Shown: piece by piece, positions 1 to 64,000 of the stretch | Layout: the number at the start of each line of letters is the position of its first letter | How positions within the stretch are numbered: the stretch's first letter is position 1 | Source of the DNA: Acidobacteriota bacterium | GTDB lineage: Bacteria > Acidobacteriota > Terriglobia > Acidiferrales > UBA7541 | DNA: 64,000 bases | Assembly (NCBI GenBank): GCA_003225295.1 | Contig: QHYZ01000058.1 | Location: forward strand, 62,001-126,000 | Direction: 5' to 3' | Notes under the pieces: model-generated | What the model was told of the DNA's origin: nothing | Databases searched by the model: none | Seen by the model: only the letters and a program-made list of their open reading frames with translations | Position numbers and translations under genes: made by a program

Positions 1-634
1 CCCGGAAGAAATCCAGGGCGCCGTCGAACTCAAGTTCCGTTATCCCGTCTTCGTGAAGCCTGCCACGCTCGGCTCTTCCGTCGGCATGAGCAAAGTTCAA
101 TCGCCCGCCGGACTAGCGCCCGCAATGAATCTAGCCGCCGAGTTCGCCATGAAAATTCTCGTCGAGGAGTCCGTTACCGCGCGGGAAATCGAAGTTTCCG
201 TCCTCGGCAACCATAATCCAAAAGCGTCGGTTCCTGGCGAAATCGTCCCGCATCGCGAATTTTACGACTATGCCGCGAAATATCTCGAAGAAGGCACCCA
301 ACTCCTGATTCCCGCGAAGCTCAAGCCTGCGGAGGTGAAAAGAATCCAGACTTACGCGGTCGAAGGGTTTCGCGCGCTCGAACTCAGCGGCATGGCGCGG
401 GTCGATTTCTTCCTGGAAAAAGAAGGCGGCAGGATTTATCTCAACGAAGTGAACACCATCCCCGGCTTCACCTCCATCAGCATGTATCCCAAGCTCTGGG
501 AAGCCAGCGGCATCTCCTTCCGCGAGCTCATCGACAGATTGATTGAGCTGGCTCTCGAACAGCACGCCGAAAAAGCGCGCACCAAATATCAGATCGAGCT
601 CCCCGCCGGCTCGGGAGGCGCACTACATGTCTAG
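1..634 (+). CDS. ddl: D-alanine--D-alanine ligase, C-terminal part (5' end outside window)
   Basis: ATP-grasp ligase that makes D-Ala-D-Ala in the cytoplasm for peptidoglycan precursors. The frame is open from base 2, so the start lies upstream of the window. Visible family motifs are YPVFVKPATLGSSVGMSK (the ATP-grasp glycine-rich segment) near the left edge, and MARVDFFLEKEGGRIYLNEVNTIPGFT, reported here only as the metal-binding DFF and NEVNTIPGFT elements. These are typical of VanA/Ddl enzymes. The C-terminus, with a Ser-Met-Tyr-Pro-Lys-Leu segment and a final helix rich in Leu/Ile/Glu, is complete and ends at TAG 632-634. Roughly 210 residues are present out of about 310-370 in the family. 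Only the missing N-terminus limits the call. Confidence 0.93.
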   Translation, partial: PEEIQGAVELKFRYPVFVKPATLGSSVGMSKVQSPAGLAPAMNLAAEFAMKILVEESVTAREIEVSVLGNHNPKASVPGEIVPHREFYDYAAKYLEEGTQLLIPAKLKPAEVKRIQTYAVEGFRALELSGMARVDFFLEKEGGRIYLNEVNTIPGFTSISMYPKLWEASGISFRELIDRLIELALEQHAEKARTKYQIELPAGSGGALHV

Positions 635-899
635 GCCGGCAATGCCGCGACCATGACCCCGACCGCTCCGCTGGTCTCATTCGAGCCTTGGCCGACTGAG
701 TGTCACCAACTCTCTACCGTCAAACGAGCCGTCGCCATTATCCAATCATGTGAATTTCCAAAGAACTCCGCGATTTCACCCGCCCACGCGAGTAAATTAT
801 TATTAGCTCTGCTGCTTCCGGGAGCTATGCGGGGCCAATTTCGAAATCGGCCCGCACGACACGGAGCCCGCGCACCACAAGGTTCCCCGAAAGGTAGTC

Positions 900-3113
900 A
901 TGAAAAAACCGCTGTGGATACTCGTTGCGATGCTGTGTTTTTCCGTGTCCACGTGCGGTCAGGACCTCGATGGAAAGCTCCTGGAGGCGGCTAAGGCAAG
1001 AAATACTGCGGAAGTGCAGAAGTTACTCGGAGAGGGCGCAAACGCGAACGCCAAGGATAATGCGGGATGGACGGCGCTGATCTGGGCCGCCTATTTCGGC
1101 CGCACCGATACCGTGCGCGCCTTGCTCGAGAAAGGCGCGGATGTCAATGCCAAGGGCAAAGACGGAATGACGGCGTTGATGAACGCGGCCTCTGCAGATT
1201 ATCGGGACATCGTGCATTCTTTGCTGGAAAAACGTGCGGATGTGAATGCTAAGGACAACGATGGATGGACGCCGTTGTTCTGGGCAGCCTTCTCGGGCCG
1301 TGCCGAGATTGTACGCGCCTTGCTCGAGAAAGGTGCGGACGTCAATGCCATGGATGACAGCGGAAAGACGGTGTTGATGAGTGCGGCGGTTAGGGGCCAT
1401 GCCGACACCGTGCGCGCCTTGCTGGAGAAGGGTGCCGACGTCAATGCGAAGAGCAAGGCCGGGCGGACGGCCTTGATGAGCGCCGCCGATTTGGGCCACC
1501 TAGATACCGTGCGCGCCTTGCTGGAGCAAGGAGCGGATGTGGATGCGAAGGATAAGAAGGGAGACACGGCCCTTCGGCTGGCGGAAAAGTACAAGTATTC
1601 GAGCATTGTTGCCCTGCTTCGGCGCGCTCCTCCCATGGCGCCGAAAACAGGTGTAAAGAACAGAACCGCGAGCGTGCCAAGCACCTCTCCGGCCGCCACG
1701 GGCCCCCCTGCAGCTTCCGAACCGCAACCAGCCTCGCCAGCCTCCGCGGGCAGTCAGGACCTCAATAAAAAGCTGCTGGATGCGGCCGAGGCCGGGGATA
1801 CTGCCGAAGTACAGGGCCTCCTTAGGGAGGGCGCGAACCCCAATGCCAAGGGTGGTTATGGAAACACGGCGCTGATGGGCGCAGCGGTCAGAGGCCATAC
1901 GGAAACCGTGCGCGCCTTGCTGGAGAAGGGTGCGGAGGTCAATGCCAAAGGTAACACCGGGAGGACGGCCTTGATGGAGGCGGCGCTGGAGGGCTACACG
2001 GAAACCGTGCGCACCTTGCTGGAGAAGGGTGCGGAGGTCAATGCCAAGGACAATGCGGGATGGACGCCGTTGTTCTGGGCCGCCTTTTCGCGCCGTACGG
2101 ACACCGTGCGCGCCTTGCTCGAGAAGGGCGCGGACGTGAATGCCAAGAATAAGTATGACGATACGGCGTTGATTCATGCGGCCTACGCGGGCGACACGGA
2201 TACCGTGGCGGTGCTGCTCGAAAAGGGCGCGGAGGTGAACGCCAAGGATGACATGGGAAAGACCGCGCTGATCGAAGCGGCCCGTCAGGGCCGTACGGAA
2301 ACGGTGCGCGCCCTGCTGCAAGGGGGAGCGGATATCACGGTTCGGGATAGGGATGGAGCGACGGCACTTTCCGGGGCGGAAAAACACAACTATTCCGATG
2401 TTATTGCCCTGCTCAAAAACGCCCCCGGTTTGCAGAGCCAAAAACCGAAGAAACCATCAACGGGCATCCCTGATGCACCCCCGGCCGTCACTGCACCCAC
2501 TTCCGCTGCGGTCCCGACCGCCGGAGATGAGGGACTAGAAAAGGAGCTCGCGGCGCATTCTTTCTATCGCCTGGGGCTCAACATGCGCCTGATGGAGGTT
2601 CTGTGGTCGCACCCCGGTGAGCTGGCCGCACGCTGCGCAGTTAACCTTCAGCAGGACCTCCAAAAGGTGGCCGCCCCCAGCGATTTGATGGAACTCGCGA
2701 ATCGAGCCGCCATCCAATTGAACTTACGCCCGGAAGAACGTCCTGACTCTGTTCCAATTCTGATCCGTGAACTGCGCGGGCGTTTAGATAAACTTTGCAA
2801 GGCGCAGACGGAGGAGCAGTTTTTTTGCGCCGCGGGCGGATTCACCTACGACCTCAGCCTGTTCGGTGAGCATGTGAAAGATCCCGGCCACGCCAAGGTG
2901 AGTATCGAAGATGGTCGGCACAAGACTCTGCTACTCGCCAGCGCCCTGGCCGCGCAGTGTTCGGCGACCGCGGGATGCAAAGAGCGTGCCCTGTTGTATT
3001 TTTCAGCGGTAACCAACATCCTCAAAAAAGAGCAACTTGGCCCCGCGGATGGGTCTCTGCTCGTAACCGTCTCGGAGAACATCGGTAAAGCACTTAGCAG
3101 CGATGAACGCTGA
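900..3113 (+). CDS. Secreted ankyrin-repeat protein with two tandem arrays
   Basis: 737 residues. An N-terminal signal peptide (MKKPLWILVAMLCFSVSTCG) predicts export. Two ankyrin arrays of about seven repeats each lie at residues about 24-245 and 287-525, with consensus G-x-TALMxAA-x6-TVRALLEKGADVNAKD. A Pro/Ala/Ser-rich linker (about 246-286) separates them. Both arrays begin with QDL-x-KLL-x-AA and end with the same degenerate cap (YS-x-I/V-x-ALL-x2-AP), so the whole array was duplicated. A second Pro-rich linker leads to a C-terminal domain (about 560-737) that I do not recognise; it is helical and has several Cys. The ATG has an AAGG-type ribosome site just upstream. The 265 bp between ddl and this gene shows no gene. 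Probable role is protein-protein interaction in the periplasm or outside; the partner is unknown. Confidence 0.88.
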   Translation: MKKPLWILVAMLCFSVSTCGQDLDGKLLEAAKARNTAEVQKLLGEGANANAKDNAGWTALIWAAYFGRTDTVRALLEKGADVNAKGKDGMTALMNAASADYRDIVHSLLEKRADVNAKDNDGWTPLFWAAFSGRAEIVRALLEKGADVNAMDDSGKTVLMSAAVRGHADTVRALLEKGADVNAKSKAGRTALMSAADLGHLDTVRALLEQGADVDAKDKKGDTALRLAEKYKYSSIVALLRRAPPMAPKTGVKNRTASVPSTSPAATGPPAASEPQPASPASAGSQDLNKKLLDAAEAGDTAEVQGLLREGANPNAKGGYGNTALMGAAVRGHTETVRALLEKGAEVNAKGNTGRTALMEAALEGYTETVRTLLEKGAEVNAKDNAGWTPLFWAAFSRRTDTVRALLEKGADVNAKNKYDDTALIHAAYAGDTDTVAVLLEKGAEVNAKDDMGKTALIEAARQGRTETVRALLQGGADITVRDRDGATALSGAEKHNYSDVIALLKNAPGLQSQKPKKPSTGIPDAPPAVTAPTSAAVPTAGDEGLEKELAAHSFYRLGLNMRLMEVLWSHPGELAARCAVNLQQDLQKVAAPSDLMELANRAAIQLNLRPEERPDSVPILIRELRGRLDKLCKAQTEEQFFCAAGGFTYDLSLFGEHVKDPGHAKVSIEDGRHKTLLLASALAAQCSATAGCKERALLYFSAVTNILKKEQLGPADGSLLVTVSENIGKALSSDER

Positions 3114-3141
3114 CTCCATGCGAACCGCTTCCGGGGAACCC

Positions 3142-3222
3142 TGCGGCACGCCCTTCCAGGAATTGATCGACAAGCTGATCCATCTCGCTTTCGAACGGCG
3201 CACCGAGGCTTCCGGAACGTTT
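3142..3222 (+). pseudogene. Remnant of a second ddl 3' end
   Basis: Read in the frame that starts at base 3103, this stretch encodes CGTPFQELIDKLIHLAFE, which closely matches the C-terminal helix of the ddl product at the window's left edge (SGISFRELIDRLIELALE). The order of conserved residues G-F-E-L-I-D-L-I-L-A-E is kept, and the DNA is also recognisably similar. Nothing else of a ligase is present upstream, where the ankyrin gene lies. The simplest reading is the decayed tail of a tandem ddl copy, most of which has been replaced or deleted. It could in principle be the end of a small unrelated reading frame, since the frame stays open from 3103 to 3408. Confidence 0.5.
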
Positions 3223-3379
3223 ACTTCTCACTCTACCAATCACGCGCGGCTCACACCCGGCCGCCTTTTACTCCGACACCTAGACTCTGCTAGGATTTTA
3301 TGGTTGCTGCAGACGGCAGGGATAGCGCCGAAGCAACGGCACATTTCATTCTCATGCTCGCAGGGCAGGAGACTAGCGA

Positions 3380-3832
3380 ATGACACTTCTCGATCCACCT
3401 GCCGATAAACCAGCCAAATCCCGAGCCATGGCCTTCACTGTCGCGGCGCTGACGCTGGTCGCGATTGTGACGCTGTGGTATACGTTCCGCTACTATCCAG
3501 AAGAAAAGGCGGCGGAACATTTCTTCGATGCCTTGGTCGCGGGCGACACGGCTAAGGCCTATCAACTCTGGAAGCCTGGCCAGAGCTATGCGATGAAGGA
3601 TTTTCTCGCCGACTGGGGACCCCAGGGTTACTACGGCCCGGTGAAGAGCTACAAGGTTATCCATGCCAAAGCACCGGGAGGCTCGAATGCCATTTCTGTT
3701 TCGGTGGAGATAAGTCCTTTTTCGCCGATGCCGGAGACTTCCGACGCGGAAAAAAGCCGCAAGACGAGAGTCGTCGAGATTTGGGTATTGGCCGCGGACA
3801 AATCGTTCAGCTTCCCGGTTCCCGGGTCCTAA
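3380..3832 (+). CDS. Membrane-anchored NTF2-like small protein
   Basis: 150 residues. A cytoplasmic N-terminus of about 18 residues is followed by one transmembrane segment (about 18-36, AMAFTVAALTLVAIVTLWY). An extracytoplasmic domain beginning EEKAAEHFFDALVAGDTAKAYQLW comes next, with the helix pattern of small NTF2/DUF4878-like lipoprotein domains. AGGAGA precedes the ATG at proper spacing. No catalytic residues are apparent. It is converging on the heptose kinase gene on the other strand. I infer an envelope protein of unknown function. Confidence 0.72.
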   Translation: MTLLDPPADKPAKSRAMAFTVAALTLVAIVTLWYTFRYYPEEKAAEHFFDALVAGDTAKAYQLWKPGQSYAMKDFLADWGPQGYYGPVKSYKVIHAKAPGGSNAISVSVEISPFSPMPETSDAEKSRKTRVVEIWVLAADKSFSFPVPGS

Positions 3833-3863
3833 GCGCTCCCGCGAAAAAATACCTTGGCCCCGG

Positions 3864-4928
3864 CTACCGGCGTATGTCCTCAAGCGCGTGATGGAGTTCC
3901 TGCGGGCTGACGCTGGCGGTGCCCAGTTTGCCCACGACAACGCCAGCGGCGGTATTAGCGAGCATTGCGGCTTCGGCGAGCGGCGCCCCCGCCGCGGCCG
4001 CCAAGGCCAGAACGCTGAGAACGGTGTCCCCGGCCCCGGTCACGTCGAAGACCTGCCTGCCGGATGCGCCACGCTCGAGACCCGACTGGCCCACGCGCGC
4101 GTAGGTCACTTCAAAACTCGTCGCCGGAACGTGCAGATGGCGGGGCCAGGATTCCTCAAATACGCTCATTCCCTTTTCGCCGCGCGTGATCACCACCGCG
4201 CCACAGCCGAAATGCGCCAGCAGCGCGCGTCCCGCTTCTTCCACCGATTTCTCGTCGGCGAGCGAGCGCGTGACGTAGAAACCTGCCTCTTTGGCATTGC
4301 AAACGATGGCCCGCGCGCCGCGATACGCGTATAGCCGGGATGTCTTTGGCTTTACGAAAACGGGAACGTGTAATTGATGTGCGGCGCTCAAAACACGGTC
4401 GGCAAAATCGTCGGTGATCAGGCCTTTGTCGTAGTCGGAAAGCACCAGTGCGTCAACTTTCTTGAGCGCGGTAAGAAGCAAGCGCAGGAGTTTTTCCTGG
4501 ATTTCAGCGCGGAGTGGCTCGCGGCGCTCGTGATCGACGCGAACCACCTGCTGGTGCCGCGCGATGATTCGCGTTTTCACCGTGGTGACGCGTTTTGAAT
4601 CGACGATGATGCCTTTGTCTGCGATGCCCGCGCCGCGAAGGCATTTTTGCAGGGCGCGGCCGGGCTCGTCATTTCCGATAACCCCGAACGCTTCCACGCG
4701 CGCGCCGAGGGTAGCTATATTTGCGGCGACGTTTCCCGACCCACCGAGGCATTCGCTCTGTTCAACGAAATCCACGACGGGAACGGCCGCTTCGGGCGAC
4801 AGTCGCGAGGCCGTACCCCAAAGGTAGCGGTCCAACATGAGATCACCGAGCACGCCGATGCGCTTACCGCACAGGCGCGGGATCAATCGCTTCAACCGGG
4901 GAACGGCATCGGCAATGTTCGTGGACAT
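3864..4928 (-). CDS. rfaE1: D-glycero-beta-D-manno-heptose-7-phosphate kinase (RfaE domain I, PfkB family)
   Basis: 354 residues, matching the kinase half of HldE/RfaE. It phosphorylates D-glycero-D-manno-heptose 7-phosphate at C1 in the ADP-heptose pathway for LPS core. Visible features are the N-terminal GVLGDLMLDRYLWG and SPEAAVPVV segments characteristic of RfaE, GGSGNVAANIATLGA (substrate-binding PfkB signature 1), and near the C-terminus DVTGAGDTVLSVLALA (PfkB signature 2 with the catalytic Asp of GAGD). The nucleotidyltransferase domain is absent, so a separate RfaE2 would be needed elsewhere. It lies 33 bp downstream of the Trm112-like gene on the same strand, probably one transcription unit. 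Confidence 0.93.
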   Translation of the reverse strand: MSTNIADAVPRLKRLIPRLCGKRIGVLGDLMLDRYLWGTASRLSPEAAVPVVDFVEQSECLGGSGNVAANIATLGARVEAFGVIGNDEPGRALQKCLRGAGIADKGIIVDSKRVTTVKTRIIARHQQVVRVDHERREPLRAEIQEKLLRLLLTALKKVDALVLSDYDKGLITDDFADRVLSAAHQLHVPVFVKPKTSRLYAYRGARAIVCNAKEAGFYVTRSLADEKSVEEAGRALLAHFGCGAVVITRGEKGMSVFEESWPRHLHVPATSFEVTYARVGQSGLERGASGRQVFDVTGAGDTVLSVLALAAAAGAPLAEAAMLANTAAGVVVGKLGTASVSPQELHHALEDIRR

Positions 4929-4961
4929 GCAGGCTCTTGGATCCTGGTGCTTCTCGATCGG

Positions 4962-5135
4962 CTATTCCTCAGCGATTTTCGCTTCTTCCGGCAGCATGAC
5001 GGGAATTTCATCGCGCACCGGATAGACCCGGCGGCAGGAGACGCACTTCAGGCCTGACCCGTCGCTCAGCAGTTCCACGCGCGTTTTGCAAACCGGACAA
5101 ACCAGAATATCGATAGCATACTTGGGGATGGCCAT
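4962..5135 (-). CDS. Trm112-like / UPF0434 zinc-ribbon protein
   Basis: 57 residues. It has CPVCKTRVELLSDG followed by LKCVSCRRVYPVRDEIPVML, the four-cysteine zinc ribbon and hydrophobic tail of the Trm112/YcaR family. Members often sit next to lipid A/LPS core genes, as here with the heptose kinase. The start is taken at the ATG at 5135 (MAIPKYAIDIL), which has GGAGAGA upstream. An in-frame extension to 5210 would add an uncharacteristic N-terminus. Family members elsewhere activate methyltransferases or accompany LpxK; its partner here is not known. Confidence 0.85.
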   Translation of the reverse strand: MAIPKYAIDILVCPVCKTRVELLSDGSGLKCVSCRRVYPVRDEIPVMLPEEAKIAEE

Positions 5136-5353
5136 GGGTCTCTCCGTCCGGCATTCCAGCGTTCGATGGTGTGAATTGGCACTGTACCAAACGCCGTCGC
5201 GCAGGAGCAACTACGCGCGATCAGGCCATGCGCTCGGCCGATGAAGATATCGCGGCGGTGACTCCCGGGACGCGCTGACGCGTAATCGCCTTGACCCTGC
5301 ACTAGACCGGGCGTAGCGTCTTCTTATCGCCTGCGGAAAGCCGGACTCACAAG

Positions 5354-6079
5354 ATGAACCTTCCTCTGAAACTCGCTGTGCCGAATGGACCGTTCCCCGC
5401 GCTCCAAAAATTCTCCGTGGTAACTGCACGCACCCCCAGTTTTGGGCACTATCAAAAGATGTTTTGCGGCCTGCTGGCGATGACCTGGCCGCTCGCGGCA
5501 GCATTCTCCCAATCGCCTTCCTCCCCGCAGCACTCCTCTTCGTCTTGGCAACAATCACCGTCGCAACAATCATCGGCCCAGGCTCAGCCCGCGGCCCCCG
5601 GCCAGCCGCCGCAAAAAGAAGACTCGCTCGCAGAGGCGGCGCGCAAAGCCAAAGCGAAGAAGCCAACGGCCGCGAAGGGTAAGGTGTACACCGAAGATGA
5701 TTTGTCCGGGATGAAGGGCTCCGGCGTATCCGTTGTGGGGGAGGCCCCCAAGAAGGGTACGCAGCGGGCGCGGCCAACGGACCCGAATGGAGATGGGGGA
5801 GAGAATAACGAAGAATACTGGCGTGGGCGCGCGCAGGAGATTCTGGGCCAAATCGCCGCCGCGGACGAGGCCATGGCGAGAATGAAGGACGACATCAAGA
5901 AGTACGGAAACGGCGGTTTTGACGTGACCACGGGGATGAAAGACAACATCGCCTACATCAATGACAGGAACGGCCAGTTGAAAGATTTGGAGAAGCGCAA
6001 AGTGGATCTGCAAAAGCAGCTGGACGAACTGCAAGACGAAGGTCGCAAAGCGGGGGCTCCGGCGTCCTGGTTCCGGTGA
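5354..6079 (+). CDS. Secreted Gln/Pro-rich coiled-coil protein of unknown function
   Basis: 241 residues from the first ATG. The internal ATG at 5459 (MFCGLLAMTWPLAAAFSQ) would give a more typical signal peptide, so the real start is uncertain. After a low-complexity Ser/Gln/Pro stretch comes the segment KEDSLAEAARKAKAKK and then VYTEDDL, an arrangement I associate with many acidobacterial secreted proteins. The C-terminal third (about 155-230) is charged and heptad-like (AQEILGQIAAADEAMARM and QLKDLEKRKVDLQKQLDEL), predicted to be a coiled coil. No enzyme motif is seen. Possible periplasmic scaffold. Confidence 0.7.
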   Translation: MNLPLKLAVPNGPFPALQKFSVVTARTPSFGHYQKMFCGLLAMTWPLAAAFSQSPSSPQHSSSSWQQSPSQQSSAQAQPAAPGQPPQKEDSLAEAARKAKAKKPTAAKGKVYTEDDLSGMKGSGVSVVGEAPKKGTQRARPTDPNGDGGENNEEYWRGRAQEILGQIAAADEAMARMKDDIKKYGNGGFDVTTGMKDNIAYINDRNGQLKDLEKRKVDLQKQLDELQDEGRKAGAPASWFR

Positions 6080-6281
6080 ACGCTTAGACTTAGATGCGTG
6101 AGTCGATGGCCCGGAGACCGGTGGAACACAGCTTTCCGCTCCGCGCGGGCAGAGTAGAACTTTTGTGCAAGAAAACGACCGAGACCAAAACTGCCCCTCG
6201 GACCAGTAGTTTTTGGAACGGCAAACGCAGTAAGCTGACGGCGATCGCTGGTTTGAATCCCTGCCTGTCCGGAGAGCATCC

Positions 6282-6890
6282 GTGTATTGCGACCGCTGTG
6301 GACTAAACTTTCTGCCCAAACAGTCCGTATGCACTCGATGCAAAAGAGTGCCAACGCGGTACTGGTTCCAGTTCATGAGTTTGATGACGATTTTTGTGGC
6401 CGTGCTTTGCAACACGGTCCTGGGGCTGTTCCTGTTGCCACGGCTGGCGATGGCGAACCATGGGCGAGTCTTGTTTCGCGGATGGTACTGGTTCAACCAG
6501 AAAGCGGCCATGTATGGCTGGGTGCCACTGGCGATCGGTCTGCTGGCCTGGGATTACTTCGTATGGAAAGAGGCCCGGCCGAAGGTCAAAGGCTGGTTCA
6601 CGCGTAAATTGCTGACATTCTCGCTGGCGGCGGGCGTAGCGCCGCTGTTGCCCTGGTGGATTCCAGCGGGCCAACCTCCCTCTCAGTTCTTCGATATGAT
6701 CGGCAGGCACCCCGGCGTGCCAGTGATGCTGGCATGGAGCGTTGTGCTTTTCGTTACCATTCTTCTCTGCATTGATCCCGAATCACGCGACTATCTGCTG
6801 GGCCACGGGAGAACGTTGAGCCTGGTCAGCACCGGGATGCTCTTGCTGGTTCTGACCATGACGGTGGTCGGCTGGTCGCTGACATACTGA
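6282..6890 (+). CDS. Zinc-ribbon membrane protein with four predicted TM helices
   Basis: 202 residues starting at GTG 6282, with GGAGAG five bases upstream. The N-terminus is a short zinc ribbon (CDRC at residues 3-6, CTRC at 17-20). Four hydrophobic segments follow (about 30-54, 76-92, 110-130 and 145-163, with a further one near the C-terminus). The fold of a zinc ribbon joined to a multipass membrane domain is common in uncharacterised bacterial proteins. No transporter or enzyme signature is evident. Confidence 0.7.
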   Translation: MYCDRCGLNFLPKQSVCTRCKRVPTRYWFQFMSLMTIFVAVLCNTVLGLFLLPRLAMANHGRVLFRGWYWFNQKAAMYGWVPLAIGLLAWDYFVWKEARPKVKGWFTRKLLTFSLAAGVAPLLPWWIPAGQPPSQFFDMIGRHPGVPVMLAWSVVLFVTILLCIDPESRDYLLGHGRTLSLVSTGMLLLVLTMTVVGWSLTY

Positions 6891-6944
6891 GCAAACTGAT
6901 CTTATCCGTTGGCTTTCCCCACAACACTCTCTGCAGCACGATTT

Positions 6945-7757
6945 TTACGGGCCGTTTCGGTCGATGAACGTGATGGCCACGCGGCTGAATTCTTCGGGTT
7001 TCTCCAAATACATCAAATGACCAGCATCAGTGATGACCACTCGTCTGGAGCCAGCTATGCCTGCTTCGATGGCACCGGCGTGGGCATGTACGTCAGGAAT
7101 ATCCGCATCACCAACGAGGATGAGGGTGGGAACGCGAATCTCCTTTAGGCGATGCAGCGCGGGCTGGGTCGGACGCGCGTAATCCGAGTGAGTCATGACC
7201 TGCGGATTGGCAGTGAGCAAGTCGAGCAGGCGCTTAGGGCTGGGAATTGTTGATGCCACGGTTGAGGAAGTGGTCGGTGTAAGGAAAGCCGCCTACCACC
7301 GCACCCACCAGGACGAGCTGGCGGACCAGCGCGGGATATTGCAGAGTGAAATCGATGGATCGTTCGCCGCCGTGGGAGCTGCCGACGACGATGGCGTGAC
7401 TTACTTTTCGATTGCGGAGGAGCGTAGCGAGATCTTCCGTTTCCGCATACCAGGTGGTCGAGGCCGGAGTGCGGCCGTACCCGCGGCGGTCGTAGCGGAT
7501 GGTATGGAATCGTTCGCAGAAGGTGGGCCAAACGTCGTCCCAGACGGCGGAGTGAGCGATGCCCTCATGGATAAGAATGACAGCGTCGGAACCAGTTCCG
7601 CATTCTTCGTAGTAGAGCTTCCCGCCCTCAACGTCTACAAATGCCCCAGGTACGGCTCCAGGGCGGCAGGGGCGCTTGGCGGTAAAGCTTGGCGCCCGGC
7701 GGCGTTCAGACTCAGGCAGAGTGCTGGCAGAACGACCAAGGCGTAGGTAATGGTCAT
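6945..7757 (-). pseudogene. Secreted alpha/beta-hydrolase pseudogene (two frameshifts and an internal deletion)
   Basis: Three pieces in different frames reconstruct one hydrolase. Piece 1 starts at ATG 7757 behind a strong GGAGGAAGAG site and encodes a signal peptide (MTITYALVVLPALCLSLNAA) before reaching a stop. Piece 2, shifted, runs GAFVDVEGGKLYYEECGTG, then YDRRGYGRTPAS, then the nucleophile elbow VGSSHGGERS (Ser between Gly), and ends in a stop near 7235. Piece 3 resumes in another frame with RLLDLLTANPQ, VPTLILVGDADIPD (catalytic Asp region) and DAGHLMYLEKPEEF (catalytic His). The cap region between pieces 2 and 3 looks about 25 residues too short for the family, so a deletion accompanied the second frameshift. 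Not expected to give an active enzyme. Confidence 0.75.
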
Positions 7758-7931
7758 TGGCTCTTCCTCCGGTGCGGGTAGGTGAGTGAGCTAAGGCTCA
7801 ACAAGAGTCTTCAGCACATTACTCGACGACCGAATTCCTAGCTCGGCCTGTTGCCGGATAGGGGATTCACCGGATTGTCCGCACGCTTGCCGTCGCGTAC
7901 ATAACCTGACTTGCGCCTGCTTCCTGGAAAG

Positions 7932-8012
7932 TCGCAGGGACAGTCATGCAATGTCTCCTGCGAGAAGGCCATCCCCACGGGTAGCGAGAAATAGGCTGAG
8001 GTCTCGACTACC
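7932..8012 (+). ncRNA. Structured 5' leader: two bulged hairpins upstream of the beta-helix gene
   Basis: The 311 bp between 7758 and 8068 has no gene but holds two strong stem-loops. Hairpin 1 pairs TCGCAGG-GACA (7932-7942) with TGTC-T-CCTGCGA (7952-7963), 11 pairs with one bulged T and a 9-nt loop. Hairpin 2 pairs GGTAG-CGAGA (7980-7989) with TCTCG-A-CTACC (8002-8012), 10 pairs with one bulged A and a 12-nt loop. They end about 45 nt before the AAGGAGA site of the gene at 8069, so a cis-regulatory leader is plausible. I could not match it to c-di-GMP, cobalamin or other riboswitch consensus sequences. The opposite strand would fold equally well, so the strand is an inference. Confidence 0.4.
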
Positions 8013-8068
8013 AAAGAGGTTCGTCGGGCACTTGGCGCAATCGACTGGGGATCACTCAAGGAGAATCC

Positions 8069-9634
8069 ATGATCAAGAAAATGCCCAGGCCCCTTTTCCT
8101 CGGATGCGTGCTAACAAGTCTGGTTATCGGCCCCGTCTTTGATTTCGCCCGCGGCGGCGCACCGTCAACGCTGCAGAGCGTCAACAAAGGGATTTTCGCC
8201 ACGCTGGCCACCGACTGCACGATATATGCTGCCGCGAACGGGAACGACGCCCACGATGGAACCAAGCATGCGGACGGAACTATTTACCCAAAAACGCTGT
8301 ATGGTGCGGCGGCATCTACGGTGCCGGGTTCGGTAGTTTGCCTGCTCGGCGGCAGGTATGAGTTGCCTTACGCATTCGTGCCTCCGTACGGCGGCAGCTC
8401 CTCGTCCTGGATCACCTATAAGAATTATGGCGATGGCGATGTGCTCCTGGTGTGGACGGGCGGTTTCACCGCCGCGCCGATGATTAACATAATTTCGACG
8501 GCGGCCTCTCCCACTCCCTATTTGCAATTCATGGGACTCACGCTAGACGGCCAGGGGACGGCTCTTGATGGTTTTTTCTGCAGAGGAACCTCCTCGGTGC
8601 GGTTCTACGGCAACGTCATCAGCAACACCGGGGGGTCCGGCATAGGGACGCAGAACTGCGATTACGTCACCGCCGATCACAATATCATCGCCCACAACGG
8701 CTACATCCCGGCCGGCGCCGATCCGAATATCGCCCAGTATTACAGCTGGACCAGCGGGATTTCGTTCAATATAAACCAGTGCTCCAGCTCTTATGATGGA
8801 TTGCATCTGATTATCTCCAACAACATCGTTGTCGGGGAAGTGGACCAAAGCCCGAATCACATGGACGTCAACGGCAGGCATACCGACGGTGGAGGGATCA
8901 TCCTCGACTATGACACCGATACCGCGCCTCCGGCCGTTTCCTGTCCCTACCCGCCTGGAGCACTGATCGTTAACAATATAGTTTATGGCAATGGCGGCCA
9001 ATGTATCGCCGCCAATCAGGTGTCAAATTTCTGGGTGGTGAACAATACCTGCTATAAGAACGATTTAGACCTTTCCGCGGAGCCCAGTATTGGTGAGTTT
9101 GACTCGCAGAATTCAACGAATGGTCACTTCGTGAATAACATAAGCATTGCCTGGCAGCCGACTCATGCTGCGTACGTGCAGGCCGGTACCAATTCCAACG
9201 TCTATTATTTCAAGAATCTTTATTTCGGGAGTTCCTGCAACTTTGCCTGTTCGGATGCAACACAGTGGTTCTCTGGCGATCCCGTGCTTGCCAATACGCC
9301 TTATTTTGATGACGCGGCGAGCGCGGATGGGCAGTACAAGACAGCACGTCCGCCCTCGGCGGGAACGCCAACCGACCACGCTTCAGCAGCACAAAGATGC
9401 TCGGGTATGATGGTTCCTACTTGCGGTATCGTCAGCGGGTTCGGGCTCGCTTCCTCGAACAGCCCTGCCTACAACGCCGGCATCGACCCCACAACCGACA
9501 GTTTTTTGTCAGCGCGGATGTCGGCCAACCTCAAGGCCGAAATGCAATCTTACATACACGCAGACATCAACGGCAGAACGCGTACTGCCGGGGTTAATTG
9601 GGACTTGGGGGCCTTGGCACACCGGGTTGACTGA
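8069..9634 (+). CDS. Secreted right-handed parallel beta-helix protein
   Basis: 521 residues with a signal peptide (about 1-30, MIKKMPRPLFLGCVLTSLVIG). The mature N-terminus has DCTIYAAANGNDAHDGT and TVPGSVVCLLGGRYELPY, the opening of DUF1565/pectate-lyase-like beta-helix proteins. The body shows repeated rungs such as VRFYGNVISNTGGSGIG, VTADHNIIAHNG, LIISNNIVVG, LIVNNIVYGNGG and FWVVNNTCYKND, typical of parallel beta-helix repeats. The C-terminus has AYNAGIDPT and DINGRTRTAGVNWDLGAL, a closing pattern seen in secreted beta-helix enzymes. Polysaccharide lyase or hydrolase activity is possible but no catalytic residues can be assigned. AAGGAGA lies six bases before the ATG. It follows a structured leader. 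Confidence 0.82.
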   Translation: MIKKMPRPLFLGCVLTSLVIGPVFDFARGGAPSTLQSVNKGIFATLATDCTIYAAANGNDAHDGTKHADGTIYPKTLYGAAASTVPGSVVCLLGGRYELPYAFVPPYGGSSSSWITYKNYGDGDVLLVWTGGFTAAPMINIISTAASPTPYLQFMGLTLDGQGTALDGFFCRGTSSVRFYGNVISNTGGSGIGTQNCDYVTADHNIIAHNGYIPAGADPNIAQYYSWTSGISFNINQCSSSYDGLHLIISNNIVVGEVDQSPNHMDVNGRHTDGGGIILDYDTDTAPPAVSCPYPPGALIVNNIVYGNGGQCIAANQVSNFWVVNNTCYKNDLDLSAEPSIGEFDSQNSTNGHFVNNISIAWQPTHAAYVQAGTNSNVYYFKNLYFGSSCNFACSDATQWFSGDPVLANTPYFDDAASADGQYKTARPPSAGTPTDHASAAQRCSGMMVPTCGIVSGFGLASSNSPAYNAGIDPTTDSFLSARMSANLKAEMQSYIHADINGRTRTAGVNWDLGALAHRVD

Positions 9635-9738
9635 CGGCCCTTCAGGATTTCCTTGTGCACCGAGGCGAGGCCGCCATCCACGGCTGTACTGCACCCTTCA
9701 AATTCGGACATGCGGCCTTTCCGAAACTCACCCCTAAG

Positions 9739-9758
9739 CCCCGGACTTCAGGCCGGGG
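9739..9758. repeat. GC hairpin, possibly the solo end of an IS200/IS605-type element
   Basis: CCCCGG at 9739-9744 pairs with CCGGGG at 9753-9758 around ACTTCAGG, preceded by CCCCTAAG. This wording (AAGCCCC then CTTCAG then a GGGG closing arm) resembles the subterminal hairpins at the right ends of IS200/IS605 elements. No tnpA or tnpB gene is nearby. It lies in the 261 bp between the beta-helix gene and the cytochrome gene, which otherwise shows nothing. It lacks a T-run, so a simple terminator is less likely. Confidence 0.3.
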
Positions 9759-9895
9759 ATATCAGGCTCCGTCAGCGCGGGGTCTTCTGCTGCTCGAGAA
9801 TCCCGGCGCAGGGTCGTTTCACCGTGCCCGCAATCCTAGTGCGCATGCTAACGGCATGGGATTATGATCGTCCTAGCGCTTAGGAGGTGCAGGCA

Positions 9896-10246
9896 ATGGG
9901 CATGCGAGTCACCCGCGGTGCAGTTCTCTTGCTCCTGGCCTGGCCGGCAGCGAAGCTCTTCCCTGCCCCTGGTGATCGAGGATCAGGCTCGCAGGCAAAA
10001 ACGGTTGTCGCAGACGAGCATCGGGAACGCTTGCTCGCCGCGGGAAAGATCCTCTTCGTTGATCGCTGTGCAAAATGCCATGCCGAGCGCGGAGACAAAC
10101 CTCTGAAGAGCGGCCTCCCCCTTAACCAGCGAGAACTATCCGAAGAAGAAATCGCACGGGCGGTTTCAGGCCGCCTCAAGAATGCTCCCGACGAAGACAA
10201 ACGCGCGGTGGTCCTCTACATTAGCAGCCTCATGAAGAGAAAGTGA
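9896..10246 (+). CDS. Small exported c-type cytochrome
   Basis: 116 residues. A signal peptide (MGMRVTRGAVLLLLAWPAAKLF) is followed by a single heme-binding motif C-A-K-C-H in GKILFVDRCAKCHAERGD. A LKNAPDEDKRAVVLYISSL ending follows, the usual last helix of mono-heme class I cytochromes. The start is placed at ATG 9896 because AGGAGG (9882-9887) is correctly spaced for it; a GTG at 9887 would overlap that site. The axial Met is not obvious. A candidate is missing near the C-terminus except the Met of SSLMKRK. It would carry electrons in the periplasm; no partner oxidoreductase is adjacent. Confidence 0.83.
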   Translation: MGMRVTRGAVLLLLAWPAAKLFPAPGDRGSGSQAKTVVADEHRERLLAAGKILFVDRCAKCHAERGDKPLKSGLPLNQRELSEEEIARAVSGRLKNAPDEDKRAVVLYISSLMKRK

Positions 10247-10541
10247 TTGCGTGTTCAGCCGGACACGTCCGTTAGGTTAGTGGCTGTGCTGCCTCGATGG
10301 CAGGGACTAGTACCACGGGCCGCAGAAATCAAGAGGCCTTATATCCCCTGTCCCCGGCCTAAAAACGCCGAGGCTAGGCCCGGGTTTCCGGGTTATTGAG
10401 GCAATTATCGGCTCTTTCTGAGATGTCATAACTTTCCTTTTCTCTCTTCATCCTCACGAAAGCCCGTATTGACGCGATTTTTTCGCATTTCCACTTCGAT
10501 TCTAATGGCGGTCCTGCTCGCTTCACTGGTCAGCGGAATAT

Positions 10542-12378
10542 GTAGTTACTAAATATTAGTTGGCCTCATCGCGCCAGCCCCTTCTCAGAAACTGAATCAG
10601 TAGCTATAGTGGCTATCTTGAAATCTACTACCATCCCTTGACACGAAGGTCTTTCCTGTTGTATTTACTAACCGTGGCTTGCCTCACCGCCAAAGTCGTC
10701 CACGGTCACCGCTACTGGCAAATCATCACCTCCCAACGCATCGACGGAAAACCCTGCCAGATTGTCCTGGCTCACCTCGGCACCGCCGACTCGCTCCTCG
10801 CTCGCCTGCAACAGAAACCCGGTGAGCCCATCAAGGCACGCATCCAACAGTTCGGCTTCCTCGCCGCGGCTTGGGGCCTGGCCCAAAGGCTTCAGCTCGT
10901 CTCCCTCATCGACCGGCACGTGCCCAAGCGGCTGCAAGGCGCCAGTGTCGGTCAGTATCTGTTGCTCGCTGCTTTGAATCGCCTGACCAGTCCCCGCAGC
11001 AAGGCCCAGATGGCCCACTGGTATCAACAGACCGCGCTGCGGCGCTGGCTCCCGCTTTCTCGCCAACAGCTTCGTTCCCAGCGCTTCTGGGACGCCATGA
11101 ACGCGGTCGATGAACAAGCCATCCGCAAGATCGAGACCGCGCTCAGCCAGAAACTGGTGGAGGAGTTTGGGATTGATGTCCGCTGCCTGTGCTTCGATTG
11201 CACGAACTTCGATACCTTCATCGATAGCCGCACGACGTCGGAGCTCGCCCAGCGAGGTCATGCCAAATCGAAGAGGACCGATCTGCGCGTAGTGGGCTTG
11301 GCCTTGCTGGTGAGCATGGACTTCCATATCCCACTCTTCTCCCGCGTCTATCCCGGCAACCAGCCGGACTCAGTCACTTTCGGAAGCGTCACCGAGGAAC
11401 TGATTGAGCGTTACCGCTTGCTGGCCAAGAACCTCGAGCACGTCACTTTGGTGTTCGACAAGGGCAACAATTCGGAAGAGAATCTGGAGGCATTGGTCCC
11501 CAGCCGCTACCACGTGGTCGGATCTATGGTTCCCACCCAGCACCAGGATCTTCTGGAAGTTCCCCTCGACCGTTTCCAGTCCTTCGAGGATCCCCGCTTG
11601 GAGGGAGTCACCGCCTTCCGAACCTCCAAGAAGGTTTTTGGGCGTGAGTGGACCATCGTGGTCACGCGCAGCCAGGAGTTGCTCGACGGACAGCTCCGCG
11701 GCATCGCGCAAGTGCTCCGGAAGCGCCGCCGGGCCTTGTCCGAGCTGCAGTGGAAGCTCAAGCGGAGCCAGGAGCCCGGGGCCAAGGGGAAGGGTTACAC
11801 CTTAAAGAGTCTCCAAGCTCATGCCCAGAATCTCTCCTCGGGCCAGTACATCCAGAAGATCCTGCGGGTAGAAATCCAGCGGCGGCGAGGAAAGCTCCAG
11901 TTCAACTATCACACCGATGCACACGCTCTGGAGAGGCTCACGGCGACCACCCTGGGAAGAAGGATTCTGTTCACTGACAACCACGAGTGGACCACCGAGG
12001 AGATTATTCTGGCTTATCGCAGTCAGTATCATGTGGAGGCCGCCTTCCGCACCATGAAGAATCCTCACTTCGTGGGCTGGGAGCCCATGTATCACTGGAC
12101 CGATCAGAAGATCCGCGTCCATGCCCTCTACTGCGTGATGGCCCTGACTCTGGCCGGGTTGCTGCAGCGCGAAGCGCACCGTACCGGCCTGGAGCTCAGT
12201 TTGGAGGCCATCGGTCGGGAACTTTCCTCGATCTGCGAAGTCATCAATCTCTACGCCCCGATTTCGGGGAAGGCAGGCCGCTTTCGAGCGGCCACTACCT
12301 ACACCGAGCCGACACCCACGAGCAGCCGTCTCGCCGAAATTTTCCGATTGGACGATTGCAAGGCGCGTTAGTAACTAC
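10542..12378 (+). mobile_element. IS1634-like insertion sequence, apparently intact
   Basis: An exact 11-bp inverted repeat bounds the transposase gene: GTAGTTACTAA at 10542-10552 and TTAGTAACTAC at 12368-12378. The right repeat contains the transposase stop codon. Flanking bases (GGAATAT on the left, GCCGGCT on the right) show no target-site duplication. Either the true ends lie slightly elsewhere or the duplication has been lost. About 117 bp separates the left repeat from the transposase start. The flanking gaps 10247-10541 and 12379-12669 contain no gene; the left one has several small GC palindromes near 10370-10400 that may end the cytochrome transcript. Confidence 0.75.
10659..12371 (+). 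CDS. IS1634-family DDE transposase
   Basis: 570 residues from the TTG at 10659 (MYLLTVACLTAKVVHGHRYW), the start that best matches IS1634 family N-termini and has GAAGGT upstream; the frame stays open to 10638. The DDE triad is visible as CFDCTNFDTF (first Asp), LVFDKGNNSEEN (second Asp), and the Y-R-E-K signature AYRSQYHVEAAFRTMKN (catalytic Glu). The insertion between the second Asp and the Glu carries a charged coiled stretch (KRRRALSELQWKLKRSQ), as usual for this family. The C-terminus is complete. It catalyses cut-and-paste transposition. No frameshift or stop is seen, so the element could be active. Confidence 0.92.
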   Translation: MYLLTVACLTAKVVHGHRYWQIITSQRIDGKPCQIVLAHLGTADSLLARLQQKPGEPIKARIQQFGFLAAAWGLAQRLQLVSLIDRHVPKRLQGASVGQYLLLAALNRLTSPRSKAQMAHWYQQTALRRWLPLSRQQLRSQRFWDAMNAVDEQAIRKIETALSQKLVEEFGIDVRCLCFDCTNFDTFIDSRTTSELAQRGHAKSKRTDLRVVGLALLVSMDFHIPLFSRVYPGNQPDSVTFGSVTEELIERYRLLAKNLEHVTLVFDKGNNSEENLEALVPSRYHVVGSMVPTQHQDLLEVPLDRFQSFEDPRLEGVTAFRTSKKVFGREWTIVVTRSQELLDGQLRGIAQVLRKRRRALSELQWKLKRSQEPGAKGKGYTLKSLQAHAQNLSSGQYIQKILRVEIQRRRGKLQFNYHTDAHALERLTATTLGRRILFTDNHEWTTEEIILAYRSQYHVEAAFRTMKNPHFVGWEPMYHWTDQKIRVHALYCVMALTLAGLLQREAHRTGLELSLEAIGRELSSICEVINLYAPISGKAGRFRAATTYTEPTPTSSRLAEIFRLDDCKAR

Positions 12379-12669
12379 GCCGGCTGGCGCCTCCGATAGG
12401 CCTCACAGCCGCGCCAGGCTTGATCTTTTTCGCTCCTGCGGGGTTCCAACCGACGATAACCCGGAAACTCGCGCTAGAATGTATCCTAGAAAGGATCCCC
12501 TGTGCCGCAATATAGGCTTACACTACTTGACAGCCAACACGGTCAGTCCTAACGATTGCTCCTTTGGCTAGAATTGGGAAGCAAGAGTGTTGGGCATTCC
12601 AGTGGTAGACTTTGGCTTCTTGGCTCTGGCCGTTAGGTCTGGCTTTCAGAACCCTGGCGGAGGCGCACC

Positions 12670-13047
12670 ATGGCGTGGCCGAAAAGAACCGAGCCGGTCG
12701 AGAATTTAACCGAGCAAGGCAGTTATGGCGATACGCAGCGGAAGAATCTTCGCCTGAAGAGTTTCGACGCGAGAATTGAGAAGCGCGTTCCTCTTCCAGT
12801 GCAGGTCTACCTCGCCAGTTTGGCAGAGCCCCGGGCTCGCGAACGGACGGTCACAGAAGACGTCAGTCCGCACGGCGCTCGAGTGCTCACCAGTCGATAC
12901 TGGCAGCCGGGCGAAGTGCCGCTGCTTACGTCCTTGATTGGCGAATACCCCCAGCACGCGCGCATCGTCTATTGTGTTCCGCAGCCGAACGGTGGCTATT
13001 GTGTGGGCATCAACTTCGAGGGATCTACATTCAAGTGGTCCGCATGA
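12670..13047 (+). CDS. PilZ-domain protein
   Basis: 125 residues. Residues about 38-120 show the PilZ layout: R-x4-V-x-L-P-V-x-V, then TEDVSPHGARVLTSRYWQPGE (D/N-x-S-x-x-G-motif region, here DVSPHGA), then ARIVYCVPQPNGGYCVGINFEG. The N-terminal RxxxR element that contacts c-di-GMP appears as RIEKRVPLP. It would be a small cytoplasmic c-di-GMP-responsive or degenerate PilZ protein. GGAGGCG lies upstream of the ATG. It sits alone between the IS and a convergent DUF1801 gene. Confidence 0.82.
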   Translation: MAWPKRTEPVENLTEQGSYGDTQRKNLRLKSFDARIEKRVPLPVQVYLASLAEPRARERTVTEDVSPHGARVLTSRYWQPGEVPLLTSLIGEYPQHARIVYCVPQPNGGYCVGINFEGSTFKWSA

Positions 13048-13200
13048 TCCCGTGCGCCGTGGGGGCCTCCGGCCCACAGTGAGCCGTAATCGTTTGGCCC
13101 TTTCCTGCTGGACGGCAGTTAATTAAGTAAAAACCGAGCGCAATTGACCTGCCATCCGTCTCGGCATCAAGGGCACAAGGTAGCCTCGAAGCCAGCCCGC

Positions 13201-13602
13201 TCAGCGCTGTTTCTTGAGTTCGTTCTGCGCGATGCGCGCCTTCACCACCTTTTTCACCAGCGCGGCGGAGAGCGGCTTATCCACCGGAAAGCGGATGGTC
13301 CCTTTGGAGGTTTCCAAGCCCTGGAGATCATTCTCGAACCGCTCCAACACGGACGAACTCATGGGAAAGAAACTGCAATGATTGGGAAACGCGGCAAAGC
13401 CCACCAGCGGCCCTTTGTATCTGAACGTGGGAATCCGATAGCTGATGACCTCGGTGGCCTCCGGCGGCACAGCAGAACGAATCACCGCGCGAATCCTCGT
13501 CAAGGTGCTGCGCGCAGGTTCTGGGACAGCGGCGAGGTATTCGTCCGTGTTCTTCCTAGCGACGTTGCGTTTCGTAGCCGAACCGGAATTCGCTTTTTTC
13601 AT
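13201..13602 (-). CDS. DUF1801 (YdhG/CyaY-like) family protein
   Basis: 133 residues. It contains the DUF1801 core: DEYLAAVPEPARSTLTRIR, then PPEATEVISYRIPTFRYKGPLVGFAAFPNHCSFFP given here as its parts (EVISYRIPTF and FAAFPNHCSFFP), then GTIRFPVDKPLSAALVKKVVKARI. This is the standard order for the family, whose Bacillus member YdhG is described as a putative iron chaperone. The function here is not established. The 11 N-terminal residues are basic. It ends near the PilZ gene and is followed upstream by the frameshifted hydrolase on the same strand. Confidence 0.85.
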   Translation of the reverse strand: MKKANSGSATKRNVARKNTDEYLAAVPEPARSTLTRIRAVIRSAVPPEATEVISYRIPTFRYKGPLVGFAAFPNHCSFFPMSSSVLERFENDLQGLETSKGTIRFPVDKPLSAALVKKVVKARIAQNELKKQR

Positions 13603-13617
13603 AGGGCCATCCTGTAA

Positions 13618-14439
13618 CTATCTTCCCATCAGAAAAAATTGTTGCATGGCATCAGCAATGGCTTTGGGAGCCATAAGAACCGCGGCATGGTTGCGGCCTT
13701 CGAGGGAGCGGTACTGGGCGATAGGAAGCGTCTCGGTGAGGGCCTGGGCGCCATGGTGAAAAAACGCCTCGCTCTGACCTCCTACCACTACCAGAGTCGG
13801 TGCCGCAGTGGCGGCCCATCGTTTGACCGGTAATGGTTGGCCTTCTTGAGCCCCCCGACAGAATAGCGAGGTCATATCTCAGAGTATGCGCCGTACCGGT
13901 CATTTTTGACCAACCCGGCATCAGCAGTCGCATGATCGTGACCGCAAAGGGCGGATTCCCCATACCCTTGGTGAAGAAGAGCTTAACAGCATCGCTAGGA
14001 TGGCCTTCCGACACCATCTCGGTGATCTGATTGCCAAAATCAGCCGGCATTGGCGGACGGCTGTCGTCGACGATGAAGGGCGGCTCATACAGGAACAGCT
14101 TCTGCACCTTGCCCCCTAGCTCGCTTGTGGCTTCCAAAGCTAGAACCGCGCCAGAGGATACGCCAAACACGAAGGCCGATCCGCCGGTGGCATCGATCAG
14201 AGCTTCGATATCTTCAACCTCACGTTCCACGGCGTACGGCTGAGTATCTGTGCTTTTGCCTCGGCCGCGGCGGTCGTAGTTGATGACCGTGAAGTGCTCA
14301 GCCAAGTGCTTGGCCAGCCATCTAGTGCCACTACGGTCTGCCAAAGCGCCCGTCACCAGGATGACCACCGGCCCGGCGCCGGTCTGTTCAAAGGCGACCA
14401 GCGTGCCATCTTTGGACGTTACGGTTTTTTGTTTTGCAT
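13618..14439 (-). pseudogene. Alpha/beta-hydrolase gene with two single-base homopolymer frameshifts
   Basis: The body shows GPVVILVTGALADRSGT, NYDRRGRGKSTDT, the elbow VFGVSSGAVLALEA (nucleophile Ser), and LFLYEPPFIVDD. It then loses frame in a run of six G (13851-13856 as C on the plus strand). Removing one G restores GQPLPVKRWAATAAPTLVVVGG and the His region LEGRNHAAVL to a stop at 13618. At the 5' end the natural start ATG 14439, behind AGGACGG, is also out of frame. One extra A in its A6 run gives MQNKKTVTSKDGTLVAFEQ. Two indels, both in homopolymers, may be decay or sequence error. In either case the window as given does not encode a full enzyme. Confidence 0.75.
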
Positions 14440-14454
14440 CGATATCCGTCCTGT

Positions 14455-14574
14455 TCAGCGCTCTGTTGGCGACATATAGAAACTGAGATAAAGAATAACG
14501 AGGATCGCGAGCAAGCCCGTAAGCACGGCGCCGATGCGTCGAAGAGTGCGGCGGGGACGGTGCGCTTCGCTCAT
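14455..14574 (-). CDS. 39-residue membrane peptide, possibly the N-terminal fragment of a larger membrane protein
   Basis: It starts at ATG 14574, overlapping the SRPBCC stop as ATGA, so translation is probably coupled. It encodes a basic N-terminus (MSEAHRPRRTLRRIG) and one transmembrane helix (AVLTGLLAILVILYLSFY), then stops after MSPTER. The N-terminus resembles what I would expect at the start of the membrane protein whose C-terminal part survives at 15127-15480, so it may be a truncated copy. It could also be a genuine small membrane protein. Confidence 0.45.
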   Translation of the reverse strand: MSEAHRPRRTLRRIGAVLTGLLAILVILYLSFYMSPTER

Positions 14575-15080
14575 GACCCGCTTGCTCCCCGTTCCTTCCA
14601 GCGAGCATCCGCAGACGCCAACAACTCAGCGAGCTTGTCGTAGCACTCCGCCGCGCCGTGCTCCATGCCGGACTTGATCACCGCGTCGCGAATCTCCCGC
14701 GACTGGTACAGCACCGTGATTGTAAGCGTCGTTCTTCCGCGGTCCTCGACCAGGACCAAAGTATTCTGCGACTCGCCCGGGTAATCGTCAAACGACTCGG
14801 TGCTCACGAGGCGCTCCGGCGGCACGATCTCCTGGTAAACGCCGCGCATCCCCATGTCCCTGCCGTCGGGGCCTCGCAACACGGAGCGCCACCCGCCGCC
14901 CACTTTCAGATCGATCTCGCAGACCGCCAGCGACCAGCCTCGCGGCCCAAACCAACGCTTGAACAACTCGGGCTTGGTCAAAGCGTCGAAGACCAGGCGG
15001 CGCGGAGCGTCGAAGACACGGGTCATCACGACCTCCCGTTCCGTGGGCGTAGTTACTTTCAATGTTCCGGTATTTTTCAT
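14571..15080 (-). CDS. SRPBCC (AHSA1-like) domain protein, copy 1
   Basis: 169 residues of the activator of Hsp90 ATPase-like SRPBCC family: TEREVVMTRVFDAPRRLVFDALTKPELFKRWFGP, given as parts VMTRVFDAPR and FDALTKPELFKRWFGPRGW, then VCEIDLKVGGGWR, then RDMGMRGVYQEIVPPERLV, and a C-terminal helix ending YDKLAELLASADARWKERG. The domain forms a hydrophobic ligand cavity. The ligand is unknown. AAGGAGATCACCG precedes the ATG and is repeated almost exactly before copy 2. It is third in the minus-strand ArsR-SRPBCC-SRPBCC unit. Such ArsR-linked SRPBCC genes are common in soil bacteria. Confidence 0.87.
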   Translation of the reverse strand: MKNTGTLKVTTPTEREVVMTRVFDAPRRLVFDALTKPELFKRWFGPRGWSLAVCEIDLKVGGGWRSVLRGPDGRDMGMRGVYQEIVPPERLVSTESFDDYPGESQNTLVLVEDRGRTTLTITVLYQSREIRDAVIKSGMEHGAAECYDKLAELLASADARWKERGASGS

Positions 15081-15126
15081 CGGTGATCTCCTTCATCGCT
15101 TCGTGTGTCCACGTTTCTTCTCCTGA

Positions 15127-15480
15127 TCAGCCGTCAACGCGCACGCGCAACTGCATCACGCGGAGTTGGCCGCCGACCCAAGCTTGCGGCATGGCCAGCA
15201 CGATGAGCGCGATCGGATACCAGTGAGGCCCGAAGGCCGGTCCTTTGTTCCACGTTACGATGGCGCCCAGAATGCCCGCCGCAAGGCCCAACACGCCGCC
15301 CACCAATGCGTGCACCATGGCCCGGTCGGGCGCGAGCCGGGCAATGACGTAACTGGCGGCGACTCCATAGATAGCGCGATAAACGGTGGCAAGCAGGAGG
15401 GGCCCGTCGAAGCCCACCATGGACTGGCCCCATGGTGGGAAGACACCGACTATGTGCAGCACGATGTCGGTGGCGAAGCC
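15127..15480 (-). pseudogene. Membrane protein lacking its N-terminus, fused out of frame to SRPBCC copy 2
   Basis: In its own frame this stretch reads GFATDIVLHIVGVFPPWGQSM, given as GFATDIVLHIV and VFPPWGQSM, then LLLATVYRAIYGVAASYVIARLAP, then HALVGGVLGLAAGILGAIVTWN, then WYPIALIVLAMPQAWVGGQL: four hydrophobic segments. The expected first transmembrane helix and start codon are missing. The nearest start is a GTG at 15462 inside the conserved part. The sequence begins exactly where SRPBCC copy 2 loses its C-terminus, so one deletion probably removed the end of one gene and the beginning of the next. Confidence 0.55.
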
Positions 15481-15943
15481 CGACGAGCCGGTCGTAGCTC
15501 GCGGCGACCCCCCGCTCCATGCCGGACTTGAGGACAGCGTCGCGAGCCTCTGACGATACGTAGAGGATGGTAGTAGTCATCGTGGTCCTGCCGCCCCGTT
15601 CGACCAGGGTGGCGGTGATCAGCGACTCGCCTGGGTACCAGGCCTCGTCGAACAACTCGGTATAGACGAGCCGCTCCAGCGGCACGATCTCGCGGTAGAC
15701 ACCGCCCATCCCCATTTCTTTTCCGCCGCTGTGACGCCAGACGTAACGATAGGCGCCGCCCACTCTCAGATCAATCTCGCAGACCGGCATCGACCAGCCC
15801 GGCGGTCCCAGTAACCACTGCTTGACCAGTTCGGGCTTGGTGAAGGCGTCGAAGACCAAGGTGCGCGGAGCATCGAAGACGCGTGTCATGACGATCTCCC
15901 GATCGCCGCCGGTCGTCAGTTTCAAAGTTCCCGGGTCCTTCAT
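15134..15943 (-). CDS. SRPBCC (AHSA1-like) domain protein, copy 2, with aberrant C-terminal extension
   Basis: Residues 1-154 are a close paralogue of copy 1 (DREIVMTRVFDAPRTLVFD, KPELVKQWLLGPPGW, VCEIDLRVGGAYRY, KEMGMGGVYREIVPLERLV, AVLKSGMERGVAASYDRL). After SYDRLV, near base 15482, the frame continues for about 115 residues of Arg/His/Pro-rich sequence. That tail is merely the wrong frame of the adjacent membrane-protein gene. The normal last helix is lost. The domain core may still fold, but the long basic tail is suspicious and the gene may be non-functional. GAGGAGATCACCG precedes the start. It is the first SRPBCC gene after the ArsR regulator. Confidence 0.75.
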   Translation of the reverse strand: MKDPGTLKLTTGGDREIVMTRVFDAPRTLVFDAFTKPELVKQWLLGPPGWSMPVCEIDLRVGGAYRYVWRHSGGKEMGMGGVYREIVPLERLVYTELFDEAWYPGESLITATLVERGGRTTMTTTILYVSSEARDAVLKSGMERGVAASYDRLVGLRHRHRAAHSRCLPTMGPVHGGLRRAPPACHRLSRYLWSRRQLRHCPARARPGHGARIGGRRVGPCGGHSGRHRNVEQRTGLRASLVSDRAHRAGHAASLGRRPTPRDAVARAR

Positions 15944-16020
15944 CGGTGATCTCCTCGATCGTTTGGTGCGCGCACGTTTTTGAGACTAGGCCAGCCCGCA
16001 GGTTCACGGTATGCCATTCT

Positions 16021-16359
16021 TCACCGCCGCAGGCCCCGACGCTTCTTCTCACCGGTCTTCAACTCCTCGAGAAGGGTGTCCAGGCGCTGGAAGTTGTCCT
16101 CCCAAAGACTCCGGTACCTCTCCAGCCACACTTCAAGCTCCTGGAGTGGCGCGGGCCGCAATGCATAAATTCGGCGTTGCGCGTCCACGCGAAATTCAAC
16201 CAGTCCGGCATCACCGAGCACCCGCAGGTGTTTGGAGACTTGCGGTTGGCGGAGACGCAACCGCTGGGCCATATCCCCGACGGGCCGTGGACCGTCGCGC
16301 AAGAGTTCGACGATTTGAAAACGGCTGGGCTCGGCCAGCGCCCTGAGTGTTGCCATCAT
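16021..16359 (-). CDS. ArsR-family winged-helix repressor
   Basis: 112 residues: LRALAEPSRFQIVELLRDGPRPVGDMAQRLRL, cited as LAEPSRFQIVELL and VGDMAQRLRLRQPQVSKHLRVL, is the ArsR helix-turn-helix. It is followed by the wing AGLVEFRVDAQRRIYALRP and a helix with W residues. There is no CxC metal site, so it is probably not an arsenic sensor but the type that controls neighbouring SRPBCC genes. It is the first gene of that unit. Its ATG (16359) lies only about 10 bases from the predicted -10 box, so the mRNA may be leaderless. Confidence 0.88.
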   Translation of the reverse strand: MMATLRALAEPSRFQIVELLRDGPRPVGDMAQRLRLRQPQVSKHLRVLGDAGLVEFRVDAQRRIYALRPAPLQELEVWLERYRSLWEDNFQRLDTLLEELKTGEKKRRGLRR

Positions 16360-16369
16360 GGCGAATCGG

Positions 16370-16422
16370 AATATGCCTCAAGGTGAATATTCTTGTCAAG
16401 ACATATTCTTGTCAGGGAATAT
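16370..16422 (-). promoter_or_regulatory. Promoter and repeat operator of the ArsR-SRPBCC unit
   Basis: On the minus strand TTGACA (plus 16394-16399) and CATATT (plus 16370-16375) are 18 bp apart. The region holds two exact copies of ATATTCTTGTCA, at 16387-16398 and 16403-16414, 16 bp apart. The second forms an inverted repeat ATATTC-N8-GAATAT with 16417-16422. The repeats overlap the -35 box, where an ArsR-type repressor would block transcription. The divergent phosphoesterase gene starts at 16489 and may share the control. Confidence 0.55.
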
Positions 16423-16488
16423 AGAACCCGGTGAGCTAAAATTCCAGCGCGCTGCGGCTAAGCCATACTGGCAACAGCGGCGGACAAA

Positions 16489-17211
16489 ATGCGAGTCGCA
16501 ATCGTATCGGACCTTCATGGCAATCGGCGCGCCTTCGAGGCCGTTCTCGATGACCTGCAGCAGGTTGCACCCGACGTCATTCTCCATGGCGGCGATTTGG
16601 CGGCCGGTGGAGCGCACCCGGCGGACATCATCGACCAGGTCCGCTCGCTGGGGTGGCCCGGGGTCCGTGGAAATACCGATGAAATGCTTTGGTCCCCGGA
16701 ATCTCTGGCCGAATATGCCGCCGCCAACCCGAAGATCGAGCGACTCCTGGCCATGGTGCAAGAGACGATTCCCCCGACACTCGCGAGTATCGGTGAAGAA
16801 CGCTTGCGGTGGCTCGAAGGACTTCCTGCGATGCACTCCCAGGAAGGCTTTAGCCTGGTTCACGCCAGTCCAAATGACCTCTGGCGGGCTCCCATGGCCA
16901 ACGCCAGCGATGAGGAATTGCAAACTACGTATGCGTCTCTTGGCGCTCCAATCGTGGTCTACGGACATATTCATTGTCCCTACGTACGGCGGCTCGACAG
17001 AATGACCGTGGTGAATACCGGCAGCGTCAGCCAATCCTATGATGGAGATCGACGCGCGTCCTATCTGCTGATGGACGGAGAGAGTATGGCCATTCGCCGG
17101 GTCGACTACGATGTGGAGAGTGAAGCAAGAGAGCTGTCGCGTTCGGGGCTTCCCCATGCCGGCTGGATGGCCCGGATTCTGCTCGCCGGAAAATACTGTC
17201 CCCCCGAGTAG
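16489..17211 (+). CDS. Calcineurin-like metallophosphoesterase (YfcE/MJ0936 type)
   Basis: 240 residues. All metal-site motifs are present in order: VAIVSDLHGN (D-x-H), LHGGDLAAGG (GGD), VRGNTDEML (GN-x-D), LVHASPNDLW (H), and VVYGHIHCPYVRRL (GH-x-H), then NTGSVSQSYDGD. This fits a cytoplasmic dinuclear-metal phosphodiesterase. Family members hydrolyse cyclic or model phosphodiesters, and the natural substrate is rarely known. It is divergent from the ArsR gene, with about 130 bp shared between them. The 198 bp downstream to the NIPSNAP gene shows no gene. Confidence 0.9.
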   Translation: MRVAIVSDLHGNRRAFEAVLDDLQQVAPDVILHGGDLAAGGAHPADIIDQVRSLGWPGVRGNTDEMLWSPESLAEYAAANPKIERLLAMVQETIPPTLASIGEERLRWLEGLPAMHSQEGFSLVHASPNDLWRAPMANASDEELQTTYASLGAPIVVYGHIHCPYVRRLDRMTVVNTGSVSQSYDGDRRASYLLMDGESMAIRRVDYDVESEARELSRSGLPHAGWMARILLAGKYCPPE

Positions 17212-17409
17212 ACACCACGCCTGAAATGGGATCAAAAAAATGAAATTGGAAGAGGGAGAAGAGCAAGACCCAAGTTTGGCCATGGGACACCTGGCATTGG
17301 GCCTCCTTCCGCGGACCGGGCCAGTCCCGCCCCGACCATGAGCCTGGCGCCTCTGTTCTCCGCCGCGTTTTAGCTTGGCCGGGAAGGATTGCCAAGGAAA
17401 GGAAACGAT

Positions 17410-17850
17410 TTAAGGGAGCTTGGGGGAAAAGTCCGTCAGAACGAGAAAGGTGGAATCCACCTTCTCAACCAGCTTCCCGTTGGCTTCTGACGTATCGCGC
17501 ACCCGGCGCCACTCGGGATCATCGCCGAAGGCCTTCCAGTTGACGGCTGCGGCATCGCGGCTCGGATGCGCCAGGATGTAGACGAGAGTTTTGCCTTTGA
17601 GGGGTTCCTCCGTGGGGGTCCAGTACGCCACGTTTTTCATTCCATGCTTCTCGAAAAGCTTCATGGTGTGTTCGCGAAAGCGGCTCAGCAAGTCGTCCAG
17701 CTTGCCTTCGTAAGTGTGATAGACGCGGAGTTCGTAGATAGGTGTTGAGGACTGTCCCGAGCCCGACTTCTCTTGATCGGAGGTAAGCCAGGCCGCTGCT
17801 GGGAGAAACGCTAGTGCCGGAAGCGAGTGAAGCAATGTGCGTCTTTTCAT
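17410..17850 (-). CDS. Exported NIPSNAP-family protein
   Basis: 146 residues. A signal peptide with a twin Arg near its N-terminus (MKRRTLLHSLPALAFLPAAAW) precedes a NIPSNAP dimeric alpha/beta barrel: IYELRVYHTYEGKLDDLLSRF, cited as ELRVYHTYEGKLDDL, then FEKHGMKNVAYWTP, LVYILAHPSRDAAAVNWKAF and DDPEWRRV. The pattern ELR-x-Y and a W/Y-rich strand is diagnostic. The function of secreted bacterial NIPSNAPs is unknown. The ribosome site is weak. It stands alone. Confidence 0.88.
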   Translation of the reverse strand: MKRRTLLHSLPALAFLPAAAWLTSDQEKSGSGQSSTPIYELRVYHTYEGKLDDLLSRFREHTMKLFEKHGMKNVAYWTPTEEPLKGKTLVYILAHPSRDAAAVNWKAFGDDPEWRRVRDTSEANGKLVEKVDSTFLVLTDFSPKLP

Positions 17851-18128
17851 GGCAGCGATTCTAGCAGAGGTTGTAGGTGATGGGCAGGGCCTCGGTACGG
17901 CCTGGCAGATTCATTCCACGCGGCAGGAGAGGCGGGGATGGGTGACGGGCTGAACCGGTGTGCATCCAGGAGGGGAAAAATCACAAGTCCATTCCCTTAG
18001 GCTTTTTTTGAAATCATGGTGCCCGGCAATGCTCCGGTTACCTGTCCCATTGGTCAGGATACTGCTAAGGGGCACGTTTCGGCGGAAACCTTGCGGGCGA
18101 AGCGCCACCGCGTTCCAATGGGATTACT

Positions 18129-19094
18129 ATGAGAAACACCAAAAGGCCCTTCCTTTTCGCTTTTTTGCTGACCGGCGCGTTCTGCGGGCCGTCGTTTGGC
18201 CAGCAACGAGTTTTCAATTGGCTCCCTGCCAATGATGAGCGCGTGCGGCTGGATCCTGCGAACTATCATACCGGGCGGACGTATCACCCGAGTGCGAGTG
18301 GCGGCAACATCCACGTGGATATCAAGGCGGAAAAGCCCATCACCATATTCCTGACCTCGGCGGAGGGATGGAACCAGGCGCTGCAGCATCCCGAAGGCCT
18401 CGCCAACCTGCAGTCACTGTGCATGCGGGAGCATGTGATGGAAACCACGTATGTCTGCGACCTGCCGCCGGAAGCCATGACGCTGGTCATCCGTGACGAG
18501 CGAAACAGCCTCGATCCAGCGGTCTTTGCCGGACTCGGCGCGGTGTTGGATTCGCACGATAAAGCCGAGCGCGCCGTTGGCGTGGGGATCGCGACGGTAT
18601 TGACGGGTCAAGGTTACGTCTCCCGTCGTTTCACCTCACCGAACGACGTGCACATTCAATACTTCCGCTGGGACTGCGTGGAAAACTGCATCCAGCCGGA
18701 GTATCAGTGGATTCGACAGATCAAAGAGAAGTATGAGCTCACGTCGTTCCTGAAGGTTTATGGAGGGTTTACGCCGGACCATGACGGGGAGCAAGTGAGC
18801 ATCAAAATCAAATCGCCGATTCCCATGGTGGTGGCCATACTGCCGTCGGAAATCGCCAACCAATTGCATGCCAAGCCGGAAATGTTTGAGTCCGCGCTGG
18901 AGAAAAACCCTTGCCAGCAACGCGGCGTTCAGTCTTTGCAGTTCCAGTGTACCTTCAACGCAGGCGACGGTCCGCAGTCGCTCATCGTGGTACCGGAATC
19001 GACCGGAAGCGTCCCGAATCACAAGAAAGCCGAAATCGAGATGCTGGCGGTGCAGTGCGTCGCCAATTGCGCCTTGCTCGAAAGCAAACGATAG
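18129..19094 (+). CDS. Secreted protein with two copies of an unnamed domain
   Basis: 321 residues with a signal peptide (MRNTKRPFLFAFLLTGAFCG, cleavage near SFGQ). Residues about 59-126 (IHVDIKAEKPITIFLTSAEGWNQ onward, cited as VDIKAEKPITIFLTSAE) and about 222-290 (VSIKIKSPIPMVVAILPSE) are two copies of one domain. Each has a beta-strand rich start, a helix with paired Cys, and an ending LVIRDER or LIVVPES. Between them are 95 residues with CVENC. Several conserved Cys suggest disulfides in the periplasm. I do not recognise the family. A 278 bp gap upstream holds nothing clear. Confidence 0.68.
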   Translation: MRNTKRPFLFAFLLTGAFCGPSFGQQRVFNWLPANDERVRLDPANYHTGRTYHPSASGGNIHVDIKAEKPITIFLTSAEGWNQALQHPEGLANLQSLCMREHVMETTYVCDLPPEAMTLVIRDERNSLDPAVFAGLGAVLDSHDKAERAVGVGIATVLTGQGYVSRRFTSPNDVHIQYFRWDCVENCIQPEYQWIRQIKEKYELTSFLKVYGGFTPDHDGEQVSIKIKSPIPMVVAILPSEIANQLHAKPEMFESALEKNPCQQRGVQSLQFQCTFNAGDGPQSLIVVPESTGSVPNHKKAEIEMLAVQCVANCALLESKR

Positions 19095-19160
19095 GAGGGC
19101 TGAGACCTCTTGCTCTCTGGATTTCACGCCTGAAGAGCAAAATCATCTCGGTTTGCCGGT

Positions 19161-19198
19161 GCGCGATTGCGCCTTGGCGTGCGGCATCGCGCCTTTTT
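19161..19198 (+). terminator. Probable intrinsic terminator of the secreted two-domain gene
   Basis: GCGCGAT (19161-19167) pairs with ATCGCGC (19186-19192) and is followed by C then TTTTT (19194-19198). The 18-nt loop contains a smaller GCC/GGC stem. It lies about 65 bp after the stop codon of the upstream gene, as expected for Rho-independent termination. Confidence 0.55.
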
Positions 19199-19302
19199 GG
19201 GGAGGCCCCCCAGTTGCTCGAACGAGCGTTTGGTTACAATCCCAAGCAAGGGGCGAATTGCATGAGAGCGCCAGGAGTGCTTGCCGTATTTTCGGTGTGC
19301 CT

Positions 19303-19362
19303 GCAGTCACTCTGGCCCCAGTTCCAACGAAAAGGAACAACCCCAGGGGCCAGAGTGACTGC
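19303..19362. repeat. 17-bp perfect inverted repeat (REP/BIME-like)
   Basis: GCAGTCACTCTGGCCCC at 19303-19319 is exactly complementary to GGGGCCAGAGTGACTGC at 19346-19362. Inside the loop GTTCC (19321-19325) pairs with GGAAC (19334-19338). No T-run follows on either strand. GGGG-ended arms of this kind resemble REP elements mobilised by RAYT transposases, though no such transposase is in the window. Confidence 0.6.
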
Positions 19363-19752
19363 GGCACCGGGACAATGAGTTACGCCGTCCTCTTTGACCG
19401 GTTTCCCCGCGGTCTGTTCAAATCCTGTTGACCATTCAAATTTTGACGCGGACGTCAAGAACCTCTGAAGCCCGTGGCCTCTCTCGCCTAAATCTGGCAC
19501 GGCGAAGCTTCCCCTTGAAGAATCCGCGGGGCCAGCAACAGGCGTCCAGCGCGTCCCCGACCAAGTATTCACTAGCTCCAAGCACAGGCATAGGCAATAT
19601 ACCTGATGCCAAACGGGGTTTTCGCCGGATTGAACTCTGTCTGCCCAGGTACTAAAAGCATTTGCGAATGCGGATGAAGTTCCGCATTTGCAGGAACCAG
19701 CCGTGGCGAGTACTGCATCCCGATAAGAAGCCCTAGGCCCTCTCTTGATCCC

Positions 19753-20343
19753 ATGAAAATCGCCAGCAAGATCGTACTTTGTCTTTTGTTCTGCGCTGCA
19801 CGCGCATGGGCGCAATTACCGGTTCCGGCTGGGGTCGGACCAACGATGGATGCCAGCCTAGGGTATTCCTACATGCGAAGCACTACCCCGTTGTCGGCCG
19901 GGGTCGGTTTCGACGGCGTGGACGCCAGCTTGACGGAAGCTATAACTCCCCGTTTTAGCGTGAGGGAGGACTGCAGCTACCTGCGTGCGCCCAACGCGCT
20001 TGGCACCAGGTATCACAGCGATGTTCTAAGCTACCTCGTTGGCCCGGTGTTCTATCCCCGGAGAGACCGGCGTCTGGTTACCTATGTTCATGGATTATTG
20101 GGAGGTGCCAAGGTCACGGGCGCTGTGCCCTTCGGCGGCGGAATCGGGAAAGGATACGTCTACGATTTTTCGTGGGCCTTCGGTGGCGGGTACGAATACT
20201 GGTTCTCTAACTCTACTGCCCTGCGAGTCGGCATTGACGCTGTGCACACCTCTTTCTTCAACGCGTCGGGAACGATTCAAGGACGATACGATATCCGGCC
20301 GGTCCTCGCCGTGGTCCGCTATTTCGCAGGGCGAAAGAGGTGA
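19753..20343 (+). CDS. Outer-membrane beta-barrel protein (OmpA-like, 8 strands)
   Basis: 196 residues with signal peptide MKIASKIVLCLLFCAARAWA. The mature part alternates hydrophobic and polar residues in about eight strands with aromatic girdles: TMDASLGYSYMR, GFDGVDASLTEAITPRFSV, SYLVGPVFYPR, LVTYVHGLLGGAKVTG, DFSWAFGGGYEYWF, ALRVGIDAVHTSFF, and the final RYDIRPVLAVVRYF. That is a typical beta-barrel end with a terminal aromatic strand, followed by AGRKR. It is a small outer-membrane barrel of unknown role. A ribosome site is not obvious. Confidence 0.82.
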   Translation: MKIASKIVLCLLFCAARAWAQLPVPAGVGPTMDASLGYSYMRSTTPLSAGVGFDGVDASLTEAITPRFSVREDCSYLRAPNALGTRYHSDVLSYLVGPVFYPRRDRRLVTYVHGLLGGAKVTGAVPFGGGIGKGYVYDFSWAFGGGYEYWFSNSTALRVGIDAVHTSFFNASGTIQGRYDIRPVLAVVRYFAGRKR

Positions 20344-20355
20344 GGCCCGAGGGCG

Positions 20356-21252
20356 CTACAGACCCTTGGACCGCCGGAAGGAGCGCACGACGGCGGCGAC
20401 GTCTTGGTGTTGGCCGTCGACGGCGTAGTTGAGGCGGCGGATGTCGGAGGCTGAGAGTTTGCCGGCTAGATCGGCAAGCGCGGCACGGAGCTGAGGGAAA
20501 CGCGCGAGGGTGGATTGGCGGACGATGGGGACAGCATCGTAAGGCGGGAAATAGTGGCGATCGTCGGCCAGAGCGACAAGGCCAAGGGAGTCAATCAGGC
20601 CGTCGGTGGAGTTGCCGGCGACGATGTCCACTTGATGATCGACGAGCGCGCGGTAGATGAGGCCGAGGTCCATGACTCTGGGGGATTCAGCGAAATGGAG
20701 ATGATAGCGATCGCTCCAGCCGCGGAAACCGTCCTGGCGCTCGAGGAATTCGTAGCCCACGCCGACCCGCCATTTGCCGGCCATGGGCGCGATATCGGAG
20801 ATGGTGCGAAGGTGTAGATTTTTCGCGTCGTCGCCGCGGATGACCATGGCGAAGGTATTTTCAAAGCCCAGGGGCTCGGTAAGTTCGAGGTGGAAACCAT
20901 CGGAGTACAGCTGTTTGACGCGATGGTAGACGGCGGCGGAATCGCCGGGTGGTAATTCATGCAAGACGGCCGTGAGGGCGGTGCCGGTATATTCGACGTA
21001 GAGGTCGAGTTGGCCGGCTTGGAGGGCTTTGTGGACCAGCAGCGTGCCGCCGAGGTTGGTTTTGCGTTCGACGGGGATGCTGGTGCGGGCTTCGATGTGC
21101 TGGGCGAGGAGCTCGGCGAGGATGACTTGCTCGGTGAAGAATTTGGAGCCGATGGTGATTTTGGTTTGAGGAGGTTTGTTACAAGCGGAAACGAAGTAAA
21201 GGAAGGTCAGGAGATAAAGGAAGTAAACGAATCGGAGCGGAGCGCGGGGCAT
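20356..21252 (-). CDS. Glycine betaine/choline ABC transporter substrate-binding lipoprotein (OpuCC/OsmF type)
   Basis: 298 residues from ATG 21252 (MPRAPLRFVYFLYLLTF), with AGGAGAA upstream; a longer in-frame start is less likely. A lipobox FVSAC predicts a membrane-anchored lipoprotein. The body is OpuAC family: KITIGSKFFTEQVILAELLAQHIEA, cited as IGSKFFTEQVILAEL, then NLGGTLLVHKALQAGQLDLYVEYTGTAL, cited as KALQAGQLDLYVEYTGTAL, then VDIVAGNSTDGLIDSLGLVALADD. It captures quaternary-amine osmolytes and delivers them to the permease. It is third in the unit, 190 bp after the permease gene; that gap has purine-rich low-complexity sequence around 21290-21390. Confidence 0.9.
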   Translation of the reverse strand: MPRAPLRFVYFLYLLTFLYFVSACNKPPQTKITIGSKFFTEQVILAELLAQHIEARTSIPVERKTNLGGTLLVHKALQAGQLDLYVEYTGTALTAVLHELPPGDSAAVYHRVKQLYSDGFHLELTEPLGFENTFAMVIRGDDAKNLHLRTISDIAPMAGKWRVGVGYEFLERQDGFRGWSDRYHLHFAESPRVMDLGLIYRALVDHQVDIVAGNSTDGLIDSLGLVALADDRHYFPPYDAVPIVRQSTLARFPQLRAALADLAGKLSASDIRRLNYAVDGQHQDVAAVVRSFRRSKGL

Positions 21253-21441
21253 GTTAGCGGGAAGTTCTCCTGGGTAAGAGAAGAAGAATCTAACACAGAG
21301 AACACACCAAGACACTCCAGAAGAGGAGGGGAATCATCCAAGGCGGAAACGCACAAATGCGCAGAGAAAACGCGGCGAAGATGGGTAGAAAAAACGAGGA
21401 GGCCAGCTGTTCGCGGCTGGCAGTTTGGTTCATAGAGTTAT

Positions 21442-22074
21442 TCAATAGACCTTGAGACGGCGCTCGAGGAGGCCGAGGAGGACATCGGCAAGCAGGGCGA
21501 GGAGCGCGGCGGGGATGGCGCCCGCGAGGATGAGAGCATCACTGACGAGGGCGACGCCGCGGAAGATGAAGGTGCCGAGGCCGCCGGCGCCGATGGCCGC
21601 GGCGATGGTGGCGACACCGATGGTGATGATGGTGGCGGTGCGAATGCCGGCGAGGATGACGGCGAGCGCGAGCGGGAAACGGACGCGGAAGAGGATTTGC
21701 GTGCGCGTCATGCCCATGGCTTCAGCGGCTTCGAGCACGGCGGGATCGATGCCGGTAAGGCCGACGTAGGTATTGCGCAGGATGGGGAGAAGAGCGTAGA
21801 GGACCAGAGCAACTGTGGCGGTGCGCTTGCCGATGCCGCCGATGTAAGGAATGGGAATTAGGAAGCCGAACAGGGCCAGGCTAGGAATGGTCTGGAAAAT
21901 GCTAGCGATGCCGAGGGCGATGGTGCGCAGGGCCGGACGCTGCACAATGAACATGCCGAGCGGGACGCCGATAAGAATGGCAATGATCATGGCGATAACC
22001 ACCAGCGCTAGGTGATCGAGCGTGGCGGCAAGGATTTCGGCGCGGTGATCGGCAAAGAAGGACCAAGTGGTCAT
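21442..22074 (-). CDS. OpuC-type osmolyte ABC transporter permease
   Basis: 210 residues, five to six transmembrane helices in the BPD_transp_1 fold (for example LALVVIAMIIAILIGVPLGMF and ATIITIGVATIAAAIGAGGLG). The EAA cytoplasmic loop is ILEAAEAMGMTRTQILFRVRFPLAL-like: AVLEAAEAMGMTRTQILF with the downstream PLAL. The sequence SIFQTIPSLALFGFLIPI is typical of OpuCB/OpuCD. It starts seven bases after the ATPase stop, so the two are cotranscribed. A single permease would form a homodimer. Confidence 0.92.
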   Translation of the reverse strand: MTTWSFFADHRAEILAATLDHLALVVIAMIIAILIGVPLGMFIVQRPALRTIALGIASIFQTIPSLALFGFLIPIPYIGGIGKRTATVALVLYALLPILRNTYVGLTGIDPAVLEAAEAMGMTRTQILFRVRFPLALAVILAGIRTATIITIGVATIAAAIGAGGLGTFIFRGVALVSDALILAGAIPAALLALLADVLLGLLERRLKVY

Positions 22075-22081
22075 GGGGGCC

Positions 22082-22864
22082 TCACGCGGGGGCTCCCGGG
22101 TTTACGGCGAGAGATGCAGTGAAGGCGCGGACTTCGGGGTGCTCGAGACGAAGGAAGTCCTGCGGCGTGGCGCTGGCAACGATGTGGCCGGCTTCGAGCA
22201 GCACGATACGGGAAGCGAGAAGCAGCGCTTCGCGGAGATCGTGGGTGACAAAGACGATGGTCTTCCCAAGACGGCGGGCAAGGGCGCTGAATTCGCGTTG
22301 GAGCTCGGTGCGGGTGACGGGATCGAGCGCGCCGAAGGGCTCGTCCATAAGGAGAATGGGCGGATCGGCGGCGAGCGCTCGCGCGACCCCCACACGTTGA
22401 CGCTGCCCGCCGGAAAGCTCGCGGGGGCGGCGATGCGAGAATTCGCGAGGAGCGAGGCCGACAAGCTGAAGCATTTCATCGACGCGCGCTGCGGTGCGGG
22501 AGGCCTCCCAACTTTTCAGGCTGGGGACGAGACCGATGTTTTCCGCCACGGTGAAATGGGGGAACAGGCCGGCATCCTGAATGACGTAACCTATGCCCCG
22601 GCGGAGGCGGATGGGGTCCCAAGCAGTGGTCGAGCGATCCTGGACGAAAATCTCTCCTTTGGTGGGAAGTAGCATTCCGTTCATCAGCTTGAGCAGGGTG
22701 GTCTTGCCGCTGCCACTGCGGCCGAGGAGAACAAGCGTTTCACCCTGAGGGATTTCTAAGGAGATGCCGGAAACGATTGCGCGAGCAAGAATATCGTTTA
22801 TGTGGAACGATACGCCGCGAAATTCGATCATCTTCTTGGGAGAGAGTTGCGTTTTCATGTTCAT
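22082..22864 (-). CDS. OpuC-type osmolyte ABC transporter ATP-binding protein
   Basis: About 260 residues. Walker A is GRSGSGKTT, Q-loop VIQDAGLFPH, signature LSGGQRQRVGVARALA, Walker B PILLMDEPFGALD, and switch His in VFVTHDLREALLLA. It is the ProV/OpuCA class of quaternary-amine transporters. It has no C-terminal CBS pair, being about 120 residues shorter than OpuCA with CBS domains. The start is uncertain: ATGs at 22864, 22858 and 22831 are all possible and the last (MIEFRGVSF) looks most like other ATPases. It is the first gene of the transporter unit and is divergent from egtB. Confidence 0.92.
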   Translation of the reverse strand: MNMKTQLSPKKMIEFRGVSFHINDILARAIVSGISLEIPQGETLVLLGRSGSGKTTLLKLMNGMLLPTKGEIFVQDRSTTAWDPIRLRRGIGYVIQDAGLFPHFTVAENIGLVPSLKSWEASRTAARVDEMLQLVGLAPREFSHRRPRELSGGQRQRVGVARALAADPPILLMDEPFGALDPVTRTELQREFSALARRLGKTIVFVTHDLREALLLASRIVLLEAGHIVASATPQDFLRLEHPEVRAFTASLAVNPGAPA

Positions 22865-22991
22865 TTCGATTGACAGCAACAAGTCACGGAGCGAACATCT
22901 TAATGCACCTAGCCTCCCGACTTAAATGCACCGCCGAATTTTGGCGCATCCTTCGCGTGGAAGCTGCATCCAAGAGAAGGGGAAGAACGCC

Positions 22992-24323
22992 ATGGGGTCT
23001 CCTGCTACCGCTGTCCGCATCCGTCACGACCTTCACACCAGACTGCTTGACGCCCGCGGGCGAACCGACGAGGTATTCCGCGTGGTTCGCGACCAAGCCA
23101 TTTACGAACGGCCGATACCCGAGAGACACCGTATTATCTTCTATGTGGGGCACGTTGAGGCCTTCGATTGGAATTTGCTGGCGCAGCGGGCGTTCGGGTT
23201 ACGATCGTTTCAGCGTACATTCGATCACTTGTTTGCGTTTGGCATTGACCCCGTCGATGGGGGATTGCCGTCGGATACTCCGGCGGATTGGCCGTCGCGC
23301 GAGGAAGTGGAGCGCTACAACCGTCGTCTGCGCGATGAATTGGACCACGCCATCGAGCATGCCTTGGGGCGGCCCGAAGAAGGCCATCCGCAGCTGATCC
23401 CCATGCTGGAAGTGGCCATCGAACATCGGCTGATGCATGCCGAGACGCTGGCGTACATGCTGCACCGGCTGCCGAGCCACCTAAAGATGGGCGGGTCGGA
23501 GAGTGCGGCTTGGAAGGCCCGCGCGGTGAAGTCGCATCTCGTGGAGATCCCGGCCGGAACTGCCACGCTCGGAATGGAGCACATTCACGGCGATGAATTC
23601 GCGTGGGATAACGAATTGGGGGCGCATGAAGTGGCGGTCGAGGAGTTTGCGATCGACAACTACAATGTAACGAATCACGATTTTCTGCGGTTTATGCAGG
23701 CGGGGGGCTACGAGAACCCTGCTCTTTGGAGTGACCAAGCTTGGGCTTGGAAAGCCAAGGAAGGCATTGAGCATCCTATGTTTTGGCGCCGCGAAGGCAA
23801 TCTCTGGATTTATCGCACCATGTTCGGCGAGATATGCTTGCCCCCGGAGTGGCCGGTATACGTGAGCCATGCCGAGGCCACCGCATATGCGAAGTGGCTT
23901 GGGCGTAAACTGCCAACCGAAGCGGAGTTTCATCGTGCCGCGTACGGAGCGCCGGAGGGCGGGAAGGAACGGAGCTACCCCTGGGGCGAGGAAGCACCGA
24001 GCGCGTCCAGGGGAAACTTCAATTTCAAATCGTGGGATCCTTCGCCGGTGGGGGCGCATATCCCAGGCGGAAGCGCTTTCGGCGTGCACGATCTCGTGGG
24101 GAACGGTTGGGAGTGGACGCGGACGGAGTTCGCGCCATTTCCGGGGTTTACACCAATGCCGTTCTATCCTAACTATTCCGCAAATTTCTTCGACGGCAAA
24201 CACTATGTGATGAAGGGTGGCTCGCCGCGCACCGCTGCGTGCATGCTGCGGCGATCGTTTCGAAACTGGTTCCAACCGCATTATCCGTATGTCTACGCAA
24301 CGTTCCGTTGCGTCGAGGACTAA
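22992..24323 (+). CDS. egtB: Ergothioneine biosynthesis sulfoxide synthase EgtB
   Basis: 443 residues. Iron-dependent C-S bond formation between hercynine and a thiol donor. The N-terminal DinB-like domain supplies the three-His iron site: His54 (YVGHVEAFDW) and H145-x3-H149-x-E (EHRLMHAETLAYML). The C-terminal FGE-sulfatase/EgtB domain shows VEIPAGTATLGM, FAIDNYNVTNHDFLRFM, YAKWLGRKLPTEAEFHRAAYG, cited as KLPTEAEFHRAAYG, and LVGNGWEWTRTEF, ending RRSFRNWFQPHYPYVYATFR. The start ATG 22992 follows GGGAAGAA. An ATG at 22926 is possible but adds atypical sequence. It is followed 23 bp later by egtD. Confidence 0.92.
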   Translation: MGSPATAVRIRHDLHTRLLDARGRTDEVFRVVRDQAIYERPIPERHRIIFYVGHVEAFDWNLLAQRAFGLRSFQRTFDHLFAFGIDPVDGGLPSDTPADWPSREEVERYNRRLRDELDHAIEHALGRPEEGHPQLIPMLEVAIEHRLMHAETLAYMLHRLPSHLKMGGSESAAWKARAVKSHLVEIPAGTATLGMEHIHGDEFAWDNELGAHEVAVEEFAIDNYNVTNHDFLRFMQAGGYENPALWSDQAWAWKAKEGIEHPMFWRREGNLWIYRTMFGEICLPPEWPVYVSHAEATAYAKWLGRKLPTEAEFHRAAYGAPEGGKERSYPWGEEAPSASRGNFNFKSWDPSPVGAHIPGGSAFGVHDLVGNGWEWTRTEFAPFPGFTPMPFYPNYSANFFDGKHYVMKGGSPRTAACMLRRSFRNWFQPHYPYVYATFRCVED

Positions 24324-24346
24324 TCAATCCCCAGCCCGGGAGCCCC

Positions 24347-25315
24347 ATGCTAACCTCCTTTCTTCCTGTCCGCCACGTGTCTGAATTCGCGGCGGACGTA
24401 CGCCAGAGCCTTACTAAGCCGGGACAGAGAGAACTCCCATCAAAGTATTTGTACGACGAAGTGGGCTCGGCTCTGTTCGAAACCATTTGCGTCTTGCCGG
24501 AATACGGACTGACTCGCGCGGATGCGCGGCTGATGGAGAAGTATGCGGGAGAAATTGTGCGGCGGCTGCCCTCACCGATTAAGGTGGCGGAGCTCGGGAG
24601 CGGCTCAGGGAAAAAGACCAGATGGATCCTGGAAGCGCTTGCGCGGCGGCAAAAAACCTATTACTACCCCATCGAGATTTCGCCTTCGGCGCTGGCAGCG
24701 TGCGCCAAGGAACTCGGACAGATCGATCTGGTCAGCGTTGTCGGCCATGAACAGCCGTACCTGGAGGGTTTGCGCACCGTCGCACAAGGGCGAGGCCAGC
24801 ACGATCATCTGCTGGTGCTTTTCCTGGGAAGCACCATCGGCAATTTCGATCGCGATGCCGGGGAGGAGTTTTTAAACGAAACCAGGGAGATTCTCCGGCC
24901 GGGGGATGCGTTGCTGCTCGGCACGGACCTGGAGAAGAGCGTCGAGCTACAAATCCTCGCTTACGACGATCCCGCGGGGGTGACGGCGGCGTTCAACTTG
25001 AATTTGCTGGTGCGGATCAACCGGGAACTGGGCGCGGATTTTGATTTGCGCTGCTTCCGGCACGAGGCGCGCTGGAACTGCGTGGAACGACGCATCGAGA
25101 TGCACCTGCGCTCCACGCGCCGGCAAACGGTGCACGTTCCGGTGGCCAGCCTGCGGTTCATGCTAAACGAAGACGAAACCATCTGGACGGAAAGCTCGCA
25201 CAAGTACAAAGCTGAAGAAATTCCGGAGATGGCGGAGCGCACCGGATTCCGCTGCGACGGGCAGTGGATCGACCGCGAATGGCCCTTCGCTCAGAATTTG
25301 CTGGTGGCGGAATAG
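24347..25315 (+). CDS. egtD: L-histidine N-alpha-methyltransferase EgtD
   Basis: 322 residues. It trimethylates histidine to hercynine using SAM, the first step of ergothioneine synthesis. Visible features are LPSKYLYDEVGSALFETICVLPEYGLTRAD, cited as KYLYDEVGSALFETI and LPEYGLTRAD (the EgtD substrate segment). Also VAELGSGSGKKTRWIL (SAM motif I), YYPIEISPSAL, FLGSTIGNFDRDAGEEFL and LLLGTDLEKSVE, with W-x-E-x-SHKY near the end. The start MLTSFLPVR is chosen because GGGAG precedes it and the ATG follows the egtB stop. No egtA, egtC or egtE is in the window, so the lyase step and thiol donor would come from elsewhere. Confidence 0.93.
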   Translation: MLTSFLPVRHVSEFAADVRQSLTKPGQRELPSKYLYDEVGSALFETICVLPEYGLTRADARLMEKYAGEIVRRLPSPIKVAELGSGSGKKTRWILEALARRQKTYYYPIEISPSALAACAKELGQIDLVSVVGHEQPYLEGLRTVAQGRGQHDHLLVLFLGSTIGNFDRDAGEEFLNETREILRPGDALLLGTDLEKSVELQILAYDDPAGVTAAFNLNLLVRINRELGADFDLRCFRHEARWNCVERRIEMHLRSTRRQTVHVPVASLRFMLNEDETIWTESSHKYKAEEIPEMAERTGFRCDGQWIDREWPFAQNLLVAE

Positions 25316-25527
25316 CGCGGCCGGACGGTGGATCCAAATGCTCTCTGGTTGGGAAGATGCCCGCGAGCGCTACCCTCAGCCGATACACCCAAGAGGAAGC
25401 CGCCGGCAAAAGCGGCTGACAAGTCCGAGAGCAGCAAAGCGTTGCGCTCGGACAGTTCGACATCGACTAGCCGCTTCCTAGCGTCGAGCGTGCGGCCCGT
25501 CAGGGCTTGCCAGCCGGCGGCGAAAAG

Positions 25528-27666
25528 TCAAAAGGCTTCGATGCGCCAGACGAGCCGGGTCGCCCAGGTTTTTTGCGTGCTGAGCGCCGGGCGCCAGACG
25601 GCCAGAATTTGCGAACCTTGATAAACGCGCTCGAAACCTTCCTCGGATTCCGAGACTGTTTCGATCGGCGCAACCCAGAACTCCTCGACAAGCGGCGCGT
25701 GCAGCGCGACGCGGACGCGTTGCCAGCCGTCTTCCATGCGCAGGATGGGACCGGGCAGCGAACCACTGAAGCGAAGATGGTGGCGACCCGCAGGCGTCTC
25801 AAAGAAGCGGTCGGGCTCGGCGGGCGCAAGCAAATTGATGACCGATTCGATGCCCACGGCCAGCGGCTTTTCGGGAGTTTCCTTGAACTTCAGGATGACC
25901 TCGCAAGCCGCCTCGAAGCCGTGCGGGGCCGGACTGAAAGAAAACTGCTTGACGAGCAGGAGTTTGGCGCCGGCAGACTGATTCTGGCCTTGCAGCGTCA
26001 AGGAATCCGTACGGAACAGCTCCGCTTCATAAGGCGCAGAGCTTTTCACGGTGAAGGCCCCGCCGGCGAAGCCGACCGCTTCGCGCAACTCCAGTGCTTC
26101 ATAATCAGCATGCGTGCGCGCGGGATCGAAGATCATGACGCGGAAGGCGTGGCGAGGCCAGCGATCGTAACGGAGAAAGCGCTCCAGGCCGGGTTCTTTC
26201 ACGCGGGTTTGTTCGTGAATGGAGGCCACCGCGCCGGTGGCGGGCTTTCCCGCCGCTTCGCGCAAACGCGTGTGATAGGCCTCGGGACGGCGCAGGATGG
26301 AATTGACCAGCGTGGCGGCGGCAGGACGGAAATCAAGGGCGGCAATGGTGCCACCGTCACTGGGCTTTAAAAGGGCCTGCGCTTCGAGAGAAGTAAAGAG
26401 CAGCTCGTTTGTGCCGTCGGCATCGTAGTCCAAGAGCTCCACACGCGCGACGAGCGCACCGGGAGTCTGCCGGTCGGCAATGGCCTCGGCGCGAATCAGA
26501 TTGCGCCAGGGATCGGTGCGCAGATGCGGGGCATAGATTCCGCCAAAAATACCGTGCCAATAGGCGTCATTGCACTGGGCGCGCATGAGCAGATCGCGCG
26601 CTTGCAGCAATTCATCGGCCGCCTTTCGGTCGTCGTGCCGCGCCGGCGCGGCGGCGATGCGCGCGGAAACGCGCAGCATTTTCTTGTGCAGCAGATTGGA
26701 TTCCGGGTATTTGCGAAAAAAACCGCGCCAGGAACCGCCACGAAGGAAAGACAGGATTTCCGGTCGCGCGCTGAACTCCTTTAAAACCTCGTGATAGCGT
26801 TGCCGCACGCGCGTCGGGAGCGCCCACTCCATCATCTCGGTGTAGGAAGCCGTCGGCAGATCGGCGCGGCCGAGAGGCGCGCGTGTTTCCAGATACTCCC
26901 CCGGCGTGGAAACTGCCAACCAATCCGCATTTTCCTCCAGGGCGGTGAAAAAATCGGACAGCCAGCCGTCCTTGTAACAGTGTTCGTGCGTTCCGGGCCA
27001 GACACCGAACTTTTCCATGTCATCGCCCATAGCCGCCACGCCGCCCGGATGGAGGCTGGCAGCGTCACGCAGGTACGCGATGACGTCTTCGACTTTGCCA
27101 AATGGAATGAGATAGCGCAGAACTTTCTGCCCGGGGTAAAGCCACACTGTTTTGCCGCGGTCTTCGGCGATGTAGGCGCCAAAGAGCTCTTCCGGTTCGA
27201 AGCCCGCGGAAAGAAAATGCATGTCATCGACGAGCGTGTAGGCCACGTTGGCCGTGGCCAGGGCGGTGGGAAGCTGGGGCTCCCAAACACGCTCAGCGAG
27301 CCAGGCGCCGGAGGGAAGCCGGCCGAAGTGTTTCTCGAGATAAGCAGCCAACCGGGTGATCTGTTCGTGCTGATCTTCGGATGGAATCGAAACCAGGATC
27401 GGTTCATAGAAGCCGCCACCAATGAGCTCCACCTGTCCGCCCTGAACCAGCTTTTTGATACGAGCGAAATACTGAGGCCGATGTTTCTCGATCCAGGTGA
27501 GGAGCGGCCCGGAATAATGCAGGCCGAGACGAACTCGCGGATGCCCTTCAAGATGTTCAATGAATGGAAGATAGGATGAGTCGTAGGCCTTTTCGAGGAC
27601 ATGTTCGAAATTGCCGCAGGGCTGGTGCGCGTGAATGAGCAGGGTGAGATGAAATTTCTGTGGCAT
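25528..27666 (-). CDS. GH57 4-alpha-glucanotransferase / alpha-amylase
   Basis: 712 residues, the usual length for GH57 glucanotransferases with DUF1925/1926 domains. Conserved GH57 regions are IHAHQPCGNF near residue 11 (HxHQP), GGGFYEPIL near 84, WLAERVWEPQL with the nucleophile Glu125, and GDDMEKFGVWPG with the acid/base Asp at 215 or 216. The C-terminal half has beta-sandwich sequence with EAACEVILKFKE. It remodels alpha-1,4-glucans such as glycogen or maltodextrin in the cytoplasm, since no signal peptide is present. GGGAG lies upstream of the ATG. It is convergent with egtD across a 212 bp gap without a gene. Confidence 0.92.
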   Translation of the reverse strand: MPQKFHLTLLIHAHQPCGNFEHVLEKAYDSSYLPFIEHLEGHPRVRLGLHYSGPLLTWIEKHRPQYFARIKKLVQGGQVELIGGGFYEPILVSIPSEDQHEQITRLAAYLEKHFGRLPSGAWLAERVWEPQLPTALATANVAYTLVDDMHFLSAGFEPEELFGAYIAEDRGKTVWLYPGQKVLRYLIPFGKVEDVIAYLRDAASLHPGGVAAMGDDMEKFGVWPGTHEHCYKDGWLSDFFTALEENADWLAVSTPGEYLETRAPLGRADLPTASYTEMMEWALPTRVRQRYHEVLKEFSARPEILSFLRGGSWRGFFRKYPESNLLHKKMLRVSARIAAAPARHDDRKAADELLQARDLLMRAQCNDAYWHGIFGGIYAPHLRTDPWRNLIRAEAIADRQTPGALVARVELLDYDADGTNELLFTSLEAQALLKPSDGGTIAALDFRPAAATLVNSILRRPEAYHTRLREAAGKPATGAVASIHEQTRVKEPGLERFLRYDRWPRHAFRVMIFDPARTHADYEALELREAVGFAGGAFTVKSSAPYEAELFRTDSLTLQGQNQSAGAKLLLVKQFSFSPAPHGFEAACEVILKFKETPEKPLAVGIESVINLLAPAEPDRFFETPAGRHHLRFSGSLPGPILRMEDGWQRVRVALHAPLVEEFWVAPIETVSESEEGFERVYQGSQILAVWRPALSTQKTWATRLVWRIEAF

Positions 27667-27784
27667 GGGGACAGTTTTTTCTCCCTAACATCATAACCCG
27701 CCATGCGAATTTATGAATTCCGCTCGCGTGAGAAATTTGGGAAGTGCGTCCTTCGAGGGGGTGCGAGGCGCACCCCCGGTTGGT

Positions 27785-29560
27785 TCAGAGTTCCGTGTGC
27801 CTTAGCACCCAATCGGAGACCGCGTTCAGAGCCTCCGGGGCCATGGTCTCCTGAATTCCCCCATATTCGGTGGGTGAGCCGGTTGGGCCGTGCTGGAAGA
27901 GGTGGTTTAAGCCTGGCAATTCGGTGGTTTGAAAATCCTTGTTGCCGGCGTCTTCTAAGGCTTTCCGGATTTTGGCGAGATTTTCCTTCGGCGGGGCTTG
28001 CAGATCCTTTTCACCATGGAGGGCCAGGACGGGACACATCGTCCTTTGGAGTGCCGGGAGGGGGTCATAATCGAGGAAGAACCGGAACCACGGCGAGACC
28101 ATCATGCGGACCTGCGATTCGAAGGCCGCCGGCGGAAGCGACGCGCTCATCCCACTGGACTGCACCAGGTCGCTCAACTTGGCCTGGAGAGTTGCCGGGT
28201 CTCTCTCCTGGCGAACTAGCGCGTAGGTTTGTTTGTTGAATTCACGTGTGCTGGCGATCTGCTCGTCATTGACGCCCGCTGTCTTCAAGATGCGCTCGGA
28301 CTGGAGCAGCAGATTGTCCTCGCCCTTGAGGCCAGGCCCGGCGAGAAGGACGATCCAGGCTACATCGCCGGAATGCGTGGCCACCAGGGGCGCGATCATT
28401 CCGCCTTCGCTGTGGCCGATGAGGCCGATTTTCTTTTGGTCAATTTCCTGGTGAGCTTTCAGGTAAGCGAGGGCAGCTTCGGCGTCGCTGGCAAAATCTT
28501 CGGTCGTGGCATTGGCATAATCTCCCGTGGACTTGCCGATTCCACGTTTATCGAAGCGAAGAACGGCGATGCCTTTTCGCGTGAGATGGTCTGCCAGCAC
28601 TAGAAAAGGACGATGTCCAACCAGAGATTCATCGCGGTCGTGCGGCCCGGAATCGCTGAGGAGAATGGCAGCGGGAAACGGCCTCGGCCCGCGCGGAACA
28701 GTGAGTGTGCCCGCGAGTGAGATCTTTGCTTTGCCGTTCGTGAAGATGACTTCCTCTTCCTGATAGGGATAAGGTTTTGCGGGGTTTTGTGGGCGGACCA
28801 GTTCCAGAAGCTGGTCCGAGCGTTGGAAATCCAATTTCTGCTCGACGCTGTTTTGCGTCCAGCTTCCGGTGATGGTTACCTTTGCGGCGTTGAGTGTGCC
28901 GTCATAGACTCCGCGCACCACAGGAATTTCAAAATGAAAGCCCGCGCCTTTCTGGCTCACCTGGATGGCCGGTAGTCCGCTGACACCTTGATCGGGACTA
29001 TCAAGCGCAGCGACCAGCTGCTTCTGATCATCATGGGAGACGTGCAATTGCAAGCGTAGGCGCATGCCGTTGCCTTCCAGTGCGCCTTGCCACACTCCCT
29101 CGGCGCTCGCGACCGCATCGGAAGGTTTTCTGGCCCCCGCTCCCGCAGCCTGGCGATGAAAGACCAGCGGCAGGCTGTAGCTACCCTGTGTCCAGTCACC
29201 TTCGATGCCGTTGCGATCCGCGGTAAACTTTCCTTCATAGGAAGCGCCCACGGAAGACACATTGAAATGCAGCGTGGAGTCTTTGCGGGTAAGAGCGGTC
29301 ACCTCAATACCGTAAACGCCTTGATCCAGGCTATCGATGGTCGCTTTGAAGGAACCGTCTTCGACCTTTGAAATATGCAGGACCAGATGGAGGATTGCTT
29401 CGCCCGCTGGCAGCGAACCGCTCCATTGGCCTTCCAGTGTGGCGGAGCCCGGTTGCCGTTGCGGCTTATGAACGGCTGGAGTCTGGGCCGAGGCAGTCGA
29501 AAAAGCAGCCCGGCCGAAGAAGAAAATGGCCAAGGCCAGTCTTCCGTTAGCAGGCTTCAC
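27785..29560 (-). CDS. Large secreted alpha/beta-hydrolase (S9-like esterase/peptidase)
   Basis: 591 residues from GTG 29560, which has GGAGG six bases upstream and gives the signal peptide MKPANGRLALAIFFFGRAA; a longer frame reaches 29659. Residues about 45-260 contain two copies of a beta-rich domain (LEGQWSGSLPAGEAILHLVLHIS and GVWQGALEGNGMRLRLQLHVS, each followed by DS-x-DQGV-x-G). The hydrolase domain has LLSDSGPHDRDES, FDKRGIGKSTGDY, the elbow LIGHSEGGMIAPLVA (Ser), VLALHGEKDLQAPP (Asp) and LPGLNHLFQHG (His). The duplicated N-terminal domain is common in acidobacterial secreted hydrolases. The substrate is unknown. Confidence 0.87.
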   Translation of the reverse strand: MKPANGRLALAIFFFGRAAFSTASAQTPAVHKPQRQPGSATLEGQWSGSLPAGEAILHLVLHISKVEDGSFKATIDSLDQGVYGIEVTALTRKDSTLHFNVSSVGASYEGKFTADRNGIEGDWTQGSYSLPLVFHRQAAGAGARKPSDAVASAEGVWQGALEGNGMRLRLQLHVSHDDQKQLVAALDSPDQGVSGLPAIQVSQKGAGFHFEIPVVRGVYDGTLNAAKVTITGSWTQNSVEQKLDFQRSDQLLELVRPQNPAKPYPYQEEEVIFTNGKAKISLAGTLTVPRGPRPFPAAILLSDSGPHDRDESLVGHRPFLVLADHLTRKGIAVLRFDKRGIGKSTGDYANATTEDFASDAEAALAYLKAHQEIDQKKIGLIGHSEGGMIAPLVATHSGDVAWIVLLAGPGLKGEDNLLLQSERILKTAGVNDEQIASTREFNKQTYALVRQERDPATLQAKLSDLVQSSGMSASLPPAAFESQVRMMVSPWFRFFLDYDPLPALQRTMCPVLALHGEKDLQAPPKENLAKIRKALEDAGNKDFQTTELPGLNHLFQHGPTGSPTEYGGIQETMAPEALNAVSDWVLRHTEL

Positions 29561-29761
29561 CCAAAACCTCCACACGCCACCTTCAGGATGGTAGATGATT
29601 TCCGGCCCAAAAGAGTTGGCATGGTGAGCCGCGCGGATCAGGCGTTGGGTGTAAAGCAAGGCTCAAAAACCGGGCTAGAGATTTGGCGGCATACAAAAAG
29701 CGGTACGCCACAGCGTGCCGAGCAAAACCGTACAAATCCGGTTGCGTCCTAGCAGACTAGG

Positions 29762-30031
29762 CTACTTTCCCTTTTTTGCGTACCAATCGGCGTTGATCGG
29801 CGTGAAGCTATTCCACTTTTCGGGCAGGTCCTCGAGCGCAAAGATGGCCGTCACCGGGCAGACCGGGACGCACGCTCCGCAATCGATGCATTCCGTGGGA
29901 TGGATATACAGCTGTGTTTCGCTCTCGAAATCGGGTTCATCCTTGCGCGGATGTATGCAGTCTACCGGACAGACATCCACGCAGGCGGTGTCTTTTGTGC
30001 CGATGCACGGCTCGGCGATCACGTAAGCCAT
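29762..30031 (-). CDS. fdxA: 7Fe-type ferredoxin family protein (FdxA-like)
   Basis: 89 residues: [21 protein letters not shown] carries the first cluster cysteines with the C-x7-C-x3-CP-x2-C spacing of the [3Fe-4S]/[4Fe-4S] ferredoxins. [18 protein letters not shown] carries the full C-x2-C-x2-C-x3-CP motif. The tail [19 protein letters not shown] is the usual one. It is a cytoplasmic low-potential electron carrier. It is divergent from a thioredoxin-like gene. The ~200 bp downstream to the hydrolase start shows nothing notable. Confidence 0.92.
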
Positions 30032-30214
30032 TAAGGGTCTCCTTTGTTCGGACAGCCCACCGGCGCCCCTTCCGATGCAAACAGCACGACCGGCAAAAAT
30101 TCCTTATACCACGCGACTGCCCGGAGCGACAAGCAGCTAGGAGAATTGTACGCGGTAGGAATGAGTTTCTCAACCGGTGCCGGTGCGGATAGAATGAGAG
30201 CAGAAGGAATGACC

Positions 30215-30739
30215 ATGAGAACCGAGGCTGGTCTTCTCTCACTTGTCTTACTGGCCGTGGGGACTGCCCTGGCCGCGCCGCAGGCGCCGCGGACCACCGC
30301 TTCCCGCGATCCAGCACTCATCGACGTCGAGGCTTATCAGAAATTGCTCGCCGAATACCATGGAAAACCCCTGCTGGTGACGTTTTGGGCGACTTGGTGC
30401 GAACCCTGTCGTGACGAGTATCCCATGCTGAATGAATTGGCGAAGCAATACGCTCCGCAGGGATTGCGGGTTGTGGGCGTGAGCCTCGATGACGACGGTG
30501 ATTTGATCCTGATGCGGCGTTTTCTGGCCCGCTACAAGCCGGTTTTTCCCAACTACAGGAAGAAAGCAGGCGATGAGAAACTGTTCCGGCAAGGGGTACT
30601 GCCGAGCTGGAACGGAGTCCTGCCAGCTTCGTTCTTGTACGCCAAAGACGGCCGGCAGATTGGGCATGTGTTCGGCGAGGGCACGCGGGATACCTATGAG
30701 GCGGCTATTCGCACGCTGCTCCGGTCAGCATCCAACTAG
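30215..30739 (+). CDS. Exported TlpA/ResA-like thiol-disulfide oxidoreductase
   Basis: 174 residues from ATG 30215, with AGAAGGA six bases upstream. Signal peptide MRTEAGLLSLVLLAVGTALAA. The thioredoxin fold contains LLVTFWATWCEPCRDEYPML with the W-C-E-P-C active site, then LRVVGVSLDDD and the cis-Pro region GVLPASFLYAKDG. It reduces or oxidises periplasmic disulfides, often for cytochrome c maturation. No ccm genes are adjacent. Upstream frame extending to 30044 lacks a supporting start. Confidence 0.9.
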   Translation: MRTEAGLLSLVLLAVGTALAAPQAPRTTASRDPALIDVEAYQKLLAEYHGKPLLVTFWATWCEPCRDEYPMLNELAKQYAPQGLRVVGVSLDDDGDLILMRRFLARYKPVFPNYRKKAGDEKLFRQGVLPSWNGVLPASFLYAKDGRQIGHVFGEGTRDTYEAAIRTLLRSASN

Positions 30740-30804
30740 AACTACTTCCAAAAAATCGAAGTCACTGCATTTGGTCGGCTAAAAACTGCCGCGGGAGGTC
30801 GTTG

Positions 30805-31518
30805 ATGCTCAACACCAAGGGCAATCGCATTACTTATTTTGGCCACAGCACGTTTTCGCTGACCACCCCCTCGGGGCAGGTCGCATTGATCGATCCGTGG
30901 GTGATGACGAATCCCTTCTGTCCGGAGGCGCTGAAGAAAGTGGCGCGGCTGGATGCCATTTTCCTGACTCACGCGCATAGCGATCATAGGGGTGATCTTC
31001 TGGCTTTGGCGAAACAGCACAAACCGAAAATCTCGGCGAGCTTTGAGACCTGCCTTTGGATGGAGGACAAGGGCTTTCGACAAGAGACTTGCCCAATGGG
31101 AAAGGGAGGCTCGCAGAAAATCGGTGATTTCGAAATCACCATGACGCACGCATTTCATTCCAATTCCATCGAAGATAACGGGGTGCGGCACTATGGCGGC
31201 GAGCCCGCGGGATACATCATCAACATGCCCGGCGGGTTCAAGGTGTACCATGCCGGCGATACTGCGCTCTTCGGAGACATGAAACTAATCGGTGAGCTGT
31301 ACGAGCCGGTCCTCGCGATGTTGCCGATCGGCGATCTCTTCACCATGGGCCCGCGCGAGGCGGCCCATGCCATTCGCCTGCTCGGCGTGAAACACGTCAT
31401 CCCCATGCATTACGCCTCGTTTCCCTTCTTGACCGGTACGGCCGAAGAATTGCGCAAAGAAACGAAGAAAATCAAAGGGCTGAAAATTCACGCGCTGAAG
31501 CCGGGGGAGAAACTATGA
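30805..31518 (+). CDS. UPF0173 metal-dependent hydrolase (metallo-beta-lactamase fold)
   Basis: 237 residues: ITYFGHSTFSLTTP, then IFLTHAHSDHRGDLLAL with the H-x-H-x-DH zinc motif, then TMTHAFHSNSIEDNG, YHAGDTALFGDMKLIG (third metal Asp) and HVIPMHYASFPFLTGT (final His). This matches the YtkL/UPF0173 family throughout. The start ATG 30805 has GGGAGG upstream. Its stop overlaps the next start as ATGA, so it is translationally coupled to the O-methyltransferase. Confidence 0.92.
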   Translation: MLNTKGNRITYFGHSTFSLTTPSGQVALIDPWVMTNPFCPEALKKVARLDAIFLTHAHSDHRGDLLALAKQHKPKISASFETCLWMEDKGFRQETCPMGKGGSQKIGDFEITMTHAFHSNSIEDNGVRHYGGEPAGYIINMPGGFKVYHAGDTALFGDMKLIGELYEPVLAMLPIGDLFTMGPREAAHAIRLLGVKHVIPMHYASFPFLTGTAEELRKETKKIKGLKIHALKPGEKL

Positions 31519-32171
31519 TTCGCAGCGAGAATCTGCGCAGCGGTTATATTCAGGACGACGTCGAAGAATATCTTTACCGGCTGCTGCCGGAGCGCGATAG
31601 CGTCGTCAGGGAGATGGAGGATTACGCCGAGCAGAACCGCGTTCCGATCATCGGGCCGGCGGTGGCGCGCATGCTGGCGCTCTTCGTGCAAGTTTCGGGC
31701 GCCCAGCGGATTTTTGAGATGGGTTCGGCCATTGGGTATTCTACGATCTGGCTGGCACGGGCGGCTGGGCCGAAGGCCAAGGTGCTCTATAGCGATGGCG
31801 ATCCCGAGAAAGCCCGCCGGGCGAAGGATTATTTTCGCCGGGCGGGCGTGGCCAAACGGATCGAAATCCGTGTTGGTAATGCCCTGGAACTGGTAAAGAA
31901 AACGCCGGGTACATTTGATCTGATTTTCAACGACGTAGACAAACACCAATATCCCGCCGCACTGCTCGCGGCTTTGCCCAAGCTGCGCCGCGGCGGCTTG
32001 TTCATCACTGACAACACGCTGTGGTCGGGAAAAGCGGCGCGGCCGGCAGCGCCGGACGACACTGACACGCAGGGTGTCCAGGAATTCAACCGGCTGGTGT
32101 ACGCTTTGAAAGGGCTCTACCCGGTCTTGATCCCCCTGCGCGACGGCGTCACCGTCTGCCGGAAGCAATAG
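31515..32171 (+). CDS. SAM-dependent O-methyltransferase (catechol/caffeoyl-CoA family)
   Basis: 218 residues of the Methyltransf_3 family. RIFEMGSAIGYSTIWLARA is SAM motif I, followed by VLYSDGDPEKARRAKDYF, FDLIFNDVDKHQYPAAL (metal-binding Asp region) and FITDNTLWSGKAA. It methylates catechol-like hydroxyls with Mg2+; the substrate is unknown. The ATG overlaps the stop of the upstream hydrolase gene, and the two are likely an operon. The next gene (proline dehydrogenase) is convergent, 12 bp away. Confidence 0.9.
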   Translation: MIRSENLRSGYIQDDVEEYLYRLLPERDSVVREMEDYAEQNRVPIIGPAVARMLALFVQVSGAQRIFEMGSAIGYSTIWLARAAGPKAKVLYSDGDPEKARRAKDYFRRAGVAKRIEIRVGNALELVKKTPGTFDLIFNDVDKHQYPAALLAALPKLRRGGLFITDNTLWSGKAARPAAPDDTDTQGVQEFNRLVYALKGLYPVLIPLRDGVTVCRKQ

Positions 32172-32183
32172 CTCGGAACAGGC

Positions 32184-33095
32184 TCACGAGCGGAGGAAAT
32201 TGCGGACGAGGAAGCCCACGTTGGCAGGACGCTCGGCGAGACGCCGCATAAAATAGGGAAACCAGTCGCGGCCGTAGGGGATGTAGATGCGCACGCGGTA
32301 GCCGTCCTTGACGAGCCGCCGTTGTAGGTCGGTGCGCACGCCGTACAACATCTGAAATTCGAAATCGTCCTTGGAAATCTGCTGGGCCGCCGCATGGCGA
32401 ATGGTCGCTGCGATCATGCGCGGGTCGTGCGTGGCGATGCCGTGATAGAAGCCACTGGAGAGCAGCAGCTGCATCAGCCGGACGAAATTGGCATCGACAT
32501 CGGCTTTCAAAGGAAACGCAACCTCTTCTGATTCCTTGTACGCGCCCTTGCAAAGACGGATGCGGCAACCGTACGCCAGCAGATCGGTGACGTCGGTCTC
32601 GCTGCGGTAGAGATAGGACTGGATGACCGTGCCGACGGCAGGACTGCGTGCGCGAACGCGTTTGGCGAGTTCGATGGTGCGCTGCGTGTAAACAGACCCC
32701 TCCATGTCGATGCGCAGAAAATTATCGAAGCCCGCGGCGCGCTCCACGATGGAGAGAACCAAACCTTCGCAAAATTCAATATTGATATCGAGGCCGAGTT
32801 GCGTGAGTTTGCCGGAAACGTTAGCCTGCAGCCCCTCCTGAGCGATGCGTTCAAAAATCTCCAGATAGGCATCGCGGGAATGTTGCGCATCAGAGGTGGT
32901 GGCAACGTTCTCGCCGAGGTAATCGAGGCTGGCGAGCATGCCCGCGTTATTACACTCGCGGGCGGCGGCGATCGCTTCATCGAGCGTTTCGCCGGCAACG
33001 AAACGGCGCGCCATACGGCGGGTGGTGCCATTGGAGGTGACCCAATTGGCAAAGCTTTTACTTTCGGAAAGCTTGAGGAGCGTCGACCGGAGCAT
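32184..33095 (-). CDS. Proline dehydrogenase (monofunctional PRODH)
   Basis: 303 residues, the size of monofunctional bacterial enzymes. It oxidises proline to pyrroline-5-carboxylate with FAD, feeding electrons to quinone. Motifs are LDYLGENV, FLRIDMEGSVYTQRTIEL, VIQSYLYRSETD, RLCKGAYKESEEVAFP, FYHGIATHDPRMI, FEFQMLYGVR and the substrate-binding YIPYGRDWFPYFMRRLAERPAN. No P5C dehydrogenase gene is adjacent. The ribosome site is weak. Confidence 0.94.
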   Translation of the reverse strand: MLRSTLLKLSESKSFANWVTSNGTTRRMARRFVAGETLDEAIAAARECNNAGMLASLDYLGENVATTSDAQHSRDAYLEIFERIAQEGLQANVSGKLTQLGLDINIEFCEGLVLSIVERAAGFDNFLRIDMEGSVYTQRTIELAKRVRARSPAVGTVIQSYLYRSETDVTDLLAYGCRIRLCKGAYKESEEVAFPLKADVDANFVRLMQLLLSSGFYHGIATHDPRMIAATIRHAAAQQISKDDFEFQMLYGVRTDLQRRLVKDGYRVRIYIPYGRDWFPYFMRRLAERPANVGFLVRNFLRS

Positions 33096-33130
33096 GCGGG
33101 AATTATTATGGCAGCGTAGGAAGAGCGAAA

Positions 33131-34051
33131 CTAGTCTTTGTGCTCTTCCAGAAACTTTTCCGCATCCAGGGCGGCCATGCAGCCGGTGCCCGCCGCGGTG
33201 ACGGCCTGGCGGTAGCGGTGGTCTTGCACGTCGCCGGCGACGAATACGCCCGGAATCGCGGTCAGGCTGCCGTGTTTGGCAAGCAGATAGCCGTTCGAGT
33301 CCATCTCTAGTTTGCCCTTGAAAACAATGGTGTTCGGATCGTGACCGATGGCCACGAATACGCCGTCGACCGGAATCTCTTGCGTTTCCTTGGTCTGCTG
33401 ATTGCGCACACTCACTCCTTCCACGTGACCCTGGGGAGCCAGAATCTCTTCCACCGCGAAAGGCGTGACAAATGCGACTTTCTCGTTGGTCCTGGCGCGT
33501 TCGATCATGATCTTGGAAGCGCGGAAATCATTCCGGCGGTGAATCAGATGGACCTTGCTGGCGTAGCGCGACAGAAAGTTGGCCTCCTCCATGGCGGAAT
33601 CACCGCCGCCGACTACGGCGATAGGTTTGCCGCGAAAGAAATAGCCATCGCAGGTTGCGCAGGTGGAAACGCCGTGGCCGATCAGTTGTTTTTCACCCTT
33701 CAGACCCAACAGACGCGCTGAAGCCCCCGCGGCCACGATCAAAGCTCGCGCTTCGTAGATGTCTTTTCCGGCGATGATCTTAAATGGCCGCTTGCTGAGG
33801 TCGACTTCGGTTAGCGCTCCGGCTTTGAACTCCGCGCCGAATTTTTGGGCTTGCTTACGCATGTTCTCGATGAGCTGCGGTCCCATGATGCCTTCTGGGA
33901 ACCCCGGATAATTCTCAACGTGGGTGGTGAGGGAAAGCTGCCCGCCAGGCTCATGTCCGTCCAGAACGAGCGGTTTCAGGTTCGCGCGCGCAGCGTAAAT
34001 TGCAGCGGTGAGTCCGGCGCAGCCGCTGCCGATAATGAGGACGTTGTACAT
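33131..34051 (-). CDS. trxB: Thioredoxin-disulfide reductase
   Basis: 306 residues from ATG 34051 with GGAGAAAG upstream (MYNVLIIGSGCAGLTAAIYAAR; an in-frame upstream start is less likely). It has the FAD GSGCAG-type motif, active site CATCDG in VSTCATCDGYFFRG, NADPH motif VVGGGDSAMEEANFLSR, and FVAGDVQDHRYRQAVTAAGTG at the C-terminal FAD site. The first Gly of the usual GxGPAG reads GSGCAG here, a minor substitution. It recycles thioredoxin with NADPH in the cytoplasm. It is 35 bp upstream of the proline dehydrogenase gene on the same strand. Confidence 0.95.
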   Translation of the reverse strand: MYNVLIIGSGCAGLTAAIYAARANLKPLVLDGHEPGGQLSLTTHVENYPGFPEGIMGPQLIENMRKQAQKFGAEFKAGALTEVDLSKRPFKIIAGKDIYEARALIVAAGASARLLGLKGEKQLIGHGVSTCATCDGYFFRGKPIAVVGGGDSAMEEANFLSRYASKVHLIHRRNDFRASKIMIERARTNEKVAFVTPFAVEEILAPQGHVEGVSVRNQQTKETQEIPVDGVFVAIGHDPNTIVFKGKLEMDSNGYLLAKHGSLTAIPGVFVAGDVQDHRYRQAVTAAGTGCMAALDAEKFLEEHKD

Positions 34052-34253
34052 GCGATCTTTCTCCACCCGTTAGATTCGGCACGGCACCCGCCGGATACAA
34101 CGCAGGCCGGTATTGTAGCATCCCCCCCCTCGCGATTCGGAATGCGGGCAGCCAAATTGGAGAGGCCTTTTCACACCGGCGGCATTGACCGGTGCGAACG
34201 GCCATCGCTATAGTCGAGAGAAATACCCAGGTAGCCAGAAGGAGAGAATCACG

Positions 34254-34775
34254 ATGGATCCGCGCTATCCGATTGGACAATTTGCGATGCCCGCCGAAGT
34301 GGCGCCGGCTCGGCGCCAACAGGCGATCGATGAGATTGCGGCTACACCGGTCAAAATGCGCGCCGCGGTGAAAGGCATGAACGACGCGCATCTCGACACG
34401 CCGTACCGCGAAGGCGGCTGGACGGTGCGCCAGGTTGTACATCACGTTCCGGACAGCCACTTGAATGCGTACGTCCGTTTGAAGCTGGCGCTCACCGAAG
34501 AAAAGCCGACAATTAAGCCCTACAACGAGGCGGCCTGGGCCGAACTGGCGGACTCAAAATCGATGCCCATCGAAGTATCGCAGACGCTGCTGGATTCGGT
34601 ACACACCCGCTGGGACCGGCTGTGGCGCTCCTTGAAGCCCGAGCATTTTCTAAGAATCCTGGTCCACCCGGAGCACGGCGAGCGCACCGTTGACTGGCTG
34701 CTCTTCCTCTACGAGTGGCACGGGAAGCATCACACCGCACACATCACTGAACTGCGCAAGAAAAAGAGCTGGTAG
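34254..34775 (+). CDS. DinB/YfiT-family putative metal-dependent hydrolase (thiol transferase type)
   Basis: 173 residues starting at ATG 34254 with AAGGAGA upstream. YPIGQFAMPAEVAPARRQQAI is the YfiT-specific opening. GGWTVRQVVHHVPDSHLNAYVR carries the first His ligand, and LYEWHGKHHTAHITELR carries the final two in an H-x3-H layout. YfiT relatives act as bacillithiol or related thiol S-transferases. The substrate thiol here is unknown. It is divergent from trxB with about 200 bp between. Confidence 0.9.
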   Translation: MDPRYPIGQFAMPAEVAPARRQQAIDEIAATPVKMRAAVKGMNDAHLDTPYREGGWTVRQVVHHVPDSHLNAYVRLKLALTEEKPTIKPYNEAAWAELADSKSMPIEVSQTLLDSVHTRWDRLWRSLKPEHFLRILVHPEHGERTVDWLLFLYEWHGKHHTAHITELRKKKSW

Positions 34776-34911
34776 CAAGGCGAACACGAGTACTCCATCT
34801 GGCCCTCGACTTGGTCACGCCAATCCGCCGGGAGAAAGGTTTCCGCCTGCTCCTGAAGTGGCGCGGCGCAGTCCGCCTCGTGTACGATGAGGCGGTAAGG
34901 AAGGAGATGGC

Positions 34912-35439
34912 ATGAGCCGAGCGGTAGGAACGTACGCTATTTTTGAGACTTCCCAAGGGAACATTGTGGCACGTCTGTTCGAAAACGAAGCGCCAAAAAC
35001 GGTTGCGAATTTCATCGGGTTGGCCGAAGGCACCAAAGAATTCACGAATGAAAAGACCGGGCAAAAGGAAAAGAGACCTTTCTACGACGGATTGATTTTC
35101 CATCGCGTGATTCCGCAATTCATGATACAGGGAGGGTGCCCGCAGGGCAGCGGAATGGGCGGGCCGGGCTACAAGTTTGCGGACGAATTTCATCCCTCGC
35201 TGAAGCACTCCCAGGCCGGCAAGCTCTCCATGGCCAACTCCGGGCCGGGAACCAACGGGAGCCAGTTCTTTCTCACCGTAGCCGCGACACCCTGGCTGGA
35301 CAACCGCCACACTATCTTTGGCGAAATCATCGAAGGCCAGGACGTGGCTGACAAGATTTCGAAGCTGCCGCGCGATTCCAACGACCGCCCGCGAGTACCC
35401 GTGTCTATCACCAAGCTGCGCATCGAACGCGTCGCGTAA
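34912..35439 (+). CDS. Cyclophilin-type peptidyl-prolyl cis-trans isomerase
   Basis: 175 residues, cytoplasmic (no signal peptide). FHRVIPQFMIQGGCPQGSGMGGPGY carries the active-site Arg and FMIQGG, cited as FHRVIPQFMIQGG; then LSMANSGPGTNGSQFFLT, LDNRHTIFGEI and the final strand. The motif order is standard for cyclophilins. AAGGAGATGGC precedes the ATG. The small membrane protein gene follows 9 bp later. Confidence 0.94.
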   Translation: MSRAVGTYAIFETSQGNIVARLFENEAPKTVANFIGLAEGTKEFTNEKTGQKEKRPFYDGLIFHRVIPQFMIQGGCPQGSGMGGPGYKFADEFHPSLKHSQAGKLSMANSGPGTNGSQFFLTVAATPWLDNRHTIFGEIIEGQDVADKISKLPRDSNDRPRVPVSITKLRIERVA

Positions 35440-35448
35440 GCGGACGCC

Positions 35449-35823
35449 ATGGCCATGCTCACGCCCGAGCGACTCCAGCGGCTTATCATCGAATTCATTT
35501 TTGTCCTGCTCGGCGCTTTGTTGGTATGGCTCGGTCTTGCTGGCCCCGCCCGCGGCCGAACCGTCGATCGGCACAGCATGGCCTGGCTAGTCCTCAGCGT
35601 AGCGCTGATTCTTTGGGGACTCCGCGCGCTCTATAAGCGGGGCCAGTGGTGGTTGCGCTGGGAGAACTGGACGCGTGGGCTGTCTCTCGCTCTTCTGGGC
35701 GTCCTCATGCTCTTGATGTCACGGGTGCCGTTTGCCTGGGTCGGGCCGATGCTGGCGGCCGGCGGAGCGGTACTCGCGTTGCGCGGGATTGTCGGTTCCG
35801 CGCTGATCTTCCGGCCACGCTGA
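35449..35823 (+). CDS. Small multipass membrane protein of unknown function
   Basis: 124 residues with four predicted helices: IIEFIFVLLGALLVWLGLAG, AWLVLSVALILWGLRALY, GLSLALLGVLMLLMS, and AWVGPMLAAGGAVLALRGIVGSAL, separated by short basic loops. The ATG follows the cyclophilin stop by nine bases, so they may be cotranscribed. There is no recognisable family motif. Confidence 0.75.
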   Translation: MAMLTPERLQRLIIEFIFVLLGALLVWLGLAGPARGRTVDRHSMAWLVLSVALILWGLRALYKRGQWWLRWENWTRGLSLALLGVLMLLMSRVPFAWVGPMLAAGGAVLALRGIVGSALIFRPR

Positions 35824-35991
35824 AGAAGCGCGTTCCGGAAGGACGTGGCGGCAGATTCCGAGCTCGACCGTCTTCTCGGCTATCTTTCTCTTTCGGCCCG
35901 ACTATAATCCCGGTAACGGAGCGCCCCAGTATTTGGAAATCCGCCCTAGGGCCGTCCATTATTTTCATCGAAGAAATAAAGGAGACCGTCC

Positions 35992-36426
35992 GTGCTGAAA
36001 GAATTCAAAAATTTCGCCATGCGTGGCAGTGTTGTGGATTTGGCCGTCGGCGTGATCATCGGCGCGGCCTTTGGGAAGATTGTCTCATCGCTGGTGGAGG
36101 ACGTGATCATGCCGCCGATCGGCCGCCTGCTTGGCCACGTCGATTTTTCAGGTTTGTTCATCAACCTGAGCGGCACTCATTTCGATTCGATTGCGGCGGC
36201 CAAGGCGGCGACCCCGCCACAGCCGACGCTGAACTACGGGATGTTCATCAATAACGTGATCAATTTTCTGATCGTGGCCTTTTGCGTCTTTTTAGTAGTC
36301 AAGCAGGTGAATCGTTTCGCCGCGGCACCGGCGCCCCTGCCGACCACCAAGGACTGCCCGCAGTGCGCCATGCCGATTCCCCTGGCGGCCAAGCGCTGCG
36401 GTCACTGCACGACGCAGCTGGCATGA
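35992..36426 (+). CDS. mscL: Large-conductance mechanosensitive channel with C-terminal zinc ribbon
   Basis: 144 residues, starting at GTG 35992 behind GGAGACC. The N-terminal helix [31 protein letters not shown], cited as [20 protein letters not shown], is the MscL signature. TM2 is [16 protein letters not shown]. In place of the usual charged C-terminal helical bundle there is [18 protein letters not shown], a four-cysteine zinc ribbon (about residues 122-140). It releases solutes during osmotic downshock. The ribbon may alter assembly or sensing; this is inference. It is convergent with the APC transporter gene. Confidence 0.94.
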
Positions 36427-36430
36427 GGCC

Positions 36431-36497
36431 GTGAATGGTGGTCAGTAGTTGGCCCTTCCCGAGAAAGGACTGCCGCTAGGAATAAGGGACCATTCAC
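36431..36497. repeat. Inverted repeat between convergent genes, possible bidirectional terminator
   Basis: GTGAATGGT at 36431-36439 is complementary to ACCATTCAC at 36489-36497. Between them are further pairings such as CCTTTC and AAAGG-like segments and CCCTT with AAGGG (36484-36488). It fills the space between the stops of mscL and the APC gene. There is no clear T-run on either side, so an extragenic repeat is as likely as a terminator. Confidence 0.4.
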
Positions 36498-36533
36498 ATT
36501 CAAGGAGAGATTAAGAACTGAAAACTGGTTGCT

Positions 36534-38804
36534 TCAGGTCCTCGGAGTTTTCTTCGTCTGGTTGGCTTCGAGATGCGCGCGCAAGCGGTTGACCACGATG
36601 TCTTCGTGTCCTTCCTCCACCTCTTTTTGCACTTCTTCCAGCGCGAAGTGCACCACGTCGTGATGGTGCATTTCCAGGGGAGCCACGGCGTCACTGAAAC
36701 GCAGCCACAGCCGGTGCAGCAGATTTACCTCGTTGGCCGTCAGATTGGGCGCGTGCGGCCCGAGGACTTTGTAAAGCTTGTCCCCATTGGGCAAGTGGAT
36801 TTCCAGATTGAATTGCGGCTTTTGATCGCCCAGTTTTTCCCAGGCGTCACCAATCTGACGCGCTTGCTCCTCGTTAGATTCCTTTGTCGAACGCCCGGCA
36901 ACAATCGTGCTGGATTCGAGTGATGTCGCGGCCCGAAGGATGCCGTCCCACAAATCGTTCGCGGCGACCACCGCCAGGCGGATGGACTTGCCCCGCTTTT
37001 CGGCCATGGAAAGCGCTTGGGAGAAGAGTTGTTGCTCGATGCTGCCGAAAAGCTGGTTGGCCTCGAGTTCGTTTTCGCCCGAAGCGGAGCGGCGCAAGAG
37101 CCGGACATGGAGCACCACAACGTCGCGGCGCCCGGGCTTGATGCGGTCCAGCACGTTTCCGAGATGATAGAGCGCGTACTGGTTGCTTATCGGAACAAGG
37201 ACATTGCCGGGGCGCGCACCCACGGCCTCGGGAGTCAATTCCGATTCCAACTCGAGATTGAACTGGTCCATCTCGACGTGGGCTGCGCCGCCCCTTTTGC
37301 CCCGGCGCTCCGAAATCGTGAACACAATGTAGAGCAGAATGGAAAAGGCTCCGCCAGCCATGGTGGCGATGGGCTTGGTGAACAAGTTTACGACGGCGAT
37401 CAAGAAAAGCGTCGAGGTGATCAATCCGAGTCCCACGGGAATCTGCACACCACGGAACGTGAAATTCAGCGGAACTTGAAATTCTCGCTGGCCGGGACTG
37501 GTGTAGCGAAGAACGAGCACCGCGAGGCCGTTCATGGCGAAGCTCCAGATCACGCCGAAAGCATACAGGTTCGCGAGAAACGTGACGTCGCCACGACTAA
37601 TGATAATGGTAATGACCTGCAGCGCCACGACGATATTGATGATGCGATAGCTGGTGCCGAAGCGCTTGTGCGGCTGCCGGAACCATGCGCTGAGCACGCC
37701 GTCTTCAGAAACGCGGTTCAGCACTCCGTTCGAGCCTACGATGGCCGTGTTCACCGCGCCCGCCAGGATCAAGGTGCCCACCACGACAACAAAGCCGTGG
37801 AATATCAGACGGGCGAAAAATGGCCCTTCCAGATTCATGGCCAGCCCGCCGATTAGGTTTTCGAGAAAGTGCTGGCGGACGTCGTCCGGAATGATCATCA
37901 CGGCAAAGAAGGAAACCAAAGAGGTAAAGACCAAACTATAGATAAAAATGACCGCGCCAGCCTTTTTCAGGTTGGGGAGCTTGGGGCTTTCGATTTCGCG
38001 ATAGACCTGCGCAAGCGATTCCTCGCCGCTCATGGCCAGCACGGAATGGCCCAGGGCGATGAAGATGGCGATGACCCCGAACATGTGAGGAAGGTTGCTG
38101 TGCGCGAGCCAGCCGAGGGCGCCGGCGCTCAGCCTGAGGTTGCGCGGGTGTGGCCACGGAGGCAGCGCGGAATGGCGCACCGCCGCCGTGTAGATACACC
38201 AGGCGATGAGCATCACCACCATCACGGTGACCAGTTTCATGATGTGCAGAGCTTTTTCGCTGGACTCGGCAACGCCCTTGGTGTTCTGCCACCAGAAATA
38301 AAGGGTGACAACGATGGCAAAACTCGCGGCAATAAGACTGGTTGTTCCCGGAGAGAGCGGGCCGCTCACGTGAAGATAGAGCAGAAGATCGTTGATCAAT
38401 CCCGCAAGATACTGGCCGGCTGCCACGCCGCTGATCGGCCCCGTCAGGATGTAGTCAAACATGAGCGCGGAGACACTGAATTTCGCGAGCGTCCCCCCCA
38501 GGGACATCTTCACGGCTCGATACACGCCGCCGCGCACGAACATGCTGCAGCTTTCCACGTAAACGGCGCGCACGGCGTACGAAAACAGCATGATGGCGAG
38601 GATGAACCACGGCGCAGTCTTGCCGATGTAGCCTTCCGCTTCGCCGCCGGCATAGTACGCCGAAGAGGCCAGATCGTTCAGCACGATGGCCGCCGCTCGC
38701 CAGAACGAAATGAAGGTCAGGAGGGCGGTGGTAGCGACGATGACACGCGGAATACCATTGCCGCGGCTGCCTGCGGCAGCAGGGTGATGGGGAGTGCTGC
38801 TCAT
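36534..38804 (-). CDS. APC-family amino-acid/polyamine permease with C-terminal USP-like domain
   Basis: 756 residues. Residues about 20-510 form about 12 transmembrane helices of the APC superfamily (for example FILAIMLFSYAVRAVYVESC, LMFDYILTGPISGVAAGQYL, and GHSVLAMSGEESLAQVYREIE, a conserved APC loop). From about 535 a soluble domain begins with GNVLVPISNQYALYHLGNVLD and DVVVLHVRLLRR and includes ASLESSTIVAGRSTK, matching the universal stress protein fold. The last 100 residues are Glu/His-rich helices. Substrate uncertain; USP fusion suggests regulation by nucleotide or stress. It is divergent from the DUF971 operon end on the other side of a perfect palindrome at 38869. Confidence 0.86.
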   Translation of the reverse strand: MSSTPHHPAAAGSRGNGIPRVIVATTALLTFISFWRAAAIVLNDLASSAYYAGGEAEGYIGKTAPWFILAIMLFSYAVRAVYVESCSMFVRGGVYRAVKMSLGGTLAKFSVSALMFDYILTGPISGVAAGQYLAGLINDLLLYLHVSGPLSPGTTSLIAASFAIVVTLYFWWQNTKGVAESSEKALHIMKLVTVMVVMLIAWCIYTAAVRHSALPPWPHPRNLRLSAGALGWLAHSNLPHMFGVIAIFIALGHSVLAMSGEESLAQVYREIESPKLPNLKKAGAVIFIYSLVFTSLVSFFAVMIIPDDVRQHFLENLIGGLAMNLEGPFFARLIFHGFVVVVGTLILAGAVNTAIVGSNGVLNRVSEDGVLSAWFRQPHKRFGTSYRIINIVVALQVITIIISRGDVTFLANLYAFGVIWSFAMNGLAVLVLRYTSPGQREFQVPLNFTFRGVQIPVGLGLITSTLFLIAVVNLFTKPIATMAGGAFSILLYIVFTISERRGKRGGAAHVEMDQFNLELESELTPEAVGARPGNVLVPISNQYALYHLGNVLDRIKPGRRDVVVLHVRLLRRSASGENELEANQLFGSIEQQLFSQALSMAEKRGKSIRLAVVAANDLWDGILRAATSLESSTIVAGRSTKESNEEQARQIGDAWEKLGDQKPQFNLEIHLPNGDKLYKVLGPHAPNLTANEVNLLHRLWLRFSDAVAPLEMHHHDVVHFALEEVQKEVEEGHEDIVVNRLRAHLEANQTKKTPRT

Positions 38805-38868
38805 GTATGGGTTTCGTTAAATCGCAGACTGAAATGCTCGCATTTTTGAGGCCCTAAGTCTAGCCGGA

Positions 38869-38891
38869 CATCCCGGTGAATCACCGGGATG
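38869..38891 (-). terminator. Perfect 11-bp stem at the 3' end of the iron operon
   Basis: CATCCCGGTGA (38869-38879) and TCACCGGGATG (38881-38891) are exact complements around a single base, two bases beyond the DUF971 stop. No T-run follows, so it may stabilise the 3' end, or act as a Rho-dependent or bidirectional terminator. It also resembles generic extragenic palindromes. Confidence 0.45.
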
Positions 38892-38893
38892 CA

Positions 38894-39283
38894 CTAGCCC
38901 ACGGAGGCGCGGAAGGTCTTGGCGCACTCGGCGCAGGGACAGATGTTGCGGAGATGGTCGTAGCTGTAGATGCCAGTAGAGTGGCCGTCGGTGAAGCTGA
39001 TTTGAATGGCATAATTACCCACTTGCGTGGCGGTCTGGGCGCGCGGTTTGGGCTTGAACATGGGCAGCGCGGGAGAGGACTTGAATGCCGAGGCTACCTC
39101 GCCGAGCGACTGCTTCTTCTCTCTGGCGTCGTTGCAGGTGGCGCAGGGACATTCCTCCCGCAAGTAGGCAAACTCGTAGTGGCTGGTGTGGCCGTCGGCC
39201 CAGGTGACATCCACACCCGTGCCGCTAGAAACATGAATCTTGAGGCTGGTTGGTTTTTTTCGCGGGTCCAGAGGAGTGGGCAT
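38894..39283 (-). CDS. DUF971 family protein, last gene of the FTR1 iron operon
   Basis: 129 residues. The two halves carry similar motifs: VTWADGHTSHYEFAYLREECPCATC, cited as DGHTSHYEFAYLR and ECPCATC, and ISFTDGHSTGIYSYDHLRNICPCAEC, cited as DGHSTGIYSYDHLR and ICPCAEC. DUF971 is related to the N-terminal metal-binding part of gamma-butyrobetaine hydroxylase and is often found in iron-sulfur contexts. The double CPC-x2-C suggests two metal sites or one shared site. It lies 15 bp after the ATPase-repressor fusion. Function not established; iron handling is inferred from the operon. Confidence 0.85.
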   Translation of the reverse strand: MPTPLDPRKKPTSLKIHVSSGTGVDVTWADGHTSHYEFAYLREECPCATCNDAREKKQSLGEVASAFKSSPALPMFKPKPRAQTATQVGNYAIQISFTDGHSTGIYSYDHLRNICPCAECAKTFRASVG

Positions 39284-39298
39284 GGTTTGGATGTGCCA

Positions 39299-40504
39299 TT
39301 AGCCCTTGGATTTGCCGTTGCAGCATTCGCCTGGCGGAATAGGATTCCCGTGCGGGCAGGTCTTGGGGTGTCCGAGGAATGTGCAAATGCGCTGGTCCAG
39401 CTCGGGGCTGATGATGTGTTCGAACTTGCAGGCTTGCGTATGGGCCTCGGAATCGTCGATCGAAAAAGTGTCCTTGAACAGGCGCTCGGCCAGGCGGTGA
39501 CGCCGGACAACGTCGCGCGCGCGCTGGCTGCCCATGAGGGTGAGCTGCACTTCCCCGTTTTGCATTTCCACTAAGCGCAGATCGGACATGCGCGAAAGAA
39601 CTCGCGCGGCCGGCTCGTCAGTTACCACTGGCAGCCGCCCCGATGGGCCAGTGGCGTGGAGGCGCTCCGCTTGAGCCGGTTTCCCTTCCTCCCCGCAAGT
39701 CCAGATTTGTTCCAGGAGATGATCGAAGCGAATTTCGTCGTCGGTGGAAATAGGAGTGCAGCAGTCCCGGGTGTCGGCCAGAGGGCAAGCCAGCGGATGG
39801 CCTGGACCGTGCTGTGCGGTGTCGAAGTGCAGGTGGCCGTGAGCAAGCTCGATGCGGCGGTCCGCTTGACGCGCGATGTCCGGGTCGTGCGTCACCATCA
39901 GGATGGTATGGCCGGCATTGTGCAGTTCACGGAAAATCTGGATGACCATCGTTTCGTTGGCCTCGTCGAGATTTCCAGTGGGCTCGTCGGCGAGAATGAT
40001 CTTCGGCTGATTGATCAGCGCGCGCGCAATGGCAACGCGCTGCTGTTCGCCACCGGAAAGCTGCGCGGGGAGATGCGTCAGCCGCTCGCCGAGGCCCACG
40101 CGCTGCAGCGCTTCTTCAGCTTGCGTTTCGTCGGTGACACTATGGAAATACTGTGCGAGCATCACGTTTTCAAGCGCTGTAAGATACGGCACGAGATGGA
40201 ATTGCTGGAAGACGAAGCCGACTTTTTCCGCGCGGTAACGCACCATCTGGCTCTCGCTAAGTTTCGAAAGATCGACGCCGTCAACGACCACATGGCCCGA
40301 AGTGAGTGTGTCCAGGCCGCCGAGAATGTTGATAAGCGTAGTTTTTCCCGAGCCGGAGGGCCCCATGAGCGCCACCCACTCGCCGGTGTTCACTGCGAGG
40401 CTAACGCCGCCGAGCGCGCGCAGCGTGCCGTACTGCTTGATCAAATTCTCGATGACCACTTGCTTGGCCGCAATTAGCGGCGGTGCGGGAGCGATGGAAC
40501 TCAC
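39299..40504 (-). CDS. ABC transporter ATPase fused to a DtxR/IdeR-type iron repressor domain
   Basis: 401 residues. Residues 1-228 are a MacB/LolD-class ATPase: Walker A GPSGSGKTT (48-56), signature LSGGEQQR (149-156), Walker B IILADEP (169-175), His206. A Cys-containing linker (C240, C248, C249) leads to residues about 255-395, a DtxR-family region. It comprises a winged-helix-like part (HLLEQIWTCGEEG to LVEMQNGEVQLTLMG) and the metal-binding dimerisation part RRHRLAERLFK, EAHTQACKFEH, HPKTCPHGNPIP. His336, Glu340, His355, Cys359, Glu362 and His363 align with DtxR His79, Glu83, His98, Cys102, Glu105 and His106; Met10 appears as His262. It overlaps the upstream permease by ATGA. It probably powers the two FtsX permeases and senses iron in the same chain. 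Confidence 0.9.
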   Translation of the reverse strand: MSSIAPAPPLIAAKQVVIENLIKQYGTLRALGGVSLAVNTGEWVALMGPSGSGKTTLINILGGLDTLTSGHVVVDGVDLSKLSESQMVRYRAEKVGFVFQQFHLVPYLTALENVMLAQYFHSVTDETQAEEALQRVGLGERLTHLPAQLSGGEQQRVAIARALINQPKIILADEPTGNLDEANETMVIQIFRELHNAGHTILMVTHDPDIARQADRRIELAHGHLHFDTAQHGPGHPLACPLADTRDCCTPISTDDEIRFDHLLEQIWTCGEEGKPAQAERLHATGPSGRLPVVTDEPAARVLSRMSDLRLVEMQNGEVQLTLMGSQRARDVVRRHRLAERLFKDTFSIDDSEAHTQACKFEHIISPELDQRICTFLGHPKTCPHGNPIPPGECCNGKSKG

Positions 40505-41694
40505 GCTTCACCCCTGAAAACCGATGCCGGGCGGATGCTGGCCAGCCGCCGCAGCGGATACGCGCTGAGGATCGCCACCATGATGGTCAACGCCACAGCT
40601 ACAGGATACACAATCAGCCGCGGCCGTGCCGCCACGCCAAAGACCGCTTTGCCCAATCCGACGGATAGAAAAATCCCCGCCGCCGCGCCAATCATTCCTC
40701 CGGCCAGGCCAAGCAGCGCCGCCTCCGCGAGAAAAAGCCGCAGCACGCGTCGCATCGAGCCACCGATGGCCTTCATCAAGCCGACATCCATCTTCCGTTC
40801 CATCGCCACGTTGGTCATCGCCGCCATCACGCACAGCCCGCTGAGCACCAGCACGATCGCCACTGTGGCCGTCAGCACCCCGCTGATGCGCTTGTATATC
40901 TTTGCTTCCCCTTCCGTGAACTGCCGAACAGGGCGGATCTCGGCATCCGGGAGTGCGCTTCCGAGTGCCGCGATGTATCGATTGACTGACTCCCCGGTGC
41001 CATGAAAGCTAACTTGAACGAGACTCAGACGGCCATGGGTTGCGGTCAGACTTTCAGCCTCCTGTAGGTCCACGAACAGCTGATTGTCCTCGGAACCTCC
41101 TGAACTGATGACCGCACTCACGAAGCAGGATGTGCGATCCACATTTGCCTCGTGATGTAACGCCACGCTATCCCCAGCCTGAACATGGAGTGATGCGGCG
41201 ACACTTGCGCCCAGCATGCACTCCGTCTCTGAAAAAAGAGCGGAGGTAGGCGCGCCGACGCGCTCAAATCGCCAACTAGACCCCATTCGCTGCAAGTCTC
41301 CGAAGCTGGTCCCGGCGATTACCACCGTCGCAGCGGCAGCGTTTTTCCCACTTTGCGGTGCCGCCTTAGCGAGTCCGTACAGAAAAGGCACCACATCTAC
41401 TGGCTGTGCTTCGAATCGCTTCGGAATGCGCTCGATGATCGAACTGTCCAAGGTTGGAGGAGAAGTTTCAGTGTCCATTCGCTTAGGGGCCACGATGATG
41501 TTGGGACCAAACGCGCGAAACTCAGTGGTAAGGCGATGCTGGGCGTCGACTTGGAGATTGAGGAGAGCGGCGGTCACTGCGGCGCCTGCGCCGAGCGCCA
41601 GCAGGATGATGAAAAGGCGGCCGCGGTTGGCGCCGAGAAGGCGGCGGATGATCCGCCAGAACATGGCTCTATTGGTTGCCTGGCCTGGCATCAT
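40501..41694 (-). CDS. FtsX/MacB-type ABC permease, second copy, iron operon
   Basis: 397 residues. One N-terminal transmembrane helix (LFIILLALGAGAAVTAALL), a large extracytoplasmic MacB-PCD domain, then three helices at the C-terminus (TATVAIVLVLSGLCVMAAMTNVA, AALLGLAGGMIGAAAGIFLS, LIVYPVAVALTIMVAILSAYPLR). MERKMDVGLMKAIGGSMRRVL is the FtsX cytoplasmic loop. It starts as ATGA over the stop of the first permease gene and ends as ATGA into the ATPase. With its partner it forms a heterodimer, as in the Campylobacter FTR1-P19 locus, where two FtsX proteins serve iron uptake. Confidence 0.9.
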   Translation of the reverse strand: MMPGQATNRAMFWRIIRRLLGANRGRLFIILLALGAGAAVTAALLNLQVDAQHRLTTEFRAFGPNIIVAPKRMDTETSPPTLDSSIIERIPKRFEAQPVDVVPFLYGLAKAAPQSGKNAAAATVVIAGTSFGDLQRMGSSWRFERVGAPTSALFSETECMLGASVAASLHVQAGDSVALHHEANVDRTSCFVSAVISSGGSEDNQLFVDLQEAESLTATHGRLSLVQVSFHGTGESVNRYIAALGSALPDAEIRPVRQFTEGEAKIYKRISGVLTATVAIVLVLSGLCVMAAMTNVAMERKMDVGLMKAIGGSMRRVLRLFLAEAALLGLAGGMIGAAAGIFLSVGLGKAVFGVAARPRLIVYPVAVALTIMVAILSAYPLRRLASIRPASVFRGEA

Positions 41695-43043
41695 TCGCCT
41701 CGCAGAATCGGTGCCGGCTCGTACCTTGAGGCACGGCGCAGCGGAAGGGCGCTGCCAAGAATCGTGACGCCGCCAGCGAGTGCAATAATCACAAAAAAGA
41801 CCATGAGCGAAGGCTCCGGTGCGGCTCCAAAGATTCTTTCGCCGAGAAGGCGTGCCAGAATAATCCCGATGGCGTAACCGGCTCCCCCGCCTACGAAGGC
41901 GAGCAACAGTTGTTCAGCCGCAAGTAGGAAGCCGACCGTTCCGGAGCCTGCGCCGAGCGCTTTCATCAAGCCGATCTCCGTCCGCCGCTCGATCACCGAA
42001 GCTGCCGAAGACGCTCCCACAGCCAGCGCCGCCGCAAGCAGGGCCGCTCCGGTGACCAGCCATAGCAGCGTTTGAACGCGCCTGAGGATTTGCCCCTCTC
42101 CTTCGGCAACGCGGCGAATCACGCGCACGTCGGTTCCCGGCAATTCCTGCTGAATTTGAAACGCAATCGAGGAAATGTACGGCGTGCAGAACCACCGGTC
42201 GTACTCGACAGGTGTAAACGTCTTGGGGTCGCGTTTCGCAAACGCATCTTCCGGCTTGGTCAGCGCGCTTACATATAGCTTGCGGTACTGTCCGGGCTGG
42301 TTGGCGAGTTGTTGCGCAACTCGGAGAGGAACAATTACCGCGTCATCCTCAAGCCCTCCGCTATCTAGAATGCCCACGGCCTTGAGGAACAGCGGTGGTG
42401 CGGAAGGTCCCCGATCGATGACCAGATTGTCACCGACGGGCCAACCTGGCGGAATCCCACCGTTGAGGCTGGCCTCCTTCTGGCGGGCTAAGTTCTTGCC
42501 GACGACGCATTCCTCAGCATCGTCCTTGAACCATCGGCCTTTCAGGATATGCCACCAGGGATTGGTTTTTTCTAAACCCGTCTCGAAGTAAGCGCCGTCC
42601 TCTAGGTGGAGTGCATGATCCGCCCATACGCCTATGGCCAGAAGATCGGGCCAAGAATTGCGATTGGGCGGCCAACTTCGTCTATCGTCGCGGAAGCGCA
42701 GCATCGCTTTCACTGGTAATTCCAAGACCGGTGCAAAGCCCACGATATTGTTGTGCCAGAAGATGGTCTTAAGCTTAGGAAGGTCGGTTTCAGGGAGATA
42801 CGCGCCGGCATTGACGGGACGATAGTCCACGCCGCCGATTTCGAGCGGCAGCGAATCAGCCTGCGGCGTGACCAACAGATTTGCACCCAGGCTGCGGAAT
42901 TCCTTCGCTAGCCGGTCTCCCACATCCAGCGATACGCTTAGCGTCGCCGTGGCCACTCCCATGCCGAGCGCCAGCGCCGCCCCGGTAAGGAGCTTGTGGC
43001 GTGGTCGGCGTCCAAAAGAGTCGGCAACGATTCGCAGGAACAT
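41691..43043 (-). CDS. FtsX/MacB-type ABC permease, first copy, iron operon
   Basis: 450 residues with the same layout as its neighbour: helix near residues 18-38 (LLTGAALALGMGVATATLSVS), an extracytoplasmic domain of about 290 residues, then three C-terminal helices (LLWLVTGAALLAAALAVGASSAAS, LLLAFVGGGAGYAIGIILARLLG, LMVFFVIIALAGGVTILGSALPLRR), cited in part. IERRTEIGLMKALGAGSGTVGFLL is the conserved loop. The periplasmic part contains NNIVGFAPVLELPVKAMLRF. It starts 45 bp after the FTR1 stop. Transport of an iron species or an envelope substrate is inferred from the operon, not shown. Confidence 0.9.
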   Translation of the reverse strand: MFLRIVADSFGRRPRHKLLTGAALALGMGVATATLSVSLDVGDRLAKEFRSLGANLLVTPQADSLPLEIGGVDYRPVNAGAYLPETDLPKLKTIFWHNNIVGFAPVLELPVKAMLRFRDDRRSWPPNRNSWPDLLAIGVWADHALHLEDGAYFETGLEKTNPWWHILKGRWFKDDAEECVVGKNLARQKEASLNGGIPPGWPVGDNLVIDRGPSAPPLFLKAVGILDSGGLEDDAVIVPLRVAQQLANQPGQYRKLYVSALTKPEDAFAKRDPKTFTPVEYDRWFCTPYISSIAFQIQQELPGTDVRVIRRVAEGEGQILRRVQTLLWLVTGAALLAAALAVGASSAASVIERRTEIGLMKALGAGSGTVGFLLAAEQLLLAFVGGGAGYAIGIILARLLGERIFGAAPEPSLMVFFVIIALAGGVTILGSALPLRRASRYEPAPILRGE

Positions 43044-43088
43044 AAAATGGTTTGGTTCGGCGCCTAAGGGGCACGAACTACCGTGCCG

Positions 43089-44351
43089 CTATTGAGGAAT
43101 CTCCTTGGCAGCTATCGTCAACGCCGAAATATCAATCACCAGGTCTCCGCCATCCAAGTGCGAGGGCACGCCGATCGGGTTGCAACCCCCCTGATCGCCA
43201 ATCGACGGAATGTAAATGGCCGAAGCACAATGCCGGCAAATGACGTTCTGTCCATCCTGCCGGTAGCCTTCCGCGCCACAGATGCGGCAGGCATCCAGCG
43301 CCACTCCCCATCCGTTGGGCTTCTTAATGATCATGAATCGCAGCGACTGCCCACCCGCATTTACGGTGAAAAGATGCAGGCTTCCATCCTGAACTTCGCC
43401 GACCGGCAGGCGCACGATATTTCCCGCAGCATCAATGGGCTGCGCTGCCGGCGGCGCCGAGTTTGCCCGCGCATAGATGAAATCCGCCGTCAACACCAGA
43501 ATCACCGTGAGAGAGGCCACTGCCGCCGCCATCATCCAACGCCGCTGCCGCCGGTTCTGCGATTCCAACAACCGCTTTTCCGCATCGTTCACCGCTCCCC
43601 GAGCGTTCTTGTCATGCGCGGCGGCCTGCCATTCCCTCAGGATCAGCAACGTCGCCGCGCCAAAAATAAAGACAAAAAAGAACAGTTCATTGCGGACAAT
43701 GGGCCCCAGAATGGCCATCTCCACCTTGCTCGAAGGCAGCCAGCGCGCCTCGCTCAATTCATGTATCCCGGTGAGTGCCAGTTGAAACGCCACCAGCATC
43801 AGAATGACGCTGGTGGCCGCGAAAAAGCGGTGCAACGGCACGCGCAAAGTGCCCTTAAAGAAGAACAGCCCAACCGCCACGGCGGCCGCGATCCCCACAA
43901 TCGTTCCGATCCAGGTCTGCAACCCCTCGCTAGAAAGCTCCACGGCGCGCAGAATCAGCGCCAGCTCCGCCCCCTCGCGCAGGACCATCAGGAAAACAAA
44001 GAGGAAAATGCCCCACCCCGCCGCACTCCCGGCGCGCTCGGCATAAGCCTCCACCTTCTGCTCGATCTCTTCTTTCAGGTGACGCGCAACTCGGTTCATC
44101 CATACGATCATCGTAATGACGAACACCGAGGCGATCAGCAGCATCAGCCCCTCAAACCCGTCTTCGCTGATGCGCCAGCGTTCCAGGGCCACGGCCACGC
44201 CCAGGCTGAGCGCCGCCGCCGCCGCTACGCCGTACCACACGAAACGCACCAGGCCCCCGCGGCCGGTGCGGGAAAGATAGACGAGAATAATGCCGACGAC
44301 CAGAGAAGCTTCAACGCCTTCACGAAGTGCGATGAGAAAAGCCGAGAGCAC
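43089..44351 (-). CDS. FTR1 iron permease fused to DUF2318 metal-binding domain
   Basis: 420 residues from GTG 44351, with GGAG five bases upstream. Residues 1-245 are the seven-helix FTR1/EfeU permease with both iron motifs, REGVE (10-14) and REGAE (125-129), and E-x-x-E elements such as ERWRISEDGFEG. A helix at about 273-293 tethers residues 300-420, a DUF2318 domain: CRICG (355-359), CRHC (372-375) and GDQGGCNPIGVP. In Campylobacter the FTR1 and DUF2318 proteins are separate. It is the first gene of the operon. It would take up ferrous or oxidised iron across the cytoplasmic membrane. Confidence 0.93.
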   Translation of the reverse strand: MLSAFLIALREGVEASLVVGIILVYLSRTGRGGLVRFVWYGVAAAAALSLGVAVALERWRISEDGFEGLMLLIASVFVITMIVWMNRVARHLKEEIEQKVEAYAERAGSAAGWGIFLFVFLMVLREGAELALILRAVELSSEGLQTWIGTIVGIAAAVAVGLFFFKGTLRVPLHRFFAATSVILMLVAFQLALTGIHELSEARWLPSSKVEMAILGPIVRNELFFFVFIFGAATLLILREWQAAAHDKNARGAVNDAEKRLLESQNRRQRRWMMAAAVASLTVILVLTADFIYARANSAPPAAQPIDAAGNIVRLPVGEVQDGSLHLFTVNAGGQSLRFMIIKKPNGWGVALDACRICGAEGYRQDGQNVICRHCASAIYIPSIGDQGGCNPIGVPSHLDGGDLVIDISALTIAAKEIPQ

Positions 44352-44389
44352 AAAAACTCCAGTTGTTAGTAATTTGCAACTACCAATTC

Positions 44390-44435
44390 AGTGTACCGCA
44401 CTGACGGATTTCCGTCAACCGGACCAACTTGGTCC
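44390..44435 (-). promoter_or_regulatory. FTR1 operon promoter with nested palindromes
   Basis: On the minus strand TTGACG (plus 44413-44418) and TACACT (plus 44390-44395) are 17 bp apart, about 40-60 bp before the FTR1 GTG. The near-perfect palindrome TGACGGATTTCCGTCA (44402-44417) overlaps the -35 box and spacer. The perfect one GGACCAACTTGGTCC (44421-44435) lies just upstream of the -35. Either could be an operator for the operon's regulator. Confidence 0.55.
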
Positions 44436-44450
44436 TATTTACTCTCCGAG

Positions 44451-44468
44451 TTAGGTTATCCTGTCTGA
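44451..44468. promoter_or_regulatory. DtxR/IdeR-box-like sequence
   Basis: TTAGGTTATCCTGTCTGA. The left half TTAGGTTA is exact for the DtxR/IdeR consensus half-site TTAGGTTAG; the right half matches only partly. It lies between the divergent FTR1 operon and secretin gene, and within six bases of the secretin start at 44474. It is a weak match and would not be called without the adjacent DtxR-type fusion. Confidence 0.35.
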
Positions 44469-44473
44469 CGCTC

Positions 44474-47400
44474 ATGCGCACCATCCAGCTAAGTTCCTCC
44501 TTGCTCTTGTTGCTACTGTCTTGTCGGCAGCTTCTCGCCGAGGCCTCACCATGGGAACCTCAAACCACCATGGTGCGACCCGATTCGAAGCGCGCACAGA
44601 AGGCTGCCGAGCGGGGCAACCAATCGGAAGCCGCAGGGCGCTTCGAGGAAGCCCTGGCGGCCTACCAAGAGGCCGCGCGTTATGCCCCTGAGGATGCCCA
44701 TATCGTCGCACGAGGTGTAGCGCTGCGCTCCAAGCTGGTTCGCGGACACGTCGAGGCTGCCGAACGTGCTGCCTTGGCAGGTCATCTGGACCAGGCTACT
44801 GCGGAATTGGGAGCGGCACTCCAAGTCGATCCCGGAAACACGATCGTCGCGGAGCGTCTCACGCAACTCAAAACCATGGAGACTGAGCCCGGCCGAAGGC
44901 CCCTGACGGCAATTTCCGGCCTTCCTCGTCTCCAACCGCAAGCCGGAAAACGCAATTTGAACCTGCGCGGCGATACCAGGACGGCCTACGAAGAGTTGGC
45001 GGGCCTGTTTGGCATCAAAGCGACGCTTGATCCGGACATCAATGTCAGGAATGTGCGGCTGCACGTCGATAATGTTGATTTCTATACCGGCATGGCCCTT
45101 CTTGGTACGCAAGTGGGGGCCTTTTGGCGCCCCTTGAATGCCACGACGATATTTGTGGCTCAAGACACGCCGGAGAAGCGGCGGATGTACGCCGTGGTGG
45201 CCGAGCAGACCTTTCCCCTCTCCGCGGCCGTCGGCCCGGAGGAGGTGACCGAGATGCTGCGCGTCCTTCGCGACATCACTGGAGCCACGCGCGTCGATCT
45301 TGACACTCGCAGCCGCACCATTACCATGCGCGACACGCCGGAGCGGCTGGCCCTGGCCGGTGAACTGATCGATCAACTCGAGAGGGCCCGCGGCGAAGTT
45401 ATGCTGGAAATCGAGCTCCTCGAAGTCGACCGCAACAAGGCCCGCGGTCTTGGAATTACGCCTCCGGCTTCAGAGCAGCTGATCGCGCTGAGTTCCAACG
45501 ACCTGAACCAGCTCAAATCATCGACCAACCTGACCAACCTGCTCACCAACATTCAGCAAGTCTTCGCGGGAAAAGGATTCTCCAGCATCCCGGCCGTCCT
45601 TCCCGTGGGTGGTGGCTTGACCACTTTTCTACTCACTCTGCCCACCGCCGCGGCCAATTTCTCCGATTCTCTCTCGCTCGTCGAAAGTGGGCGCCAGGTT
45701 CTGCTGCGTGCGCAAAACGGAAAGCCGGCCAGCTTGTTCGTCGGCGATCGTTTTCCGATTACCCTCTCCTTGCTGTCCGGAAGCCTGGGGACCGGAGGCG
45801 CGTTGACGGGCGTGCCCCGCGCCACAATTTTCCCGGAAACTAGTTTCTCCGTCGCGGCCAATCCCTCCGCGCTGGTTGCCAATAGATTTACCGGCGGCAC
45901 GCTCCCCGATCTGGCGGTCGTTTTTGACGATCCGAAGGCCAACACCTTTGTCATCCTGCAGAATCAAGACAATGGAAACTTTGTGCAGGTCACTCCATCG
46001 CCGATCACACTAGGTGCCAACGAAACCGGCCAGGTCGCCATTGGTAGCGGGGTCTTCCGCAACGACACCACAAAATTTTCCACCATCCAGCCGCCCGATG
46101 TGGTCCTGGTAAATTCCACTTCGAATAACGTTTCGGTGTTATTGGGGAGCAGCGACACCAGCGGCAAAGCCACCGGACTCTTTACAGAAGCGCCCGGCTC
46201 CCCTTTGGCTGTTGGGAATAATCCAAGGTCCGTAATCGTCGCTGATTTTAACGGTGACGGTTTTCTGGACCTGGCCGTCGCCAATCAAGGTGACAATTCC
46301 ATCTCTCTTTTCCGGGGAAATGGAGACGGAACATTTGCGGAGTTTCCGGGCTCGCCCTTCAAGCTGACGAATACCACCACGATTTCGGAAACCGCCCCGG
46401 TCGCCATGGTCAGCGCAAATTTTCGGAACAGCAGCAACACCATCAACAGCAGCCCTCTGGTGGACCTCGCCGTCGCAAATCAGGGCTCGAACAACGTAGC
46501 CATTTTGCTGAGTTCCGTTGATCAGAATCTGAATGTCACTCTCACCGAGGCCCCCAGTTCGCCTATCTCGGTCGGAACTAATCCCGTGGCGATGGCCACG
46601 GGAGACTTGGATGCTGACGGCGTTCCGGACTTGGCCGTCCTGAATCAGGGCACGGCCGCAGTTGCGGGCACCATTTCGGTCTTGCTGGGTAGCAGTAATT
46701 TGGATGGCACATTCACCGAAGCCAGTGGCTCTGCGCTGCCGACGGCGACGACTCCGGCTGGCATTGTGATCGCCAATTTTGCCAACGGCGCGGTGCCGGA
46801 CATAGCGGTGACCAACAAAGGCTCCGGCACGCTCGGCGTTTATATCGGTCAAGGGCATGGCACCTTTGCCTCGCGCCTGGAAATCAATGTTCCCGCGGGG
46901 CCCTCCGCGCTGATCGCCTCACCATTGACCAGCGGTGGACTTCCTGATGTCGCTTTGGTGTCCCAGGATCCGGCCGCTGGGCAAGGCGTGGTGACGGTGA
47001 TTCAGGATTCCTCGAATTTCGCCAGCAGCACCACCGGCGGCGCGGCGCAAACGCCTTATCCGGCTTCGGAATATGTCGATCTCGGGGTGAAGATAAAGGC
47101 CACGCCCACGCTTCATCCCAATAATGAAGTGACTTTGTTACTGGAGTTCGAGATTCGCTCGTTGGCCGGCTCCAGCGTGAATGGGATTCCCGTCCTCTCC
47201 AATCGGACGCTGACGCAAACCGTTCGCGTCAAGGAGGATGAACCGACCCTGATTGGCGGTCTAACCGATGCGGAAGAAACCCACTCGATCACCGGGCTGC
47301 CGGGTTTCGCGGAACTCCCGGTCGCTGGATACGCGTTCGGGGGACGGCATAATTCGCTTCAGGATACGGAACTTCTGATCCTGGTCACGCCGCGCAAGTT

Positions 47401-47515
47401 GCGCCTGGCGGATCATCTCACGAGGACGATTTTCGCAGGTCGCGGCGATACCGGGGGCCACGCAACCCCCACTCCAGGAACTCTGCAATCGCCTGCCCCA
47501 CCGCCTCAACCCTGA
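44474..47515 (+). CDS. Secretin with an FG-GAP (beta-propeller-like) block inserted in the secretin domain
   Basis: 1013 residues from ATG 44474 (MRTIQLSSSLLLLLLSCRQL, signal peptide, possibly lipoprotein at Cys17). Residues 40-135 have TPR-like helices (GRFEEALAAYQEAARYAPED). About 160-320 are secretin N0/N1 domains (TRTAYEELAGLFGIKATLDP; FPLSAAVGPEEVTEMLRVLRDI), then GEVMLEIELLEVDRNKARGLG. The secretin barrel starts at about 400 (GDRFPITLSLLSGS). It is interrupted at about 462-855 by FG-GAP/VCBS-like repeats (IVADFNGDGFLDLAVANQGD, SISLFRGNGDGTF, ATGDLDADGVPDLAVLNQG), and resumes at 862 with VDLGVKIKATPTLHPNNEVTL and NRTLTQTVRVKEDEPTLIGGL. It is probably an outer-membrane pore of a type II/IV pilus system. 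Confidence 0.88.
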   Translation: MRTIQLSSSLLLLLLSCRQLLAEASPWEPQTTMVRPDSKRAQKAAERGNQSEAAGRFEEALAAYQEAARYAPEDAHIVARGVALRSKLVRGHVEAAERAALAGHLDQATAELGAALQVDPGNTIVAERLTQLKTMETEPGRRPLTAISGLPRLQPQAGKRNLNLRGDTRTAYEELAGLFGIKATLDPDINVRNVRLHVDNVDFYTGMALLGTQVGAFWRPLNATTIFVAQDTPEKRRMYAVVAEQTFPLSAAVGPEEVTEMLRVLRDITGATRVDLDTRSRTITMRDTPERLALAGELIDQLERARGEVMLEIELLEVDRNKARGLGITPPASEQLIALSSNDLNQLKSSTNLTNLLTNIQQVFAGKGFSSIPAVLPVGGGLTTFLLTLPTAAANFSDSLSLVESGRQVLLRAQNGKPASLFVGDRFPITLSLLSGSLGTGGALTGVPRATIFPETSFSVAANPSALVANRFTGGTLPDLAVVFDDPKANTFVILQNQDNGNFVQVTPSPITLGANETGQVAIGSGVFRNDTTKFSTIQPPDVVLVNSTSNNVSVLLGSSDTSGKATGLFTEAPGSPLAVGNNPRSVIVADFNGDGFLDLAVANQGDNSISLFRGNGDGTFAEFPGSPFKLTNTTTISETAPVAMVSANFRNSSNTINSSPLVDLAVANQGSNNVAILLSSVDQNLNVTLTEAPSSPISVGTNPVAMATGDLDADGVPDLAVLNQGTAAVAGTISVLLGSSNLDGTFTEASGSALPTATTPAGIVIANFANGAVPDIAVTNKGSGTLGVYIGQGHGTFASRLEINVPAGPSALIASPLTSGGLPDVALVSQDPAAGQGVVTVIQDSSNFASSTTGGAAQTPYPASEYVDLGVKIKATPTLHPNNEVTLLLEFEIRSLAGSSVNGIPVLSNRTLTQTVRVKEDEPTLIGGLTDAEETHSITGLPGFAELPVAGYAFGGRHNSLQDTELLILVTPRKLRLADHLTRTIFAGRGDTGGHATPTPGTLQSPAPPPQP

Positions 47516-47633
47516 CCTTCTTGCTCATTGCCAAAGCACATATTCCGGGAGGCCATCCATTATTGTCCGGAGCGAAGATGCGCACTTCCGCCGAAACACC
47601 AAGAGGAGACTCTTCGACTGGTGCGTCGATGAG

Positions 47634-48608
47634 CTACGGCAGAGCCTCGAACACTACGATTGGCTGGTACGTGCGCGGCACGACGGCTTCGGCAATGGCG
47701 ATGAGCTTATCCTGCTGGCTGAACACCCGCAGCCGCGGCGGCTTCGGTTCACCACCATCCAGCTGGGTCGTACCGCCGGGAGGCGTCTCGACGCGGCCCG
47801 GCTGAAGCTGCGCGAGGGTAATATTGAACTTCGTGCCATGACGCACGCGCTTTTCGATCACCGGTAAAACGTTAACCCGCGGAAAATTAGCCAGCAGGTT
47901 TTCGAGGGGGATCAGGCAGTCCACGAATTTCCCGGCCTGCTTGGCTTCCGCGAGTTCCTCCAGGGTGATCGCTTGCTCCAGCGAAAACTCTCCCACAGCG
48001 GTGCGCGTGATTTCCGCCAGGTGCGCGCCGCACCCCAGCTTCTGCCCCATCTCATGCGCCAGCGAACGGATATATGTGCCGGATGAGCACTCGATGACAA
48101 AGCGCGCGATGCGGTCTTCAATCTCTCTAAGCTTGTACTCGTAGATCTCGACTTCCACGGCCTTCAGCTCGACGGCCTGTTTCTTTCGCGCCAGCTCGTA
48201 CGCCGGGCGCCCTTTCACTTTCTTCGCGGAAAATGACGGGGGCGTCTGCGCGAACCGACCCATGCGCTCCGCGGCAAGCTTTTCGACGGAGGCAGCATCC
48301 AGCGCCGGCGCGGCGTCTGGCCCCTGCGCTTGGCCATCGGAATCGTACGTATCCGTCGCGAAGCCGAATCGAAAACCCGCCTCATAGCGTTTACGGCGCC
48401 CGGCATAGAACTGCACCAGCCGCGTGGCCCGGCCGAGCAGCAGCACCAGAACACCCGTCGCCAGCGGATCAAGTGTGCCCAGATGTCCGATCTGCCGGAA
48501 ACCCGCCAAATGACGAACCGCATCGACCACGTCGTGCGACGTTTTCCCTTTCGGTTTATGGATGACGAGCGCGCCGTCGATCGGCGCCGGCTGTGGTTGT
48601 CGCGGCAT
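47634..48608 (-). CDS. truB: tRNA pseudouridine(55) synthase TruB
   Basis: 324 residues. It isomerises U55 in the T-loop of tRNAs. GALVIHKPKGKTSHDVVDAVR, HLGTLDPLATGVLVLLLGRATRL (catalytic Asp in GTLDP) and YEAGFRFGFATDTYDSDGQA are present, then SGTYIRSLAHEMGQKLGCGAHL and the C-terminal PUA-like end. Start at ATG 48608. It is the last gene of the rimP-nusA-infB-DUF503-rbfA-truB series on the minus strand, 167 bp after rbfA; the gap includes a GAACTGAAAACTG motif near rbfA. Confidence 0.94.
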   Translation of the reverse strand: MPRQPQPAPIDGALVIHKPKGKTSHDVVDAVRHLAGFRQIGHLGTLDPLATGVLVLLLGRATRLVQFYAGRRKRYEAGFRFGFATDTYDSDGQAQGPDAAPALDAASVEKLAAERMGRFAQTPPSFSAKKVKGRPAYELARKKQAVELKAVEVEIYEYKLREIEDRIARFVIECSSGTYIRSLAHEMGQKLGCGAHLAEITRTAVGEFSLEQAITLEELAEAKQAGKFVDCLIPLENLLANFPRVNVLPVIEKRVRHGTKFNITLAQLQPGRVETPPGGTTQLDGGEPKPPRLRVFSQQDKLIAIAEAVVPRTYQPIVVFEALP

Positions 48609-48775
48609 TCTGGAGTTGTCAGTCTTTGCTTTCTGGTTTTAAGTCTTGACCATCGAACTTGACTGAATTCCTTTCGATGGCGCCCTGCAATGCGGCTTCG
48701 GGAGCGCTTGGAGGGCAACCATGGCGGCTTTCTCCCTTTATGAACTGAAAACTGACCGCCGATCACCGAAAACTC

Positions 48776-49144
48776 TCAAGGCGCGGATGGATTGTCCTTC
48801 TTCATTTCCTTCAAGAGCCGTTCGATGCGCTCGACATGCTCCTGGGAAAGATCCAGCGTGAAATGCAGTTCCGGCACGCGGCGAAGCTGCAGCCGCTCGA
48901 CCAGCTCCCCGCGGATGTATCCGGAAGCATGTTCCAGCGCCTTAATGGCATCGGACTGCTCCTTATTCGTTCCCTTGACACTGATGAACACCCGCGCGTG
49001 TTTCATGTCCGGCTGGACGCGCACTTCGCTGGCGACTACGCTTACTTCCAGCCGCGGATCCTTCAGCTCCCCCGCCAGCATGGCATTGATTTCGTGTGCG
49101 ATTTCCTCGCCCACGCGTTCGTGTCGGTGATTGGCTGGACTCAT
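48776..49144 (-). CDS. rbfA: 30S ribosome-binding factor RbfA
   Basis: 122 residues with the KH-like fold of RbfA: HRHERVGEEIAHEINAML, GELKDPRLEVSVVASEVRVQPDMKHARVFISVKG, cited as DPRLEVSVVASEVRV and HARVFISVKG, and LRRVPELHFTLDLSQEHVERI near the C-terminus. It promotes 30S maturation, cold adaptation and 16S end processing. It lies 20 bp downstream of the DUF503 gene and is followed by truB. Confidence 0.93.
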   Translation of the reverse strand: MSPANHRHERVGEEIAHEINAMLAGELKDPRLEVSVVASEVRVQPDMKHARVFISVKGTNKEQSDAIKALEHASGYIRGELVERLQLRRVPELHFTLDLSQEHVERIERLLKEMKKDNPSAP

Positions 49145-49164
49145 GGCCGTCCCGGAAACACTCT

Positions 49165-49446
49165 CTATACAATCTCGACCGCTTGATGGATCAAAAATGA
49201 GCCGAGGAGGCTGTCCGCCTCGTCCAAAACCTTCTGCAGCACTTCCCTCAAGTGCTTTTCTTCATTCGAAATCGTGACAATCCCGACGACCGATCTTTGC
49301 CAGGTGTCCTGATGCTCCAGCTCCGCCACGGCCACATTGAAATCCCGCCGCAGCTTATCCTTCAAGCTGCGCAGAACCTGCCGCTTGTCCTTGAGCGATT
49401 GCGCGTCCGGGATATGCAGCTCGAGGGTGAGCAAACCGACCGGCAT
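49165..49446 (-). CDS. DUF503 (YlxP-like) protein
   Basis: 93 residues: GLLTLELHIPDAQSLKDKRQVLRSLKDKLR, cited as LHIPDAQSLKDKRQVL, then NVAVAELEHQDTWQRSVVGIVTIS, and a C-terminal helix ending AVEIV. The family is found between infB and rbfA in many bacteria, as here, and is thought to act in ribosome assembly or translation, though this is not proved. The gap to infB is 28 bp. Confidence 0.92.
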   Translation of the reverse strand: MPVGLLTLELHIPDAQSLKDKRQVLRSLKDKLRRDFNVAVAELEHQDTWQRSVVGIVTISNEEKHLREVLQKVLDEADSLLGSFLIHQAVEIV

Positions 49447-49474
49447 GAGCGGCTCCGGGGGACAGTTTGGCGGA

Positions 49475-52378
49475 TTATTTCTTACCGGCGGGCCCGCCGC
49501 CCTGTCCGGCGGCTTCCGCGGCGCTCATCTTGGTAACGTTAAAGCATTCCAGGATGTCGCCGACCTTTACGTCGTTGAAATTGGCGACGCCCGCGCCGCA
49601 TTCGAAACCCGTGCGGACTTCACTGGCGTCATCCTTGAAGCGCTTCAAAGAGCTGAGCTTCGATGTGTAAATCACCGCCCCGTCGCGCAGCACGCGGACT
49701 TGCGCGTCACGCTTCAGGATGCCGTCGACCACGTAACAGCCTGCGATCGTCCCTGCGCCTTTGACGCGGAACGTGTTGCGCACTTCCGCCCGGCCCAGAT
49801 ACGCTTCGGTGACCACCGGCTCGAGCAGGCCTTCCATGGCCTTCTTCAGCTCGTCGGAAACTTCATAGATGATTGTGTGCGTGCGGATGTCCACATGCTC
49901 CTGCTGCGCCAGGTCCAGGGCCTTGCGGTCCGGCCGCACGCCGAACGCAATCACAATCGCGCCGGATGCAGAAGCGAGCAGCACGTCGTTCTCCGTCACC
50001 GCACCGACGCCCGAGCCGATGATCTTCAGCTTCACCTGGTCGGTCGAAAGTTTGGGCAGCATTTCGCTGAGCACTTCGACCGAACCCTGCACGTCGCCCT
50101 TGATGACAATCCCCAATTCCTTGACGTCCCCAGCCTTCAGTTGCTCGTGGAGCTGGTCGAGCGTGATGCGCGAGCCGCTGATACGCGCCATCGCCGCATC
50201 GCGCTGCTTGCCCTGGCGGTACTCAACGATGTGCCGAGCCTTGGCTTCGTCGGTGACCTGGAAGAGGTCTCCCGCGTCCGGCACTCCCTGCAGACCGAGC
50301 ACTTCGACGGGCGTCGAGGGGGGCGCGTCCTTGACGACCCGGCCACGATCGTCAAACATCGCACGGACTTTGCCGAATACCGACCCGCAAATGAAGAAGT
50401 CCCCCGAGTTCAGCGTGCCATTTTGCACCAGGATCGTTGCTACCGGGCCGCGTCCCTTATCCACGCGTGATTCGAGTACCGTGCCCGTCGCCGGCGCATC
50501 GGGATTGGCCTTGAGCTCCCGCAAATCGGCCACCAACAAAATCGTTTCGAGCAACTTCTCGATGCCCTGCTTCTTTTTCGCGGAAACTTCCACGAACTCC
50601 GTATCGCCGCCCCACTCGGCGGGTATCAGGCTGGCTTCCGTGAGTTGCCTCTTCACGCGCTCCAGTTGCGCTTCCGGCTTGTCGATCTTGTTGATGGCCA
50701 CGATGATGGGCACCTTCGCGGCTCTGGCGTGGTCGATCGCTTCTTTTGTTTGCGGCATGACGCCGTCATCGGCGGCCACGACCAGCACCACGATGTCGGT
50801 AACCTTCGCGCCTCGCGCGCGCATGCGTGTAAACGCTTCGTGACCCGGTGTATCCACGAACACGACGGCGCGATCATTGACGACCACCTTGTAAGCACCG
50901 ATGTGCTGCGTGATGCCACCCGCTTCGCCAGCGGCAACATCGGCTTCACGAATGGCGTCGAGCAAACTCGTTTTACCGTGATCCACGTGGCCCATGACCG
51001 TCACCACGGGCGGACGCGGCTTCAAACTTTCCTTAGTCTCTTCCTTGGCAACTTCCAGCACCATCTCCTCTTCCAGGGAGACGACGCTGACCACTCCGCT
51101 GAACGATTCGGCAAGGGTGGTGGCCGTCGGAACGTCCAACGCCTGGTTGATGCTGGCGAAGACGCCCCGGTCGAGCAGGTTCTTCAAGAGGTCCTTGGCG
51201 CGCACATCCAGCTTTTCGGCCAGTTCGCGAATGGTGATGCCTTCGGTGATGGTCACCTCGCGCGGCGGACGCGGCTCGGGCGGCGCGATAACCGCGACAG
51301 CCGAGCTGCGGCCCGCGCCCGGACGCTGCCGGGTGGGGTGCAGTTTGCGTTCACCCTCTTGCTCGCGCTTATCCGCAACGGGACGCTGGCGCTGGGGCGG
51401 CTTGCGGGTGTAAAGCGGCTTACCCGGCTCCGCCTTCGGCGGCATTTTCTCTGGAAAGGGCGGCAACATTCCTGGACGCCCGGGCGCGCGGGGGCCCGGA
51501 CGAGTGCCTGTCGGCAGCGGGCCGCGACGCTGCTCAAAAGGCCGGGATTGTGGTCCACCCGGACCTCCGGGGCCGCCCGATCGAGGCGTGAATGGCCGTC
51601 CCTGGCCGCCGGGTTGCTGTGGACGCATCGGCTGCCCGGGACGCGGGCCGCTGGTGCGAGAACTCGGCGACGAATCGGGCAAGGGTCCACGATTGCCAGT
51701 AGGCAGCGGACCGCGATTTCCGGTCGGCAATGGCCGAGCCGGACCGCCTGGTCTACCCGGCGCACCAGTACGTGCGGGTGCGGAGGCTGCCGGACGCATG
51801 GCAGAAGGCGGTGTAGCGGGCGGGGCGACAGGTCGCGCTGGTGCAGCGGGTCGGGCGGCAGGCGTTGCTGGCGTCCCCGCGGGCGCTGCGGGACGAATGG
51901 GACTGGCTGCCGGCGCGGTCGTCGGGGCCGGCGCAGCCGGCTTCGCCGGCGGCGGAGCCACGACGGGCACAGAAGCCGGAGCCTTCAATGCCACTGGTGC
52001 AGCCGCCGAGGGTGTGTCCGGTGCGATGGGCTTCGCCACTGGCACAGCAGGAACGGCAGGCGCGCTCGGTTTCACCGCGGCTGGCGCCACGCTCACTGGC
52101 GGAGCTGCTGTAGGAGCAACCGGCCTCATCCGCGCGGCTTTCGCCGCCGCGTCCTTGGCTTCTTTTTCCGCTTTGGCAGCCGCTTCCTCTTGTGCTTCGG
52201 CTTCGGCGGCTCCCTGAATCTTCTTGCGTACCTTCTCGGCGACGTCTGCGGGGATCGAGCTGGAATGCGTCTTCTTTTCCGTGACGCCGTAACCGGGCAA
52301 CAGGTCAATGATGGCTTTGGCCTTCACCTCGAGTTCGCGGGCTAGCTCGTTAATGCGGACTTGATTTGCGTCGGTCAT
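49475..52378 (-). CDS. infB: Translation initiation factor IF-2
   Basis: 967 residues. N-terminal IF2_N ([21 protein letters not shown]), a charged coiled stretch, then about 250 residues of Ala/Pro and Gly/Pro/Arg-rich low complexity (about 75-340). A second IF2_N follows ([18 protein letters not shown]). The G domain has [15 protein letters not shown] (G1), [18 protein letters not shown] (G3) and INKIDKP (G4). Domains II to IV follow, with [21 protein letters not shown] and [19 protein letters not shown]. It places initiator tRNA on the 30S subunit. NusA gene ends 15 bp upstream. The long Pro-rich spacer exceeds that of E. coli. Confidence 0.96.
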
Positions 52379-52393
52379 GCGCTCCGTTCTCGA

Positions 52394-53827
52394 TTACGAC
52401 TTGGTCTCTTCCGCCTGCCTTGGATCGTCTTCAGTGCTGGCGGGCGTGGCCTCTTCTGCGACCTCTGGAACGCCAGGAGCTTCCTCAACCGCAGTGGCTG
52501 TCTCGGAATTTTCGGCCGACTCGGCCTCAACGGCGGCAGCTTCGGCTGGAGCCTCGCTGGCAGCGGCGCCGCCTTCGTAAAAGCGATTCACGGCCTGATA
52601 AATCTTGTCCACCATCTTTTCGCCGATGCCCGGAATTTCCATCAGTTGTTCCGGCGTCATTCCGGCGAGTTTTTCCACGGAGTTGATTCCCGCCGCTTCA
52701 ATCTTCTCGATGGTCTTCGCGCCCACGCCCGCCAGCGAAGTCAGCGGGGTCGCCGGAGCGGTCAGCGCGGTCATCTGCTCTTCGATTTCCTGGCGCTTTT
52801 CCTCTTCGCTCTTGATGTCGATGTCCCAGCCAATCAGCTTGCTGGCCAGCCGCACGTTCTGCCCCTTCTTGCCAATGGCCAGCGAAAGCTGGGAATCCTC
52901 GACGATCACCTCGAGTTTCTTGTTCTCTGGATCGGTGATTTGCACGCGTGTCACTTTCGCAGGGCTCAGCGCCTTTTGTGCGAACGCCACCGTCTCTTCG
53001 CTGTACGGGATGATGTCTATCTTCTCCCCGCGCAGCTCGCGGATAATCGACTGCACGCGCATGCCTTTCATTCCTACGCACGCGCCCACGGGATCCACAT
53101 CTTTATCGCGGCTCATCACCGCCACTTTCGTGCGTTCGCCGGCTTCTCGTGCCGCAAAACGAATCTGCACTGTGCCATCATAAATTTCCGGCACTTCCAT
53201 CTCGAACAAACGCTGCACCAGACTAGCATCCGCGCGCGAAACGATCACCTGCGGCCCCTTCGCCGCGCGGTCCACCATCTTGATGACCACGCGCAACCGT
53301 TCGCCGATGTTGTACGTTTCCAGTTTCGATTGTTCTCGCTTCGGCAGCCGCGCTTCCGTGCGGCCCATGTCTACGATTAGGTCCGGCCCCTCGGCGCGCT
53401 TCACGATCACCGTGACCAGCTCGCCCACGCGCGTGTGATACTCGTTGAAAATCGTATCGCGCTCGGCTTCGCGCACTTTCTGCAGAATCACCTGCTTGGC
53501 CGTCTGCGCCGCAATCCGCCCCAGCACGTCGGTCGGCTTGGCCGCTACAATCTCTGTCCCGACTTCCGCCGCCGGATTCTTTTTCTTCGCCTCTGCCAGG
53601 CTGATCTCTTTTTTCGGGTCGGTCACTTCCTCGACAACCATATGCACCGAGTACACGTCCACCTGGCCTGTTTCCTGGTTGAACTTCGCGCGCAGATCCT
53701 CTTCCGACTTGTAATACTTCCGCGCCGCCACCACCATGGCGTCTTCAATCGCCGACACTACCACTTCCGGCTCGATGTGCTTCTCGCGGCTCAGCATCTC
53801 GATCTGTTGGTAGAGCAGATTCGCCAT
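52394..53827 (-). CDS. nusA: Transcription termination/antitermination factor NusA
   Basis: 477 residues: NusA N-terminal domain (LYQQIEMLSREKHIEPEVVV), S1 domain (RVGELVTVIVKRAEGPDLIVDMG), KH1 (VIVSRADASLVQRLFEMEVPEI) and KH2 (QLSLAIGKKGQNVRLASKLIGWDI), cited in parts. A helix-hairpin-helix repeat follows (LAGVGAKTIEKIEAAGINSVEKL, IPGIGEKMVDKIYQAV). The C-terminal tail is acidic and Ala/Glu-rich. It binds RNA polymerase, controlling pausing and termination. Autoregulation is known in E. coli. It lies 149 bp after rimP; that gap is AT-poor with no gene. Confidence 0.96.
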   Translation of the reverse strand: MANLLYQQIEMLSREKHIEPEVVVSAIEDAMVVAARKYYKSEEDLRAKFNQETGQVDVYSVHMVVEEVTDPKKEISLAEAKKKNPAAEVGTEIVAAKPTDVLGRIAAQTAKQVILQKVREAERDTIFNEYHTRVGELVTVIVKRAEGPDLIVDMGRTEARLPKREQSKLETYNIGERLRVVIKMVDRAAKGPQVIVSRADASLVQRLFEMEVPEIYDGTVQIRFAAREAGERTKVAVMSRDKDVDPVGACVGMKGMRVQSIIRELRGEKIDIIPYSEETVAFAQKALSPAKVTRVQITDPENKKLEVIVEDSQLSLAIGKKGQNVRLASKLIGWDIDIKSEEEKRQEIEEQMTALTAPATPLTSLAGVGAKTIEKIEAAGINSVEKLAGMTPEQLMEIPGIGEKMVDKIYQAVNRFYEGGAAASEAPAEAAAVEAESAENSETATAVEEAPGVPEVAEEATPASTEDDPRQAEETKS

Positions 53828-53976
53828 GTCTTGTCCCTAAAATCTCCGCTTTCTAATCCCTTAAGCTCTCTTCGAGCGCCGCTCGGACCTTGCCGTACTT
53901 TCTGCGCGCCTCAGCGTCCTCGGCGTCTCTGCCTATCTTTGGTCTCGCGTCTTCTTCTCTCAACCTTCAACTCTGT

Positions 53977-54507
53977 CTAGAACTCCACCACCAGATTGGC
54001 CTTGCGGATGGCCTCCAGCGGCACTTCGACGGTCCGCGCTTCCTTCCCCTTCAGCTCCATGCGGACTTTTCCGTCCGCAAACCCGGCCAGCCGCCCTTCA
54101 AAAAACTTCGCCTCGCCCACTGGTTCGCTGGTCGAAATCTTCGCCAGCCGGCCCTTGAAGCGCTCGAAATCCGCCGGTCTTTTTAGCGCCCGATCCATCC
54201 CCGGCGAACTGACCTCCAAGACATAACCCGGTCCGGGAATCAGCTCCTCGACGTCCAGGATCACGCTCAATTGCTGGCTGACGCGCTCGCAATCCGAGTG
54301 GCTGATCTTAGGATAGGGGTCACGGGCAGCCTCCGCCGCCTCCATCTCCCCCGCCGCATCGCTCATCAGCGTCGCCGGCTTCGGCATCCGGTCGATGTAC
54401 ACTCGCAGGAACCGCTGCTTGCCGACTTTCCATTCGACATCAACGATTTCCAGGCCTTCCGACCGCGCCACCCGCTCGGCAGCGCCGCGGATTTTTTCCA
54501 AATCCAC
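53977..54507 (-). CDS. rimP: Ribosome maturation factor RimP
   Basis: 176 residues from GTG 54507, with GGGGAG seven bases upstream (MDLEKIRGAAERVARSEGLEIVDVEW); the frame is open to 54549 but lacks a supporting site. RFLRVYIDRMPKPATLM, ISHSDCERVSQQLSVILDVEELIPGPGYVLEVSSPGMDRAL, cited as CERVSQQLSVILDVE and YVLEVSSPGMDRAL, and FEGRLAGFADGKVRMEL are RimP hallmarks. An acidic insertion (about 65-80) follows the first motif. It acts in 30S maturation. First gene of the minus-strand cluster. Confidence 0.93.
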   Translation of the reverse strand: MDLEKIRGAAERVARSEGLEIVDVEWKVGKQRFLRVYIDRMPKPATLMSDAAGEMEAAEAARDPYPKISHSDCERVSQQLSVILDVEELIPGPGYVLEVSSPGMDRALKRPADFERFKGRLAKISTSEPVGEAKFFEGRLAGFADGKVRMELKGKEARTVEVPLEAIRKANLVVEF

Positions 54508-54560
54508 GCAGAGACTCCCCGACCATAGCCGGTCCGCAGTACACTCCAACCGGCGCCAAC

Positions 54561-54584
54561 AAAAAAGTGGGCTTGTAGCCCACT
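54561..54584 (-). terminator. Intrinsic terminator in the rimP-nusA-infB leader (candidate attenuator)
   Basis: Read on the minus strand AGTGGGC pairs with GCCCACT around TACAA and is followed by TTTTTT (plus A at 54561-54566, stem 54566-54584). No minus-strand gene lies upstream whose transcript it would end, since the neighbours at 54878 are plus-strand. It sits about 25-45 bases after the predicted start of the rimP promoter and 54 bp before rimP. Confidence 0.65.
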
Positions 54585-54615
54585 CATCGTGCGACCCGCT
54601 TCAGAGCGAAATTAG

Positions 54616-54644
54616 AGTATATTCCCGCCGTACCGTAAAAGCAA
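54616..54644 (-). promoter_or_regulatory. Predicted sigma-70 promoter of the rimP-nusA-infB cluster
   Basis: On the minus strand TTGCTT (plus 54639-54644) and TATACT (plus 54616-54621) are separated by exactly 17 bp. Transcription would begin near 54609 and run through the hairpin at 54584-54561 into rimP. In the 370 bp between rimP and the gene at 54878, the rest (54645-54877) shows nothing else convincing. Confidence 0.5.
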
Positions 54645-54877
54645 GATACGCAGGATACCGGGATACCGGCGTCTCGGAAAAGATCCTTCCCGGAGGCCCC
54701 TCCCCTCGGATGGCCTTCCTCGTTTCACTCCAACCCATCTGTCCGAACAGTTATTGTTTGTCACACATCCCCTTGTTACTTCGCTTGCTATATATGGGGT
54801 CTGCAAGAGACACTTGCATACCTACCCGCAAGGACATCTAACATGAGGATTCTCACTCCCATTGGGAAGCGCCGGAC

Positions 54878-55111
54878 ATGAGAACGGGGAAGTATTTCGT
54901 GGTCTGTTTGTCGATCGTATTCCTCTTGGCGGGGGTCTACGTGATACAGGAATCCGTCCGCCATTCCGGACACTATGCGGAGGAAGGCATTCTGGTCGGC
55001 GCGCTGCTGTCCGCTCTTGCTCTCGCGGCTATGTTCTGGTCCATCAAGCTGCACCTGGTCATGAAAGCGCTCGAGAGACACATGAAGGGACGCTCCAGCG
55101 AGAGGCCATAA
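54878..55111 (+). CDS. Small two-helix membrane protein
   Basis: 77 residues: FVVCLSIVFLLAGVYVIQE and VGALLSALALAAMFWSIKL are two transmembrane segments separated by a short loop (SVRHSGHYAEEGIL). The tail is basic (MKALERHMKGRSSERP). The ribosome site is weak, but there is no competing frame. Family unknown. Confidence 0.6.
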   Translation: MRTGKYFVVCLSIVFLLAGVYVIQESVRHSGHYAEEGILVGALLSALALAAMFWSIKLHLVMKALERHMKGRSSERP

Positions 55112-55149
55112 AATCAAAAGCCCATCGTTCTTATGGAGGGGCCACCCAC

Positions 55150-55512
55150 CTACAGGCTCACCTTTGGCACGCGAATGGCTTCATTCATATCACTGCTTGC
55201 TTTCTTGCAGGATTCGCGCTCGCCTTGATAACAATGTTCAAGGTCCTCCAAATAATCTTGAAGAATTCTCACGCGATCCTTGTTCAGGCTTCTTTGGCGG
55301 GCCTCTGCCAATGCGGATTTTGCTTTCTGCTCGGTGCCGGTGTCCGGACGTTCACCGAACTGCTCGATGGCGTTAAAGGCGCTCCAGTAAACCCGGTCCT
55401 GGCGCTCGCGCTCTCGTACCACTTGTTGGTTCAGGCTATAAACCAAGAGATAGCTGGCTCCCCAGACAAATAAGAGCGCCCCGATCCCCAGAACCACGAT
55501 CCGCTTGTACAT
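55150..55512 (-). CDS. Membrane-anchored periplasmic coiled-coil protein
   Basis: 120 residues from ATG 55512 (MYKRIVVLGIGALLFVWGASYLLVYSL); the frame extends to 55614 but with an atypical Cys/Arg-rich N-terminus. One signal anchor is followed by a charged helical part (NQQVVRERERQDRVYW and AKSALAEARQRSLNKDRVRILQDYLEDLEHCY, cited in part). Two Cys near the end may form a disulfide. No known family was recognised. It is convergent with the small membrane protein upstream. Confidence 0.65.
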   Translation of the reverse strand: MYKRIVVLGIGALLFVWGASYLLVYSLNQQVVRERERQDRVYWSAFNAIEQFGERPDTGTEQKAKSALAEARQRSLNKDRVRILQDYLEDLEHCYQGERESCKKASSDMNEAIRVPKVSL

Positions 55513-55927
55513 GGTGCGGAGCCTACCGCATCCCCCCATAGCATTCCAGCATATTGTTCTTTCCGCCAAGCTGCACGCGGCCAAGCCATTGTTTCTCGGA
55601 GTGCGGCGTCTCACTCACAGAAGAGGCCTGAAGAAATGCTGGAGTTGTGCCATGTAACGGCCATAGAAATTGAAAGTAGAAAAGGGGAAGAAAAAATCTC
55701 CGCTCGCACCGCGCCTGGATGGCCGGCCCGCTCGCAAGCCCGCCAGTAGGTGAAGGCGGCCTCAGAAAGTCGCGTCAACAGCGACAGCCGAGCCGGGCGG
55801 AAGCCTGGCCTCGAAAGAAGCTGCCGCGAGGGCCAGGGAAGCACCTGCCCGTTTCCTGGACTTCCCACCAGTTTTCCCCGCCGGAGCCAGGTTGTAAATT
55901 AGATATGTCCCAGTCCAAGGTGAGGCC
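55513..55927. other. 415-bp stretch without a recognisable gene
   Basis: Reading frames on both strands are short, Arg/Pro/Ser-rich and lack ribosome sites, so none is accepted. No strong hairpin followed by a T-run is seen. An A-rich patch occurs at about 55667-55695 and an AT-rich patch (TAAATTAGATATG) just before the next gene, which could hold its promoter. Confidence 0.5.
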
Positions 55928-56341
55928 ATGAGCGAATTCACCACGTGGATGCAAAGCAATTGGTATGCGCTGGGAAGTCTCCTTCTTCAAGTTGCCTTCC
56001 TAGCCGCAGTTGTCCGGTTTGCGGGCGAAATCCTGAGAACCATGAGGGCGTCCCAGGAGCAGGTCGGGGCGCTACTGAAGCTGGCGGTTACCGGTGCGCT
56101 CTCCGAGCGGCCCGCGCCGAGTACGGTCACCGAGCGAACATTCCTAAGAGCGAGCCCGTATTGGCTTACCCCGACGGAAATACCTCCGGTGGGCCCGCTG
56201 GAGCTCCCAGAAGGCCATCCGAGTCGCTGGACGATGGCGCGGCACAGCCTGGTGGTGTGGCTGCAGACACCGATGAGCAGCGGAGCCGCTGCCCCTTGGC
56301 GCCGAGCGATCAGGTGGCTGCAGGCCCCAGCCGGAAGCTGA
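55928..56341 (+). CDS. Single-pass membrane protein of unknown function
   Basis: 137 residues. A transmembrane helix covers about residues 13-32 (YALGSLLLQVAFLAAVVRF). The remainder is soluble, with ASQEQVGALLKLAVTGALSERP and a Pro-rich middle. AAGGTGAGG precedes the ATG closely. Only weakly conserved-looking; codon use is similar to neighbours. It could be partly spurious toward its C-terminus. Confidence 0.6.
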   Translation: MSEFTTWMQSNWYALGSLLLQVAFLAAVVRFAGEILRTMRASQEQVGALLKLAVTGALSERPAPSTVTERTFLRASPYWLTPTEIPPVGPLELPEGHPSRWTMARHSLVVWLQTPMSSGAAAPWRRAIRWLQAPAGS

Positions 56342-56489
56342 CGGGAAAGCTACCTGCTCCTGCAAGCGCGCGTTTCGGGCGGCGCGGTCGCTGACCTGCC
56401 TGGCGGTAGCCAAAAACCTTAGCTATGCTCGTGATCAGCGGCGAAGCCTGGCAGCCATGGGCGGACGGCGCAGCCGCGAAGGATCGGGC

Positions 56490-57353
56490 TCAATGGGGTG
56501 CCAGCGTCGAGGAGAAACTTTCTTTGGCGGCGTTTTCATAAAGGTGCAGGAGCTGCGCGGCGCGCTTGAGCAAATCGGCAGGCAGGTCGCCGGGTTGATA
56601 GTCCACCCATCCGGTGGTGTAGGCAATGGTCATCTTGCGGCCGGAACAGGTCATTTCGAGAGCTCCGAGCCGGTTCAAGACGGCCTGGACTTCACCGAGA
56701 TTGCACTCCGGCAGCACCAGCAGGAAATCGTCGCTGGCCAGGCGGGCTGCAAAATCGGAGCCACGACAAGCCCTCTTCAAGCGACGGGCAAGCTCTTTCA
56801 AGGCCTCGTCCATTGCCGATTGACCATAGTGCCTGTTGATATCCGCAAACTCGTCCAGATGAACGGTAGCCAGGCTTAGCGCCGTATTCTGCCGCCGTGC
56901 GCGGGCAATCTCTTTTCCCAGCTGCTGCTCAATGAAGGCTCGGGTGTGCAAGCCCGTGACAGGATCGAGGCCGGAGGGGCTCGAAATTTGAGCGGAGTGG
57001 GCGTCCCGACCGGCGTTCTGCCCGCTCAACTGCTTTCGCTGGCGGCGGAACGACCATTGACGGTAGAGCATCCAGCCATTGAAAAGAAGAAGCAGGCACA
57101 GGATTCCCCAACGAGCCTGATCGGAACGGATCTCGTAAAAATGCTCGCGGTGTCGGAATAACGAGGGAAATGAGGAGAGCGCCAAGGCCAGCGCCGAGAG
57201 CGTGGCGACGAAGAGGGCCGAGAACCACAGCCACCACTCACGCCGTATGAGTTGCCGCAGGCCGGATTCCGCTTGCTGTGCGCGGAACGTATCAGGTCCC
57301 TCAAGAGCTGAGGAACTGGGCTTAACGGCGCGGAGACCGAGTATTGATTCCAT
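56490..57353 (-). CDS. Membrane-bound GGDEF-like protein with degenerate active site
   Basis: 287 residues from ATG 57353 (MESILGLRAV), with GTAGGGA upstream. Two transmembrane helices (about 40-62 and 82-97) precede a GGDEF fold: GLDPVTGLHTRAFIEQQL, LATVHLDEFADINRHYGQSAMDEALKELARRL, cited in part, and RGSDFAARLASDDFLLVLPE. The GGDEF motif reads ASDDF (206-210), with both Gly replaced. Cyclase activity is therefore doubtful, though it may bind nucleotide or scaffold. Ends at 56490. Confidence 0.86.
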   Translation of the reverse strand: MESILGLRAVKPSSSALEGPDTFRAQQAESGLRQLIRREWWLWFSALFVATLSALALALSSFPSLFRHREHFYEIRSDQARWGILCLLLLFNGWMLYRQWSFRRQRKQLSGQNAGRDAHSAQISSPSGLDPVTGLHTRAFIEQQLGKEIARARRQNTALSLATVHLDEFADINRHYGQSAMDEALKELARRLKRACRGSDFAARLASDDFLLVLPECNLGEVQAVLNRLGALEMTCSGRKMTIAYTTGWVDYQPGDLPADLLKRAAQLLHLYENAAKESFSSTLAPH

Positions 57354-57617
57354 GTTCCCTACGGAGAAGACCAATACACCACCACATTAGGACTTCGGTG
57401 CGAGCGAAGGCAACGCCGAAATGGTACAGGGCCGTTCGCATCAGGAACCTGACCGGATGGTCAGAGGGGAATCGAGCGTTTTATCTTATGGGCGCTGCGC
57501 CGAAATAAGACGGAGCGGTGCTTCACCCGACGAGAGCCGGGCTAAAAGCCAGGTGGCCGCCCAAAGGAAAAAACGCCCCGACGAGGCTGGCGAAGTCAGC
57601 GAGAGAATAGCTGATCG

Positions 57618-58286
57618 CTAGGGCTTGGAAGCGGGCGGCTGAGACGTGGTTTGCGCTGGTTTTGCCGCCGCCGGCTTCGCCGGAGCGGCTGCTGCCGCCT
57701 TGACCGGGTAGGCCTGATCGTAAAGGCGGATAATGTCCTGCGTGACGTCGATCTGCGTGGAGGCATAGAGAATGGGAGTGCCCTGCGCCGAGGAATCCAG
57801 AACGACGGAATAACCGTTTTCACGGGCGTAACGGTCCAGCACGTCCACCATTTTGCGGCCGATGCGGTCGATGACGTCGGCTTGCGCCGCATTTACGTCT
57901 TCTTGGTATTCGGTGTTCATGCGATCGAGGCGTTGCGCGCGTCGCTGACCCTCTTGCCTGAGGCGGGCCTCTTCTTCCTGGCTTAGCTTGTTCGCGCTGG
58001 CCTGAAGACGCTGCTGCAGATCACTGATCTGCTTGTTCAGATTCTCGATCTCGTTCTGACGGGAAGCGAACTGCGATTGCAACTCCGCGGAAGCCAGCTT
58101 GCCCTCCGCCGTGGTGACGATGGCCTGTCGAATGTTGATGACGCCGACTTTGCCCGATGCGGACGAACCAGCCGCGGCGGGTGCCTGTGCCCAAGCGGCC
58201 CCGGTGCTAAAAATGCACGCGGCGGCCAGGGCAGCTGTACGAGTCAACATACTTCGTGCCCCCCAAACGGTCAACAATCTAGAATT
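57618..58286 (-). CDS. OmpH/Skp-family periplasmic chaperone
   Basis: 222 residues from GTG 58286, with AAGGAG six bases upstream. The frame is open to 58343. Signal peptide about residues 1-33 (ARSMLTRTAALAAACIFSTGAAWAQ). The mature part has VGVINIRQAIVTTAEGKLASAEL, a long coiled coil (NEIENLNKQISDLQQRLQASANKL) and the OmpH end ENGYSVVLDSSAQGTPILYAS, followed by an Ala/Pro-rich tail. Skp holds unfolded outer-membrane proteins in transit to BamA, encoded upstream on the same strand. Confidence 0.91.
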   Translation of the reverse strand, partial: NSRLLTVWGARSMLTRTAALAAACIFSTGAAWAQAPAAAGSSASGKVGVINIRQAIVTTAEGKLASAELQSQFASRQNEIENLNKQISDLQQRLQASANKLSQEEEARLRQEGQRRAQRLDRMNTEYQEDVNAAQADVIDRIGRKMVDVLDRYARENGYSVVLDSSAQGTPILYASTQIDVTQDIIRLYDQAYPVKAAAAAPAKPAAAKPAQTTSQPPASKP

Positions 58287-58502
58287 CACTTTTTTCTCCT
58301 TGTGGTGGTCCGCCACCGAGAGACCAGGGCGAACCCGCGCCAAGTCAGCTTGGCTTAAAACTGATTCCGCTCCCAGCGGGCTTTACGAGCGTATTGCAAA
58401 CTTCGAAGTATAGCCGACGCGGTTTCCTTCCCGCAATCGGAAAGCAAGCTGGCCGAGGCAGTAAGGACGGAGCGAGCATCGAGAGTTCCCTCCGGCTGCC
58501 GC

Positions 58503-61500
58503 TTAATGGGGCAGCGGGAACAACATCACGCGGTTGTTGGCCTGATCGGCGATGACCGCCAAGTTTGTAAAGGTCTGTATGGCCGCGGCAAATTTAGAAG
58601 TCGAACCAATACCGAGAGTTGCCTTGGTCGCGAAGGTCTGCGAATCCACCACGGAGATCGTATTGCTCAGCGAATTAACCGTTAGCACCGTACCGGCCTG
58701 GAAATTGTAAGCGATGGCGTTCGGATTGATGCCGACCTTGACGGTCTGCGTGCTGCCGCTGTCCGGATTGAATACCGTGATCACGTTGCCTTGGGTGGAA
58801 ACCGCATAAAAGAGCGCCGGCGAGACCGAAGGATCAAACACTACACCGGTCGGGGTAGAGGTGAGGAAAGAACTTGAACCGGAAGTGGACCGGATGGGCG
58901 TGGTGGCGCCGATGTCGACGGCATCCAGGGCACCGAACGGCGATGAAGCGCCGTTGAGTATCAGGCAAGTTACTACGGCGAGGCCGCGGCCGTTGGTGCC
59001 GCGATCGGGGTCAATGGCGACGGCAATGGGGTTCTGGTCGACAGCCACGCTGGTCGGTGTGATGGCGCCGATGGGAGTGGCGGTCAACGGCGTGAGATCA
59101 ATGGTGGAAACGGTGTTCGAGCTGGTGTTGGCGATAACCGCGAGATTGGTTTCCTGATCGATGGCCACGCCGCTCGGAGCAGTGCCGACATTCACGGTGA
59201 TGGCTTTCCCGGAAGCGTCCAGGACCGGAACGCCGTTCACCAGGTCAAGAACGGAGACCGAGTTTGCGCCATTGTTGGTGACCACGGCAACGCCCGAGGT
59301 TGCGGCGGCCTGCCCGGTATAGGCAAGCCTGGGAAGAACGGCCACGCCGGTGGGCGTGTCGCCGGTGGCGATCGTCTTGACGGTCTGATTAAGAATGTTC
59401 GCGGGGTTCAGGCTGAAGACAGAAACCTGGTTGCAGCCCGTGCCCGTGTTGGTCACCACCGCGAGATTATTGACTTCATCGATGGCCACGCCGCCCGGAG
59501 CGGCAGGAGTGCCATTCGGAGTGGTGGGGGTGACATTGCAGGGGGCCAGAGGAATTTCTTCAAGGACGGTGAAGTCCGTTACATTCGAACCGACACCCGA
59601 ACTGTTGGCGACGCTGAGCGCATAGTGGCGGGGGCCGGCATTGAGCACGGACACGGGAATGGTTACATCGATTTCCCGGCCGCTAACCAACGTAAAATTG
59701 CCCAATGCAGTAGCGGCTACGGCAACGCCGTCCAGCAGGACTTGCGAGCCCGAGTCAAAGCCCGTGCCGAGAATCTTCACGCCGCTGACGGCGGTTGGCG
59801 CTGTGCCCAGGGTGATCTTCACGGCAGGACTGAGGCTTGCAGGCATGGTGACATTAGCGTTGCCAGCGTCTATCGGAGGAGTCTCGACGGTTTCAATGTG
59901 AATGGGTCTAATGGTGCCAAGTTGGAAGCCGGTGATTGTGCCGCTGCCAGAGTTCACGGTCAAAACCAGATTATTGGCTGAAGCCACAGCGATGGCCCCC
60001 GGGATGGTGACGTTTGTAGGCGTGGCGGGTGGGGTGCAATTCGCCACGCACACGGTGGCCAGCCCGGTTTGACCAGTGGTGACGATGGCCGGACGCTGTA
60101 AGAGGGAAGGATCAAGCAGCGAGACCTCGTTCGTTCGGGGATTAAAAGAGACCGCAGTATTGGAAAAAGGCTGGAACGCCACAGTCTCGGCCCCCAATTC
60201 TGGCGCACCGGTGCCGACCTGGCCGGTGGCTTCCGCGAATAGGCTCATGGAGCTGACCAACTGGCTCTGTGGATCGATATACGTAATCTGACTGAAAGTA
60301 ACGTTGGGGTCCGCGAGAATGGCCTGGCGCGTCACCGGATTAAAGGCGATGCCAACGATCGAAGGCGAGATCGTATAGGTTAGGAAGGGAGTCCCGGAAC
60401 TGGCGAGACAGGAGGCCGCGCAGCTGGTGGTGTCGTCTTTGTCGGCCTGGAAATATTGAAAATGTGTGGCATCAAGAACGGCGCCGACGGAAAAGGACCC
60501 GTTGAAATCAGTTTTGTTGGTGGTCCCTGGCGGCAGTCCGCTAATGAGCACGGTCCCGGGACTGCCGGGATGGAGATTGTGGGACTCTTTGGTCGCTATG
60601 GTGACGACATTAGAAGCGCGGGTGGCGCTGACAATATCGACCGATCCGGCAGTTGGATTGGCCAGGTTCACGGCAGACAGCAGGCCCGCTCCGCCAGGAG
60701 TGACATAAGCGAGGCGCGCACCGGGCTCGAAAGCGATTTGTGGGTTTGCGCCGGTGTTCAGCGTGACATACGCGATGGGACAGTAGGGCAAAGTCCAAGC
60801 GGGGTTCGGGAGACAGGGGACGGTTGCTTTCTGATCCAAATTGATGACCAGCCCCACGTTTGTGGAAGCAAACGCCACGACCGCACGATGCGCAAACGGA
60901 TCGATGCCCACAGCGTACGGAAACGGCTCGGTAACTGCCTGGCAGGCCGGATCGGATTGCGGAATCACGCAGCTCAGATCCACGGATCCCAGCGAAGTAC
61001 CTGCGGGAACAGAAACAATGGAAAGCGACCTGCTGGCGTAATTCACCACCGCGGCAACGTTAAGCTGGGAGGGAGTCTGAAAAATGAGCTGGTCGTCCAC
61101 GGCCACACCGGTCGCGACGTTGCCTCCGGAGGAAACCTGACTCGTCACCGTAGGCGTGGCGCTGGTCAGATCGATGAGTTGGATGTTATTCGAGCTCACC
61201 CCAGCGAGGGTCACGACGGCCAAGCTGTCTGTCCGGTCGATAGCAATGCTACTGGGCGCGGAAGTCGGGCCAAAGGAAATCTGCGGGTTGGGCCCCACGT
61301 ACACTTTGGAGTTTGCGCTGGGCGGGTTCATGGCCAAGGGCAAAGCGGGAAATCCTGCGGTGATGTCGGTCGGTGGATTGGGATTCGAAGAATTCGATGC
61401 ACCATAATCCGGGATCACCGCGACGTTGGTAAAGGCAGTTGTCGGCGTGGGAGCGTTAAAGGGCCCTGGTGACGTCGTATACTGCACTCCCAATGGGTAT

Positions 61501-62876
61501 AAACCAGCAGTGTGGCCGGTGCCGCTCGGAACGGTGAGGGAACCGGCGAGGCGACGCGCAGTGGAAGAGGTCTGCGAGAGGTTAGTAAGCACCGTCTGTC
61601 CGTTGAAATTAGTGGCCACCGTAGGGGCATCCGGGGGGCCAAAGAAACCTCCGTCGAGTGAGAACGGCACGCCATTGGTCTGCCCCAACGCGGCTTCCTG
61701 AAAATTGCCAGGAGCGGAGCCCACGATGGTGGGGTGCGCGGGGACAATGTCCAGCGGGAACGGCCCACCCGTTACGGTGACGGAAGAATTGCTGCTGGTC
61801 ACTTCGACCGTGTAGTGCCCGGGGGTCTTTAAATTGTCCGCGTTCAGACGAACCCGCGCGCCGATGGACGTAGAAGTGGATCCCGCGGCAAAGACCACCT
61901 TGATCTGCGTTTGTGGATTAATGGTAGTCTGATTGCCAGATGAATCAAAAAGGCTAACGCCCATCTGCGAGTTGCCGTTGGTGGCGGCGAGGAAAATGTC
62001 CTGCTGGAGAGCGCCCTGGGCCGCGACGGATGGCGAAATACCGCTGAAGGTAATGTTCCCTGCCTGGACAATGGTGACGGCGGCCTGCGCGATACGCGCA
62101 TTATCCACGTTGGAGAAAGCAAAGACCGTGACGATGCCTGCGGCATTCACCGGGGTGGTCGTAGAAGATGGCGCCGCCGCTGGCACCGCCGCAGGAGCGG
62201 AATAAAGTCCGGTCTTATCGATGGAACCGCAAGTGTTGGCCCCGGTGCTGCAGTCTGCGCTGTTGGTCTTGGCGGTGACTTCAAAAGTCACTCCCCAGGT
62301 TAGCTGGCTGGGATCGATGACCGTGCCGTTCACATCCTCAGCGAGAAACAGCTGTGTTGAAGTGGTCGCCAGCGTTGCCGTGGCGGGAACGATATGAACG
62401 CGAATGCCGGAATCAAAGGTAAGACTGAATTTGCCGGTCTTCTTCTTGTCGGCGTTGGAGGTGGCCGTGATGGTGACGGTCACGTTGGGGAGCTTGGTCT
62501 GATCCGGAAAGACCGCCGGAGCGGTGAACGTGGCAGTGGAAGAGACCGTTGTGCTGCTATTCTGAATGTTGGAGAGAACCCCGACGGCGCCATTGGCGGT
62601 GGTGCATTCCGCAGAAGTCGAAGGCTTGGGGCTCGGTGTGGTGGTGGTTGGGTTGGGCGTGGTGGTGTAGGAACAGTCGAAGGTCGCGGATACATCGGTC
62701 GCGCCCGTGACCGTGGCGGTGATGGTCTGCGTTTCGGTCGGCACCATGACAGACACGGTGCCTGTCACGCTGACAACCACCTGGTTGGCCGCGCTCTTGC
62801 TGCCGCACCCGCTGACCCCCAAGCTGGCGAACGCCGCTGCCAGCAGGATGTTTCTCGCACTCTTATGCCACTTCAT
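58503..62876 (-). CDS. Giant lipoprotein with Ig/IPT-like and YVTN-type propeller repeats
   Basis: 1457 residues from ATG 62876 behind GGGGGAGAC; the frame is open to 63065 but without a signal. Signal peptide and lipobox GVSGC at Cys24. Residues about 35-300 are beta-rich Ig-like domains with Thr/Ser-Pro runs. IPT/TIG-like domains follow (SGISPSVAAQGALQQDIFL; VKILGTGFDSGSQVLLDGVAV). YVTN-like beta-propeller repeats recur (GVAIDEVNNLAVVTNTGTG; GVAIDQETNLAVIANTSSN; GIAFNPVTRQAILADPN). Probably surface or periplasmic. It sits between bamA and ompH, an unusual position for it. Role unknown; adhesion or envelope scaffold would be a guess. Confidence 0.83.
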   Translation of the reverse strand: MKWHKSARNILLAAAFASLGVSGCGSKSAANQVVVSVTGTVSVMVPTETQTITATVTGATDVSATFDCSYTTTPNPTTTTPSPKPSTSAECTTANGAVGVLSNIQNSSTTVSSTATFTAPAVFPDQTKLPNVTVTITATSNADKKKTGKFSLTFDSGIRVHIVPATATLATTSTQLFLAEDVNGTVIDPSQLTWGVTFEVTAKTNSADCSTGANTCGSIDKTGLYSAPAAVPAAAPSSTTTPVNAAGIVTVFAFSNVDNARIAQAAVTIVQAGNITFSGISPSVAAQGALQQDIFLAATNGNSQMGVSLFDSSGNQTTINPQTQIKVVFAAGSTSTSIGARVRLNADNLKTPGHYTVEVTSSNSSVTVTGGPFPLDIVPAHPTIVGSAPGNFQEAALGQTNGVPFSLDGGFFGPPDAPTVATNFNGQTVLTNLSQTSSTARRLAGSLTVPSGTGHTAGLYPLGVQYTTSPGPFNAPTPTTAFTNVAVIPDYGASNSSNPNPPTDITAGFPALPLAMNPPSANSKVYVGPNPQISFGPTSAPSSIAIDRTDSLAVVTLAGVSSNNIQLIDLTSATPTVTSQVSSGGNVATGVAVDDQLIFQTPSQLNVAAVVNYASRSLSIVSVPAGTSLGSVDLSCVIPQSDPACQAVTEPFPYAVGIDPFAHRAVVAFASTNVGLVINLDQKATVPCLPNPAWTLPYCPIAYVTLNTGANPQIAFEPGARLAYVTPGGAGLLSAVNLANPTAGSVDIVSATRASNVVTIATKESHNLHPGSPGTVLISGLPPGTTNKTDFNGSFSVGAVLDATHFQYFQADKDDTTSCAASCLASSGTPFLTYTISPSIVGIAFNPVTRQAILADPNVTFSQITYIDPQSQLVSSMSLFAEATGQVGTGAPELGAETVAFQPFSNTAVSFNPRTNEVSLLDPSLLQRPAIVTTGQTGLATVCVANCTPPATPTNVTIPGAIAVASANNLVLTVNSGSGTITGFQLGTIRPIHIETVETPPIDAGNANVTMPASLSPAVKITLGTAPTAVSGVKILGTGFDSGSQVLLDGVAVAATALGNFTLVSGREIDVTIPVSVLNAGPRHYALSVANSSGVGSNVTDFTVLEEIPLAPCNVTPTTPNGTPAAPGGVAIDEVNNLAVVTNTGTGCNQVSVFSLNPANILNQTVKTIATGDTPTGVAVLPRLAYTGQAAATSGVAVVTNNGANSVSVLDLVNGVPVLDASGKAITVNVGTAPSGVAIDQETNLAVIANTSSNTVSTIDLTPLTATPIGAITPTSVAVDQNPIAVAIDPDRGTNGRGLAVVTCLILNGASSPFGALDAVDIGATTPIRSTSGSSSFLTSTPTGVVFDPSVSPALFYAVSTQGNVITVFNPDSGSTQTVKVGINPNAIAYNFQAGTVLTVNSLSNTISVVDSQTFATKATLGIGSTSKFAAAIQTFTNLAVIADQANNRVMLFPLPH

Positions 62877-62953
62877 ACCCACTGTCTCCCCCGCATTTGC
62901 AGTGTTTCGCGCCGCCGTATTCCCAAGTCGAAAAGCACCATCATCGTCACACC

Positions 62954-64000
62954 CTAGAACGTCCGGCTGACGGTGAAGCGGAACGTCCGCGCCGGCTCGA
63001 AATAGTTGAGACTCCCCGGGTTTTTCAGAAGCTGCTCGATCGTCGGGCGGACCTGGAACCTCCACACGTCCGGCGGCAGCGTGGCGGGGAGGCGCCCGAG
63101 CGTACAGCCCTTGTCGCCCAGAGAGGGATCACAAATCTCGCTGGCCTCTATGAAATCCTGGGGCGCCAAGAGCTGGGAATGCAACCGATGGATGTTATAG
63201 GCGTAGTACACCCGGAAAGGCGCCTGAATGATCGGCAACTGCACGACGAACTCGATGCCCGTTGAACCGCGCAAGCGAAAATTCGTGCCCGGTGAAATGC
63301 CCAGCTGCCGGGTCAGGCTGATGTCGTGCTGCGCCGTGGGAAATTGAGTTGTCAAGTTGTCGAAGCCGGTCTTGTCGAGCTGCAAGGCATTCTTGCGAAG
63401 GATGCCGTTCGTGCCGCCGTCAAAAAACAGCACCGCTTGTACCGTACTGCCCACGATGGGAATGCGGTACTCGACGTTGCCATACCCCTGCGTGTCGCCC
63501 CCCGGAAAAGTGATGGTATAGCCGAGCACCGGGACGTTGACGGCTCGCTGGGTCGGCCCGCCAAAGCCGTTAAGGCAGGTGTTGCAGGTGTAGGTAAACT
63601 GCTGTGTCGTCGCGACGGGGATAAAGGTGACCGGGGTAATGGAGCGGATGTCAAAACCGCGGATGTCGGACTCCCCGCCCATATAGAAACGGCTGTAGGG
63701 AGGCGGTTCCCCGCCTCCATAACCGGTGGTAAACGCGCCAGAAGCGTGAAAACCCAAAATATTGCGGTGTTTATTCACCGGATGGTAATACTTCCAATCG
63801 ACCACATTGGTGATGCTCTTGACGTTGCCGCCGAGCCCGGAAAATCCAAGCGAATAGAAGTAGCTCTTTCCGCCGGTGGGATTGATCGGGTTGTTGACGG
63901 TGTTATAGGTGATGGTGGGAGTGATGGTGCTCGAAACGATTCCGTTCAGCGCGCTCGGACCGGCGATGCTGCGGAACTGCACTTGGGTAAACAAGAGCTT
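62954..64000 (-). CDS. bamA: Outer-membrane assembly factor BamA, C-terminal barrel (5' end outside window)
   Basis: The frame is open to the right edge and encodes 348 residues of the Omp85 barrel. SRFYMGGESDIRGFDIRSITP carries the R-G-F motif in the Omp85 lid-lock loop. GYGNVEYRIPIVGSTVQAVLFFDGGT is the typical strand pair, and the terminus FRFTVSRTF ends in Phe as needed for the beta-signal. Inserts with CNTCLNG and CDPSLGDKGC (about 137-140 and 290-299) may form disulfides. POTRA domains are outside the window. It inserts beta-barrels into the outer membrane. The giant lipoprotein and Skp genes follow. Confidence 0.92.
   Translation of the reverse strand, partial: KLLFTQVQFRSIAGPSALNGIVSSTITPTITYNTVNNPINPTGGKSYFYSLGFSGLGGNVKSITNVVDWKYYHPVNKHRNILGFHASGAFTTGYGGGEPPPYSRFYMGGESDIRGFDIRSITPVTFIPVATTQQFTYTCNTCLNGFGGPTQRAVNVPVLGYTITFPGGDTQGYGNVEYRIPIVGSTVQAVLFFDGGTNGILRKNALQLDKTGFDNLTTQFPTAQHDISLTRQLGISPGTNFRLRGSTGIEFVVQLPIIQAPFRVYYAYNIHRLHSQLLAPQDFIEASEICDPSLGDKGCTLGRLPATLPPDVWRFQVRPTIEQLLKNPGSLNYFEPARTFRFTVSRTF

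Follow-up and report, generated by a model that had tools for sequence, protein, structure and literature searches.

An ABC transporter ATPase fused to a DtxR-like domain in Acidobacteriota: a candidate iron sensor that seems to have given up DNA recognition

Introduction

Bacterial iron uptake is usually explained by transcriptional control. What, then, is a domain of the DtxR repressor fold doing at the end of a transporter's ATPase? This question is raised by one gene in a stretch of 64,000 nucleotides from the genome of an Acidobacteriota bacterium (contig QHYZ01000058.1, positions 62,001 to 126,000; the whole stretch is called the window below). An earlier note, made from the letters of the window, had described a single reading frame joining an ABC ATPase to a complete DtxR-type domain, and had proposed either that iron acts directly on the transporter's motor or that the ATPase doubles as the repressor of its own operon. 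Other transporter fusions of DtxR domains exist, for example to metal ABC permeases. For a fusion to an ABC ATPase, no description was found in the open-licence literature (PMC4531530, in its available part, concerns other proteins); domain-architecture databases may already list it.

The fused gene and its operon

The frame, its parts and its neighbours in the window are as follows.

39299..40504, minus strand: ABC ATPase and DtxR-like fusion (one frame, 40504..39299; GTG start; 401 aa)
39818..40462, minus strand: ATPase domain of the MacB/LolD class, residues about 15-229 (PF00005, 8.4e-37; LolD_lipo_ex; MacB/LolD structures)
39743..39817, minus strand: variable linker (residues about 230-254); only a subgroup has Cys240/248/249
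39515..39742, minus strand: part resembling a winged helix, residues about 255-330, with degenerate DNA-binding helices (no PF01325 match; charge; model pLDDT and helices)
39317..39514, minus strand: domain for metal binding and dimerisation, residues about 331-396, with a CPHGNPIPPGxCC tail (PF02742; column counts; VIA Z 18.6 to DtxR)
38894..39283, minus strand: DUF971/GBBH-like_N protein (PF06155, 2.2e-26)
40501..41694, minus strand: FtsX/MacB_PCD permease 2, with a 4-base overlap with each neighbour (PF02687, 1.2e-10; PF12704, 2.8e-9)
41691..43043, minus strand: FtsX/MacB_PCD permease 1 (PF02687, 1.1e-15; PF12704, 7.8e-12)
43089..44351, minus strand: FTR1 iron permease with a C-terminal FtrD-like (DUF2318) domain (PF03239, 1.4e-41; PF10080, 4.3e-24)
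44361..44381, minus strand: operator-like dyad AGTTG-N11-CAACT upstream of FTR1 (pattern scan of upstream regions)

The fusion is the fourth gene, following the FTR1/FtrD-like gene and the two permease genes in the same direction, and the DUF971/GBBH-like_N gene lies 15 bases downstream of it, with a homologue after the ATPase in many congeners. PF02742 is matched in this genome (about 96% complete) by the fusion and one canonical DtxR only, one Fur-family protein is encoded separately from the fusion, and FeoB_C has no match.

In the ATPase half, ABC_tran (PF00005) covers residues 32-176, and Walker A (GPSGSGKTT), the signature (LSGGEQQR) and Walker B (IILADEPTGNLD) can all be read, intact as the earlier note had stated. 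MacB/LolD/YbbA-type ATPases are the closest in profile and structure comparison, and LolD_lipo_ex is matched at 1.4e-64, yet under the curated cut-off of that model. The ABC_tran match, the three motifs and the FtsX/MacB_PCD partners place the protein in the MacB/LolD class.

For the C-terminal half, Pfam gives Fe_dep_repr_C (PF02742) at residues 324-390 (8.6e-28; 96.6 bits against a cut-off of 27), and residues 226-401 match DtxR/IdeR chains of the PDB with a best E of 3e-18, so that the DtxR assignment, which the earlier note had made dependent on such a match, holds. A fold search with the whole protein returned ATPases only, and the C-terminal domain was then folded by itself; the two models were built from few sequences (19 and 18). 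The AlphaFold2 model of the last 180 residues, built from 18 sequences (mean pLDDT 82), has the two-domain DtxR fold, which spans residues 253-395. It resembles DtxR 1p92 with a VIA Z of 18.6 (rmsd 1.9, 134 residues, aligned range 1-139), and IdeR with a Foldseek E of 2.1e-9.

A comparable gene order is described for the 1649-1656 locus of C. jejuni, which reads FTR1-P19-DUF2318-permease-permease-ATPase-thioredoxins; deletions of 1651-1656 and of p19 gave comparable phenotypes, and what the permeases and ATPase transport is given there as unknown (PMC6083913, in the sections on this locus). The window operon has FTR1, DUF2318, two permeases and the ATPase in that same order. It differs in that FTR1 and DUF2318 form one protein, in that no member of the periplasmic P19 family (PF10634, 0 matches) was found in the genome (96% complete), and in its ATPase, which carries the DtxR-like domain, whereas those sections of PMC6083913 mention no sensor domain; no thioredoxin partners are found among the five operon genes. 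SifABCDE of Bifidobacterium breve, likened here by description and not by alignment, shares the two FtsX-like permeases and the ATPase, and mutants of the Bifidobacterium system grow poorly under ferrous-iron chelation (PMC5449479). In the available part of that paper, again, no sensor domain is mentioned, unlike the situation in the window ATPase.

Recurrence of the fusion and selection on its parts

The earlier note had also considered that the fusion might have arisen from a lost stop codon. The same domain pair, sought across Acidobacteriota as that note had proposed, was collected in 73 frames, 63 of them distinct after repeats were merged (window included), and the order FTR1, permease, permease, ATPase is found in all 27 fused loci for which the flanks were read. 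Comparison with seven congeners gives a dN/dS of 0.015-0.044 for the metal domain and 0.079-0.135 for the winged-helix-like part, and six comparisons give 0.047-0.064 for the ATPase domain; purifying selection is stronger on the metal domain than on the ATPase. Since many species share the fusion, and purifying selection acts on each of its halves, a lost stop codon or an assembly artefact can be rejected, and the joining of an ABC ATPase to a DtxR-fold domain is confirmed as real.

Parts lost and parts kept in the DtxR-like domain

The word "complete" in the earlier note has to be given up. The Pfam search that it had recommended recovers ABC_tran and Fe_dep_repr_C but not Fe_dep_repress (PF01325), which the window protein does not match at any E up to 1. 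FeoA/SH3 (PF04023) is likewise unmatched there, the frame stopping 6 residues past the CC motif; a C-terminal SH3/FeoA domain is usual in DtxR/IdeR repressors and missing from some members. PF01325 is matched in all four canonical paralogues tested (8e-11 to 1e-13), below the cut-off in two of five stand-alone relatives tested (0.0027 and 0.026; these relatives are described below), and weakly in 5 of 19 fusions (best E 0.041). A canonical helix-turn-helix resembles VTPPAVTAALKRMTRDG, which is not kept in the fused and stand-alone rows displayed in the alignment. The mean net charge of this element is +2.2 in canonical proteins (n=21), -1.5 in stand-alone relatives (n=25) and 0.0 in fusions (n=63; range -4 to +3), and the region expected to form its second helix is modelled with little order (pLDDT about 66-68, residues 61-80 of the C-terminal piece). 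Judged by sequence, the DtxR-like domain of the fusion is not a complete repressor and its DNA-binding signature is lost; the DtxR-derived module seems to have given up DNA recognition. Both domains of the DtxR shape, and with them the winged helix, are retained in the predicted fold, and some DNA binding could therefore still occur.

The metal site has fared differently. All the residues that the earlier note had named (His262, His336, Glu340, His355, Cys359, Glu362, His363, Cys240, Cys248 and Cys249) are where it had placed them. In the DtxR numbering that we take to apply to these positions, Cys359, Glu362 and His363 correspond to Cys102, Glu105 and His106 and are present in 63/63 fusions, whereas all 21 canonical paralogues have Glu in place of Cys102. 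The replacement of Met10 by His262 in the window was also read correctly; across the fusions this position is His in 28, Glu in 33 and Asp in 2, all able to bind metal. Glu83 (Glu340) is kept in 63 fusions and His79 (His336) in 56, and the position of His98 (His355) holds His in 25, Glu in 33, Asp in 2 and another residue in 3, so that the ancillary-site residues His355 and His336 are not invariant among the 63. The Fe-type ligands are retained in the fused domain, which would probably bind metal.

Five further residues, Cys374, Cys383, His385, Cys394 and Cys395, are invariant in 63/63 fusions, and each occurs in 24-26 of the 26 stand-alone relatives; only two of the five, Cys383 and His385, are also present in canonical paralogues (21/21 each). 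The tail CPHG-x3-P-x-G-x-CC occurs in all 73 fused frames collected. The linker cysteines 240, 248 and 249, to which the earlier note had drawn attention, are present in the window and in only 13 of 42 aligned fusions, so that a metal site common to the fusions is not to be sought there; the extra cysteines that do not vary are 374, 383, 394 and 395. A His/Cys-rich insert in the wing, HPPxxHxHKPFxNPCH, is also seen in 13/42 fusions (L007-L014, L016-L018, L023 and L042) and is a possible further metal site. Compared with DtxR/IdeR, then, the fused domain shares the predicted two-domain fold and ligands of the Cys102/Glu105/His106 type. It differs in the absence of a DNA-binding signature and of SH3/FeoA, in His, Glu or Asp for Met10, and in the CPHGxPIPPGxCC tail and the attached ATPase.

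Stand-alone relatives beside feoB

Fusions and canonical DtxRs were not all that a phylum-wide search returned: a class of stand-alone proteins with intermediate scores has a degenerate winged helix, the same metal domain as the fusions and a CC tail; a FeoA domain was found in 5/5 tested. By sequence comparison these proteins, mostly encoded just downstream of feoB, are the nearest relatives of the fused domain, a link absent from the account of the earlier note. A FeoB-like frame lies just upstream on the same strand in 37 of 45 stand-alone loci, at distances from overlapping to 243 bases (22/24 loci in Acidobacteriota, 15/21 in two other phyla); one of these neighbours was confirmed by Pfam and the rest were assigned by similarity to it. 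Two of the eight loci without such a neighbour (L285 and L289) end at contig edges too close to tell. The loci were picked by score against the fused domain and are not a random sample of DtxR-like proteins; the tail pattern fits 42 of the 45. Among 249 sampled genomes of Pseudomonadota (the phylum of L050), 18 have the stand-alone form and none a fusion at E <= 1e-22, and all four genomes from the phylum of L074 have the stand-alone form. These relatives are like FeoA/FeoC in that part of the protein resembles a winged helix, cysteines are conserved, a FeoA domain is present and the gene mostly lies beside feoB; unlike FeoA/FeoC, they also carry the DtxR metal/dimerisation domain.

Some stand-alone relatives have other neighbours. 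In L276 (1667-6585) a stand-alone relative (5054-5728) lies among magnetosome genes, with a MamD above its NCBIfam cut-off upstream and MamQ-like and MamS-like genes that score below theirs; L278 and L281 resemble this locus by eye. A ZorA-like gene (Zorya anti-phage) follows the stand-alone relative in L288 (5574-7886). In further loci, read by eye, DtxR-like genes stand in tandem (L083, L085, L086, L087 and L107), where the second gene seems to encode a membrane segment at the N-terminus and a long C-terminal region, and an NRAMP-like frame follows a DtxR-like gene (L084).

Distribution of fused and unfused operons

With the permease-1 protein as query, the operon was found in 52 of 396 sampled Acidobacteriota genomes. 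Of these, 22 have the fusion, 16 have an ATPase without the domain, read directly, and 3 end at a contig edge before the ATPase; the remaining 11 were not fetched, and 8 of them belong to genus g37, in which each of the 13 members fetched has an unfused ATPase. The domain is an accessory, since some related operons do without it. No DtxR-like frame indicative of a split-gene ancestor was found in the stretch at any unfused operon locus fetched. Four genomes with unfused operons (L019-L022) contain, at a cut-off of 1e-6, DtxR-like proteins only of canonical score (E 1e-13 to 1e-17), and two others (G105 and G385) have a stand-alone relative elsewhere in the genome.

A quick ATPase tree of 81 Acidobacteriota rows (61 fused, 20 unfused) has at least 6 changes between the fused and unfused states, a count that alone cannot separate gain from loss. 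Such interchange is expected of an accessory regulator. In another ATPase tree, which still contained a truncated copy of the window gene (L175_U) and L024 twice, L020 and L021, both unfused, sit on starred branches inside groups of fused rows. In the domain tree, 40 fused domains (thinned from the 63) form one group among 97 rows with a support of 69/97, not starred; a first tree had a stand-alone clade inside the fusions, and the re-cut alignment gave the one fused group. A single origin of the fusion is consistent with the domain tree, which neither contradicts nor proves it. Given the nesting of unfused rows, the state changes and the one fused group, the simplest, if unproven, history is a single fusion event with several later losses.

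Two observations concern other ATPases of this kind. L239 (122-1135) is an unfused ATPase of the same operon type with another Cys/His tail (CPNCGMNLFKKHEH), perhaps another metal-binding appendix. L024 and L025, from Enterococcus, have a homologous ATPase and a permease-2-like gene, and their ATPases group with those of the Acidobacteriota operons on a long branch.

Control of the transporter or of its genes

The fusion is most likely a DNA-blind, DtxR-derived iron sensor that gates the ATPase of an FTR1-type ferrous-iron uptake system, and we regard this reading as rather probable. With the DNA-reading part seemingly lost, the iron of the cell may switch the transporter directly and not its genes. 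Rising cytosolic Fe2+ would load the Cys/Glu/His site of the C-terminal module, a DtxR-type dimer across two ATPase subunits would alter closure of the ATPase, and the likeliest outcome would be inhibition of ATP hydrolysis and of iron uptake, a feedback comparable to that of methionine on MetN and molybdate on ModC. Inhibition rather than activation is suggested by homeostatic logic, the sign being unreadable from sequence, and "feedback by transported substrate" is an analogy, since FtsX/MacB-type permeases may carry no iron.

There are precedents for such a scheme. C-terminal substrate-binding domains that hold back ABC ATPases are established for MetN and ModC (PMC10710835, in part), and FbpC, the ATPase of an iron ABC transporter, is described with a regulatory domain bearing a histidine cluster (PMC2896483, in part). 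Likened by description, the window protein also has its regulatory domain C-terminal to the ATPase and likely paired across the dimer; unlike those of MetN, ModC and FbpC, this domain has the DtxR fold. Its position and ligand residues would fit an ABC importer of the transinhibiting type. The feoB-linked relatives would exert the same control, as separate proteins, on the FeoB GTPase: in a natural fusion, the GTP-bound state of FeoB is reported to be stabilised by a FeoA domain (PMC8980893, in the part available), and a sensor with such a domain, encoded next to feoB, could therefore have FeoB as its target.

The other proposal of the earlier note amounts to a bifunctional autorepressor, in which the iron-loaded fusion leaves the membrane complex, binds the dyad at FTR1 and shuts the operon, as trigger enzymes do. 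The dyad just upstream of the window FTR1, the winged helix in the predicted DtxR fold and the net charge of up to +3 in some fused winged helices speak for it. With start codons placed by alignment, dyads were found upstream of 15/25 fused operons, the window (which has one) being excluded, versus 4/19 known unfused operons (L019, L020, L021 and L235); three loci ending before the ATPase (L236, L237 and L241), all without a dyad, are excluded from the 19. An autorepressor would predict this excess too, but it is weighed lightly because 13 of the 15 dyad-less unfused operons come from one genus and four unfused operons keep the dyad. The shuffle control (6/9,400) is not independent, the patterns having been written after the upstream regions were inspected. 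The persistence of dyads in those four operons, the unmatched PF01325, the missing recognition-helix motif, the lost basic charge, the same degeneration in the stand-alone relatives, and a separate Fur-family protein and canonical DtxR in the genome all make the autorepressor improbable, and iron acting directly on the motor, which the earlier note had offered as well, is the better of its two readings. The Fur-family protein of the genome could be the binder of the dyad. At the FTR1 promoter, dyads of the form AGTTG...CAACT are seen in the window, L003, L004, L019, L020, L021 and L042, and of the form TTGAAA...TTTCAA in L007, L008, L011, L012, L014, L016-L018, L023, L163, L166, L171 and L235; the TTGAAA-type box and the dyads of these operons presumably resemble a Fur box.

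A different role would be that of an iron chaperone or redox relay, in which the cluster of Cys374, 383, 394, 395 and His385 takes iron or an Fe-S cluster from FTR1/FtrD and passes it on or senses oxygen, gating of the ATPase being secondary. The invariance of these five residues agrees with such a role, as does the oxygen sensing reported for the FeoC cluster (PMC10710835, in part). The canonical Fe-type DtxR ligands are invariant too, however, which points to reversible Fe2+ sensing, and the related operons that keep the transporter without the domain argue against an obligatory relay, so that we consider this role unlikely, if less so than autorepression. Least probable of all is that the domain is a mere dimerisation or assembly clamp with a structural metal. 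PF02742 is indeed a metal-binding and dimerisation domain and ABC ATPases work as dimers, but unfused orthologues are maintained without it, and a clamp has no need for invariant DtxR-type ligands plus five more residues.

Implications

Under the preferred reading, that of a sensor gating the ATPase, a repressor fold would have been reused as a post-translational sensor on a transporter, in one fused and one stand-alone form. A wider proposal can be made tentatively, at slightly less than even chances. The family with the CPHGxPIPxGxCC tail and degenerate winged helix, which profiles place with DtxR/MntR repressors, may consist of non-transcriptional iron sensors whose targets are ferrous-iron transporters, which they would bind and gate: as a partner of FeoB in several phyla, in a magnetosome cluster, and, in Acidobacteriota, as a fusion with the FTR1 system's ABC motor; no description of a non-transcriptional role for the feoB-linked family was found in the open-licence literature. 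Genes that resemble DtxR-type repressors and lie next to feoB may thus not regulate transcription, and the reading makes it possible to test concretely how FeoB is switched off, and likewise the FTR1-ABC systems, of which little is understood.
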